From contig FAXN01000092.1 in the NCBI GenBank assembly GCA_001493195.1, positions 1 to 50,496 of the forward strand: a stretch of DNA of 50,496 bases, in the 5' to 3' direction. Position numbers and translations under genes: made by a program. Positions 1 to 50,496 of the stretch are shown one piece after another. The notes under the pieces were generated by a model. It did not search any database, had not been told where the DNA came from, and saw only the letters and a program-made list of their open reading frames with translations. This DNA is from Sulfurovum sp. enrichment culture clone C5. Its GTDB lineage: Bacteria; Campylobacterota; Campylobacteria; Campylobacterales; Sulfurovaceae. The first letter of the stretch is position 1. Each line of letters starts with the position of its first letter.

Positions 1-686
1 GCGACATCTGGAACGAGTGGCATGGGATTGTAGATATTTTTACCAATTTTTTTATTGATGCTATTTATGGCATTTTTGATAATCTCTTCCTCGTTTCCCA
101 AAACTCCACCATCTCCTGCGTGAGGATTTAGTCCCAATACACCAACAATACTATCAGGCTTCGCTGAATTATAAAAATCTAATAAAAATTTATTTAGTCT
201 ATCAAAAGTCAAAGAACTTGCAACATCTTTCAATGGTATATGTTCTGTAAAAAGAGCTACGAAAAGAGCAGGGCATCCAAGCATCATAATGGCATCCATT
301 TTGCAAAAATCCCTCAAGGCATCTGTGTGACCTTTGTATGTGATTCCTGCCAGTTCCCACGCTTTTTTATGTATGGGTAGGGTACATATAGCATCCACTT
401 TATTATTTTGAGCTAACCACACAGCTTTTTTAAATGAAGCAAAACTATAAGCACCACTTTCTTTTGTGATTTCACCAGCTTTTATACTAAAAGATTTTGA
501 GTTGGGAGATATGGTATCAAAGTTTGATGGTTTATCTATATTGAGTAATTTACATGCTTGTTCAAGCATATCTTCATCTATGATATAAACAGGATTAACT
601 ATCTTGGAGATAATATCATGATTTCGCAGTATAAGCTCAATGCCTATACCATTCAAATCACCTACACTTATGGCAATTTTTTTCAT
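1..686 (-). CDS. pdxA: 4-hydroxythreonine-4-phosphate dehydrogenase PdxA (3' part cut by window edge)
   Basis: Reverse-strand reading from ATG at 684-686 gives MKKIAISVGDLNGIGIELILRNHD... and continues open to the window edge (..LGLNPHAGDGGVLGNEE..), typical of PdxA; adjacent to pdxJ. Confidence 0.9.
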   Translation of the reverse strand, partial: MKKIAISVGDLNGIGIELILRNHDIISKIVNPVYIIDEDMLEQACKLLNIDKPSNFDTISPNSKSFSIKAGEITKESGAYSFASFKKAVWLAQNNKVDAICTLPIHKKAWELAGITYKGHTDALRDFCKMDAIMMLGCPALFVALFTEHIPLKDVASSLTFDRLNKFLLDFYNSAKPDSIVGVLGLNPHAGDGGVLGNEEEIIKNAINSINKKIGKNIYNPMPLVPDV

Positions 687-689
687 TGT

Positions 690-1478
690 CTATTTTATGC
701 ACTCTATCATGTCTGTTATAGCCTTCTGTAAACCTGTAAAAACAGATCTTGCAATGATGCTTTGACCTATATTTAATTCTTCTATTTCATCAATTTGTGC
801 AATATATTTTACATTATTATAATTAAGCCCATGCCCAGCTGCAATTTTTAACTCCATGGATGAGGCTAGTTTGGCTACTGTTTTTATATTTTCAAGTTCA
901 TCTGAAAGCATTTTTTCAAGTTCAACTCTTGATAAATCCAACTCTTTTATACAGTGATGAGAGCTTGCTAAATCACCATATAGCATAGCATATATGTTTG
1001 CATAGTGACCAGTATGAAACTCAACCCACTCTACACCCAAGTCTTTGGATAGCTCAACGCTTTTCATGCTAGGATCTATGAAAAGAGAAACTTCTATATC
1101 ATTTTCTTGCAGTTTTAAAATAGCCTCTTTCATGGCATTGAAGTTTTCTTCGAGTGCCAGTCCGCCCTCTGTGGTAACTTCAGCTCTTTTTTCTGGGACA
1201 ATAGTCGCACGATGAGGCTTTAATGAGCAAACTATATCTATAATTTCTGGCGATATAGCACATTCTAGATTTACTGGAATTGATGAGAGCCTGATGATAT
1301 CAGTAGCATCTGTATCTTGGATATGTCGTCTATCTTCTCTTAGATGTATAGTTATCTGATCTGCACCAGCAAGTTTGCATATCAAGAGTGCATCAAGAGG
1401 ACTTGGATCATTTATCTTCCTTGCTTCTCTAAGTACCGCTATATGATCTATATTTACACCAAGTTTCATATTGCTCAT
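690..1478 (-). CDS. pdxJ: Pyridoxine 5'-phosphate synthase PdxJ
   Basis: LGVNIDHIAVLREARK..., QITIHLREDRRHIQD, AAGHGLNY motifs of PdxJ. Confidence 0.96.
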   Translation of the reverse strand: MSNMKLGVNIDHIAVLREARKINDPSPLDALLICKLAGADQITIHLREDRRHIQDTDATDIIRLSSIPVNLECAISPEIIDIVCSLKPHRATIVPEKRAEVTTEGGLALEENFNAMKEAILKLQENDIEVSLFIDPSMKSVELSKDLGVEWVEFHTGHYANIYAMLYGDLASSHHCIKELDLSRVELEKMLSDELENIKTVAKLASSMELKIAAGHGLNYNNVKYIAQIDEIEELNIGQSIIARSVFTGLQKAITDMIECIK

Positions 1479-1515
1479 TTCTCCAAATAGTTTTTAAAAT
1501 TATAGCAAAATAGAA

Positions 1516-2235
1516 TTATATAGATAGCTCTTTTAGACTATATCGTAAAACTGCACCATTATCATCCGCAAACCATATATTATCTTCATTATCAAGAGCA
1601 ACACCTTCTATGGCAAAAGGAGGTAAAACTATCTTGCTTGTAATTTTTTCATTTTCTAGGTCATATATATAAAGTTTATCTTTTTTATCGCTAACGATAT
1701 ATAGTTTGCCATCTTTATAGTCAAGTCCAGAGCTGTCAACAATATTGCTAGAAATTTTATTTTCTATTTTTGCTTTATTATTTTTCAATGTTATTATTAT
1801 CAAAAACGCATCATCTTTGTCTTTTGACTGGGTGCTTAAAATAAAATTTTTATCCAATTTCGCAATACCCTCTATCCCGCTATTTTTACCAAAATGTTTA
1901 AATTCTTCTATTGGCAGTAGATTTTGTGATAATGTTTTTCTGTCAACAGTTAAAATCTTTCCATCTTCAACAGCAAAAACAAATTTATCGTCCTCGCAAG
2001 CAACACCTTCTAAATCATATTTTCCAAGTGAGTTAGTATTTATAATTTTTCCACTTTTGTCTATCTCGTAAAATTTACCCTCGTCATTAGCAACCACAAA
2101 CGTATCGCTATTTTTGCAATAATCAATACCAGAAGCCTCTGGTATATTTGTAATTATATGATTTTTAGCTTTTTTATCATCAAGGCACCCAGTAAAAAAT
2201 AAAACAAACACAAAATAAAACCAAAACCATTTCAT
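1516..2235 (-). CDS. Putative lipoprotein with SdiA-regulated-like beta-propeller
   Basis: Lipobox-like FFTGC near N-terminus; repeated 'EASGIDY', 'DLEGVA', 'GIEGIAKLD', 'AIEGVALD' blades. Confidence 0.65.
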   Translation of the reverse strand: MKWFWFYFVFVLFFTGCLDDKKAKNHIITNIPEASGIDYCKNSDTFVVANDEGKFYEIDKSGKIINTNSLGKYDLEGVACEDDKFVFAVEDGKILTVDRKTLSQNLLPIEEFKHFGKNSGIEGIAKLDKNFILSTQSKDKDDAFLIIITLKNNKAKIENKISSNIVDSSGLDYKDGKLYIVSDKKDKLYIYDLENEKITSKIVLPPFAIEGVALDNEDNIWFADDNGAVLRYSLKELSI

Positions 2236-2336
2236 CGCTTATATACTCCAAATATGAATAAGTTAAATTGTACCGTAAACACTCTATTACCTATCTTTTG
2301 CTAAAATCACGAATATATTTATAAAAAGGCTTTGAG

Positions 2337-3596
2337 ATGACAAAAAAATCTATAAAAAAAGCAGTATTAGCTTATAGCGGCGGGCTTGATACGAGTATAA
2401 TTCTAAAATGGCTTCAAGATGAATACAATTGTGAAGTTGTCACTTTCACCGCAGATTTAGGGCAGGGCGAAGAGGTAGAACCTGCACGTCAAAAAGCACT
2501 TAAGCTTGGAATTAAACCAGAGAATATTTTTATACTTGACTTGAGAGAAGAGTTCGTAAAAGATTTTGTTTTTCCTATGTTTAGAGCAAATGCTATTTAT
2601 GAAGGGGAATATCTTCTCGGAACTTCTATAGCTAGACCACTAATTGCAAAAAAACAGATTGAAATTGCCAAACAAACAGGCGCTGATGCTGTTAGTCATG
2701 GGGCAACAGGGAAGGGGAATGATCAAGTTAGATTTGAGCTTGGCTATCTAGCTCTTAATCCTGATATAACTGTAATCGCTCCATGGAGAGAATGGGATCT
2801 AAATTCAAGAGAAAAGCTAATAGCTTATGCAAAAAAGAATGGCATAGAGATAGCACAAAAACACCTTGATGAAAATGGAAATCCAGCAGTTAGCCCATAC
2901 TCAATGGATGCAAATTTGCTTCATATATCATACGAAGGGCTTCACCTTGAAAACCCAAATAATGAACCAGAAGAGAATATGTGGCTATGGACAAATAGCC
3001 CAGAAAATGCTCCAGATGAGGCAGAATATATCACTATAGGTTATGAAAAAGGTGATCCTGTTGCAATAAATGGCGAAAAAATGTCTCCAGCAACACTACT
3101 TAAAACTTTAAATGATTATGGCAATAAACATGGAATAGGGCGACTTGACATAGTAGAAAATAGATATGTTGGTATGAAAGCTAGAGGATGTTATGAAACA
3201 CCAGGCGGCACTATAATGTTAAAAGCTCATAGAGCAATAGAGTCTATAACATTAGACAGAGAAGAAGCTCATTTAAAAGATGAGTTGATGCCAAAATACG
3301 CAAAACTTATTTACACAGGATATTGGTGGTCACCTGAGAGAAAAGCGCTTCAAGCTGCCATTGATGCAACACAAGAGCATGTAAATGGAGAGGTTAGGGT
3401 AAAACTTTATAAAGGTAATGTTATGGTTGTTGGAAGAAAATCAGATAATTCACTTTATAGTGAAGCACACTCTACTTTTGAAGAAGATAATGTATATAAC
3501 CAAGCCGATGCAGAAGGATTTATAAGATTAAATGCTCTTAGATTTATCATAGAAGGCAAAAAACAACCACAAAGAATTAAGAATCTTATAAAATAA
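2337..3596 (+). CDS. argG: Argininosuccinate synthase
   Basis: [20 protein letters not shown]-loop motif; full-length 419 aa. Confidence 0.98.
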
Positions 3597-3601
3597 TAAA
3601 A

Positions 3602-3624
3602 TAGCAAGTCAAAATGGCTTGCTA
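3602..3624. terminator. Candidate bidirectional terminator between convergent argG and 3633-4151 gene
   Basis: TAGCAAGTC-AAAAT-GGCTTGCTA 9-bp stem (one G-T wobble) in the convergent intergenic gap, flanked by A/T runs. Confidence 0.6.
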
Positions 3625-3632
3625 AAAATTTA

Positions 3633-4151
3633 CTACTTTTTTAAAAATATATTCATTTCTTTTAATATTTCAGATGGGTTAAAATCAGAAAGCTTATCTT
3701 TGTATATCATATTTGGTATTATTTCTAGAAGAATATAAAAAATCCAAAGCAATGGGTAGAACCATAAATATTCACGTCTAAAGGTTTTTTTGGTGTACCT
3801 ATCGCTAAACCAATCTTTGGCACTTTGTACATTATTTATAAAAAGTAAAGCTTGAATTGCAAACATCATACCCCAAATTATATAAGTGAATATTGCGGCC
3901 AAAAAAGCACCTTGAATGCTACTAAGTGAAATGATTAGTGCAAAAACTATTGCCAAAAAGATAGAAAAATATTTAAAACCAAAATAAGCCACAACTATGA
4001 GTAAGCTAACAATAAAAAGTATGTTTCCATATAGTATGAAAAGTTCTAAATAGGTAGCCTTTTGCGTAAAAGTTTCACCAAATATTATCCCTAGAAATAT
4101 TATTAAAAATATTGATAATGCAGTTATGGTTAAATATATAAAATCTTTCAT
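3633..4151 (-). CDS. Conserved membrane protein of unknown function
   Basis: 172 aa, several hydrophobic helices, ends next to a terminator-like hairpin. Confidence 0.65.
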   Translation of the reverse strand: MKDFIYLTITALSIFLIIFLGIIFGETFTQKATYLELFILYGNILFIVSLLIVVAYFGFKYFSIFLAIVFALIISLSSIQGAFLAAIFTYIIWGMMFAIQALLFINNVQSAKDWFSDRYTKKTFRREYLWFYPLLWIFYILLEIIPNMIYKDKLSDFNPSEILKEMNIFLKK

Positions 4152-4154
4152 TTT

Positions 4155-6134
4155 TTATGCACTTTCTAAGCCATATAGTTTGAATAAATTATTTAAATTA
4201 GGAGTTTTTCCTAGCCATTTTTCATATAATACTCTCATATTGTCTAGGTTCCCTTTTGAAAGAATATTTTCTTTATATCCTAAAGCTTTTGATTTATTAA
4301 AGTTGCCACTATTGTCTAAACACTCAAAAAATGCATCCGCACTTAAAACCTCAGCCCATTTGTAGCTATAATATCCTGCAGCATAACCACCAGAAAAAAT
4401 GTGACTAAATCCATTTTGAAATTTATTATACTTTGGAGGTTTGATTGGTGATGTTGTTTCTCTAATTTCATCAAGTAACTTTTGTGCTTCGTCCGAGCTA
4501 TACAATTTTTGATGAAGTTTTATATCAAAAAGTGCAAATTCAATTTGTCTTAATATGCCAAGACTCGCTTGAAAGTTTTTGCTACTTTCTATTTTTTCTA
4601 ATAAATCTTCAGATATATTTTTGTTTGTTTTGTAATGTTTGGCAAAAGTTTTTAAAATATCTTTTTTATACGCAAAATTTTCTAGGAATTGTGATGGAAA
4701 TTCAACAACATCCCACGCTACTCCATTTATCCCAGAAATAGACCTTTCTTTGTTTGTGCTAAAAATATGATGCAGAGCATGCCCCATTTCGTGAAACAAG
4801 GTTACAACATCATCATGTCTAAGCAAAGATGGCATTTTTTTATTTGCTGACATAAAGTTGCATACTATAAAAGCGGAGGATAAATGAGTTTTTCCTTTAC
4901 TGTCTATAAAGTGGGTTTCAAAATCATGCATCCATGCTCCACCTCTTTTTTCTTTTCTTGCTTCGAGATCAAAGTAGAGTCTAGATTTTACTTTGCCATT
5001 TTCATACATATCATATACTTTTACACATTCGTGCCAAAGGCTTAAGTCTATTTTTTTGAATTCAACATCAAAAAGATTCGATACCATATCTAAAAGCCCA
5101 CTTAATACTCTATCTTGTTCAAAGTACTCTTGGACTTCCGTTTCATCAAAATCAAACAATTCTTGTTTTAATTTTTCACTATAGTACCCAATATCATAAC
5201 TCTCTAGTTTTTTAATGCCATCATATTTATAAGCAAAATTACTTAATTCATCAAGCTCTTTTTTTGCATAGTTTTTAGCAATATTTGCTATTTTTTCTAA
5301 AAATTCTATAACATCATAAGGTGTAGAAGCGTCTCTTTTTTCTAAAGCAAGTGAAGCGTAGTTGTCAAATCCCAAAATGGTTGCCTCTTCATTTCTCAAA
5401 GCAAGTATCTCATTTATAATATTTGAATTTTCTGGCGCTCTTGTCGTATAAGCACAATACAGCTTTTCTCTTATTTCCCTATTTGGTCCATATGTCATAT
5501 ATCCTATATAACTAGGCATTTGAAGAGTAAATTCATATTGTACGTTGCCATTTTGTTCTTTTTTTGCAGACTCTAAAATACTTTCTGGCATATTTTCTAT
5601 ATCTTTTTCATTTTCAATTAACAAGGTAAAAGAATTTGTTGCATTTAATAGATTTTGAGAAAACTGATTTGAGAGTAAACTTAGCTTGCTATCAATATCT
5701 TCTAGTCTATTTTTTGTTTTTTGGGGTAAATTTACACCAGAGAGTTCAAAGTCTTTTATATTTTCACTAATAACTCTTTTTTGATCATCTGTGCTTGTTG
5801 ATATTGTCTTTAACTTTTCATATAAAGTGCTGTTATGGGCTAACTTAGTGTGAAATATTGATAAAATTTGTATCGCTTCTTCATAAATTTTTTGATTTGC
5901 ATCATTGTTCATTACGCTATTTAGATGACTTAATGGAGTAAAGAATATATTTAATTCTTCATCTATGTCTTCTAATATTTTGATAGTCTTTGCAAAGTCT
6001 GTTTCATTGCTTGTTGATATATTATTGATTACAGCATTGTAATTGCTTATAATACTTTTTATATCAGATATAAAAGTAGAATAATTTGGTTCTTTGAATT
6101 TGCAAAACATAAAAAATTGCCTTTTTGATTTCAT
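4155..6134 (-). CDS. M3 family metallopeptidase (oligopeptidase A-like)
   Basis: Zinc motif LFHEMGHALHH, C-terminal SHIFSGGYAAGYYSYKWAEVLSADAF. Confidence 0.94.
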   Translation of the reverse strand: MKSKRQFFMFCKFKEPNYSTFISDIKSIISNYNAVINNISTSNETDFAKTIKILEDIDEELNIFFTPLSHLNSVMNNDANQKIYEEAIQILSIFHTKLAHNSTLYEKLKTISTSTDDQKRVISENIKDFELSGVNLPQKTKNRLEDIDSKLSLLSNQFSQNLLNATNSFTLLIENEKDIENMPESILESAKKEQNGNVQYEFTLQMPSYIGYMTYGPNREIREKLYCAYTTRAPENSNIINEILALRNEEATILGFDNYASLALEKRDASTPYDVIEFLEKIANIAKNYAKKELDELSNFAYKYDGIKKLESYDIGYYSEKLKQELFDFDETEVQEYFEQDRVLSGLLDMVSNLFDVEFKKIDLSLWHECVKVYDMYENGKVKSRLYFDLEARKEKRGGAWMHDFETHFIDSKGKTHLSSAFIVCNFMSANKKMPSLLRHDDVVTLFHEMGHALHHIFSTNKERSISGINGVAWDVVEFPSQFLENFAYKKDILKTFAKHYKTNKNISEDLLEKIESSKNFQASLGILRQIEFALFDIKLHQKLYSSDEAQKLLDEIRETTSPIKPPKYNKFQNGFSHIFSGGYAAGYYSYKWAEVLSADAFFECLDNSGNFNKSKALGYKENILSKGNLDNMRVLYEKWLGKTPNLNNLFKLYGLESA

Positions 6135-6205
6135 TATATCATAAAATTAAATCAATTTTTCAAAGCTTTCGGTACAATTAAAAAAAAGTTTTCAAAGGCT
6201 TAAAA

Positions 6206-6925
6206 ATGATTATCATCCCAGCAAGAATAGGCTCAACTCGTTTCCCAAATAAAATATTAGCAGACATAGATGGAGTTCCTATGGTTATAAGAACGGCTAA
6301 AGCCATTGAAAATATAGATGATATTTTAATCGCAACAGATAGTGATGAAGTTATAAATATAGCAAAACATTTTGGATACAAAGCAATACTAACAGATACA
6401 AATCATCAAAGTGGAACAGATAGAATTTTTGAAGCCGCTAAAAAATTTGGGTTAAGTGGCAATGATATAGTTATAAATGTTCAAGCCGATGAACCTTTTA
6501 TAGAAGAGAGTGTTGTAAAAGCTGTTTACGAGTTAACTAAAAAAAACATAAGCAATGAAAAAATTATAATGAATTCTTGCTATAAAATATTGAATTCAAG
6601 TCAGGCGGATGATCCGAACTTAGTAAAAGTTGTTATTTCTAAAAATAGCAATGCATTGTATTTTTCAAGATCCAAGATACCATACCCAAGAGATCATCAT
6701 TTTGACGAATTTAAAGGACATATAGGAATATATGGTTTTAGCATGAAAAGCTTAGAAATTTTTTGTTCACTCAAAACATCTTTGATAGAGCATATTGAAA
6801 AATTAGAGCAACTTAGGGCCTTAGATAATGATTACAGTATATCAATGATAGAGGTAGAAACAAATAGTTTTGGGATAGATACCCAAGAAGATTTAGATAG
6901 AGCATTAAAATTTCATATACTTTAA
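6206..6925 (+). CDS. kdsB: 3-deoxy-manno-octulosonate cytidylyltransferase
   Basis: IIIPARIGSTRFPNKILADIDGVPMV... NVQADEPF, RSKIPYPR motifs. Confidence 0.96.
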   Translation: MIIIPARIGSTRFPNKILADIDGVPMVIRTAKAIENIDDILIATDSDEVINIAKHFGYKAILTDTNHQSGTDRIFEAAKKFGLSGNDIVINVQADEPFIEESVVKAVYELTKKNISNEKIIMNSCYKILNSSQADDPNLVKVVISKNSNALYFSRSKIPYPRDHHFDEFKGHIGIYGFSMKSLEIFCSLKTSLIEHIEKLEQLRALDNDYSISMIEVETNSFGIDTQEDLDRALKFHIL

Positions 6926-6950
6926 ATATATAAAATACGATTTTTTAAGC

Positions 6951-6969
6951 GACGAGAAAATTTCTCGTC
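6951..6969. repeat. Near-perfect palindrome between convergent kdsB and gspF-like gene; possible weak terminator
   Basis: GACGAGAAA-A-TTTCTCGTC; overlaps the stop codon region of 6968-8218; no clear U-tract. Confidence 0.45.
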
Positions 6970-8218
6970 AACCACCTTTGGCGGCTTTGCCAAGATCCCA
7001 CATAGGCATAAATATACCAAGTGCCATAAGCAATACAAGACCAGCGATAAAAAACATCATTATAGGCTCAATATAAGCACTTAAGTTATCTATAATAGAT
7101 TGAAATTGCATATCGTAGTATTGCGTTACTTTTTCTAGCATACCATCTAATTGACCACTGGCTTCTCCAGCTCTAATCATTTGAAGTAGCATATTTTCAA
7201 ACAGTCCAGTTAATTCAAATGATTCTGAAAGACTAAGCCCCCTTCCTATATTGGCATTAACGCCTTCAAGTTTTTGTCTAATTGCAAGATTATCAACCAT
7301 TCCAACAGCAGTATTTAAAGCTTCTGAAACAGGAATCCCTGATTTTATAAGTTCGCCCAATACAAGAGTATATCTATGCATTGTTGATAAAAATACAACT
7401 TTATTTATAAGGTAGAAGTTTTTGTGGATGAAGAGCGTATCAACTTTTAGTTTGAAATCTTTATCTTTTTTATAATAATATATTGTGCCATATATTAATC
7501 CTATTAAACCAAATAGAACAAGAAATCCATAGTTGCTTAAAATATTTTCCAAGCCTAATAGTATCTTTGTTGGTAGTGGTAGTTCGGTTTTGAATTGTGA
7601 AAAAACATCTTTAAATTTCGGAACAACCACAAGTATAAGAATTGTAAATGCAATTGCCATTGCAGTTAGTGTAATCATCGGATATCTAATAGCTTTTTTA
7701 AATTTAGAACTATTATCTCTAATGCTCTCTAGTATAACAGATAATTTCATAAAAGAAGCCGCCAGACTACCGGTTCTCTCTCCAAGCTTTGCCATTGCAA
7801 GAGCTATATGACCAAATTCTTCTCTGTAATTTTCCATACTTTCAGATAAGCTTTTACCAGCGTCAATATCACTACTTATGCTATAGTATATATCACTTAA
7901 TTGCTTGTTCTGAGTATTTACTGAAACATCAGCAAGCGTATCATGTATTGGTAGTCCAGCATCAGTCATAACAGCAATCTGTCTAATTGTTGCAATTTTA
8001 TCATTCATGTTAATACTTTTTTTAAACTGTTTTTGCAATTGTCCAAAAAAATCTTTTGTTATTACATCTATTGGTGCAGATGTAGGTTCTATTTTTGTTA
8101 TTATCACGCCATTATATTTATGCTTGATTTTGTCTTTAGCATCATTTTTGGTATATGCCTCAATGATTTGATCTTGTCTTTTGCCTTTGTGAATTAAAGA
8201 AACTTTAAAATATCCCAT
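6968..8218 (-). CDS. Type II secretion / type IV pilus inner-membrane platform protein (GspF/PilC/MshG family)
   Basis: 416 aa, two GspF-type repeats with TM segments, cytoplasmic N-terminal domain. Confidence 0.9.
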   Translation of the reverse strand: MGYFKVSLIHKGKRQDQIIEAYTKNDAKDKIKHKYNGVIITKIEPTSAPIDVITKDFFGQLQKQFKKSINMNDKIATIRQIAVMTDAGLPIHDTLADVSVNTQNKQLSDIYYSISSDIDAGKSLSESMENYREEFGHIALAMAKLGERTGSLAASFMKLSVILESIRDNSSKFKKAIRYPMITLTAMAIAFTILILVVVPKFKDVFSQFKTELPLPTKILLGLENILSNYGFLVLFGLIGLIYGTIYYYKKDKDFKLKVDTLFIHKNFYLINKVVFLSTMHRYTLVLGELIKSGIPVSEALNTAVGMVDNLAIRQKLEGVNANIGRGLSLSESFELTGLFENMLLQMIRAGEASGQLDGMLEKVTQYYDMQFQSIIDNLSAYIEPIMMFFIAGLVLLMALGIFMPMWDLGKAAKGG

Positions 8219-8219
8219 A

Positions 8220-9956
8220 TTATAACCTCGCTACTCTATATACTTCTTCTACCGTCGTTTTTCCATCCAACGCTTTTCTTATTCCATCTTCAAACATGGT
8301 CATAAAACCATCTTCTATGGCTTGTTTTGTCATCTCTTCTTTTGATGCATTAGATGCTATCATTCGAGATAATTTTTCGGTAATTACTAAAACTTCAGAA
8401 ATCATTTCTCTCCCACCATACCCAGAATGATTACACTCTTTGCATCCAGCTCCTTTATAAAAAGTTGGATTTTCAGGTATGTATTCTCGAATATCTTTTA
8501 AGAGATGCTCTGGAAGTTCTATCGCTGTTTTACAATGAGGACATAGTTTTCTTACAAGTCTTTGAGCTTGAATTGCTATAAGAGCACCACTAACTAAATA
8601 ACTTTCTATTCCCATATCTAAAATTCTCGTAACAGCACTAATTGCATCATTTGTGTGCAGTGTTGATAAAACTAAGTGACCAGTAAGTGCTGCTTGAATA
8701 GCAATCCTTAAAGTTTCTTGGTCTCTTATCTCACCAATCATTATTTTATCCGGATCTTGTCTTAGAATAGATCTTAATGCGGTTGAGAATGTAAGATTAG
8801 CATTGTTGTTAACTTGAACCTGCTGGATACCATTTAATTGGTATTCAACAGGGTCTTCTACGGTTATTATTTTATCTTTAACATCCCTAATGGCATTTAT
8901 TGCTCCATAAAGAGTAGTGGTTTTACCACTACCTGTTGGACCAGTAACCAAAACGATGCCATATGGTACTTTGATAGCTTCTGAAAACTTTTCAAATGAT
9001 ACTTTATTCATTCCACCATCTTCAAGTTTTATCATAACTTTTGATTTATCTAGTATCCTTAAAACTATAGATTCTCCCATTAGAGTTGGGAGTGTGGATA
9101 CCCTAAAGTCGTACTCCCTGGCATTTACTAGTTTTGTAAATCTTCCATCTTGTGGTTTTCTTTTTTCTGCAATATCTAGATTTGATAAAAGTTTCATTCT
9201 TGAATCAAGAGGAGCAAAAATATCTTTATCAAAACTATATAACTCTCGAAGTAATCCATCTACACGTATTCTTACTGTACAACTTTTTTCCAATGCCTCG
9301 ACATGTATATCACTTGCTCCAGCATATATCGAAGCTTTAATTATTATATCAATAAGTTTGATAATTGCAGAATCTTCTTCATTGTCAAAATCATTTCCTT
9401 TTTGTGTTAAATCTTTTCTTATTTCAGATATTATATTTTTAATACTTTCACTTGTTTCAAGTCTATGTAAATTTTGTGCAATTAATTTTGGTTGAGCAAA
9501 AGCAACAATTATTGGTTTTTTTGGTATTAGTCTTTGCAATGCTTCTTGTGCTTCTAGGTCAAAAGGATCTGCAAATGCTATGGTTACATTTAAATCATTT
9601 TCATCTATAGGTATTGCGCTATGTTTCATTAATTGTGCAAAAGGAAATTTCAAAAAAAGTTTCATATCAATTTCATAACCTTCTAAATTGATATATTTTA
9701 TGTTTAGTTCTTCGGCTAATTTTTCAAGCAAGTGTCCAATTTCAAAACCATCCATATGGTCTAGTTGCTCAATTGCTACTTCGCCTTGTCTTATTTTTTG
9801 TATTAAAAATTTTTCTAATACATCTTGTTTGAGAAAATTTTCTGCTATGAGATTTGCAAAAGTAATTTTTTTAGGAGGCCTCATGCGTACAAGTTTTTCA
9901 ATATCTGATTTTGTGACAATATTTTCATTTATCATCATTTGAATAACTTTTACCAT
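8220..9956 (-). CDS. Type II secretion / pilus assembly ATPase (GspE/PilB/MshE family)
   Basis: Walker A GPTGSGKTTTLYG, DPDKIMIGEIRDQETLRIAIQAALTGHLVLSTLHTND, CPHC...CKEC zinc motif. Confidence 0.95.
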   Translation of the reverse strand: MVKVIQMMINENIVTKSDIEKLVRMRPPKKITFANLIAENFLKQDVLEKFLIQKIRQGEVAIEQLDHMDGFEIGHLLEKLAEELNIKYINLEGYEIDMKLFLKFPFAQLMKHSAIPIDENDLNVTIAFADPFDLEAQEALQRLIPKKPIIVAFAQPKLIAQNLHRLETSESIKNIISEIRKDLTQKGNDFDNEEDSAIIKLIDIIIKASIYAGASDIHVEALEKSCTVRIRVDGLLRELYSFDKDIFAPLDSRMKLLSNLDIAEKRKPQDGRFTKLVNAREYDFRVSTLPTLMGESIVLRILDKSKVMIKLEDGGMNKVSFEKFSEAIKVPYGIVLVTGPTGSGKTTTLYGAINAIRDVKDKIITVEDPVEYQLNGIQQVQVNNNANLTFSTALRSILRQDPDKIMIGEIRDQETLRIAIQAALTGHLVLSTLHTNDAISAVTRILDMGIESYLVSGALIAIQAQRLVRKLCPHCKTAIELPEHLLKDIREYIPENPTFYKGAGCKECNHSGYGGREMISEVLVITEKLSRMIASNASKEEMTKQAIEDGFMTMFEDGIRKALDGKTTVEEVYRVARL

Positions 9957-9982
9957 TTTAAAAACTCCTGTTGTAATTTATA

Positions 9983-10678
9983 TTATTTATTTTCATTTTC
10001 AAACTCATTAATAATGTTTAATGCTTCTTTTGAACCAGTTTTTGATGCGTAAGCTTTTATAATCCTAACAGCTTCATTTTTATCGCCTAGATAGAATTTT
10101 GATTTTGCCATTATAATCCAACTATCTTCAATCTCTTCTGTTATTTTGTTAGTTTCAATTGCCCAAAATAATGCCTTATTATACTCTTTTTTTTCATAAT
10201 AGCTAATAGCTAAAAATAGAGAGTCATTTGGGTCGTGGGATTCATTAAATCTTTTCATTATGTCAATTAATGTAGCCACATTTGACTCTTGCGTTAATTT
10301 AACTTTTTTTCGAGTTGTTTGTGGTTGCTCGTAAGTTTCATTGTTTGCTTTAAAACTATTATCGTTTTGTTGCTTTACGTCATTACTTATATTTTGTGTA
10401 TTTGGCATGGAATATGTATCCGATGAAGCTAAATTTTTAATTTGTGATACAATTTGCTCCCCTTGTTGCTTGATGCCTATTGTTTGATTATTTTTTACTG
10501 TCTGCTTGATTTTAATTGTAGTTAAATTTGGTTCAAATATATTTAGGTTTGCATTTATCACAAGATGTAATTTTTTCTTATTGCTTAAAAGTAGTTCACT
10601 TTCTTTTTTTTCATTTATGTAATATTTTATAGAAAAAAATAACACTAAAAAACCAATAAAAAATAAAGCATATGTCAT
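9983..10678 (-). CDS. Membrane-anchored TPR-like protein of the pilus/secretion cluster
   Basis: N-terminal TM helix, C-terminal helical repeats (NDSLFLAISYYEKKEYNKALFWAIETNK...). Confidence 0.65.
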   Translation of the reverse strand: MTYALFFIGFLVLFFSIKYYINEKKESELLLSNKKKLHLVINANLNIFEPNLTTIKIKQTVKNNQTIGIKQQGEQIVSQIKNLASSDTYSMPNTQNISNDVKQQNDNSFKANNETYEQPQTTRKKVKLTQESNVATLIDIMKRFNESHDPNDSLFLAISYYEKKEYNKALFWAIETNKITEEIEDSWIIMAKSKFYLGDKNEAVRIIKAYASKTGSKEALNIINEFENENK

Positions 10679-10726
10679 ATTTTTTTTATTTTGTATTTAG
10701 CTAATTTTTGTTCTAAAATATTAACA

Positions 10727-11542
10727 TTATGCATTTATATATCCAAGTTTTAATCCGGCTAGTTGCAAAAATTCATAAAATTTTTTATCTAAATTAGATA
10801 TTTTGGAAGGTAGTGTATCTGCATAAAATTCACATATTTCAAAGACAGTATACATTAATTTATTACACTCTCTAAAATTTCCATCTGTTAATTTAAAAAT
10901 GAGTTTAAAATCTCTCTCTTTTATGTTATTTGAAAGATCAAATAAATTTTTCTTTAAAAGTTTTTTATTTATATATGTTGTTTGCTCTTCTCTGTCTACA
11001 TTTTTTAATTCAATCATTTCCCATATTCTAGAGCTAAAATGGGTGCGGGCCAATAGCTCTTCTTTGTTGTTTTGATGAAGAGCCATTATAAATTTAATAG
11101 ATCCAGTATCAGAAAGTAATCTAATTTTTTCTAAAATATCAAGTCCATACATTTGTGCTTCATCCAATAAAAAAATAAATTCTTTTTTGTTTAAAATACT
11201 TTTTGCATATTTCACTAACCCAAGAAAATTTACTTCTGAATTATCTGGAACATTTTCTCCAGTAAAGGCATAAAATATCTGCTCTAGAAACTCTTTTTCA
11301 CTATTTGATGGAGTGTCCATATAGAAAAGTTCTTTTTGATATTTTTTTTTCTCAAAAAGATTTTTTATCAATATAGACTTTCCAGTACCAGGCTTGCCAT
11401 ATAAAATAATCATTTTAAATGGCTTGTCAATAGCATCAGCTAATTGCTTGAAAGCAATCATTGATGACTCTAGCTCTATATAGTCTTTAGTGATTATATT
11501 ATCTAAAAAAGCATTTTTTGCTATTTTAAATTTATTTTTCAT
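10727..11542 (-). CDS. AAA ATPase, ExeA/MshM-like
   Basis: Walker A LYGKPGTGKSILIKNLF, Walker B FIFLLDEAQMYGLDILEKIR; overlaps the secretin gene by 11 nt. Confidence 0.82.
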   Translation of the reverse strand: MKNKFKIAKNAFLDNIITKDYIELESSMIAFKQLADAIDKPFKMIILYGKPGTGKSILIKNLFEKKKYQKELFYMDTPSNSEKEFLEQIFYAFTGENVPDNSEVNFLGLVKYAKSILNKKEFIFLLDEAQMYGLDILEKIRLLSDTGSIKFIMALHQNNKEELLARTHFSSRIWEMIELKNVDREEQTTYINKKLLKKNLFDLSNNIKERDFKLIFKLTDGNFRECNKLMYTVFEICEFYADTLPSKISNLDKKFYEFLQLAGLKLGYINA

Positions 11543-13121
11543 TCAATATACTATATCCTAAATCTTTCATTAGAGCATCTTTTGGTGTCTCAATAATATG
11601 TGGAGTTATAATTAGAACCAACTCCTCTGTTGTTTTTGTATTCACCTCTTTTTTAAATGCATAACTAATAATAGGTATATCACCAAGTATTGGTACTTTA
11701 CTTGATTCAATGCCTTCTTTTGATGATATAAGTCCACCAAGTATCGCATGTTCACCATCTTTAACTTTTATAACAGAAGCCAATTGTCTTCTTACTAAGT
11801 CTGGTGGCATTTTTCTTGTTCCATCACCACTAACTGTTGAATTAACTGTGTCAGAAATAGAAGGATTTATTTTAAGAGTTATCATTCCATTGTCATCAAT
11901 TTCTGGCGTAATATCAAGCAAAATGCCTGCAAATACTGAATCTACTGTTTCTCCTGTCGCTGAAGTGGAACCCCCGCCACTAGCAGATGTGCTAGCCGTT
12001 GTTATTTTATAAAATAACTCTTTGCCTACACTTATGAGTGCTGGTTGATTGTTTAGTGTCATAACCCTTGGGCTTGAAATGTTTTTTACATTACCTTGCG
12101 TTCCTAAAAATCTAACAATATCAGAAACCTCTACCTTTCCAGTAGCAAAAACAGAAGCTCCAGCAGGATTTGATTTTTCATCTCGAGCCCATTCTGTAAC
12201 TATACCTTCTGTAATTTTTGTAGGATAAATATTTCTTGCCGCTTCAAGGGTTGAGTTGACACTTAAACTTTGAAGGTTGTATATTTGCGACCAGTCAATA
12301 CCTGTTGTTTTACTATCATCAAAATTTACCGACATTATTCTCACATCTATCATAACTTGTTTTTTTATTTGCGTAGATAGGGTATCTATGTATTTTGCAA
12401 CTTTTTCTATTTGTGCTGGGGTTCCAGTTACTGTTATCATTCCAGCTTCTGGATTAACTATAGGTGCAACTGGATTATATTCCCATACTTGACCATCAGG
12501 ACCAACCCATGATTTATCGGAAGTTTTAGCAAAATGAGTACTTCCATCGCCAGCACTTATTAAGATTCTCTGAATTTCATCTCCTATATTTTTCCAAAAT
12601 AAAAATTCATTATTACTTTCTATGCTTATTCCAGTATTTGCTGATGAGCCACCACCTACATTAGTAGCAGAGCCCCCACCACTACTTGAAGAGGATGATT
12701 CACTGCTACCAGCTATTATTGTAACCCCAGCATTACTTTTTCCTATCCTGTTCCCAGCTATATAGTGAACCCTAAAAGTTTTAGTTATGAGGTATGCAAT
12801 AGTAAGTTTATTCCCCTCTATTGAATAATGTAAATCATTATCCTTTAAAACAGTATTTAAAAATGTTCGCATGGTAGCATTTTTTAATTTGACATAGTAT
12901 AGTTTTTTATTCATTCTTAATTTAGCAGCTTCGTCTTTTACTATTACGCTAAGACCACAAGTATCAGCTAAATTATCAACCATATCCCCAATTGTCAAGC
13001 TACTATCAGCAGTTACGCTAAAAAGTCTTGTATCGCATTGACCAGCATTAGCCAAACTACTCATTATTGCAAAAATAATTAAGCCCTTAAAGATTCTTTT
13101 ATTCATATTTATGAATTTCAT
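11532..13121 (-). CDS. Secretin (MshL/GspD/PilQ family)
   Basis: Signal peptide, secretin C-terminal signature (VPILGDIPIISYAFKKEVNTKTTEELVLIITPHII), Gly/Ser-rich insertions. Confidence 0.9.
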   Translation of the reverse strand: MKFINMNKRIFKGLIIFAIMSSLANAGQCDTRLFSVTADSSLTIGDMVDNLADTCGLSVIVKDEAAKLRMNKKLYYVKLKNATMRTFLNTVLKDNDLHYSIEGNKLTIAYLITKTFRVHYIAGNRIGKSNAGVTIIAGSSESSSSSSGGGSATNVGGGSSANTGISIESNNEFLFWKNIGDEIQRILISAGDGSTHFAKTSDKSWVGPDGQVWEYNPVAPIVNPEAGMITVTGTPAQIEKVAKYIDTLSTQIKKQVMIDVRIMSVNFDDSKTTGIDWSQIYNLQSLSVNSTLEAARNIYPTKITEGIVTEWARDEKSNPAGASVFATGKVEVSDIVRFLGTQGNVKNISSPRVMTLNNQPALISVGKELFYKITTASTSASGGGSTSATGETVDSVFAGILLDITPEIDDNGMITLKINPSISDTVNSTVSGDGTRKMPPDLVRRQLASVIKVKDGEHAILGGLISSKEGIESSKVPILGDIPIISYAFKKEVNTKTTEELVLIITPHIIETPKDALMKDLGYSILNEK

Positions 13122-13126
13122 AATTA

Positions 13127-13567
13127 CTACCTCCCTTGAATTTTAATCAAATTTTTGTTTTTAGAGCTATTGTTCAAATAAACTTTTTTATTTTTTTGAC
13201 CATTGCTCAAATCAACACTGTTTGGACTAATTTTGGTTATTTTATAAGCACCAGTTGTGTCACCTACTTTTTTCCATCCCCCACCAATATAGGCTTTGCC
13301 ATTCATTATAGCGCTTACCTTGGTGGTATTTGAATCTTCTTCATCACCTTTTGGCATTATGATTGCACCAGTAGTTTTGTTTCTATCATAATAAACAAAA
13401 GGGTCTGAAACTTTATCAAAGAGAGATCCATTTAGTCCACCCCTAGGTGATTGTATTTGAGATACTTTTTGATCTATATCTTTTATACTAAGTGTTGTAG
13501 CAATTAATGCAGTAGATAAGGTTGCCCATAAGAATATTTTATATTTCATTGGTTGTTTATCCCCCAT
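13127..13567 (-). CDS. Small pilus/secretion assembly protein (PilP/MshK-like position)
   Basis: 146 aa, N-terminal TM, short beta-rich C-terminus (AYIGGGWKKVGDTTGAYKITKISPNSVDLSNGQKNKKVYL). Confidence 0.6.
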   Translation of the reverse strand: MGDKQPMKYKIFLWATLSTALIATTLSIKDIDQKVSQIQSPRGGLNGSLFDKVSDPFVYYDRNKTTGAIIMPKGDEEDSNTTKVSAIMNGKAYIGGGWKKVGDTTGAYKITKISPNSVDLSNGQKNKKVYLNNSSKNKNLIKIQGR

Positions 13568-14205
13568 ACTGAGATATTAAGATCCGCCAATATACCAGAT
13601 CTCTTTTTATTAACTTTTAGCTGACTACCATATATGTCGGTCACAAGTCTATTTTGCTCTATGTCATTCATGAATTTTAGTATATCTTTATATTCGCCTT
13701 GACATTTAATTTTAATTTCCAAAACATGACCAAAAGTTGTTTGATTTGATTCTGTAAAATTATTATCCAATTTCAGTATGCTAACATTATGATTAGATGC
13801 TGTTGTAGTAATAGAGTCCAAAAAAGTTGACCAGCTTTTTTTATCAAAAATCATATCTTCTAATTTATGCATACTATTATTAATTAGAGTTGTTTTATTT
13901 TCCAAATCCAAAATAGTCTGTTTTTTTTGTTTGATATCATTTGACAACTGCTTAACTTTAAAGTCTTTATCCCCATTTACAGTGATGGAGGCCATGTATT
14001 GTTGCTGTTCATCTAAAACTTTTTGGGTTTTTTCTTTTTCCCCAGCCGTATAATTATATCTATCTTCTGCAATAGGTAAAAGAATATAATATGCCAAGAA
14101 AGCAATTAATAATCCAGAACCATAAATCATAAGATTTTTTTCATTTTCTTGTTTAGCGTTTAGATATATATCTAATTTTTCGAGTATGTTTTCTAAAAAA
14201 ATCAT
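13546..14205 (-). CDS. PilO-like inner-membrane assembly protein
   Basis: One TM then coiled coil then ferredoxin-like domain; between PilMN-like and PilP-like genes. Confidence 0.65.
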   Translation of the reverse strand: MIFLENILEKLDIYLNAKQENEKNLMIYGSGLLIAFLAYYILLPIAEDRYNYTAGEKEKTQKVLDEQQQYMASITVNGDKDFKVKQLSNDIKQKKQTILDLENKTTLINNSMHKLEDMIFDKKSWSTFLDSITTTASNHNVSILKLDNNFTESNQTTFGHVLEIKIKCQGEYKDILKFMNDIEQNRLVTDIYGSQLKVNKKRSGILADLNISVWGINNQ

Positions 14206-15743
14206 TTTAACTCCATTGTAAGCACACCTTGATAGAATGAGCTATTTTGATCTTTTTCCAATAATTTCATATTGATATTTTCTATATTTGTATTTTTTTC
14301 AGAGATAAATTTGATAAATTCTGTTATTTTTTTATCATTATCTCCTGCCAAACTGATAGAAATATTATTATCACTATTTTGGAATTTTTCTATGGTTACA
14401 CCAAACTTCTTCAAGTCATTTGATAAATCATAATATATTTTTGATTTCATCGCATAATTTACTTTTTTGTTAAAAATACTATCCAAAGTTTGTGCTTTTG
14501 AATTATAAGCATCCCTTTTCGCTTTTTCTCCTATACCTAGCGTCTTGAGTTCATTTTCTTTCTCAGAAATTTGTTTTTTATATTTTTCAACTTCTGGAGT
14601 AAGTTCTTCAGATGTACTAACATTATAATACGATTGCGCATCGTTTACATAAGAGTATATTAAGTAATAAAGAGGCATAGCAAGACCAATAACAGTAGCC
14701 GCTCCAGCTGCCATTAAAAATTTACCGCCAGCTCTTTGAGAAAAAGAAGGAGGTCTTAGGAATTGTGTTAAATTTACAATGGAATTTGAATCATCAATAT
14801 AGTCAATAGAGGTTTTCGCTAACATTAATTCTAATGGAGTTGATTTTGTATGATTAATGTGTGAAAAGCCTAGACCAAAGTCCCAGACATCAGAAGTGCT
14901 ACCTATATAGTTTAAAATATATTTATGACATAAAGGTATATCACCTATGTCACTACCTATAAATATTTTATCAATGACATCAATTTTTAGCGCTCTTTTG
15001 GAATAAACTATTACCTCGTTAATCGATAAAAAGAAATTGCCAAATATTTTAGCAAGTGTTTGAGAGATATTCGAGTCTATTCCATATAAATTATCTTTTG
15101 AAAGAAGTTCTACAAATGATTCTCTATCCGTATGAGCTCCGATTGCCTCACAATATTTATCATGTAACTTATCTATAGAATAGTCTAAATTCTTACTATA
15201 CATGAAATTTCCATCTTTATAAATGGATATAAATGCATCTTTTTGCATTAAATATATAAAGATATGAACTTCATTTGAACTTAATGCATTATTTTTGTAT
15301 AGAGTTTTACATAATAATGGAGCAGGGGCAACAAGATCTATATATTTGGTATTTTTTTTATGATGCTCAAATAGTGTATAATTCTCTTCAGATTTTGTAG
15401 TAAAAACATGAAAGAGTCTTTCGTCAGTTGCACTTTCTGATTCTATATATCCTATGAGATTTTCACTCTCTTCCTCACTTATACCAAGCTCTTCTTGTAT
15501 TTTAATTTCAATAGCACTTGCCATATCTTCATCGGGAATTCTACGGCTCATATTGATTGAAGCAATTAGAAGGTCTTTGCTGGAGATAAAAGATGATACA
15601 AATTGATTTTCTGAATAGGATGGTTTTGGTATCAATTCTATAGAATTGTTTTTAACGATGGAATACCTATTTTCATAAGGGTCAATCGCAAGAATGCTAC
15701 TAAAAGGCGATTTAGATGACTGTATCTTTTTAAACATGGACAC
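14202..15743 (-). CDS. PilM-PilN (GspL-like) fused assembly protein
   Basis: N-terminal actin-like PilM-type half, TM (FLMAAGAATVIGLAMPLYYLIYSYV), then coiled-coil/PilN-type periplasmic half. Confidence 0.65.
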   Translation of the reverse strand: MSMFKKIQSSKSPFSSILAIDPYENRYSIVKNNSIELIPKPSYSENQFVSSFISSKDLLIASINMSRRIPDEDMASAIEIKIQEELGISEEESENLIGYIESESATDERLFHVFTTKSEENYTLFEHHKKNTKYIDLVAPAPLLCKTLYKNNALSSNEVHIFIYLMQKDAFISIYKDGNFMYSKNLDYSIDKLHDKYCEAIGAHTDRESFVELLSKDNLYGIDSNISQTLAKIFGNFFLSINEVIVYSKRALKIDVIDKIFIGSDIGDIPLCHKYILNYIGSTSDVWDFGLGFSHINHTKSTPLELMLAKTSIDYIDDSNSIVNLTQFLRPPSFSQRAGGKFLMAAGAATVIGLAMPLYYLIYSYVNDAQSYYNVSTSEELTPEVEKYKKQISEKENELKTLGIGEKAKRDAYNSKAQTLDSIFNKKVNYAMKSKIYYDLSNDLKKFGVTIEKFQNSDNNISISLAGDNDKKITEFIKFISEKNTNIENINMKLLEKDQNSSFYQGVLTMELK

Positions 15744-15801
15744 CTTTCTTAATAAAGATTAACCTAATTCTACAATTTAAATATTTAAATAAATCTTAAT
15801 A

Positions 15802-16689
15802 TTAAAATATATAACCAAAATTTTCTAATTCTTCTTTATTTTTACTCCATCCGCTCTTTACGGACACAAAAAGCTCTAGATGGATTTTTTTAGCAGAAAA
15901 TTTTTCTATATTTTTACGAGCATGTATTCCAATTCTTTTTATGCCTTCTCCATTTTTTCCTATAATCATTTTTTTTTGTATATCTTTTTCTACAATTACA
16001 GTTGCTAGAATCTTATCTAAATGTACGTTTTCTTCGATCTTATCGATTATAACATCGCTTTCATATGGTATTTCATCGCTCATATTTTCAAAAATAGATT
16101 CTCTTATAAACTCTTTATAAATAGAACGAATGTGTTCTGTAGTTAAAATTTCATCATCATAAAGCCAAGGATGTTCCGGTATATATTTGGATACAAGTTC
16201 TATCAGCTCTTTTTTTCCAACATTTTTATTTACTGAAAATGGGATAATAGCTTCAAAATGTTCTTGAAATTTTTGATATTCTCCAAGTTTTTGTAGCAAT
16301 TTAGCTTGTGGAATTTGATCTATTTTATTTAAAACTATTATATGTTTAGTTTTTTTTCTTTCATTTAGCTCTAAAAATTTTTCATATTCATCTGTTTTGT
16401 CACTAGCTGGTGCAATGAAAAGTATCAAATCGCAATCGCCAATAGCTTTTAAAGCTTCTTCTAACATAAACTTGTTTAATAGTTTTTCTTTTTTATGGAT
16501 ACCAGGGGTGTCTATAAAAATTAATTGCGAGTTTTCGTGCATAACAATTATTTGCATTCTTTTTCTAGTAGCTTGTGCTTTTTTTGACACCATAGCCACT
16601 CTTTCACCAACAAGTAAGTTTAAAATAGAACTTTTCCCTGCATTTGGTCTTCCAACTACTGCTATAAAGCCAGCTTTTTTATTTTCCAT
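15802..16689 (-). CDS. era: GTPase Era
   Basis: GRPNAGKSSILNLLVGE, DTPGIHKK, NKID, KH domain IIGKNGEGIKRIG. Confidence 0.97.
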   Translation of the reverse strand: MENKKAGFIAVVGRPNAGKSSILNLLVGERVAMVSKKAQATRKRMQIIVMHENSQLIFIDTPGIHKKEKLLNKFMLEEALKAIGDCDLILFIAPASDKTDEYEKFLELNERKKTKHIIVLNKIDQIPQAKLLQKLGEYQKFQEHFEAIIPFSVNKNVGKKELIELVSKYIPEHPWLYDDEILTTEHIRSIYKEFIRESIFENMSDEIPYESDVIIDKIEENVHLDKILATVIVEKDIQKKMIIGKNGEGIKRIGIHARKNIEKFSAKKIHLELFVSVKSGWSKNKEELENFGYIF

Positions 16690-16725
16690 TTAATTCCTAA
16701 AATATAGTTTGTTTTTTTAAGTATA

Positions 16726-17172
16726 TTAGTCTACACCTATAATTTCTACTTTTAATTTTGCATGTATGCCGTGACCAAGTTTTAAATCAACCTCGTGAAT
16801 GCCAGTAGATTTTATAGATTTATCTAAATGAATATTTTTTTTATCACATTCAAAACCAAATTGTTCTTTTATGGCAGTTGCTATATCACTATTGCCAACA
16901 GAACCTTGTATCCCCACTGGCGCATTATGTTTTTTAATTATTATATTTTTAGCTTCTAGCTCTTTTTTTTCTTTGTTTAATCTTTCAATTTCTTCTTTTT
17001 CAAGTTTTTCTTTAAGTGCCAGTTCGGCTTTATAGTTTTCTACAACCTCTGGAGTAGCAAGTTTTGCAAAACCTTTTCCTATGAGAAAATTTTGACCATA
17101 TCCATCTTTTACATCTTTTATTTCACCAGCAGATCCTAGTGTTTTTACATCTTTTATTAGTAGTACTTTCAC
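16726..17172 (-). CDS. rplI: 50S ribosomal protein L9
   Basis: MKVLLIKDVKTLGSAGEIKDVKDGYGQNFLIGKGFA signature. Confidence 0.98.
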   Translation of the reverse strand: MKVLLIKDVKTLGSAGEIKDVKDGYGQNFLIGKGFAKLATPEVVENYKAELALKEKLEKEEIERLNKEKKELEAKNIIIKKHNAPVGIQGSVGNSDIATAIKEQFGFECDKKNIHLDKSIKSTGIHEVDLKLGHGIHAKLKVEIIGVD

Positions 17173-17263
17173 TAATATTCCTTTGTTGTCTAAAGTTATT
17201 TTATTTTATATTGTACCAAAAATATTATAATCATCAATTGAGGTTTGTTGTTTAAAGAGTTTT

Positions 17264-17288
17264 ATGCTCCATTTAAGTTATGGAGCAT
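17264..17288 (-). terminator. Second of two tandem hairpins downstream of glnB
   Basis: ATGCTCCAT-TTAAGTT-ATGGAGCAT perfect 9-bp stem. Confidence 0.5.
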
Positions 17289-17298
17289 GGAGTATATT

Positions 17299-17320
17299 TT
17301 TGCACTTGAAAAAGTGCAAA
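17299..17320 (-). terminator. First hairpin immediately downstream of glnB
   Basis: TTTGCACTT-GAAA-AAGTGCAAA perfect 9-bp stem, 7 nt past the glnB stop codon. Confidence 0.6.
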
Positions 17321-17326
17321 TTTGTA

Positions 17327-17695
<369 letters not shown>

Positions 17696-17712
17696 TTATA
17701 TGTAAGAACCCA

Positions 17713-19044
17713 TTAAAGATTCATTACTTTTTCACCATGAATGGCTTCATCTAGTCCAACTTCCTCAGTTTGTGCATCTACTCTGCCGCCACCTGTTAAA
17801 AGTGAAGATATAAAATATACAATTATAGTTCCTATAAGTGTGTATAGACCAACTATCACAACAGACTCTAATTGAACCATAATTTGTCCCAATCTATCAT
17901 CAGCATCTTTTAATGGACCTGACCAAAGAAGAGCTTTATCGTTAAGAGCAAGAACACCAGTAGCGATTGCACCAAATAACCCCGCTAAAAAGTGTACACC
18001 AAAAGCATCCAAACTATCGTCATAGCCAAGTTTTTTCTTCAAGACTGCAACTCCAAAGAATGCAATAACACTTCCTAATACACCAATTATCAAAGCACCG
18101 CCAACACCAACAAAACCTGCAGCAGGAGTAATAGCAACAAGGCCAGCAACAGCACCAGAAGCAGCTCCCAAAAGAGTTGGTTTTTTGAAGACTATTTGCT
18201 CAACAATTACCCAAGTTAGTGTCGCAATAGCAGTAGCTATAGTAGTAGTAAGCATAGCAACACCAGCTATCATATTGGCACCAAATGCAGATCCTGCATT
18301 AAATCCATACCAACCAAACCATAAAAGACCTGCACCAAGAGCTGTCAACATAACACTCATAGGTTTCATGGCAACTTTACCATATCCAGCTCTTTTACCA
18401 ACTAAAACAGCAATTACTAGACCAGCTAGACCACCGTTCATGTGTACAACTGTTCCGCCTGCAAAATCTAATGCACCAGCATTAAAGAGGTATCCACCAC
18501 CCCAAACCATATGTGCTATAGGAGCATAAACTATAACTGTCCAAAGAGCAACAAAAATCATCCAAGTAGAAAATTTCATTCTCTCAATTGCAGAACCCGA
18601 AGCAATAGCAACAGTAATAGCTGCAAAAGTACCTTGGAATACAACAAAAACATATTTTGGATAAAGCTGACCAAGATCTACACTGGCAAATTCATCCCAT
18701 TTTATGCCATTTAGCATAACATTTCCAAAACCACCCATGAAGTTATTTAAACCACCTTCCATTGTGCCAAATGCAACCGAGAAACCAGCCACAACCCAAG
18801 CTATCATAGCTATAGAAAAAGCCATAAATACCATGGCATATGTATTAAGTAAGTTTTTACTTCTTGTCATACCTCCATAAAAAAGTGCCAAACCTATTGG
18901 CGTCATTAGCATAACTAGTGCTGTTGACATTAACATCCAAGATGTATCACCGCTGTTGATTACAGGTGCAGATGTAGCATTTTGATCTGCAAGTGCAAAT
19001 ATAGAAAATAGAATACTAAAAAATGATATCCATTTTAGTTTCAT
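17713..19044 (-). CDS. amt: Ammonium transporter
   Basis: Amt signatures (FDFAGGTVVHMNGG-like 'LDFAGGTVVHMNGGLAGL', DDSLDAFGVHFLAGLFGA), signal peptide; paired with glnB. Confidence 0.97.
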   Translation of the reverse strand: MKLKWISFFSILFSIFALADQNATSAPVINSGDTSWMLMSTALVMLMTPIGLALFYGGMTRSKNLLNTYAMVFMAFSIAMIAWVVAGFSVAFGTMEGGLNNFMGGFGNVMLNGIKWDEFASVDLGQLYPKYVFVVFQGTFAAITVAIASGSAIERMKFSTWMIFVALWTVIVYAPIAHMVWGGGYLFNAGALDFAGGTVVHMNGGLAGLVIAVLVGKRAGYGKVAMKPMSVMLTALGAGLLWFGWYGFNAGSAFGANMIAGVAMLTTTIATAIATLTWVIVEQIVFKKPTLLGAASGAVAGLVAITPAAGFVGVGGALIIGVLGSVIAFFGVAVLKKKLGYDDSLDAFGVHFLAGLFGAIATGVLALNDKALLWSGPLKDADDRLGQIMVQLESVVIVGLYTLIGTIIVYFISSLLTGGGRVDAQTEEVGLDEAIHGEKVMNL

Positions 19045-19135
19045 TGTGTCTCCTTCGTAATAAATTAAGTTACATGGAAATTATAACAACAAACTGAACA
19101 CTAAATAAACTCAAGACTGATTAAAAAATAGGCAA

Positions 19136-19837
19136 TTACAAAATTATCGGCATTTGCAACTTAAAGGTGTCTTTTTTTATTTGACACGTTAAACATGTTT
19201 GCTCAATTATTTGCATTATTTCATCATCATTGCTTGTGTCACGTTTTTGAGATTTTAAAATCAATTCTAACATTTGATATTTCGTGTCACCTAATACTAT
19301 ATATTCACCAAAAAGCAGTTTTAAGTCGATACTTAAGGACTGAGATTTGATAAAAGCTTCTAGCATTTTTCTTAAAATTTTTGAAAAACTATTTTGATCT
19401 ATTTTAAACATTGGTAAATCTTGATCAACAAACAGTGATAGCTTAGCACTGCTTTGCATTTCAAACAAAGTTATATTGGCTTCAAGTAAACTATTTACGT
19501 CTGTTAAGATTAGCATCTCTTTTGATACATTTTTTTCTTGTTTTATTTGTGGTTTGTTATAGAGCCTTATATAAATATTTTCATCATCCTCATATCCGAC
19601 CATTATGGAAAAAAAAGAGAAAATGTCAAACTCTAGATTGCTTAATATGCCTCTATGCCCATAGCTCTTAGGGGCATATTCCAGTGCTAAGTCGTAAAGA
19701 ATTTTTGGGTTTATGTATCCCAATAAAACCTCTGCGGAGTTATTTAAATATTTTATATGCCCACCAAAATCAAAAAGTATAAATGGATTACTGTCGTTTT
19801 CTATAAAATTTTTAAAATCAATTGATTCCATTTTCAT
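19136..19837 (-). CDS. PAS-domain protein, degenerate NtrB-like sensor
   Basis: PAS-like N-terminus (NPFILFDFGGHIKYLNNSAEVLLGYINP), residual kinase-like helices, no recognisable H-box or N/G-box ATPase motifs. Confidence 0.55.
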   Translation of the reverse strand: MKMESIDFKNFIENDSNPFILFDFGGHIKYLNNSAEVLLGYINPKILYDLALEYAPKSYGHRGILSNLEFDIFSFFSIMVGYEDDENIYIRLYNKPQIKQEKNVSKEMLILTDVNSLLEANITLFEMQSSAKLSLFVDQDLPMFKIDQNSFSKILRKMLEAFIKSQSLSIDLKLLFGEYIVLGDTKYQMLELILKSQKRDTSNDDEIMQIIEQTCLTCQIKKDTFKLQMPIIL

Positions 19838-20555
19838 TTACCTTTTTTCTAAGAGTATTTCTATTTATTCCAAGTATTTGAGATAGCTTTAGCTGTGAGC
19901 CATATTTCTCCAATCCAGCCATAATTAATGGATATTCAAAAAGATTTAAAAATTTAACATAATCATTGTTTCCTTGAAGATTTTTTTGAAAATAATCATA
20001 TAAAATGTCTTGAATCTCACTTTTTTCTAAATTATTAAATGCAATTTTTTTATAAATATATATTTTGAGTGATTTTATATTGTTACTTAAATCTATTTTT
20101 TCTTTATCTATGGCTAAAATATCTTTTTTTGCTAGATTTTCATTTGCTTCTTTTATGTATTTTTCAATAAAAAATTCTAAATCTTCCGGTCTGTCCCTTA
20201 ATGGAGGCATTTTATATATAAAACCAAAGAGTGAATCTATATAATCTGGCACTGTTGTTTCATCTGTGAGAGCAATTATTTTTTTATTATTGAACTCTTC
20301 GGCAGCATAATTTCTATGTATATCAAAATTATAAACAACTATCTCATTATTTTCAAGTAATGCATTTTTTAATTTTACAAAATCACTACCATCTATCCAT
20401 GTAGCATTATTGTACATTGATTTTACCAATGTTTTTTTGCCTATATTTGATTCTCCATATAGCAAAGTTGATATTTGCATATTTCTTGTAAGTTCAAATC
20501 CTTTTTTGATTTGCTTAATTTTTTCACAATTACTAAAAAACACAGTGCACCCCAC
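19818..20555 (-). CDS. Degenerate sigma54-activator-like (NtrC family) protein with Fis-type HTH
   Basis: Altered P-loop GESNIGKKTLVKS, PPLRDRPEDLEFFIEKYI (R-finger region), C-terminal LKLSQILGINRNTLRKKVNENGI Fis HTH; no GAFTGA loop. Confidence 0.7.
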   Translation of the reverse strand: MGCTVFFSNCEKIKQIKKGFELTRNMQISTLLYGESNIGKKTLVKSMYNNATWIDGSDFVKLKNALLENNEIVVYNFDIHRNYAAEEFNNKKIIALTDETTVPDYIDSLFGFIYKMPPLRDRPEDLEFFIEKYIKEANENLAKKDILAIDKEKIDLSNNIKSLKIYIYKKIAFNNLEKSEIQDILYDYFQKNLQGNNDYVKFLNLFEYPLIMAGLEKYGSQLKLSQILGINRNTLRKKVNENGIN

Positions 20556-20668
20556 TAATAAATATGAGTCATATTCTTGATTAAAAAATAATCATACTTT
20601 TAATAAAATATTGTAGCTTAAATATGTTAAAATATAAAAATTAATATATCTGACAACAAAGGTTTATA

Positions 20669-21532
20669 ATTAAAAAATTATTTCAAAGTTTTGCATCAAA
20701 GCATCAATATCTTGATTTTGAGCAATCAATTGATTATTTTTCTATATTTGGCGGCACAGTTAAAATAGAGCTTGATTATTTTGCCACTCTCTTTGAGTTT
20801 ATAGAAGATAAATTTCTTCATAACATTGATAGCATATCTTCACAAATAGAACCGACATATATTCTAGAAAGCCCATACAGAGAAGTTCTTATGGCGGTCG
20901 CCAGAGGAGATGGTAAGATATACTCATCTATCAAGAAAGCTAGATTAAAAGAAAGTCTAGGTGAGAATATAATAGAAGATTTAACAAAATTGGAAATTAT
21001 TAGATTAGAAGAATCAAAAGAGCTTGAGTCAAATTCTTTGAAAAAATATAGAATACAATCAAAACTTAGATTTGAAAAACCATTTTTGAGATTTTGGTTT
21101 GGTTTTGTTGAGCCTTTCAGGGAAGATTTGGAAGCTGGTATACATACCAACTTCATAGAATATTTTAAAGCACATTATGAGAGATTGAGAAGCCTTGTTT
21201 TTGAGCAACTTTGTGAAGAATTTCTTGTTGACTATTATGCAGAAAGAGGCATTAATATCGTTTTTTCTGGTAGTTATTGGGATAAGGATAATGAATTTGA
21301 TATAGTCGCCATTATGCATTCTAAAGAAATTATTTTAGCTGAATGTAAGTACAAAGATAGAAAAGTTTGTAAAAATGAATTAACAAAATTAAAATTAAAA
21401 GCATCGCAATCAAATTTGATAGCGAAACATTGGGTGCTTTTTTCTAAACAAGGTTTTTCAGTTGAATTAAAAAATTCAAAAGATAAAGATTTGTTGCTTT
21501 TTGATTTACAAGATTTATCACAATGGAAATAA
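20669..21532 (+). CDS. DUF234-like protein with C-terminal PD-(D/E)XK-like domain; apparent ATT start
   Basis: Frame is open upstream of the listed ATG at 20891 back to a stop at 20651-20653; reading from ATT 20669 gives (M)KKLFQSFASKHQYLDFEQSIDYFSIFGGTVKIELDYFATLFEF...; later NEFDIVA(x10)ILAECKYK nuclease-like motif. Confidence 0.65.
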   Translation: MKKLFQSFASKHQYLDFEQSIDYFSIFGGTVKIELDYFATLFEFIEDKFLHNIDSISSQIEPTYILESPYREVLMAVARGDGKIYSSIKKARLKESLGENIIEDLTKLEIIRLEESKELESNSLKKYRIQSKLRFEKPFLRFWFGFVEPFREDLEAGIHTNFIEYFKAHYERLRSLVFEQLCEEFLVDYYAERGINIVFSGSYWDKDNEFDIVAIMHSKEIILAECKYKDRKVCKNELTKLKLKASQSNLIAKHWVLFSKQGFSVELKNSKDKDLLLFDLQDLSQWK

Positions 21533-22648
21533 TTATTTTTTATTTTCTTCTATAGCATTTCTGTGTGATTTAAAATCTTTTGTAAATGTATGAACCCCAT
21601 CTTTGTTTTTTACAAAGTATAGATAATCTGTTTTGCTTGGATTTATTGCAGCATCTATGGCTTCCATAGAAACTGAACCAGCAGGGGAATCTGGCAAACC
21701 ATAATTCTTATATGTATTGAAAGTAGTATTATCGTTTTTTATTCTTTCAGGCGTTACTGCAATATGTGAATATTTGCCATAATTTAATGTGCCGTCCATT
21801 TGAAGTCTCATATTTTTTGCTATTCTATTATCTATGACGGACGAAATTATCGGCATTTCTTTTTTGTTTGCCGCTTCTTTTTGTATGATTGAAGCTTTAG
21901 TAAGAATTTTATTCCATTTTTCTTTATCGTATTTGTTAAAGTATTTTGTTGCCAATTTATCATATTTTTGTTCTGATGGCTTTAAAAGAAATTCCACCAA
22001 TTTTTTTTCATTCATATTTGTATTTGCAAAATATGTATCTGAAACAATCCCTGCTTCTTTATAGGATGATTGTTTTGTATACTCTTCCATTAAAATTTCT
22101 TTATTTAAGTTCATTTGATTTGCAACATTTTCAAAAAATATATCCAAAGTTTCACCTGGTATTAGGGTGATGCGACTATCTATCCCTTTTGTTTTTGTAT
22201 TTGCAATTTTGTACAAAAAACTAATCCTAGATAATGTTTCATTTTTGTCAAAATAAATTATTCCAGCTCTTGGCGTACCTAAGATAGCAAGCATATATCT
22301 ATCGATAATGTTTACTTTGTATCCTTGTTGTTTTAGTCCATCTATAACTTGAGTTATTCCGCCATATTTGATATTGATTTTTTCTTTCGGTTGTATAGAC
22401 TCAAAAATATACAACACAAATATTGTAAATACAATAGATATAAATGCCACAAATACTCTCAGAAATTTATTTTTTTTAACCTCTTTTTGCGGATTTTTTA
22501 TTTTATTTGGTATTGTATTGTTTCTTTTTCTTGGTACTCTTTTTATTGTACTAGGTGTGCTTTTCTTTTGTTTTGGAGTAGTTTTCGTTGTATTTGATAT
22601 GCTTTTTCTTTTTCTTTGGACATTATTACTTTTTATTTCCTTTGCCAA
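21533..22648 (-). CDS. mltG: Endolytic transglycosylase MltG (YceG-like)
   Basis: ASIIQKEAANKKEMPIISSVIDNRI, LQMDGTLNYG, YGLPDSPAGSVSMEAIDAAINPSKTDYLYFV signature. Confidence 0.94.
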   Translation of the reverse strand: MAKEIKSNNVQRKRKSISNTTKTTPKQKKSTPSTIKRVPRKRNNTIPNKIKNPQKEVKKNKFLRVFVAFISIVFTIFVLYIFESIQPKEKINIKYGGITQVIDGLKQQGYKVNIIDRYMLAILGTPRAGIIYFDKNETLSRISFLYKIANTKTKGIDSRITLIPGETLDIFFENVANQMNLNKEILMEEYTKQSSYKEAGIVSDTYFANTNMNEKKLVEFLLKPSEQKYDKLATKYFNKYDKEKWNKILTKASIIQKEAANKKEMPIISSVIDNRIAKNMRLQMDGTLNYGKYSHIAVTPERIKNDNTTFNTYKNYGLPDSPAGSVSMEAIDAAINPSKTDYLYFVKNKDGVHTFTKDFKSHRNAIEENKK

Positions 22649-22658
22649 AATCGCTTCC

Positions 22659-23864
22659 TTACTCGTTTCTAAGTGCCGTTATAGGATCTATTTGAGATGC
22701 TTTTTTGGCTGGATATAGCGAAGATATGATGATAATAAAAATTGTTCCGAGTATTATCATCATATAATCACTAAGCATTAAATCAATTGGCAACTTAGTG
22801 GTGCCATATACATCTTCTGGTAAAGTAATAATATCAAAATTTTCAAGTATCCATTTCCCGATAACACCAAGAATAGAACCGCTTATTAGTCCAGCCATTC
22901 CTATTATAAGACCTAATCTAAAAAATATACTACTTATTTCAGCCTTTGTGGCGCCTAATGTTTTTAGTAGTGCTATTTCATTTCTTCTACTCATTACGGT
23001 CATTAAAATTGAAGAAATTATATTTAATGAAGCTACTAATATTATTAGTAAAAGTACTAAAAAAAGTGCCTTTTTTTCCATCTGCATTGCTGCAAAAAAG
23101 CTACCATTTTGTTGCCACCATCCTTCTATAACTAGGTTTTCGGACAAAGTTGGTTCAATGTCTTTTATAGTACTCATCGGATCTTTTGCATAAATATGAA
23201 CACCGTCATAAAAACCTTTTGGTTTGTCTAGAATTTTTTCAAATGCTTCAAGTGTTGTATATATTATAGCTTTGTCATAAGCTTTTAATCCACTTTTAAA
23301 TACACCATCAATCATAAATCTTTTTTGTAGTGGCATGGTATCAAACCCGATTGCTTGTTGTTCTGAAAAATATAATGTTATTTTATTTCCAGTCGATACA
23401 TTCATTTCATTCGACAACCCATCGCCTATAATAATTTTAAATGGTATATCCGCTGTGCTATTTGCATTTTTAAAAATTTCATTTATTTCACTTTCTTTTT
23501 TGAAATCAACACCATACAAAAGACTTCCTTGGACCATTGAGTCATTTTTGCTTATTATTTGAGTTGTATAGTATGGACTAAATTTTAAATCAGGAAATTT
23601 TTTTTGAAGGTTTGATATCAGATTGTCATCTATCTCGTTTGGCATAATTGAAGTTATAGTTAAAGGATAATTCATAACAAATAATTTTTTTTCAAACTCT
23701 TTTTGTGTTCCATTCATTATTCCCATCGCGAGCATCAATACCATTACGCCAGCAGCAATTCCAAGATAAGCTAAGATGGCTGCTATAAATATAAAAGGAT
23801 TATCGCGATCATATTTTAAATAATGTCTAATAATGGAATTAATAAATAAATTATTTTTATTCAT
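22659..23864 (-). CDS. Lipoprotein-releasing ABC transporter permease (LolC/LolE family)
   Basis: FtsX-like permease; natural start [16 protein letters not shown] at 23864 overlaps the secA stop (TAATG), so the 23906 start in the ORF track is likely too long. Confidence 0.88.
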   Translation of the reverse strand: MNKNNLFINSIIRHYLKYDRDNPFIFIAAILAYLGIAAGVMVLMLAMGIMNGTQKEFEKKLFVMNYPLTITSIMPNEIDDNLISNLQKKFPDLKFSPYYTTQIISKNDSMVQGSLLYGVDFKKESEINEIFKNANSTADIPFKIIIGDGLSNEMNVSTGNKITLYFSEQQAIGFDTMPLQKRFMIDGVFKSGLKAYDKAIIYTTLEAFEKILDKPKGFYDGVHIYAKDPMSTIKDIEPTLSENLVIEGWWQQNGSFFAAMQMEKKALFLVLLLIILVASLNIISSILMTVMSRRNEIALLKTLGATKAEISSIFFRLGLIIGMAGLISGSILGVIGKWILENFDIITLPEDVYGTTKLPIDLMLSDYMMIILGTIFIIIISSLYPAKKASQIDPITALRNE

Positions 23865-26461
23865 TATGCGAGCAAGCCTTTTTTTGGTCCACTTGTTCCA
23901 CAACAATTTTTATATTTTTTTCCACTTCCACAAGGGCAATCATCATTTCTTTTTGGTCTTTTTGCAGAAGCTGGTGTTTTGGCATTATTTTTTGGTTTTT
24001 CCAAGTCTTGTGCCATTTCATTCTTCATATTTTCTATATGCTCTTGTTCGTCTGTTTCGTCCAAAAAGTCTAATTGTATAATTTGTAAAGTTTTTACAGC
24101 TTCAAATTTTATTCTATTTATTAAATCTGCAAATAGACGGAAACTATCTTGTTTGTATTCAGTTAATGGATCTTTTTGATTGTATCCTCTTAGTCCAATA
24201 CCTGTTTTTAGCGTATCCATTTCATACAAATGCTCTCTCCACTCTTTGTCCAAGATTTGCAGATAAAGTATTCTTTCTATTTCCTCTCTTTGTTCTTTTA
24301 TAACTTTTGACATTTTTAACTCATATTGAGCTGTTGTTTTGTCATATACAAAACTATTTAATTCATCGTAATTTTTATTTTTTAACTTATTTATATCTAC
24401 TATAAACATTAATTCTTCTTGCAACATAAGCTGAAGTTTTTCTAAATTAAAATCAGATTCGTCCATTGACTCATATATTTCGCATTCTGATAGTACATGA
24501 TTTATATATTCAACTCTGTTTTCTGCTATTTTAGATGAGATATCAAAATTTGTATCTAAAAGTTGATTTCTAAAACCATATATTGCTTTTCTTTGATGGT
24601 TTGCTACATCGTCATATTCCAATATATGCTTTCTTGATTCATAGTGCATATTTTCGACTTTTTTCTGTGCTTTTTCAATATTTCTTGTTACAAGTTTTGA
24701 ATCTATAAAATCACCCTCTTGAACACCTATTTTATTCATGATATTTCTGATTTTTTCGCCACCAAAAATTCTTAGAAGATTGTCATCCAAGCTTAGATAA
24801 AATTGACTTTCTCCAGGATCTCCTTGTCTTCCACTTCTTCCTCTTAATTGATTATCTATCCTTCTACTTTCATGTCTTTCTGTTCCAAGTATATAAAGAC
24901 CACCAAGTTCTCTTACTTCATCTGTGATTTTTATATCAACGCCACGCCCAGCCATATTTGTTGCAACTGTAACAGCACCTTTTTCTCCAGCACGCATAAT
25001 AATCTCCGCTTCTTGCTCATGATTTTTTGCATTAAGCACATTGTGGGTAATTTTCTCTTTTTTTAGTCTAGTGTTTATCATTTCACTTTTTTCTATTGAA
25101 GCAGTACCTACTAAAACAGGCTGCCCTTTTGCATGAAGTTCTTTTATTTTTTTTACAACAGCATCAAGTTTTTCTCTCTCCGTATTATAAATAAGATCAT
25201 TTTTGTCTATTCTCATTGCTGGAATATTTGTAGGGATAGATATAACATCTAGATTATATATTTGAGCAAACTCACTAGCTTCTGTTTGTGCTGTTCCTGT
25301 CATTCCAGCAAGTTTATTATATGATCTAAAATAGTTTTGGTATGTAATTTCAGCTAGAGTTTGGCTCTCTTCTTTTATGGCAACACCTTCTTTTGCTTCT
25401 AGTGCTTGATGTAATCCTTCACTATATCTTCTGCCTTCGCTTAGTCTGCCTGTAAATTCATCAACTATTATGATTTCACCATCTTTTACTACATAGTCAA
25501 CATCTTTTTCAAATAGATATTGTGCTTTTAGTGCTTGATCTAGATGATGAGAAAGAGCAGCATTCTCTAAACTATATAGATTATCTACTCCAAATAGTTC
25601 TTGAGCTTTACTAAGTCCATCTTCTGTCATGATAATAACACGATTTTTTTCATCGACTATAAAATCACCAGTTGTAACTTCAGGTTCTCCAGCTCTTGTC
25701 TCCTTTTTTTCGCCTCTTGTCATTTGTAAGGCTATTTTATTTGCAGCATCATAATGTTTTTGATCTCTTCTTGCTGGTCCTGATATGATCAATGGTGTTC
25801 TGGCTTCATCTATCAATATCGAGTCAACTTCATCTACAATGGCAAAGTTATGTTCTCTTTGCACTTTGTCTTCTGCTCTAACTTTCATATTGTCTCTAAG
25901 ATAATCAAAACCATATTCATTGTTTGTGCCATACGTTATATCTGCATAGTATTGTGCTTTTCTTGTTTGTTCATCGTATTGACCAGATATTATACAACCA
26001 GTACTAAAACCTAAAAATTCATAAAGTTTCCCCATTTGCTCGGAATCCCTTTTTGCTAGATAGTCATTTACTGTAACTACATGCACTCCTTTACCGCTCA
26101 TTGCATTTAAAATAACTGCCAGTGTTGCTACAAGTGTTTTACCTTCACCAGTTTTCATCTCTGCTATATCACCTTGATGCAAAACAAGTCCACCAACCAA
26201 CTGTACATCAAAATGACGTAGCCCTAAAACTCTTTTACTTGCTTCTCTTGTTATCGCAAATGATTCATTTAAAACATCTTCAATTGTTTTGCTTCCATTC
26301 TGGACGCTTGTTTTTAGTTCTAAAAAAGCATTTTTAAGTTCATCATCACTTAGGTTCAAATAGTCTTTTTCCAAAGCGTTGATTTTTTCAACTCTATTTG
26401 ATAGTTTTTTTACTTTTTTGTCGTTTTGTGTTCCAAAAATTTTATTTAAAATGCCCAACAT
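23864..26461 (-). CDS. secA: Preprotein translocase subunit SecA
   Basis: [33 protein letters not shown]-terminal [17 protein letters not shown] zinc motif. Confidence 0.98.
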
Positions 26462-26634
26462 ATTCTTTTTGCCTGTCCGTTTATTTTGATAAGGATACTT
26501 CTAAAGTCTTTTTAGAGGTGTCCTTTAGTATAATGTGTAAGTATTTTACCAAAAAAATGTAAAAGTATTGTTACGCCATTTTTTCACAATTTTTTGTAAT
26601 AATCTCATATCAAATATATTTTTAGGATAGTTAA

Positions 26635-27161
26635 ATGAAATTAAAACTTTTATTTTTTTATTTTTTACAATTTTTATTAGTGCTGATGGTATAAAGTTGC
26701 CAGTATCTTTTGATGCAACATTTACCCAAGAGATTATTTCTCCTAAAAACAAAAAGATAATATATAAAGGCAAGGTTCTTTATAGTGATAAATCACTTCT
26801 CAAATGGATATATTCATCTCCAACCAAAAAGGATGTTTGTACAAATGGCAAAGAGTTGGTTATTGTTGATAATGATTTGGAGCAAGTATCTTTTTATACT
26901 ATAAATAAAGGCTTCAATCTCCCAGAAGTTTTAAAAAGTGCAAAAAAAGATACTAGTGGAGTATTTTTAGCAAAATATCAAAAGAAAAACTACAATATAA
27001 AACTAAATAACAATGGCGAGTTATTGCAAGTTTTTTATATTGACGACTTGGACAATAAAGTTACTATCACTTTTGATGATATGAAATACAAAAATAGCAG
27101 TACATCAAGCGAAAAATTAAAGTGTGTTATTCCAAAAAATTATGATATATCTAGAGGTTGA
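26635..27161 (+). CDS. lolA: Outer-membrane lipoprotein carrier LolA-like, with reading-frame interruption in signal peptide
   Basis: SD-preceded ATG at 26635 (MKLKLLFFYFLQ..) is in frame +1 relative to the body; the body (ISADGIKLPVSFDATFTQEI..KGKVLYSDKSLLKWIYSSPTKKDVCTNGKELVIVDNDLEQVSFY) is LolA-like and open from 26631 but without ATG/GTG before TTG 26697. Confidence 0.7.
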
Positions 27162-27217
27162 TTAATATTTTTATCTCTTTTAGATAAAATACGCACAAAT
27201 AAATATAAGGAATTAGC

Positions 27218-28813
27218 TTGCTATCTACAGTAAATTTAACTCAAAGATATGGTAAAAGAGTACTATTTGATAAAATAAATATAACACTTGACGCAGGAAA
27301 AAGATATGGTTTGATCGGTGCTAATGGTGCTGGAAAGTCAACATTTATCAAAATTTTATCAGGAGAGATTGAACAAACCGATGGAGAAGTTCAGCTCCAA
27401 TCAGGTGTAAAACTAGGGGTTCTTGGTCAAAATCAATACGCGTTTGAAGATTTCACTCTAAAAGATGCAGTTCTTTATGGCAATAGAAAACTTTACGATG
27501 CTCAAAAAGAAAAAGAGCGACTTTACATGGAAGGCAATTTTGATAGTGATGAAGTAAACAATCGTTTAGCAGAGCTTGAAATGATTTGTGCAGATGAAGA
27601 TCCAACTTATGAAAGTGATGTAAAGATAGAAAAACTTTTAGAAGTTCTTGGATTTCCAGCTTCACAGCATGACAATCTCATGAGTTCACTTACTGGTGGC
27701 GATAAGTTTAAGATTCTTCTTGCTCAAGTATTATTTTTAAAGCCAGATGTATTGCTCCTAGACGAGCCTACAAATAACCTCGATATAGAAACTATCAGTT
27801 GGCTTGAAAATGAACTTCAAAGACATGAGGGGACATTGCTTATCATCTCGCATGATAGACATTTTATAAACAATGTTGTTACTAACATACTTGACCTTGA
27901 TTTTCAAAATATCAGAGAGTTTACAGGAAACTATGACGATTGGTATATAGCTGCAAACTTAATCGCCAAACAAGCACAAACAGATAGAGATAAAGCTCTA
28001 AAAGAGAAAGGTGATTTGGAGAAATTTATAGCTAGATTTAGCGCGAATGCTTCAAAAGCAAAACAAGCTACAAGTCGTCAAAAACAACTTGAAAAACTTG
28101 ATATAGCTGATGTTAAACTCTCATCAAGAAGAGATCCTTCTATCATGTTTAAACCAAATAGAGATATAGGAAATGAAGTTTTAGAGGTTATAGATATTTG
28201 TCATAATTATGGCACATTACAAGCGTTGAAAGACATCTCTTTCAAAGTAAAGAAAGGTGATAAAATAGCCCTTATTGGTTCAAATGGAGCAGGAAAAACA
28301 ACTTTGCTTGAAATCCTTATGGGCAAAATAAAACCAACAAGTGGTAAATTTAACTGGGGACAAACAGTATTTACAACCTATTTCCCACAAAATACAACAG
28401 ACCTCATACAAGGGGAAGATATTCTTCCACAATGGATTCAAAACTTTGATCCAAAATGGCATATTGATGAGATAAGAAAATGTTTAGGTAGAATGCTTTT
28501 TACAGGCGAAGAGCAAACAAAAAAAGTAAGTGCTTGTAGTGGTGGAGAAAAACATCGTTTAATGCTTTCTAAAATGATGATGGATAGTGCAAACTTTTTA
28601 ATTCTTGATGAGCCAAATAACCATCTTGACCTTGAGGCTATCATAGCACTTGGTGAAGCACTATATGAATATCAAGGTGGGGTTATATGTGTAACTCATG
28701 ACCGTGAGCTAATAGATGCTTTTGCAAATCGTATCATTAAAATACTTCCTGACGGAAGCTTGATTGATTTTGAAGGCGACTATGAAGCATTTGTCGAGGA
28801 GTATGGGCATTAA
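27218..28813 (+). CDS. ABC-F family ATP-binding protein (Uup/YbiT-like)
   Basis: Two ATPase domains (GANGAGKSTFIKIL, GSNGAGKTTLLEIL), linker between; TTG start. Confidence 0.93.
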   Translation: MLSTVNLTQRYGKRVLFDKINITLDAGKRYGLIGANGAGKSTFIKILSGEIEQTDGEVQLQSGVKLGVLGQNQYAFEDFTLKDAVLYGNRKLYDAQKEKERLYMEGNFDSDEVNNRLAELEMICADEDPTYESDVKIEKLLEVLGFPASQHDNLMSSLTGGDKFKILLAQVLFLKPDVLLLDEPTNNLDIETISWLENELQRHEGTLLIISHDRHFINNVVTNILDLDFQNIREFTGNYDDWYIAANLIAKQAQTDRDKALKEKGDLEKFIARFSANASKAKQATSRQKQLEKLDIADVKLSSRRDPSIMFKPNRDIGNEVLEVIDICHNYGTLQALKDISFKVKKGDKIALIGSNGAGKTTLLEILMGKIKPTSGKFNWGQTVFTTYFPQNTTDLIQGEDILPQWIQNFDPKWHIDEIRKCLGRMLFTGEEQTKKVSACSGGEKHRLMLSKMMMDSANFLILDEPNNHLDLEAIIALGEALYEYQGGVICVTHDRELIDAFANRIIKILPDGSLIDFEGDYEAFVEEYGH

Positions 28814-28831
28814 TTTGACTTTTTTTCACAG

Positions 28832-28861
28832 GAAAGTCTGCTAGGTAGCAAGCAGACTTTC
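28832..28861 (+). terminator. Strong hairpin downstream of ABC-F gene (possible terminator or processing site)
   Basis: GAAAGTCTGCT-AGGTAGCA-AGCAGACTTTC perfect 11-bp stem; T-tract lies upstream rather than downstream. Confidence 0.45.
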
Positions 28862-28980
28862 TGCTAAACCTATCCAATGAATATACCTCAATAAAATTAA
28901 TCTAAAATATCAATTTTTATAATATCTTATTAAGTATTATTAAATTATAATCTTAATCATAATTTTACAAAGGAGACAAT

Positions 28981-29364
28981 ATGACATTTGCTGAATCTAT
29001 AAACACATGTTTTAAACAAAAGTATGCTGACTTTAATGGGAGAGCTTCTAGAAGTGAATATTGGTGGTTTGTTCTACTTTACTTTATAGTATTGGTAGCG
29101 GCATCAATTTTATCAGGAGGAGTAGTTGATTCATCAACTGGCGAAATTTCAATGATTGGTGTAATTATATTTTTGTTAGTTATTGCCGTATTCTTAGTTC
29201 CAGCTATTGCAGTATCTGTGAGAAGACTTCATGATATTGATAAAAGTGGTTGGTGGTATCTAATAAACTTAGTTCCTTATGTTGGAGGACTTGTATTTCT
29301 TGTTCTTATGGTTTTACCACCAAAAGAGCCAAATAGATTTGGTGATGCACCATCTTTAAGTTAA
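28981..29364 (+). CDS. DUF805 family membrane protein
   Basis: FNGRASRSEYWWFVLLYFIV, VSVRRLHDIDKSGWWYLI, EPNRFGDAP. Confidence 0.92.
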   Translation: MTFAESINTCFKQKYADFNGRASRSEYWWFVLLYFIVLVAASILSGGVVDSSTGEISMIGVIIFLLVIAVFLVPAIAVSVRRLHDIDKSGWWYLINLVPYVGGLVFLVLMVLPPKEPNRFGDAPSLS

Positions 29365-29368
29365 AATA

Positions 29369-29392
29369 AGCATAAGCATTTATGCTTATGCT
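29369..29392. terminator. Bidirectional terminator hairpin between convergent DUF805 and yebC genes
   Basis: AGCATAAGCAT-TT-ATGCTTATGCT perfect 11-bp stem; overlaps the yebC stop codon. Confidence 0.7.
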
Positions 29393-30123
29393 AAATTCGT
29401 ATAAACTACCTGCACATCCTCATCATCTTCTAATTTTTCGATAAGAATTTCCACTTCATTCATCTGTTCTTCTGTGATTTCAATAGGAGTATTTGGTATA
29501 AACTCCAAAGTCGATTTGCTTACTTCTATGCCTTGTTTCTCGAGGGCATGGCTAAGTTCTCCAAAAGATGTAAAATCACCATAAATTCTTATGATTGGTT
29601 TATCATCGCCATTTTCTTGTGCTTCCACATCTTCTTCTATCTCTTCAAGTCCAAAATCTATAAGCTCAAGCTCAAGCTCTTCTAAATCTATGTTGTCTTT
29701 TTTATCAAATACAAAAACAGCTTTTCTAGTAAACATAAAATCAAGCGCTCCAGATGTTAGCATCTCGGCTTTATTTCGTACTAACACAGCTTTGACATTG
29801 GCAACTGTTCTAGTATGGTTATCTGTCGCACATTCGATTATAAGCTGAACTCCATAAGGACCTTTTGCTTCATATCTAATCTCTTTTATATCTGCTGTAT
29901 CTTTTCCGCTTGCTCTCTTGATCGCATTATCGATAACATCTTTTGGTACATTTTCTGCTTTTGCATTTTGTATGATAGTTCTTAGTTTGGCATTTTGATC
30001 TGGATCAGGTACTCCATCTTTTGCTGCCATAGTGATGAGTTTGCTGTATTTTGGAAATACTTTTGACATATTTCCCCATCTTTTCATTTTGGCTGCTTTA
30101 CGATATTCAAAGGCTCTTCCCAT
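29386..30123 (-). CDS. yebC: YebC/PmpR family DNA-binding protein
   Basis: MGRAFEYRKAAKMKRWGNMSKVFPKYSKLITMAAKDG; YebC family. Confidence 0.95.
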   Translation of the reverse strand: MGRAFEYRKAAKMKRWGNMSKVFPKYSKLITMAAKDGVPDPDQNAKLRTIIQNAKAENVPKDVIDNAIKRASGKDTADIKEIRYEAKGPYGVQLIIECATDNHTRTVANVKAVLVRNKAEMLTSGALDFMFTRKAVFVFDKKDNIDLEELELELIDFGLEEIEEDVEAQENGDDKPIIRIYGDFTSFGELSHALEKQGIEVSKSTLEFIPNTPIEITEEQMNEVEILIEKLEDDEDVQVVYTNLA

Positions 30124-30226
30124 GATTACTCCTGATATATTTTGATGGTATTATACAATGAGGCTCTTTAGGAGTCGCTTTTATTGTGTTTTGCTATAAT
30201 TTCACATTATTTTAAAAGAGGCAAAA

Positions 30227-30544
30227 ATGGATATAGAAGAGTTGGAGCAGTTTATAGGCACGCATGATGGAGTGATGTTGTATTTTAGCGGTGAGAATTG
30301 CAGTGTGTGTGATGCGTTAAAGCCAAAAGTAAAAGAGGTCATAGAGACAAATTTTCCTAAAATTGAGCAGGTGTATATCAAAACACAAGAAAATATAGAG
30401 ATAGCTTCACAAGTCGGTGTGTTTAGTGTTCCAACAATCATAATATATCTAGATGGTAAGGAGTTTTTGCGAGAAGGTAGAAATGTGAGTCTCGTGGAGT
30501 TTGCTGCCAAACTCTCAAGACCTTACAATATGATGTTTGATTAA
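30227..30544 (+). CDS. Thioredoxin-like protein
   Basis: MLYFSGENCSVCDALKPKV active site CSVC, GVFSVPTIIIYLDGKE cis-Pro. Confidence 0.9.
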   Translation: MDIEELEQFIGTHDGVMLYFSGENCSVCDALKPKVKEVIETNFPKIEQVYIKTQENIEIASQVGVFSVPTIIIYLDGKEFLREGRNVSLVEFAAKLSRPYNMMFD

Positions 30545-30630
30545 AAAAACAAGACTAACATAGTGCAATAGTCGATTAAGCCTTGCTTGGATATAATATT
30601 TAAACTTTTTAGTCATATAAAGGGAGTCGG

Positions 30631-33102
30631 ATGAACTTGTTTACGGAAAATACAGAAGAAGTACTTATAGAAGATAGTATAAAAAGTAGTTATCTTGATT
30701 ACTCAATGAGCGTAATTATTGGTCGTGCTTTGCCAGATGCTAGAGATGGACTCAAGCCAGTTCATCGTCGTATTTTATTTGCGATGAATGAATTGAACCT
30801 CGGCTATAGAAGTGCTTATAAAAAATCAGCTCGTATCGTAGGGGATGTTATAGGTAAATATCATCCACATGGGGATACGGCAGTTTATGATGCACTAGTT
30901 AGAATGGCACAAAGTTTTTCTATGAGAGCACCATTAATCGATGGACAAGGTAACTTTGGTTCTGTTGATGGCGATAATGCTGCGGCTATGAGATATACCG
31001 AAGCTAGAATGACAAAGATAACAGAAGAGTTGCTGGCTGACTTGGAAAAAGATACTGTTGATTTTGTACCAAACTATGATGATAGTATGAGTGAACCTGA
31101 TGTATTGCCTAGCCGTGTTCCAAATCTACTTTTAAATGGAAGTTCTGGTATCGCTGTTGGTATGGCTACAAATATTCCTCCACATAGAATTGATGAGCTT
31201 ATCCAAGCTCTTATATATAGAATAGACAATAGCGATACAACTATTGCAGATTTGCAACAAATCATACAAGGACCAGATTTTCCAACAGGGGGAATTATAT
31301 TTGGTAGAAAAGGCATAAATGAAGCCTATGAAACTGGAAGAGGTCGTATAAAAGTAAGAGCAAAAACTCATATAGAGCAAAAAGCCAATAAAGAGACTAT
31401 TATCATAGATGAACTTCCTTATCAAGTAAACAAATCAAGACTTATAGAAAATATCGCACAACTCGTTAAAGACAAACAGATAGAGGGTATTTCTGAACTT
31501 AGAGATGAGAGTGATAGAGAAGGTATAAGAGTTGTCATAGAGCTAAAACGTGATGCGATGAGTGAAATAGTTTTAAACAACCTATTTAAATCTACTCAAA
31601 TGCAAACTACATTTGGGATAATTATGCTTGCTATCGTGAACAAAGAGCCAAAAGTATTTAATATACTAGAGCTTTTTGATCTGTTTTTAAATCATAGAAA
31701 AACCATAGTAATCAGAAGAACTATATTTGATTTGGAGAAAGCAAGAGCAAGAGCTCATATCTTAGAAGGTCTAAAAATCGCTGTTGACAATATAGATGAA
31801 GTCATTAAGATTATCAGAGGTAGTAATGATGACACTGAAGCAAAAGACAATCTAATACAAAGATTTGAACTTTCTGAAATACAAGCAAAATCTATTTTGG
31901 AAATGAGACTAAGAAGATTAACTGGTCTTGAGATAGAAAAAATCGAAACTGAACTTGCCGAACTTAAAAAAACCATAGAGCATTTGGAAAATATACTAAA
32001 AAGCGAAGATATGATAAATGAAATTATCAGAGCTGAGCTTGTAGAGATAGGCGAAACATATACATCAAAAAGACTTACAGAGATTGTAGATGATTATGAT
32101 GATATCGATATAGAAGATTTGATTCCAAATGAGCCAATGGTAGTTACTATTACTCACCGTGGATATATCAAAAGAGTTCCAGTTAAACAGTACGAAAAAC
32201 AAAATCGTGGAGGTAAAGGCAAGATAGCTGTTACCACATATGATGATGACTTCATAGAAAGATTCTTTATATCAAACACACATGATACATTGTTATTTGT
32301 TACAGATAAAGGGCAGTTGTATTGGTTGAAAGTTTACAAAATACCAGAAGGCAGCAGAACAGCAAAAGGAAAAGCGGTAGTAAATCTAATCAATCTTCAA
32401 GCAGAAGAGAAGATTATGGCTATCATCCCAACAACTGATTTTGCAGAAGATAAAAGTATGGTATTTTTTACAAAAAAAGGGATAGTAAAAAGAACAAATC
32501 TTAGTGAGTATTCAAACATCAGAAGCAATGGCGTAAGAGCTATAAATCTCGATGATGATGATGAGCTTGTAGAAACACATATAGGAACAAATGAAACAAA
32601 ATATCTATTTATAGCTACTAAAAAAGGTATGTGTATAAGATTTAAACTTGATGATTTAAGAGAAATTGGAAGAGTAGCAAGAGGTGTTACTGGTATCAAA
32701 TTTAAAATAGCAGATGATTTTGTATGTGGCGCAACTACGATCAATGATGAGCAAAATGAAATCTTGATGGTAAGCGAAAAAGGTATAGGAAAACGAACAA
32801 CGGCAAGTGAATATAGAGAGCAAAGCAGAGCAGGCAAGGGCGTAATTTCTATGAAATTAACTCCTAAGACAGGCGATGTTGTAGGTGTTGTTTTTGTAGA
32901 AGATGATAAAGATTTAATGTGTTTAACAAGCATTGGCAAAATGATCAGAGTAGACAGCGATACTATAAGAAAAGCTGGTAGAAATACATCCGGTGTAATT
33001 ATAGTTAATGTTGATAGTAAAGATAAAGTTGTAAGTATTGCCAAATGTCCAAAAGAAGAGATAGATGACAGTAATGATGAAAATACGGATGAGCAGGAGT
33101 AG
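30631..33102 (+). CDS. gyrA: DNA gyrase subunit A
   Basis: [50 protein letters not shown], acidic C-tail. Confidence 0.98.
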
Positions 33103-33105
33103 AGA

Positions 33106-34140
33106 TTGAAAAAATATAATGTAGCAGTTGTAGGAGCAAGTGGTGCAGTGGGCGAAGAACTTTTTAGGATTCTTGAAGAGCAGAAGTTTCCAGTAGCAAA
33201 TCTATTGCCACTCGCTAGTTCTAGAAGTGCGGGCGAGACAATAGAGTTCAACGGTGAAGAATACAAGATAGAAGAATTAACAGACACTGTTTTTGAAGGT
33301 CGCGGTATAGATATCGCATTTTTTAGTGCTGGCGGAAATATTTCTGCCGAATTTGCTAAATATGCAGTAGAATCAGGTGCTGTTGTCATAGACAATACAA
33401 GTCATTTTAGAATGGATCCAAAAGTTCCACTTGTTGTTCCAGAAGTAAACCCAGAAGATATTGAACTTTGGGAAGAGAGCGGAATCATAGCTAATCCAAA
33501 TTGTTCAACTATACAAATGGTGCAATTACTAAAACCACTTCATGATTTGTACGGAATAAAAAGAGTAGATGTTAGCACATACCAAGCTGTTAGTGGTGCT
33601 GGTAAAAAAGGCATGGAAGAGTTAGTCCAACAATTACAAGACTTTTTTGCTTTCAATCTTGACAATAGTGAAGTAAAAGCATTTGCTCACAGAATAGCTC
33701 TAAATGTAATTCCTCATATTGATAAACCTCTTGAAAATGGTTATACAAAAGAAGAGATGAAAATGGTAAATGAAACAAACAAGATAATGCACTCAAACTT
33801 TGCTGTTAGTGCAACTTGTGTTCGTGTGCCAGTTTTGAGAAGTCATAGCGAAAGTATTACCATCACTTTCCAAGATGATGTCGATGTAGATGTAGAAAAA
33901 GCCAGAGAAGTTTTAGCTAATTTTGAAAATGTAAAAGTTATAGATGATCTTCCAAATAGCAAGTACCCTATGCCGTCAATCGCAACAGATACCGACTATA
34001 CTTATGTAGGTAGGATTAGAAAAGATAACTTTGCGCCAAATATACTTCATCTATGGGGTGTTGCAGATCAGGTAAGAGTAGGAGCAGCTACAAATGCAGT
34101 TAGAATTGCTCAAAAATGGATAAAGTTGGAGGACGCATGA
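33106..34140 (+). CDS. asd: Aspartate-semialdehyde dehydrogenase
   Basis: VAVVGASGAVGEELFRILEE, NPNCSTIQMV active-site Cys; TTG start. Confidence 0.97.
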   Translation: MKKYNVAVVGASGAVGEELFRILEEQKFPVANLLPLASSRSAGETIEFNGEEYKIEELTDTVFEGRGIDIAFFSAGGNISAEFAKYAVESGAVVIDNTSHFRMDPKVPLVVPEVNPEDIELWEESGIIANPNCSTIQMVQLLKPLHDLYGIKRVDVSTYQAVSGAGKKGMEELVQQLQDFFAFNLDNSEVKAFAHRIALNVIPHIDKPLENGYTKEEMKMVNETNKIMHSNFAVSATCVRVPVLRSHSESITITFQDDVDVDVEKAREVLANFENVKVIDDLPNSKYPMPSIATDTDYTYVGRIRKDNFAPNILHLWGVADQVRVGAATNAVRIAQKWIKLEDA

Positions 34141-34661
34141 AGATATTGGAAGTTATAGAAAATGTTTTTGAAAGAATATTGTGGGACAGTAGATTTTTTG
34201 TAATTCTAGCAGTTATTTTTAGTATGCTAGGCGGTATGTCGCTATTTATTGTAGCTAGTATGGATGTAATTGGTGTTATTGTAAGTGTAGCTGATGCATA
34301 TATTAGTCATATACATCCAAAAGATTTTCATGAAGTTGTAGTTAGTGGACTTATTGGTGCTGTTGATTTGTATCTAATGGCAATAGTTTTATTTATATTT
34401 GGTTTTGGATTGTATGAGCTTTTTATATCAGATATAGATATAGCTAAAAAAAGTGCATCTTCTAAAATACTTGAGATACATTCTCTTGATGAATTAAAAG
34501 ATAAACTAGCAAAAGTTATCGTAATGGTTTTAATTGTTAGTTTTTTCCAAAGAGTATTGCATACTCAATACGCAGGAGCATTAGAAATGTTATATTTTTC
34601 TATTTCTATTTTAGCCCTCTCTTTGGGCTTATACTTTTTACATAAAAATGGTGGTCATTGA
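34137..34661 (+). CDS. YqhA family membrane protein (UPF0114)
   Basis: [31 protein letters not shown]; start at 34137 (ATGA overlap with asd) rather than 34116. Confidence 0.85.
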
Positions 34662-35686
34662 TGATTTTTGTAGATGCATGTTTTGGTAAGCCTACGCCAT
34701 ACACTCCAGTTTGGATGATGAGACAAGCAGGAAGATATCTTCCTGAATATATGGCAGTTAGAGCAAAAGCTGGTAACTTTCTCAATCTTTGTCACAATCC
34801 AGCTCTTGCAGCTGAAGTGACTTTACAACCAGTGGATATTGTTGGCGTGGATGCAGCGATACTATTTAGTGATATTCTTGTTGTTCCAAATGAGATGGGA
34901 ATGAAACTTGATTTTGTAAAAGGCGAAGGTCCTGTATTTGAAAAGCCAATAGTAACAAGCGAAGATATAGATAACTTGCTAGGTGGTGAAGCAGCAGCTG
35001 ATAAACTTACTTATGTTTATGAAACTATTGCTTTAGTTCGTAAACAACTATCATCTGATAAAGCTCTCATTGGATTTACTGGAGCACCTTGGACTTTGGC
35101 AACTTATATGATAGAAGGGCAAGGGACAAAAACATACAATATTTGTAAAAAAATGATGTATTCAAATCCAGAATTACTTCATAAAATACTTGCTAAAGTA
35201 ACCCAAGTTGTTAAATACTATATGGAAAAACAAATACTAGCTGGCGTTGATGTAGTGCAAATCTTTGATAGTTGGGCAGCTGCGATCGAGCCATCAAAAT
35301 ATGATGAGTTTTCATGGAAGTATATGGTGGAAATAGCAGATTTTATCAAAGCAAAATATCCACATATTCCTATCATTATGTTCCCAAAAGGAGTTCCTGC
35401 ATTTTTAGATAAAGTGTATGGTAATTTTGATGTATTTGGAGTTGACTGGAGTACACCAATGGGGTTTGCTAAAGAAAAATTAGGAGATCGCTATGTACTC
35501 CAAGGAAATATGGAACCTTGTCGTCTATATAGCCAAGAAGCAACTTTGGAGTGTATCAAGTCATTGGCAAATATCATGAAAGATGGACGTCATATATTTA
35601 ATCTTGGTCATGGAATACTTCCAGATGTACCAGTAGAAAATGCAAAATATTTTGTAAAAATGTGTCAAGAGCTTAGTAAACGATAA
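34658..35686 (+). CDS. hemE: Uroporphyrinogen decarboxylase
   Basis: [35 protein letters not shown]. Confidence 0.98.
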
Positions 35687-35713
35687 CATAAATTCAAAAT
35701 TTGGAGGTCTCTT

Positions 35714-36472
35714 TTGAAGTTTAAATTTTTGATTTTTTATAGCTTGTTTGTGTCACATCTTTTGTATGCGGGATATCCATGTCCTATATATATAGATATG
35801 TATGAAGCAAAACTTAGCTGGAGAGACAATAGTGCTGATTTGGCAATGCTCAAAACCAAGCAATTGTGGTTAGGTATTAGTTATAAAGAAGAAGATAACC
35901 ATAAAATCATTTTAGTCCCAAGGGCAGATAGTCCAGCTTATTTGGCTGGAGTTAAAAAAAATGATGTGCTTGTTTCCATAAATGGAGTTACATTTACATC
36001 ACAAGATGATATGGAAATATATCTTAATAAAGCACTAGATACAAATACCCCAAAACAAATTACTTTCAATGTTTTAAGTGGAGAAAAACCACTTACTATC
36101 AAAGTTATACCAACACACAAAGATCCATTATTTATAGGGCTTTTTAATGCTTTAGATGATACGGAATGCCTAAGTAAGTCGATAGAAGATTTGACTACAA
36201 AACAAAAAAAGATTATAGAAGAAGCCATTATCGATAAAAACAAAGGGTTTCGTTGTAATGATGCACACAAAGATAAAAAACTTAAAAAAGAGTTTGAAAC
36301 TGGTTCACTTATAATGGCTAGAGGTGAAAAAAGAGTTATATTTGTGATGCCTCATTGGCAAACCACTTGCATCGATATTGCTGTATATGATAATGCCTCA
36401 AAAGAACAATTGGAAAAATTAATGGAGACTATTACAAAAAAATATACCGAAGATCGTTGGAGAAATCCATGA
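35714..36472 (+). CDS. Exported PDZ-domain protein
   Basis: Signal peptide; PDZ segment ILVPRADSPAYLAGVKKNDVLVSINGVTFTSQDDMEIYLNKAL. Confidence 0.75.
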   Translation: MKFKFLIFYSLFVSHLLYAGYPCPIYIDMYEAKLSWRDNSADLAMLKTKQLWLGISYKEEDNHKIILVPRADSPAYLAGVKKNDVLVSINGVTFTSQDDMEIYLNKALDTNTPKQITFNVLSGEKPLTIKVIPTHKDPLFIGLFNALDDTECLSKSIEDLTTKQKKIIEEAIIDKNKGFRCNDAHKDKKLKKEFETGSLIMARGEKRVIFVMPHWQTTCIDIAVYDNASKEQLEKLMETITKKYTEDRWRNP

Positions 36473-36515
36473 TTTACGATAAAATGATTTATAGTCGATA
36501 GGTAAAGGAAAAGTA

Positions 36516-37430
36516 ATGAGTAGCATAATTTTTGGTCCTCTTCTTTCTCGTAGATTTGGAAAATCTCTAGGGATTGATTTGAGTCCAAATAAAAAGCAGT
36601 GTAATTTTGATTGTTTGTATTGTGAGTTGAAGCCTGCTAAAACTGTAGATAGATATGATGATATTATCTCGGTTGATAATATCATGCATGCATTGCAAGA
36701 AGCCTTGTCTTTGCATAAAGATATTGATGTCATTACTATCACAGCCAATGGCGAACCAACGCTCTATCCATATCTAGGAAAACTAATCAACCGCATCAAT
36801 GATATAAAAGGCAATATCAAAACATTGATTTTAAGTAATGGAAGCACTATTGGTGACTTGAATGTCAGGGAAGCATTAGCAAAACTAGATATGGTAAAAC
36901 TTTCTCTTGATTGTGCTAACGATAAGTGTTTAAAAAAACTTGACCGTGCTCATGAAGGTTTAAATGTTGCCGATATCATGCAAGGAATGCTTGACTTCAA
37001 AGCCATTTATGATAAACCTCTGATTATCGAAGTTTTGCTAGTTAAATCTATCAATGACAATATAGAAAATATCACAGCATTAAATCATTTTTTAACCAAA
37101 TTAAACCCTACTAGAGTGGATGTGGGAACCATAGATAGACCACCAGCATATAAAGTAGAAGCTTTGAGTTATGATGAGCTAAAAGGACTAGTGTCATTGT
37201 TTGACTTGTCACTGCCTGTATATATAGTTAGTAGAAAAACAGCAGATAAAAGGGTGCAAAAATATACAAATGATGAGATCATACAAACATTATCAAATCG
37301 TCCTTTGAGTAGTGATGATATAGAGATATTGTTTGACGAAGATACAAAGCATAGATTAAAAGATTTATTGAACTCAAATAAAATAAAAATAAAATCTTAT
37401 GGTGGGGTAGATTTTTATAAATTGCCCTAA
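36516..37430 (+). CDS. Radical SAM protein
   Basis: CNFDCLYCEL (CxxxCxxC), TITANGEPTLYP. Confidence 0.92.
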   Translation: MSSIIFGPLLSRRFGKSLGIDLSPNKKQCNFDCLYCELKPAKTVDRYDDIISVDNIMHALQEALSLHKDIDVITITANGEPTLYPYLGKLINRINDIKGNIKTLILSNGSTIGDLNVREALAKLDMVKLSLDCANDKCLKKLDRAHEGLNVADIMQGMLDFKAIYDKPLIIEVLLVKSINDNIENITALNHFLTKLNPTRVDVGTIDRPPAYKVEALSYDELKGLVSLFDLSLPVYIVSRKTADKRVQKYTNDEIIQTLSNRPLSSDDIEILFDEDTKHRLKDLLNSNKIKIKSYGGVDFYKLP

Positions 37431-37435
37431 ATCTC

Positions 37436-37464
37436 TTGACATTTAATCTTTTTTGTAATATAAT
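37436..37464 (+). promoter_or_regulatory. Consensus sigma70-type promoter for tRNA-Asn
   Basis: TTGACA (37436-37441)-N17-TATAAT (37459-37464), about 45 nt before the tRNA. Confidence 0.8.
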
Positions 37465-37509
37465 ACTGCCCACAAAAGATGAGATAGACTCAAGCTTTTT
37501 GGTAATTAT

Positions 37510-37584
37510 TCCGGATTAGCTCAGCGGTAGAGTAGGTGACTGTTAATCACTTGGTCGCAGGTTCGAATCCTGCATCCGGAGCCA
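37510..37584 (+). tRNA. tRNA-Asn(GTT) with encoded CCA
   Basis: Acceptor TCCGGAT/ATCCGGA, anticodon arm GGTGA-CTGTTAA-TCACT, T-arm GCAGGTTCGAATCCTGC, 3' GCCA. Confidence 0.95.
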
Positions 37585-37625
37585 CTACATTTTATACAAA
37601 ATCACAATTTTTTAATCATCAAATA

Positions 37626-38351
37626 CTATTTATCATTCTCTAAAAATATCTTTGCAAATTGATTTATTGCATCCATATAAGATTGTTTGCTCTCATCTGT
37701 ATCTATATCGGTATATTGCCAATTCCAACTTAGATTTTTCACAACATTAAATCCAAAATATTTCAATACTTTCTTTTGGGTATCAAGCACATGGGCGCCA
37801 TTCCAATTTTGAGATACGATGATGATGCCAGCATCTATATCTTTGACTATATTTTCTTCTTCAAGCGTTGTATGTCTGTTTTCTATCCAAGTGAGGCGTT
37901 CGATAAGTTTTTGATATTCGCTATTCATTTGCCCCCATCTGATTGATCCAAAAAACACCACACAATCAGACTCAAACAACTCTTTGCTTATCTTCCATAG
38001 TTCATCATCTTTATTGTTTATGCTTGCCCAACAGCGATGATGTCCTGAAGGATTTTTCAATGGGTCTTTCTTTTTCGCATCAGCCACACCACAAGAATTT
38101 CCACTCCTTGTGGATACATTTCCTTCGCATGGATAAATTTTGAGTAGGGGAACTTCTATGATAGAGATATTTGAGCTATCTAGTCGTTTTGCGATCTCAT
38201 AGGCTAGCATAGTGCTTTTGGGCTTTTCGCTGTTTTCTTCACTGTTCCAACGATTTGAAGTTGTTAAGAAGAGTATTTTTTTATATTTTTTAAGTGTTTG
38301 GAGTGTATCTTCGAATATATCTTTATAATGTTGCTCATCGTCCAATGTCAT
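37626..38351 (-). CDS. Flavodoxin-like NAD(P)H-dependent oxidoreductase
   Basis: Flavodoxin/NADPH-FMN-reductase-like fold: ILFLTTSNRWN..., SDCVVFFGSIRWGQMNSEYQKLIERL, GIIIVSQNWNGAHVLDTQKKVLKYFGF. Confidence 0.75.
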   Translation of the reverse strand: MTLDDEQHYKDIFEDTLQTLKKYKKILFLTTSNRWNSEENSEKPKSTMLAYEIAKRLDSSNISIIEVPLLKIYPCEGNVSTRSGNSCGVADAKKKDPLKNPSGHHRCWASINNKDDELWKISKELFESDCVVFFGSIRWGQMNSEYQKLIERLTWIENRHTTLEEENIVKDIDAGIIIVSQNWNGAHVLDTQKKVLKYFGFNVVKNLSWNWQYTDIDTDESKQSYMDAINQFAKIFLENDK

Positions 38352-38607
38352 ATATCAACCTTATTTTTCAAATCTATACATATCATATTATACACAAAAA
38401 AATGACTTGGCGTTGATTGTCATCACTTAACTCCTATGTTTATATTGTAATCTTATAAATAATGAAATAGCATTATTTATGGCATAATAATCAAAGATAA
38501 ATATGATATACCATAAACAGGAGTGAGAGCTTTGGAACTTGGTATGGATAAGTAATTCGTGGATAAAATAGACATCGTTAAGAGTAAAATCGTTTTAGTT
38601 AAATATG

Positions 38608-38633
38608 CGTTCCCACTCAGGAGAGTAGGAACG
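38608..38633. repeat. CGTTCCCAC-type palindromic element
   Basis: CGTTCCCACTC-AGGA-GAGTAGGAACG, imperfect inverted repeat with a single C/A mismatch, non-coding. Confidence 0.65.
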
Positions 38634-38665
38634 AGAGGAAATCAATAATATAAAATAGGGGCAAT

Positions 38666-40111
38666 GTGAAGAAACGCAAAAAACTTAGTTACAAAAAAGA
38701 TCAACAAAGAAAACAACAAAGAGCTTCCAAGGCAATTTCTTTACTAAAACAGTATTCAATAAAACAATGGCTAGAACTAATTAGAAAATTAAATATAAAT
38801 CACAATAAATTTAATGATATTAATAATAAAATAAGAACAAAGCCAGAATTTCTTGTGGTTGTCACGGATTTTGCAATAAGAGTTTCCAAAAATAATATAA
38901 ACTATTATAATCCAAATATTGAACAGATTTATTATTTATTAACTAGTGAAATAGAACTTGCCGATGGACCCCAAAATATAATAAAATTATTTGGAGTAGG
39001 TGGTCTACCATTCTTGGCTACTTGGCAAAATAGGTTTAATTATGCTCAAACTAATATGCTTGGGAGACTGCATTTATTATATAAGCATTATAATACTTAT
39101 TTGATAGAAAACATAAGTTTATCCATTGAAGATATGTATATTATTTTATTAGCTATTTTAGGTGTTTATCGAAATAAAGACATGATTTATTTTAGAAAAG
39201 AAGATATTGCATCTGATGATATTTCAAATTTAACTACTGAAAAAATTAATAATTTTCTAGAATACTTTTCAAAAAATCAAGACAACTATATAAAAAAAGC
39301 AAAATCGGATAAGATATATGAAAAATCTTTTGGAAAATTTAAATATTTAATAAGATATCCAATTGTTGAAATAGAATCAAATCTTTATATTGTCCCCGTA
39401 TTTGAACAACTAATAGATACTGTATCAAATAACTTATACTTCTTGTTACTTGAGAGTTTTGCTAAAAAAGATAGGAATGAATCAAAAAAATTCTTAGATG
39501 AATTTGGGCTCATTTTGGAAAATTATGTTTTAAATCTTGCTAGAAATCCTTTCGGGATAAAAAAAGTATTAGATGCTAATAGAATCGTTAAAAATAAAAA
39601 TGAATCTAGATGTGAAGCAGTTATAATACACAAAAAAAAAGCTTTAGCAATTGAAGTTAAAAAAATGTATTTTAAAAGAGATTCTATAGAGCAAATGGAT
39701 AAAGAACATATTGATGATTTATTAGAAAAACATATTGTAAAGGCATATCAACAAATTGAAAATACACTTAACTATCTTTGTTATGAAAAATACTTTGGAT
39801 TAATAGTTATACCAGATATTATGATAGGGCTTTCTACAATCAAAACCTATCTAAAAAATAAGTTTAAAGATTTAGCTAGATTTGATGAAAGTGTTTTTAT
39901 TTGTACATTATCCTCATATGAAGCTCTTATGGCTAATACAGACGATAATATATTTTTAATATTAGAGCATGTTAAAGAAAGAAAATTTAATGATGGTGAT
40001 GATATCAATATGGTTATTAGTGAAATGATTAATGGAGGGGCGGATATAAAAATGAAAAATGAGTTTTTGATAAAAGAAAGCGATAAGTCTATAGAATTAC
40101 TAGTAAAATAA
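38666..40111 (+). CDS. Orphan protein of unknown function with PD-(D/E)XK nuclease-like C-terminal region
   Basis: GTG start with upstream AGGGG; 481 aa, Lys-rich N-terminus; ESRCEAVIIHKKKALAIEVKKMYF resembles a nuclease core strand pattern. Confidence 0.6.
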   Translation: MKKRKKLSYKKDQQRKQQRASKAISLLKQYSIKQWLELIRKLNINHNKFNDINNKIRTKPEFLVVVTDFAIRVSKNNINYYNPNIEQIYYLLTSEIELADGPQNIIKLFGVGGLPFLATWQNRFNYAQTNMLGRLHLLYKHYNTYLIENISLSIEDMYIILLAILGVYRNKDMIYFRKEDIASDDISNLTTEKINNFLEYFSKNQDNYIKKAKSDKIYEKSFGKFKYLIRYPIVEIESNLYIVPVFEQLIDTVSNNLYFLLLESFAKKDRNESKKFLDEFGLILENYVLNLARNPFGIKKVLDANRIVKNKNESRCEAVIIHKKKALAIEVKKMYFKRDSIEQMDKEHIDDLLEKHIVKAYQQIENTLNYLCYEKYFGLIVIPDIMIGLSTIKTYLKNKFKDLARFDESVFICTLSSYEALMANTDDNIFLILEHVKERKFNDGDDINMVISEMINGGADIKMKNEFLIKESDKSIELLVK

Positions 40112-40198
40112 TAAGTATAATCAGCATACTAAATTAAAAACATTCCAACTTCTACGCTTTGTGCTATAATTTGATATTCTCATTTTAAAGGAGATAAT

Positions 40199-40648
40199 AT
40201 GCCAGATAGTATGCATAAAAAACTAGAATCCATATCGGTGCAATGCGATGAGTTTTTCTTAAACGAACACTTATCAAAATTAGTCGAAGAGGCAAATGTT
40301 TCTATCCCACAAATCGAAGTAAAAGATTTGGCGATAGATGAAAGTATCATAATGCTTGATGTTAGAGAACCAGAGGAGTTTGCGAGTGGAGCTATACCAG
40401 CTTTTATAAATCTTGCTATTCCTAGGGGTAAATTGGAATTTTTAGCGATAGAAAAGATAGCCAAGGTATATGGGCAAAATGCCAAGATAATAACATATTG
40501 CCTAAAAGGACCAAGGGGAAGTTTAGCAGCAATGCAACTAAAAAAACTAGGTTTTGCAAATGTGTCAAATCTAAAAGGTGGGATAATGGAGTGGATAAAA
40601 AGTGGGAAAACTATCAAAAATTATATGGGCGAGTTTAGGTTAGTATGA
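40199..40648 (+). CDS. Rhodanese-like domain protein
   Basis: MLDVREPEEFASGAIPAFINLAIPRGKLE, active-site loop ITYCLKGPRGSLAAMQLKKLGFANVSNLKGGIMEW. Confidence 0.9.
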   Translation: MPDSMHKKLESISVQCDEFFLNEHLSKLVEEANVSIPQIEVKDLAIDESIIMLDVREPEEFASGAIPAFINLAIPRGKLEFLAIEKIAKVYGQNAKIITYCLKGPRGSLAAMQLKKLGFANVSNLKGGIMEWIKSGKTIKNYMGEFRLV

Positions 40649-41058
40649 AAAAGATTGTATTATTTTTCCTTTTGATATCTAGTTTGGTTTTTGCCTCAGA
40701 TGCTTACACCCCACCAAAAGGAAGCATTGAAAGAGCAGCCATCATGAATGCCCTAAGAGCAGAAGTCAAGAGCTATCATAAAATAGATGTTATTTTTAAA
40801 GTTGAATACTTAATGGTCAAAGATGGCTGGGCATGGATACAGACGATACCCATGAGCAAAGACGGCAAAAATAACTATGAGGATATCATCGCGATACTTC
40901 ACAAGAACAAAGGCATTTGGAGCGTTGCAGAGTTGGTTTGTACAGAAGTGGAGACTGAGGGATGTTTAGATGATCCAGAGTATTTTCAAAAATTAAATAA
41001 AAAGTTTCCAAACATACCAGCAGGGATAACACCAGTGATCGCTTCTCCTGTTTATTGA
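40645..41058 (+). CDS. Small exported protein of unknown function
   Basis: Signal peptide MKKIVLFFLLISSLVFA; 4-nt overlap with rhodanese gene. Confidence 0.75.
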   Translation: MKKIVLFFLLISSLVFASDAYTPPKGSIERAAIMNALRAEVKSYHKIDVIFKVEYLMVKDGWAWIQTIPMSKDGKNNYEDIIAILHKNKGIWSVAELVCTEVETEGCLDDPEYFQKLNKKFPNIPAGITPVIASPVY

Positions 41059-41943
41059 TCAGATTAGTTCAAAAAGTTTAGCAAAAAGCGGTATCGTTAT
41101 AAGACTAAAAAGTATCCCATACCCTACCAAGGTGGCACTTAATTTTGGTGCAAATCCAGCATTTATCGCTAAAACTCCAGCGGTAATCATAGATGGCATA
41201 GCAGCTTCAAGAAGGGTAGTTTCGGCTACTAAGTCATCAAAACCAAAAAGTTTAAATATCGCCAACACTATAAGTGGTATCAAAATAAGTTTTACCAATA
41301 TAGCTTTTGTGAAAATTGCTCTATCTTCATCTATGCGAAGTTGCATAGACAAACCTACACTTATGATAGCAAGTGGAGTTAGGGTGCTTGCCAATATCTC
41401 GATAAGCGGGATAAGTACATTTGGTGTATAGCCTATGAAAAAAGAGTAAATCAAAACTATAAAAGGTGGGAATAGGGCAATTTTTTTTATTATGATTTTT
41501 GCATCAATCTTACCATGAGTATATAGTGAAACTATAGCTGTACCATAAATAGCTAACATCAAAAAACTTCCGAGTTGATCATAAAGTATGGCGTATTGTA
41601 ATGATTCTTTGCCCAATATAGACTCTAACAGCGGAAAGCCCAAAAATGATGTATTTCCTAGAGGAATCAAAAGCAATAGTGCTGCTTTGGTTTTAGTTTC
41701 GGCTTCTCTAAAAAGTGTAAAAACAAGAACAACACTAAGAATTAACACAAACCAAGGTATGACGATAGGAAGCAGTAAATTTGTGGAAAATTCTATCTTT
41801 GGGGCGTGTAGTAAAACCGTTGCAGGAAATGATACATATATGACTATTTTATTTAAAATATGTGGCGTACTTTTCGGAAGTTTGGTAAATTGTAAAATAT
41901 AACCAAAAGATAGTAGTAATATGATGAAATATATTTGTCCCAA
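41059..41943 (-). CDS. AEC family transporter (auxin efflux carrier-like)
   Basis: Ten-TM AEC-like protein: LPKSTPHILNKIVIYVSFPATVLLHAPKI, LLIPLGNTSFLGFPLLES. Confidence 0.88.
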   Translation of the reverse strand: MGQIYFIILLLSFGYILQFTKLPKSTPHILNKIVIYVSFPATVLLHAPKIEFSTNLLLPIVIPWFVLILSVVLVFTLFREAETKTKAALLLLIPLGNTSFLGFPLLESILGKESLQYAILYDQLGSFLMLAIYGTAIVSLYTHGKIDAKIIIKKIALFPPFIVLIYSFFIGYTPNVLIPLIEILASTLTPLAIISVGLSMQLRIDEDRAIFTKAILVKLILIPLIVLAIFKLFGFDDLVAETTLLEAAMPSMITAGVLAINAGFAPKLSATLVGYGILFSLITIPLFAKLFELI

Positions 41944-42065
41944 AATAAGTCCATTTTTTTAATGGTATTTTACGAGGTTTTTCATAAAATATCGATAGTT
42001 GCCCAAAACATAATCGATGTTTAGCTATAATAGAAGCAATATTAATACATTCTATAAGGAAACAA

Positions 42066-43499
42066 ATGCAGTTTGAAACGGTAATCGGATTAGAGGTTCA
42101 TGTCCAATTAAATACAAAATCTAAACTTTTTTGTTCATGTGCTACGAGTTTTGCACATCATCAAAATAGCAACACTTGCCCAGTATGTTTGGCACTTCCA
42201 GGGGCATTGCCTGTGGTAAATATAGAAGCAGTTAAAAAAGCTATGTCATTTGGGTATGCCGTAAATGCAACAGTCAATCAAAAATCAATCTTTAATCGTA
42301 AAAGTTACTTTTATCCAGATAGCCCGATGGCTTATCAAATAAGTCAGTTTGATATACCAATAGTAGAAAATGGAGAACTTTTTGTAAATCTCGAAGATGG
42401 AACCACAAAAAGAATAGGCATAACAAGAGCTCATTTAGAAGCTGATGCAGGTAAAAATCTACATGAAGGTGCTATATCCAAAGTTGACCTTAATCGTGCA
42501 GGAACACCTCTTTTGGAGATAGTAAGCGAACCAGAACTTAGAAGTAGCGAAGAAGCGGTAAGTTACCTCAAAAAACTTCATTCAATTGTAAGATATCTGG
42601 ATATCAGTGATGCAAATATGCAAGAGGGATCTTTTAGATGTGATGTAAATGTATCTATTCGTCCAATCGGTCAAGAGGCATTTGGAACTAGAGTAGAGAT
42701 AAAAAATATAAATTCTTTTAGATTTGTTGCAGCTGCTATCGCCTATGAAGTTGATAGACAAACAGAAGCATACGAAGATGGTGTTTATGAGAATGAAGTT
42801 TATCAAGAGACTAGACTTTGGGATGTTGCAAAAAGTGTAACAAAAAGTATGAGAGGCAAAGAAGATAGTGCTGATTATAGATATTTCCCAGATCCTGATC
42901 TAAGACCTGTCGTAGTAACTGACGAGATGATGGAAGAGGCAAAGAATATCCCAGAGCTTCCAGATGCTAAAGTAGAAAGATATGTAGATGTGATTGATAT
43001 CAAAAGAGAAGATGCATTGGTGATCACATCACAAAAAGAGATGGCGTACTTTTTTGAAGAGATGTTGATATTTGGCAGTGAGCCAAAAATGGCGGTTACA
43101 TGGCTAACAAGTGAACTTCTTGGAAGATTAAATAAACTCGGAGTTGATATAGCAAGTTCGCCAATCGATGCTAGAGTATTAGCTGACTTGATAACTAAAA
43201 TTTCTGATGATACGATATCTGGTAAAGCTGCAAAAGATATTTTGGACTATATGTTTGAAAATGATAGCAGAGATATCGATGATATCATATCAAAACTTGG
43301 ACTTGCTCAAGTTAGTGATGATGGTGCAATCAATGCTATGATAGATGAGATATTAAATGCAAATGCCGATAAAGTGGCAGAATTTAAAAGTGGAAAAGAT
43401 AAGCTTTTTGGCTTTTTTGTAGGACAGCTAATGAAAGCTAGTGGCGGAAGTGTAAATCCTGCTAAAGCAAATGAGCTATTAAAGCTAAAACTTTCATAA
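42066..43499 (+). CDS. gatB: Asp-tRNA(Asn)/Glu-tRNA(Gln) amidotransferase subunit B
   Basis: [38 protein letters not shown]. Confidence 0.98.
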
Positions 43500-43505
43500 G
43501 GAGAG

Positions 43506-45026
43506 TTGGTGGAAAACTTTTTGGTTAAAATAGCCTTTTTTTTATATCGTTCAAAATGGTACAACCAAACTAAAAAGTTTTTTTACGATTATCTAGAAAA
43601 CAAAGAAAATCCAAGTAAGCATTATGTTGATTTGTTTTTTATCTTTTTGATTTTGTTTTCAGTTTTTGATCTTGTATATAGTGTTAAAAACAAAACACCA
43701 CATTGGATAGTTATTGTTGATTATTATCTTATCACAACTATATTTATCTTGGAGTATATCTTGAGATTGTGGGTGCATGGCAATACTCATCATATCATCA
43801 TCAAAGAATACGAAAAGTCGAAATTTTTGCAAATAGATTTTTCTTCTAAAGATACAATAAAAAATATTTTGTTAGAAAAATGGCAATATATAAAATCGCC
43901 AATAGCCATTATAGACCTAGTCGCAATTATCCCACTTTATAGAGAAATTAGAGTTATAAGGATATTTAAACTTACAAGATACATAAGAAGCGTAAAACAG
44001 TTTCTAGATGTTTTAAAAAGTAAATATTTTGAGCTTGTAACCCTTGCGATACTTTTATTGTTCGTGATAGGCGTTTCTGGGATTTCTATGTATATCATAG
44101 AAGGAAATACAAATAGTAAAATCAATTCTTTGCTTGATGCTTTTTATTGGGCGTTGATTACTGCTACAACAGTTGGATATGGTGACATATCTCCTGTATC
44201 AGATATGGGCAAGATCGTATCGATGATCACTGCGGTTGTCGGATTGATCATAATAGCATTTGGTACATCACTAATGGTATCTGCATTTTTTGAAAAACTT
44301 GGCGAAATAAAAGACAATAGAATCATTGAAGATATAAATAAAGTAGATAATTTTGTTATCATTTGTGGATATGGTCAAATGACCAAAATGCTTCTAAGAG
44401 AAGATAATTTTAATAGTAAATATATCATTATAGAAAAAAATTCAGATGTTGCAAAGCAGGGCATCAAAGATGGATACAATATCATCGTAGATGATGCTAG
44501 TAAGCATAATGTTTTGGAAAAATTTAAAAATAGTTATTCAAAAATTTCTCTTATATGTCTTGGCAATGATGACATAGAAAATATTTATATCACACTTAAT
44601 GCAAAAAGCATATCAAAAGAGATAAAAGTAGTCGCAAGAGCAAGTAGCTCTATGATGGAGAAAAAATTTAAAATTGCAGGTGCGGATAATGTCATCATCC
44701 CAAATATTGCTGCAAATACGATGTTGCTTACAGCTATAAACAATCCTATAATGTATAGTGCTATGCATTCACTCTTAGCAGGTAAAAATGCAGCATATTT
44801 AGATGAAATTAGAGTCTTTGGATATGATAATATCGTAGATAAGAAAATCGGAAATATTGCTTTTAAAGAACATAAATTACTTCTTATTGGGCTAAAAAGA
44901 GGCGATGAGTTTATCTTCAATCCAAGTAAAGATATGATTTTAAATAGCGATGATATTTTACTAGTGATGGGGCTTAAAATAAGCATAGAGTATTTTAACA
45001 AAACCATACAAGGGAGTCTTTCATGA
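43506..45026 (+). CDS. Voltage-gated-type K+ channel with C-terminal RCK (TrkA-N) domain
   Basis: S1-S6-like TMs, RVIRIFKLTRYIRSVKQF S4-like, TTATTVGYGDISP filter, VIICGYGQMTKMLL Rossmann motif. Confidence 0.92.
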   Translation: MVENFLVKIAFFLYRSKWYNQTKKFFYDYLENKENPSKHYVDLFFIFLILFSVFDLVYSVKNKTPHWIVIVDYYLITTIFILEYILRLWVHGNTHHIIIKEYEKSKFLQIDFSSKDTIKNILLEKWQYIKSPIAIIDLVAIIPLYREIRVIRIFKLTRYIRSVKQFLDVLKSKYFELVTLAILLLFVIGVSGISMYIIEGNTNSKINSLLDAFYWALITATTVGYGDISPVSDMGKIVSMITAVVGLIIIAFGTSLMVSAFFEKLGEIKDNRIIEDINKVDNFVIICGYGQMTKMLLREDNFNSKYIIIEKNSDVAKQGIKDGYNIIVDDASKHNVLEKFKNSYSKISLICLGNDDIENIYITLNAKSISKEIKVVARASSSMMEKKFKIAGADNVIIPNIAANTMLLTAINNPIMYSAMHSLLAGKNAAYLDEIRVFGYDNIVDKKIGNIAFKEHKLLLIGLKRGDEFIFNPSKDMILNSDDILLVMGLKISIEYFNKTIQGSLS

Positions 45027-45727
45027 GCTTGCAAAAGAAAGTATGGATGTTTGGGTACTCTCAAGAATCAAAGATGATAGCTGCTTCTTTGAGGGATGGT
45101 AATTTCGCGATAAATATAGTTGAATCAAATGAAAAAAATGCAAATGATGCATTGCTCGATGGATTTAAAAATACAGCTTTGATAGATGTTACAAATGACG
45201 ATGAGCTTGAACCTCTAGGGATTAAAACTAGTGATTATATCATTTGTGTTATGGATGATGAGCATTTAAATGTATTTTTAACTCTTTCTCTTCGTTCCAT
45301 GTGTCCAAAAAATGAGATCATATCTATCTCGCATTCCATATACGCTACCCAAAAGCTAAAAATGGCTGGAGCATCAAAGGTAATTGATTTGTATCAAGTT
45401 AGTGCAAATAGGATACATAGTATTTTTAAAAAACCAATTGCAACAAAAGTACTCGATAGTTTTATCTCTACAAGTTATGAAATATCATTTGGAGAATTTA
45501 CTGTATCAAAAGGTTCATGCCTGGACGGTGTAATTTTAGAAAATTTTGACTTTTCGCAGTTCAATATAATTCTCATAGGAGTACTTGATTGGGAGTTGGG
45601 AGATGAGTTTATATTTGCCACAACAAATATTGCTCATAAATTAGATGCAGATGATATCATAGTGTGTATAGGCAACAACAATGATTTGCAAGAATTTGAA
45701 AAAAAATTAAGAATGAGTAGTAAATGA
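45023..45727 (+). CDS. Soluble RCK/TrkA-N + TrkA-C type regulatory protein
   Basis: VWMFGYSQESKMIAASLRDGNFAINIVESNEKNANDALLDGF; TrkA-C-like C-terminus; 4-nt overlap with channel gene. Confidence 0.85.
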   Translation: MSLQKKVWMFGYSQESKMIAASLRDGNFAINIVESNEKNANDALLDGFKNTALIDVTNDDELEPLGIKTSDYIICVMDDEHLNVFLTLSLRSMCPKNEIISISHSIYATQKLKMAGASKVIDLYQVSANRIHSIFKKPIATKVLDSFISTSYEISFGEFTVSKGSCLDGVILENFDFSQFNIILIGVLDWELGDEFIFATTNIAHKLDADDIIVCIGNNNDLQEFEKKLRMSSK

Positions 45728-46611
45728 AGATAGCGATTATTGGAGCAGGAAAATGGGGACAGGCACTTTTTCATGCATTTAAAGAAAAAAATGATTGTGT
45801 GATAACATCGAGAACGCCTAGAGATATAGATGGATTTGTATCTTTAGATGTTGCATTACGATATCCATATCTAGTCATGACTATACCAGCTCAAGAAGTA
45901 AGGGGTTGGATGGAGAAAAACTTCAAAGACAATGGACAATCAATTTTAGTTGCAGCCAAAGGAATAGAGATAAAGAGTGGAGCTTTTTTAAATGATGTTT
46001 ATGAGGCTTTTATAGATGGACAAAGACTTGCATTTCTTTCAGGTCCATCATTTTCTGCTGAAGTACAAAAATCACTTCCTACTGCACTTGTAGTTAGTTC
46101 AAAAAATAAAACATTATCACAAGAATTTTGTGATGCTTTACCAGAATTTATAAAAGGTTATGCGAGCAGTGATGTTACAGGCGAAGAGGTAGCAGGAGCA
46201 TATAAAAATGTTATTGCCATAGCAGGTGGGGTTAGTGATGGACTAAGTCTTGGAAATAATGCAAGAGCTGCACTTCTTGCTCGTGGACTTGTGGAAATGA
46301 GTAGATTCGGGATGAGTTTCGGTGCGAAACAAGACACATTTTTATCACTTGGTGGCGCAGGGGATCTGTTTTTGACTGCAAGTTCTAATATGTCAAGAAA
46401 TTATCGTGTAGGATTTATGCTTAGTAAAGGCAAAAATATAGACGATATTTTAAAAGAGCTTGGCGAAGTAGCAGAGGGTGTTCCTACTGCAAAAGCACTT
46501 TATGATATAGCACAAAAAGAAAACATATATTTACCAATAGCAAAAGAAGTGTACAATATGCTCTATGAGGGAAAAGATCCACGCAAAAGCGTAAAGGATT
46601 TGCTAGGATAA
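45724..46611 (+). CDS. gpsA: Glycerol-3-phosphate dehydrogenase [NAD(P)+]
   Basis: IAIIGAGKWGQALFHAF, AGAYKNVIAIAGGVSDGLSLGNNARAALLARGL. Confidence 0.97.
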   Translation: MKIAIIGAGKWGQALFHAFKEKNDCVITSRTPRDIDGFVSLDVALRYPYLVMTIPAQEVRGWMEKNFKDNGQSILVAAKGIEIKSGAFLNDVYEAFIDGQRLAFLSGPSFSAEVQKSLPTALVVSSKNKTLSQEFCDALPEFIKGYASSDVTGEEVAGAYKNVIAIAGGVSDGLSLGNNARAALLARGLVEMSRFGMSFGAKQDTFLSLGGAGDLFLTASSNMSRNYRVGFMLSKGKNIDDILKELGEVAEGVPTAKALYDIAQKENIYLPIAKEVYNMLYEGKDPRKSVKDLLG

Positions 46612-46618
46612 GTTTTTC

Positions 46619-46984
46619 TTAGTGAACCGAACAAGTTCCTTGTCCATTGATAGTTTTTAATTCTCCGGAAATAAATTTTTCTATGCTATCTTTTACAGTC
46701 GCACTATCTTTGTCTACATAAACACTTAATCCTGCTTTTGCAAATCCTGCCGCAGGACTTCCGCCTATGCCACCGACTACAAGTGCGTCAGGGTTCAATT
46801 TCATAATATTCATAACTGCATTACTACAAGCTCCACTATCATGCCCACTATTGGCAATACCTTTAACATCCACTATTTTATTGTTTTTTAGTGTTATGAT
46901 GGTATAAAATTTTGCTTTGCCAAAATGTGCTCCTCTTGCTGATAAATAACCGTTGTTTTCATCTGTTGGAAATATAATTTTCAT
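46619..46984 (-). CDS. NifX/NifB-type dinitrogenase iron-molybdenum cofactor-binding family protein
   Basis: MKIIFPTDENNGYLSARGAHFGKAKFYTIITL...DALVVGGIGGSPAAGFAKAGLSVYV. Confidence 0.88.
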   Translation of the reverse strand: MKIIFPTDENNGYLSARGAHFGKAKFYTIITLKNNKIVDVKGIANSGHDSGACSNAVMNIMKLNPDALVVGGIGGSPAAGFAKAGLSVYVDKDSATVKDSIEKFISGELKTINGQGTCSVH

Positions 46985-46994
46985 AGTTCGTCCT

Positions 46995-47333
46995 TTAAAA
47001 TTGAAGATTTAATTGTTTATTTTTATATGCCTCATATGATTCTTTCAGAGTCATTCCGCCTGCACCAATATACATTTTGACAGTAGAGCGTTTTAAAATA
47101 TCTAATGCTTTATTGCCAGCACCGTTTCCAGTAATAATAACATCTGGGTTTAATGCAAGTACTTTTTGAGCTGTTTGGAGTCCAGCACCATGTTCCATTT
47201 GTTCGGTATCTATCTTGATTGCTTCAAAAGAATCTTCCTTTTCATTAAAAAGCACCAACATATCCATTCGTCCAAATCTCTCATCTATTTTACTATCCCA
47301 ACTATCGCCTTTTGCTGTAAATACTATTCTCAT
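46995..47333 (-). CDS. NifX/NifB-type dinitrogenase iron-molybdenum cofactor-binding family protein (second copy)
   Basis: MRIVFTAKGDSWDSKIDERFGRMDMLVLF...PDVIITGNGAGNKALDILKRS. Confidence 0.88.
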   Translation of the reverse strand: MRIVFTAKGDSWDSKIDERFGRMDMLVLFNEKEDSFEAIKIDTEQMEHGAGLQTAQKVLALNPDVIITGNGAGNKALDILKRSTVKMYIGAGGMTLKESYEAYKNKQLNLQF

Positions 47334-48217
47334 TTTTTATCCTTAATTATATTTTTTATTTCATTCCAACTCTCTTGAATAAGGGTTGAAATCTCACATT
47401 CTGCACTATATTCTACTATAGGCTTCGCCTCTACCAGAGCATGTGTAAATATCTCATTATAATGTAATTTTGAGATTACTTTGATATTTTCTGTATCCAA
47501 ATACTCTTCTATATTTTTACTCATATTTGCATTTAAATCGTATTTGTTTATTATGCAAACTGCTTTAAGTGAAAATGTTTTTAGTAATTTTATTACTCTT
47601 TTTAAATCATGCAATCCAGACACAGTAGCCTCTGTTACCAATACTACTAGATTAGCTCCGCTCAAAGAAGAAATTACAGGACATCCTATCCCTGGACTTC
47701 CATCCGTAATGATAAATTCCTTATCATTTTTAAGAGCAAAAATTTTTGCTTCCTGTTTTACTTTGGCTACAAGTTTACCGGAATTTTCTGCTGCAAATCC
47801 AAGCTTGGCATGTACCATTGTCGAATTATTTTTGATATTGGAGACAAAAAGATCCCCAGCTTTTTGTTTAACCATAGTAATAGCATCTTTTGGACACACT
47901 CTACTACAATACCAGCATCCCTCACAAGAAATTTTGTCTACGACATACTGCCCATTTTTAAGTTCAATTGCATCAAACCTGCAAACTTCTTCGCATTTAC
48001 CACAATTTGTACATTTTTCTTCATCTATAATAGCCAATTCTCCGCTGAAAAAATCCTCTTGTTTTGCAAAATCAGCATCAAGTAATATATGCATATTAGC
48101 AGCATCAACGTCGCAATCTGCAACTACTGCATTTGATCCCTCAAGATACGCAAAAGATGCACTTATCGAAGTTTTGCCAGTTCCACCTTTTCCTGATATG
48201 ACTACTATCTCTTTCAT
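47330..48217 (-). CDS. MinD-superfamily ATPase with inserted 2x[4Fe-4S] ferredoxin domain
   Basis: ISGKGGTGKTSISASFAYL; CTNCGKCEEVCRFDAI and CEGCWYCSRVCPKDAI. Confidence 0.94.
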   Translation of the reverse strand: MKEIVVISGKGGTGKTSISASFAYLEGSNAVVADCDVDAANMHILLDADFAKQEDFFSGELAIIDEEKCTNCGKCEEVCRFDAIELKNGQYVVDKISCEGCWYCSRVCPKDAITMVKQKAGDLFVSNIKNNSTMVHAKLGFAAENSGKLVAKVKQEAKIFALKNDKEFIITDGSPGIGCPVISSLSGANLVVLVTEATVSGLHDLKRVIKLLKTFSLKAVCIINKYDLNANMSKNIEEYLDTENIKVISKLHYNEIFTHALVEAKPIVEYSAECEISTLIQESWNEIKNIIKDKK

Positions 48218-49065
48218 CTTATCCCCTCTAAAAATTTTGCAATTTCTTCAATAGAATTTTTAAAATGTTCTATTTGTGTATATATAAGTTCTCCTCTGGA
48301 GTAGCATTGTGCAACTGCTTTGTCATTGTTGATTTTTGTAATAATAGGGATATTTTCATCTTTGCAATATTCTTCTATGCTATTGTTGCCAATCCCATAT
48401 CTGTTTATAATTACACCTATTTTTTTATCCAAAACTTTCATAGTCTCAACAGCAAGTTTAAGATCATTCAAACCAAAAGGAGTAGGTTCTGTTATGAGTA
48501 TTACAAAATCACTCTCACGACTTGCTTCGATAACAGGACAGCTTGTGCCTGGAGGTGCATCAAGAAGCTTGATGTATCCATCATAATTTTCATCTACATA
48601 GTCAATATTTTGCCCGATAAGTGGTACCGCCATCTCTTGACCAATATCAAGCCTACCTTCGACAAAGTCAAAGTTTTCTGTTTCAAAAACTTTAATTTCA
48701 CCGATTCGTTCAGGCATCATTGGCAATGAGTTTGTGGGACAAAGTTCACTACACGCATAACAACTATGGCAAAGCTCAGGATGTATGATAATCTCATCGC
48801 TAAGAGCTACTATGGCATTGAAGTTGCAAACATTTGCACAGTCACCGCAGTATGTACAATCAGTGCTATCCCAATGAGGTACCATTTTGTTAGCTATTTG
48901 ATCGTATTTAATTTTTCCATGTATAAATAGCCCTGAGTTTGGTTCTTCTACATCAAGATCTGTCAATACGACAGATTTACCATGTTCTGCCAAATATGCT
49001 GTTAGATTAGAGGAAACGGTGGTTTTTCCTGTACCACCCTTTCCACTTGCAATCGTTATTTTCAT
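48214..49065 (-). CDS. MinD-superfamily ATPase with inserted 2x[4Fe-4S] ferredoxin domain (paralog)
   Basis: IASGKGGTGKTTVSSNLTAYLAEHG; CTYCGDCANVCNFNAI and CHSCYACSELCPTNSL. Confidence 0.94.
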   Translation of the reverse strand: MKITIASGKGGTGKTTVSSNLTAYLAEHGKSVVLTDLDVEEPNSGLFIHGKIKYDQIANKMVPHWDSTDCTYCGDCANVCNFNAIVALSDEIIIHPELCHSCYACSELCPTNSLPMMPERIGEIKVFETENFDFVEGRLDIGQEMAVPLIGQNIDYVDENYDGYIKLLDAPPGTSCPVIEASRESDFVILITEPTPFGLNDLKLAVETMKVLDKKIGVIINRYGIGNNSIEEYCKDENIPIITKINNDKAVAQCYSRGELIYTQIEHFKNSIEEIAKFLEGIR

Positions 49066-49068
49066 TTT

Positions 49069-49311
49069 TTAGTTACTGCTACTAAAAGTTCTATTGTGTG
49101 CTTTACCGCGACCAGCACCTAGCCCCATTCCTTTACCATTGCCTTGGCAAGATTGATTGTTTTTGTTGGCTCTTCTGCCAAAACCTGTTCCGTTACCACT
49201 TCCGTTTTTTAATCCAACATTAGAGTTGTTGTCATTATTCACTATTTGCTCATTCTGGTTTCTTTTTCCCAAGCCTCTACCACAACCTCTTCCTTGACTG
49301 CGCCCAAACAT
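49069..49311 (-). CDS. Small Gly/Asn/Arg-rich protein associated with NifX/MinD cluster
   Basis: 80 aa MFGRSQGRGCGRGLGKRNQNEQ...GNGKGMGLGAGRGKAHNR; first gene of the cluster. Confidence 0.7.
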   Translation of the reverse strand: MFGRSQGRGCGRGLGKRNQNEQIVNNDNNSNVGLKNGSGNGTGFGRRANKNNQSCQGNGKGMGLGAGRGKAHNRTFSSSN

Positions 49312-49350
49312 AGTTTATCCTTTAAAAATTTAAGATTATGCTCATCATTT

Positions 49351-49394
49351 TGAACATATGACCATATTATAACGAACATATGTTCAAAAGTCAA
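49351..49394 (-). promoter_or_regulatory. Promoter and operators of the NifX/MinD cluster
   Basis: Minus strand: TTGACT (49389-49394)-N17-TATAAT (49366-49371); perfect palindrome GAACATATGTTC (49374-49385) inside the spacer; second copy TGAACATATG at 49351-49360 near the expected start site. Confidence 0.8.
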
Positions 49395-49419
49395 GGGGTT
49401 TTATAATTTTTTCTTTTTA

Positions 49420-49710
49420 TTATCTTTTTTGAATTTCTATGGTTTTTTGATTGATAAGAGCATCGGCAATTTTTTGATGAGCAGACTGTATAAGTCTGGC
49501 AAAAGTAGTACGCGAGATACCCATTTTAATTGCAGAGTCTTCTTGATAGAGTGATTCTAGATCAGCCAATCTGATAGCTTCCATTTCGTCTTCATATATT
49601 GTAACCGCTTCTAATGTATCTCTTGGAATTCCACATGGCTTGAAACATACCTTGGAATGATCCATATTTATGTTTCTATTTTTTCTTTTTCTTCCAACGC
49701 AATTATTCAT
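49420..49710 (-). CDS. DUF134 (UPF0251) family predicted DNA-binding protein
   Basis: ESLYQEDSAIKMGISRTTFARLIQSAHQKIADALI HTH segment; CFKPCGIPR motif. Confidence 0.9.
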   Translation of the reverse strand: MNNCVGRKRKNRNINMDHSKVCFKPCGIPRDTLEAVTIYEDEMEAIRLADLESLYQEDSAIKMGISRTTFARLIQSAHQKIADALINQKTIEIQKR

Positions 49711-49732
49711 CTATATCCTAATTTTTAAACAA

Positions 49733-49761
49733 ATTATATCGAACATATACCCAAAAAGCAA
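49733..49761 (-). promoter_or_regulatory. Promoter and operator of the DUF134 gene
   Basis: Minus strand: TTGCTT (49756-49761)-N17-TATAAT (49733-49738); GAACATATAC (49741-49750) sits at the same spacer position as in the cluster promoter. Confidence 0.72.
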
Positions 49762-49773
49762 AAAAATCTTCTA

Positions 49774-50313
49774 TTATACAAAATACCTAATAGAAGCAAA
49801 CCAATTTGCTCCAGCATTTTTACACTCTTGTATTTGTTCCTCGGTCAATATGCCACCAAGTGCAATTACTGGTATATTTAGAGTCGAAGTAATATCTTTT
49901 AATGTATCTAATCCGATAGGTTTGCCTTTGTTTGGAGAATCATATATAGGACTAAGAGTTATCATATCAGCTCCTAGTCTTTGGGCTTTTGATGCTTCGT
50001 TTAGTGTATGAGTACTAACTATCACAAAAAGACCTTTTTCTTTTGCGAGAGGAATATCATCTATTTGTGTGCTTGTTAAATGTACGCCATCAGCTTTTAG
50101 CCTGAAAGCCAAATCATAATCTGAATGAAGTAGTATTTTTTCAAATGGGTATTTTTTTGCAGTTTGTAAAAAAAGTTTGGAGTTTTCTTTATAGTTTGGA
50201 TTGTTTTTGTCTCTGTAGAGAATCATCGAAGCTTTTGAAGCAATCCTTTTTATGGATGCTTCAAGGTTATTAAAGTCTAAGTTTGTCTTATCGCTTATAG
50301 CATAAGATTTCAT
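49774..50313 (-). CDS. Thiamine phosphate synthase/TenI-like protein
   Basis: HSDYDLAFRLKADGVHLTSTQ, GADMITLSPIYDSPNKGKPIGLDTLKDI, VIALGGILTEEQI. Confidence 0.85.
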   Translation of the reverse strand: MKSYAISDKTNLDFNNLEASIKRIASKASMILYRDKNNPNYKENSKLFLQTAKKYPFEKILLHSDYDLAFRLKADGVHLTSTQIDDIPLAKEKGLFVIVSTHTLNEASKAQRLGADMITLSPIYDSPNKGKPIGLDTLKDITSTLNIPVIALGGILTEEQIQECKNAGANWFASIRYFV

Positions 50314-50315
50314 AC

Positions 50316-50496
50316 TTAGTGATGCTCGTCCTCGCTAACTACAACAGCACCAGCAAGATAAACATAAGTAAGTATCATAAAAATAAATGTTTGAAGCACA
50401 GCCCCAAAAGCAAGCAATAAATATGCTGAAAGTGGAACAAATAAAGGAGTTAACATCAAAAGAACCCACAAAAACAAATCATCCCCTTTGATATTA
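50316..50496 (-). CDS. atpB: ATP synthase F0 subunit a, C-terminal end (cut by window edge)
   Basis: Reverse translation of the window end: ...[43 protein letters not shown]. Confidence 0.88.

Follow-up and report, generated by a model that had tools for sequence, protein, structure and literature searches.

A gene of the DUF134 family lies beside a cluster encoding ferredoxin-bearing MinD-type ATPases and NifX-type proteins in a 50,496-nt contig of Sulfurovum sp. enrichment culture clone C5 (FAXN01000092.1; "the window" below means this whole stretch), and the promoters ahead of both carry related palindromes. The locus raises the question of which protein reads the palindrome and which genes it controls. 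Sequence comparison points to the DUF134 protein itself, which is in all likelihood an autoregulating repressor that would act on a CATATG-centred palindrome, occlude RNA polymerase, and control the Gly-rich/MinD-ferredoxin/NifX operon. The features of the locus are collected in Table 1.

Table 1. Features of the DUF134 locus and adjoining gene cluster (window positions)
Feature	Position	Strand or symmetry	Basis and remarks
DUF134 promoter TTGCTT-N17-TATAAT	49733..49761	minus	TTGCTT 49761-49756, TATAAT 49738-49733; -10 and operator region conserved
Degenerate operator GGGTATATGTTC, in DUF134-promoter spacer	49741..49752	minus	fuller copies in relatives
DUF134 protein, 96 aa, predicted HTH DNA-binding regulator	49420..49710	minus	PF02001 E 7.7e-20; AlphaFold pLDDT 87
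Cluster promoter TTGACT-N17-TATAAT	49366..49394	minus	TTGACT 49394-49389, TATAAT 49371-49366; 11/12 to consensus; conserved in relatives
Primary operator GAACATATGTTC, in cluster-promoter spacer	49374..49385	palindrome	sole exact copy in genome; kept in 8-relative alignment
Second operator GGTCATATGTTC, at about +1 of cluster promoter	49352..49363	minus	22 nt from first; conserved
Gly-rich 80-aa protein, first gene of putative operon	49069..49311	minus	ORF; homologues in several clusters
MinD/Mrp-type P-loop ATPase with ferredoxin 4Fe-4S insert	48214..49065	minus	CbiA, ParA, Fer4
Second MinD-type ATPase with ferredoxin 4Fe-4S insert	47330..48217	minus	CbiA, Fer4
NifX-type protein (Nitro_FeMo-Co)	46995..47333	minus	PF02579 E 7.6e-8
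Second NifX-type protein (Nitro_FeMo-Co)	46619..46984	minus	PF02579 E 4.7e-13

Two promoters and a helix-turn-helix protein

The cluster promoter is the top sigma-70 match of the region in a promoter scan. The palindrome occupies its spacer 2 nt ahead of the -10 hexamer, and the second copy (GAACATATGACC on the plus strand) falls at the expected transcription start; the alignment of eight relatives of the window conserves the promoter and both copies. At the DUF134 promoter, the copy (GAACATATACCC on the plus strand) is likewise placed 2 nt from the -10, and the window has two copies of the string ATATGTTCGNTATAAT in all, one at each promoter. A preliminary description of the window had proposed the cluster promoter with its internal palindrome, the further copy near the transcription start, and the shared geometry, and all of these were confirmed. 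The copy at the DUF134 promoter of the window is degenerate, matching at 9 of 12 positions with the left half lost, while the corresponding promoters of relatives hold fuller copies (GAACATATGTGC, GAACATATGCGC and GCACATATGTTC). Autoregulation is therefore better supported in the relatives than in the window.

A perfect 12-bp palindrome is expected in a given 17-nt spacer with a chance probability of about 0.003. Matches with up to three mismatches occur in the window at background level (40 seen, 34.9 expected), arguing that the exact site alone is special, and this site is found just once in the 1.6-Mb Campylobacterales genome.

The letters of GAACATATGTTC are identical to the Gram-positive LexA site GAAC-N4-GTTC, and a literature search by operator strings returned LexA-regulated systems along with unrelated matches (RegPrecise and most subscription journals lay outside this search). 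Nevertheless, it is very improbable that the palindrome is an SOS box, and this reading was rejected: the LexA DNA-binding domain is absent from this genome (the assembly is 93% complete) and scores above cut-off in just 3 of 300 genomes of the order, and the homologous sites of other phyla (TGACATATGTCA and TGGCATATGCCA) are not LexA boxes.

The 96-aa protein belongs to DUF134 by its score against the PF02001 profile (71.7 bits, curated cut-off 27), and its AlphaFold model contains a confident HTH. The best Foldseek matches of this HTH, with weak E-values, are sigma region 4 and an operator-bound DeoR domain. A profile search also retrieves DeoR (E 3.5e-5), and the SorC/DeoR-type HTH (B. subtilis DeoR, PDB 7bhy and 8r7y) is the closest solved DNA-bound relative by sequence profile; a sequence search found no solved structure of a DUF134 protein. 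Unlike DeoR, DUF134 proteins have no sugar-binding domain, and are either short HTH proteins or fused to a Nitro_FeMo-Co (NifX) domain or a Zn ribbon. Most short forms retain a CFKPC motif near the N-terminus. These cysteines and fused domains suggest that a metal, sulfur or redox signal is sensed.

The Pfam entry for PF02001 (DUF134/UPF0251) lists the function as unknown and notes an HTH resembling sigma region 4. The titles and abstracts of the DUF134/UPF0251 papers searched describe no operator or regulatory role, and tables merely list the family. Nor was a regulon found in them; the present comparison proposes both.

The Gly-rich protein that opens the cluster matched no family in profile searches. 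It contains GRGxGRG repeats, and similar proteins precede MinD at five other loci (L119, L139, L144, L306 and L307).

Association of the operator with DUF134 genes

The link between operator and family was examined in 300 genomes of the order, of which 94 carry DUF134; 110 DUF134 genes were found and 101 loci examined. A conserved operator in the regulator's own promoter, as expected of an autoregulated repressor, is present at 88 of the 101 loci (at least 10 of 12 positions matching, within 300 bp upstream of the gene). The remaining 13 have in some cases variant copies and in a few cases none. A set of 120 half-site-permuted palindromes, the real one included, averaged 2.4 loci, and the best of the other 119 reached 8. 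When sites were counted in 250-bp bins, 135 fell directly upstream of DUF134 and between 0 and 6 in the other bins. The CATATG centre alone lies within 250 bp upstream of 93 of 101 DUF134 loci as against 286 of 4281 random windows, and precedes DUF134 in all 12 sampled families and 31 of 36 genera; the sampled genomes are related, so all these counts are of non-independent events and overstate the independent evidence.

The exact palindrome is rare, with 60 copies in the 300 genomes. DUF134-carrying genomes hold 39 of these, and 25 have a DUF134 gene at a distance of about 100 bp or less; by chance, far less than one such copy would be expected (110 genes times roughly 500 bp, out of about 600 Mb). 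A promoter pattern with the operator in the spacer, RNACATATGTNYNNTATAAT, gave 39 matches and its reversed control one: 32 were less than 500 bp from DUF134, 5 elsewhere in DUF134 genomes, and 2 in genomes scored as lacking the family. One of these last two (in G234) precedes a DUF134-like ATGAAAAATTGTGTTGG start that is severed by a contig end. The pattern in which the operator overlaps the -35, TTGACATATGN{12,14}TAWAAT, is less specific: 30 of its 57 matches lie near DUF134, and the others are split between DUF134 genomes (15) and other genomes (12).

The background level of inexact matches in the window might be taken to mean that the palindrome arose by chance in an AT-rich promoter. This explanation has a negligible probability and was rejected on the rarity and conservation of the site and its genome-wide association with DUF134, both in the comparison with permuted palindromes and in that of CATATG with random windows. 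The preliminary description had called for the genome-wide frequency of the palindrome and its conservation upstream of orthologous genes and clusters to be examined; the site is both rare and conserved, in other phyla as well as in this order. Its further inference of a DUF134 repressor gains support from the operator-DUF134 association, with autoregulation more strongly indicated in the relatives.

Another trans-acting regulator, such as a TetR-type protein, might instead bind the palindrome, with DUF134 merely one of its targets. A TetR gene of the same genome indeed has GAACATTTGTTC at the same position in the spacer of its own promoter, so that geometry alone would not identify the cognate protein; the DUF134 association does. 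Of the exact copies in genomes without DUF134, seven were examined: two of these also sit at TetR promoters, and none has a NifX, MinD or cyd gene recognisable nearby. Against this, TetR sites have a different centre from the CATATG operator. The CATATG site follows DUF134 genes from one family to the next, and plasmids and viral contigs of other phyla that carry DUF134 also have this type of site; a separate host regulator would leave this unexplained. A different regulator is thus improbable, and TetR as the cognate protein was rejected, its similar operator preceding its own gene. The TetR-family locus itself (L003, G000:C39:15183-18194) has GAACATTTGTTC in a TTGACA-N17-TATAAT spacer, with sites at 1501-1512 and 1586-1597, and the upstream region holds several GAAC/GTTC repeats. 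Six other genomes (G068, G196, G141, G216, G297 and G055) have similar TTGACATATGAAC..TGTTC promoters.

Candidate targets and other phyla

Within 4 kb of DUF134, the 101 loci have NifX-type genes in 80 cases, MinD in 23, SLAC1 in 20, and CydA in 15 (counts made without a random-region control); these neighbours fit a metal, sulfur or redox theme. An orthologue of the MinD ATPase (E below 1e-50) is present in 27 of the 300 genomes, and all 27 also carry DUF134, bearing out the expected co-occurrence of DUF134 with the MinD/NifX cluster. Where MinD is on a separate contig, an operator lies near or upstream of the MinD operon in four genomes (G251, G273, G197 and G023), with the -10 directed away from MinD in the last.

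Remote sites precede NifX (L208, L210, L211, where a CydA-like gene follows, L290 and L294), MinD (L214 and L307), cydA (L288), cation-efflux transporters (L219, as judged from sequence, L293 and L295), DUF4405 membrane proteins (L286, with TauE, and L289), and a rhodanese with TauE (L218). Among 13 remote exact copies in DUF134 genomes, 3 are intragenic and 3 are at promoters without an evident link. The NifX/ferredoxin-MinD regulon first suggested is thus supported by comparison but was drawn too narrowly, as cydAB, SLAC1, TauE, rhodanese and cation-efflux genes also appear to belong. In two species of one genus (G254 and G227; L216 and L217), the exact palindrome lies between divergent genes that resemble, by sequence, pyruvate dehydrogenase E1 and lipoate-protein ligase; this could be an extra target or a chance site inherited once.

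DUF134 genes with a CATATG-type site are carried by plasmids of Roseburia, Selenomonas, Peptoclostridium, Subdoligranulum, Treponema, Citrobacter, E. coli, Aeromonas and Proteus, and those on gut viral contigs are likewise preceded by such palindromes. The flanks are clade-specific: TTGACATATGTCAA in Bacillota, TGACAAATGTCA in Treponema, and TGGCATATGCCA or TTGCATATGCCA in Gammaproteobacteria; in Spirochaetota the centre is CAAATG. In Salinivibrio, a pair of operators follows DUF134 and precedes NifX, the same order as in the window. The Acetoanaerobium DUF134 locus has no clear palindrome, and the clostridial DUF134 gave no match when searched against phage records.

The Aeromonas plasmid gene has SLAC1 and a rhodanese-domain disulfide oxidoreductase as neighbours. 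DUF134-NifX pairs (L185, L186, L193 and L194) occur in about 190 plasmid records, mostly from Klebsiella, Citrobacter and other Enterobacteriaceae; many of these plasmids are conjugative, and some pairs have SLAC1, PaaI, Dps or a disulfide oxidoreductase close by. One record labelled a plasmid (L188, NZ_CP154629.1, from Acetoanaerobium noterae) is 2.63 Mb long, a size that suggests a chromosome. Among IMG/VR viral contigs (L195-L199), DUF134 genes have paired TTGACATATG operators, and in L196 DUF134 is fused to a NifX-like part beside phage tail-type genes and a chromate transporter.

A proposed mechanism and its relation to known systems

Comparison of the loci reveals two promoter layouts. 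In layout A the spacer is taken up by the operator, at 2 nt from the -10, with another copy 22-23 nt (at some loci about 33 nt) further downstream. Layout B begins with a copy overlapping the -35 (TTGACATATGTTC); next comes the -10, and the other copy is located 30-34 nt downstream. Where the DUF134 protein is long (about 200 aa, in some cases with a detected NifX domain), layout B is often on the opposite strand, and the promoter would then drive a divergent gene, namely cydAB, SLAC1 or NifX.

MerR-type activators remodel over-long promoter spacers. The spacer location could accordingly be read as that of an activator, but activation by DUF134 is improbable: the spacer has the optimal 17 nt rather than 19-20, which led to rejection of the MerR-like model, the hexamers match consensus at 11 of 12 positions, the second operator covers +1, and in the other layout the -35 itself lies under an operator. 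A near-consensus promoter of optimal spacing, with operators over the spacer or -35 and over the start, instead argues for a repressor.

In the proposed mechanism, the 96-aa DUF134 protein would bind the CATATG-centred palindrome (GAACATATGTTC here) directly, probably as a dimer. One dimer would occupy the -35/-10 spacer of the cluster promoter and another the +1 region about two helical turns downstream, and together they would block RNA polymerase on an otherwise strong promoter. DUF134 would thereby govern the Gly-rich/MinD-ferredoxin/NifX operon, and the weaker copy at its own promoter would allow autoregulation. The effector is probably a redox, sulfur or metal signal, perceived via the CFKPC cysteines in short forms or the fused NifX domain in long forms.

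This arrangement resembles that of autoregulated TetR-type repressors in the palindrome between -35 and -10, the autoregulation proposed here, and the adjacent operon; unlike these, DUF134 is an unrelated family and its operator is centred on CATATG. The ORP complex and MrpORP of Desulfovibrio vulgaris combine NifX-type proteins with MinD/Mrp ATPases bearing ferredoxin 4Fe-4S motifs, and the orp operons there have a sigma-54 promoter (PMC6345978). The window cluster shares the NifX-type proteins and ferredoxin-MinD ATPases but has no MrpORP fusion. A near-consensus sigma-70 promoter with a putative DUF134 operator precedes it.

Judged from these alignments and counts, DUF134 very probably represses its own gene in many bacteria, together with nearby genes for iron-sulfur, respiratory and anion-export functions. 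A broader proposal, which we favour only slightly over its negation, is that DUF134 proteins form a widespread family of autoregulating repressors (in Campylobacterota, Bacillota, Spirochaetota, plasmids of Gammaproteobacteria, and gut phages) with one ancestral CATATG-centred operator whose flanks have diverged by clade. These proteins may respond to a signal from sulfur, redox state or metal clusters, whether directly or via a fused or adjacent NifX domain, with Fe-S cofactor ATPases, cytochrome bd oxidase and sulfite-type exporters forming a single stress regulon under their control.

An uncharacterised Pfam family is thereby assigned a molecular function that is specific and can be tested, along with a defined DNA target and named candidate genes. 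The operator is so conserved that a single EMSA or reporter assay would be informative for several phyla. One regulator would connect proteins of the NifX/ORP type to cytochrome bd oxidase and sulfite-type exporters, which suggests a shared role in redox or reactive-sulfur biology.
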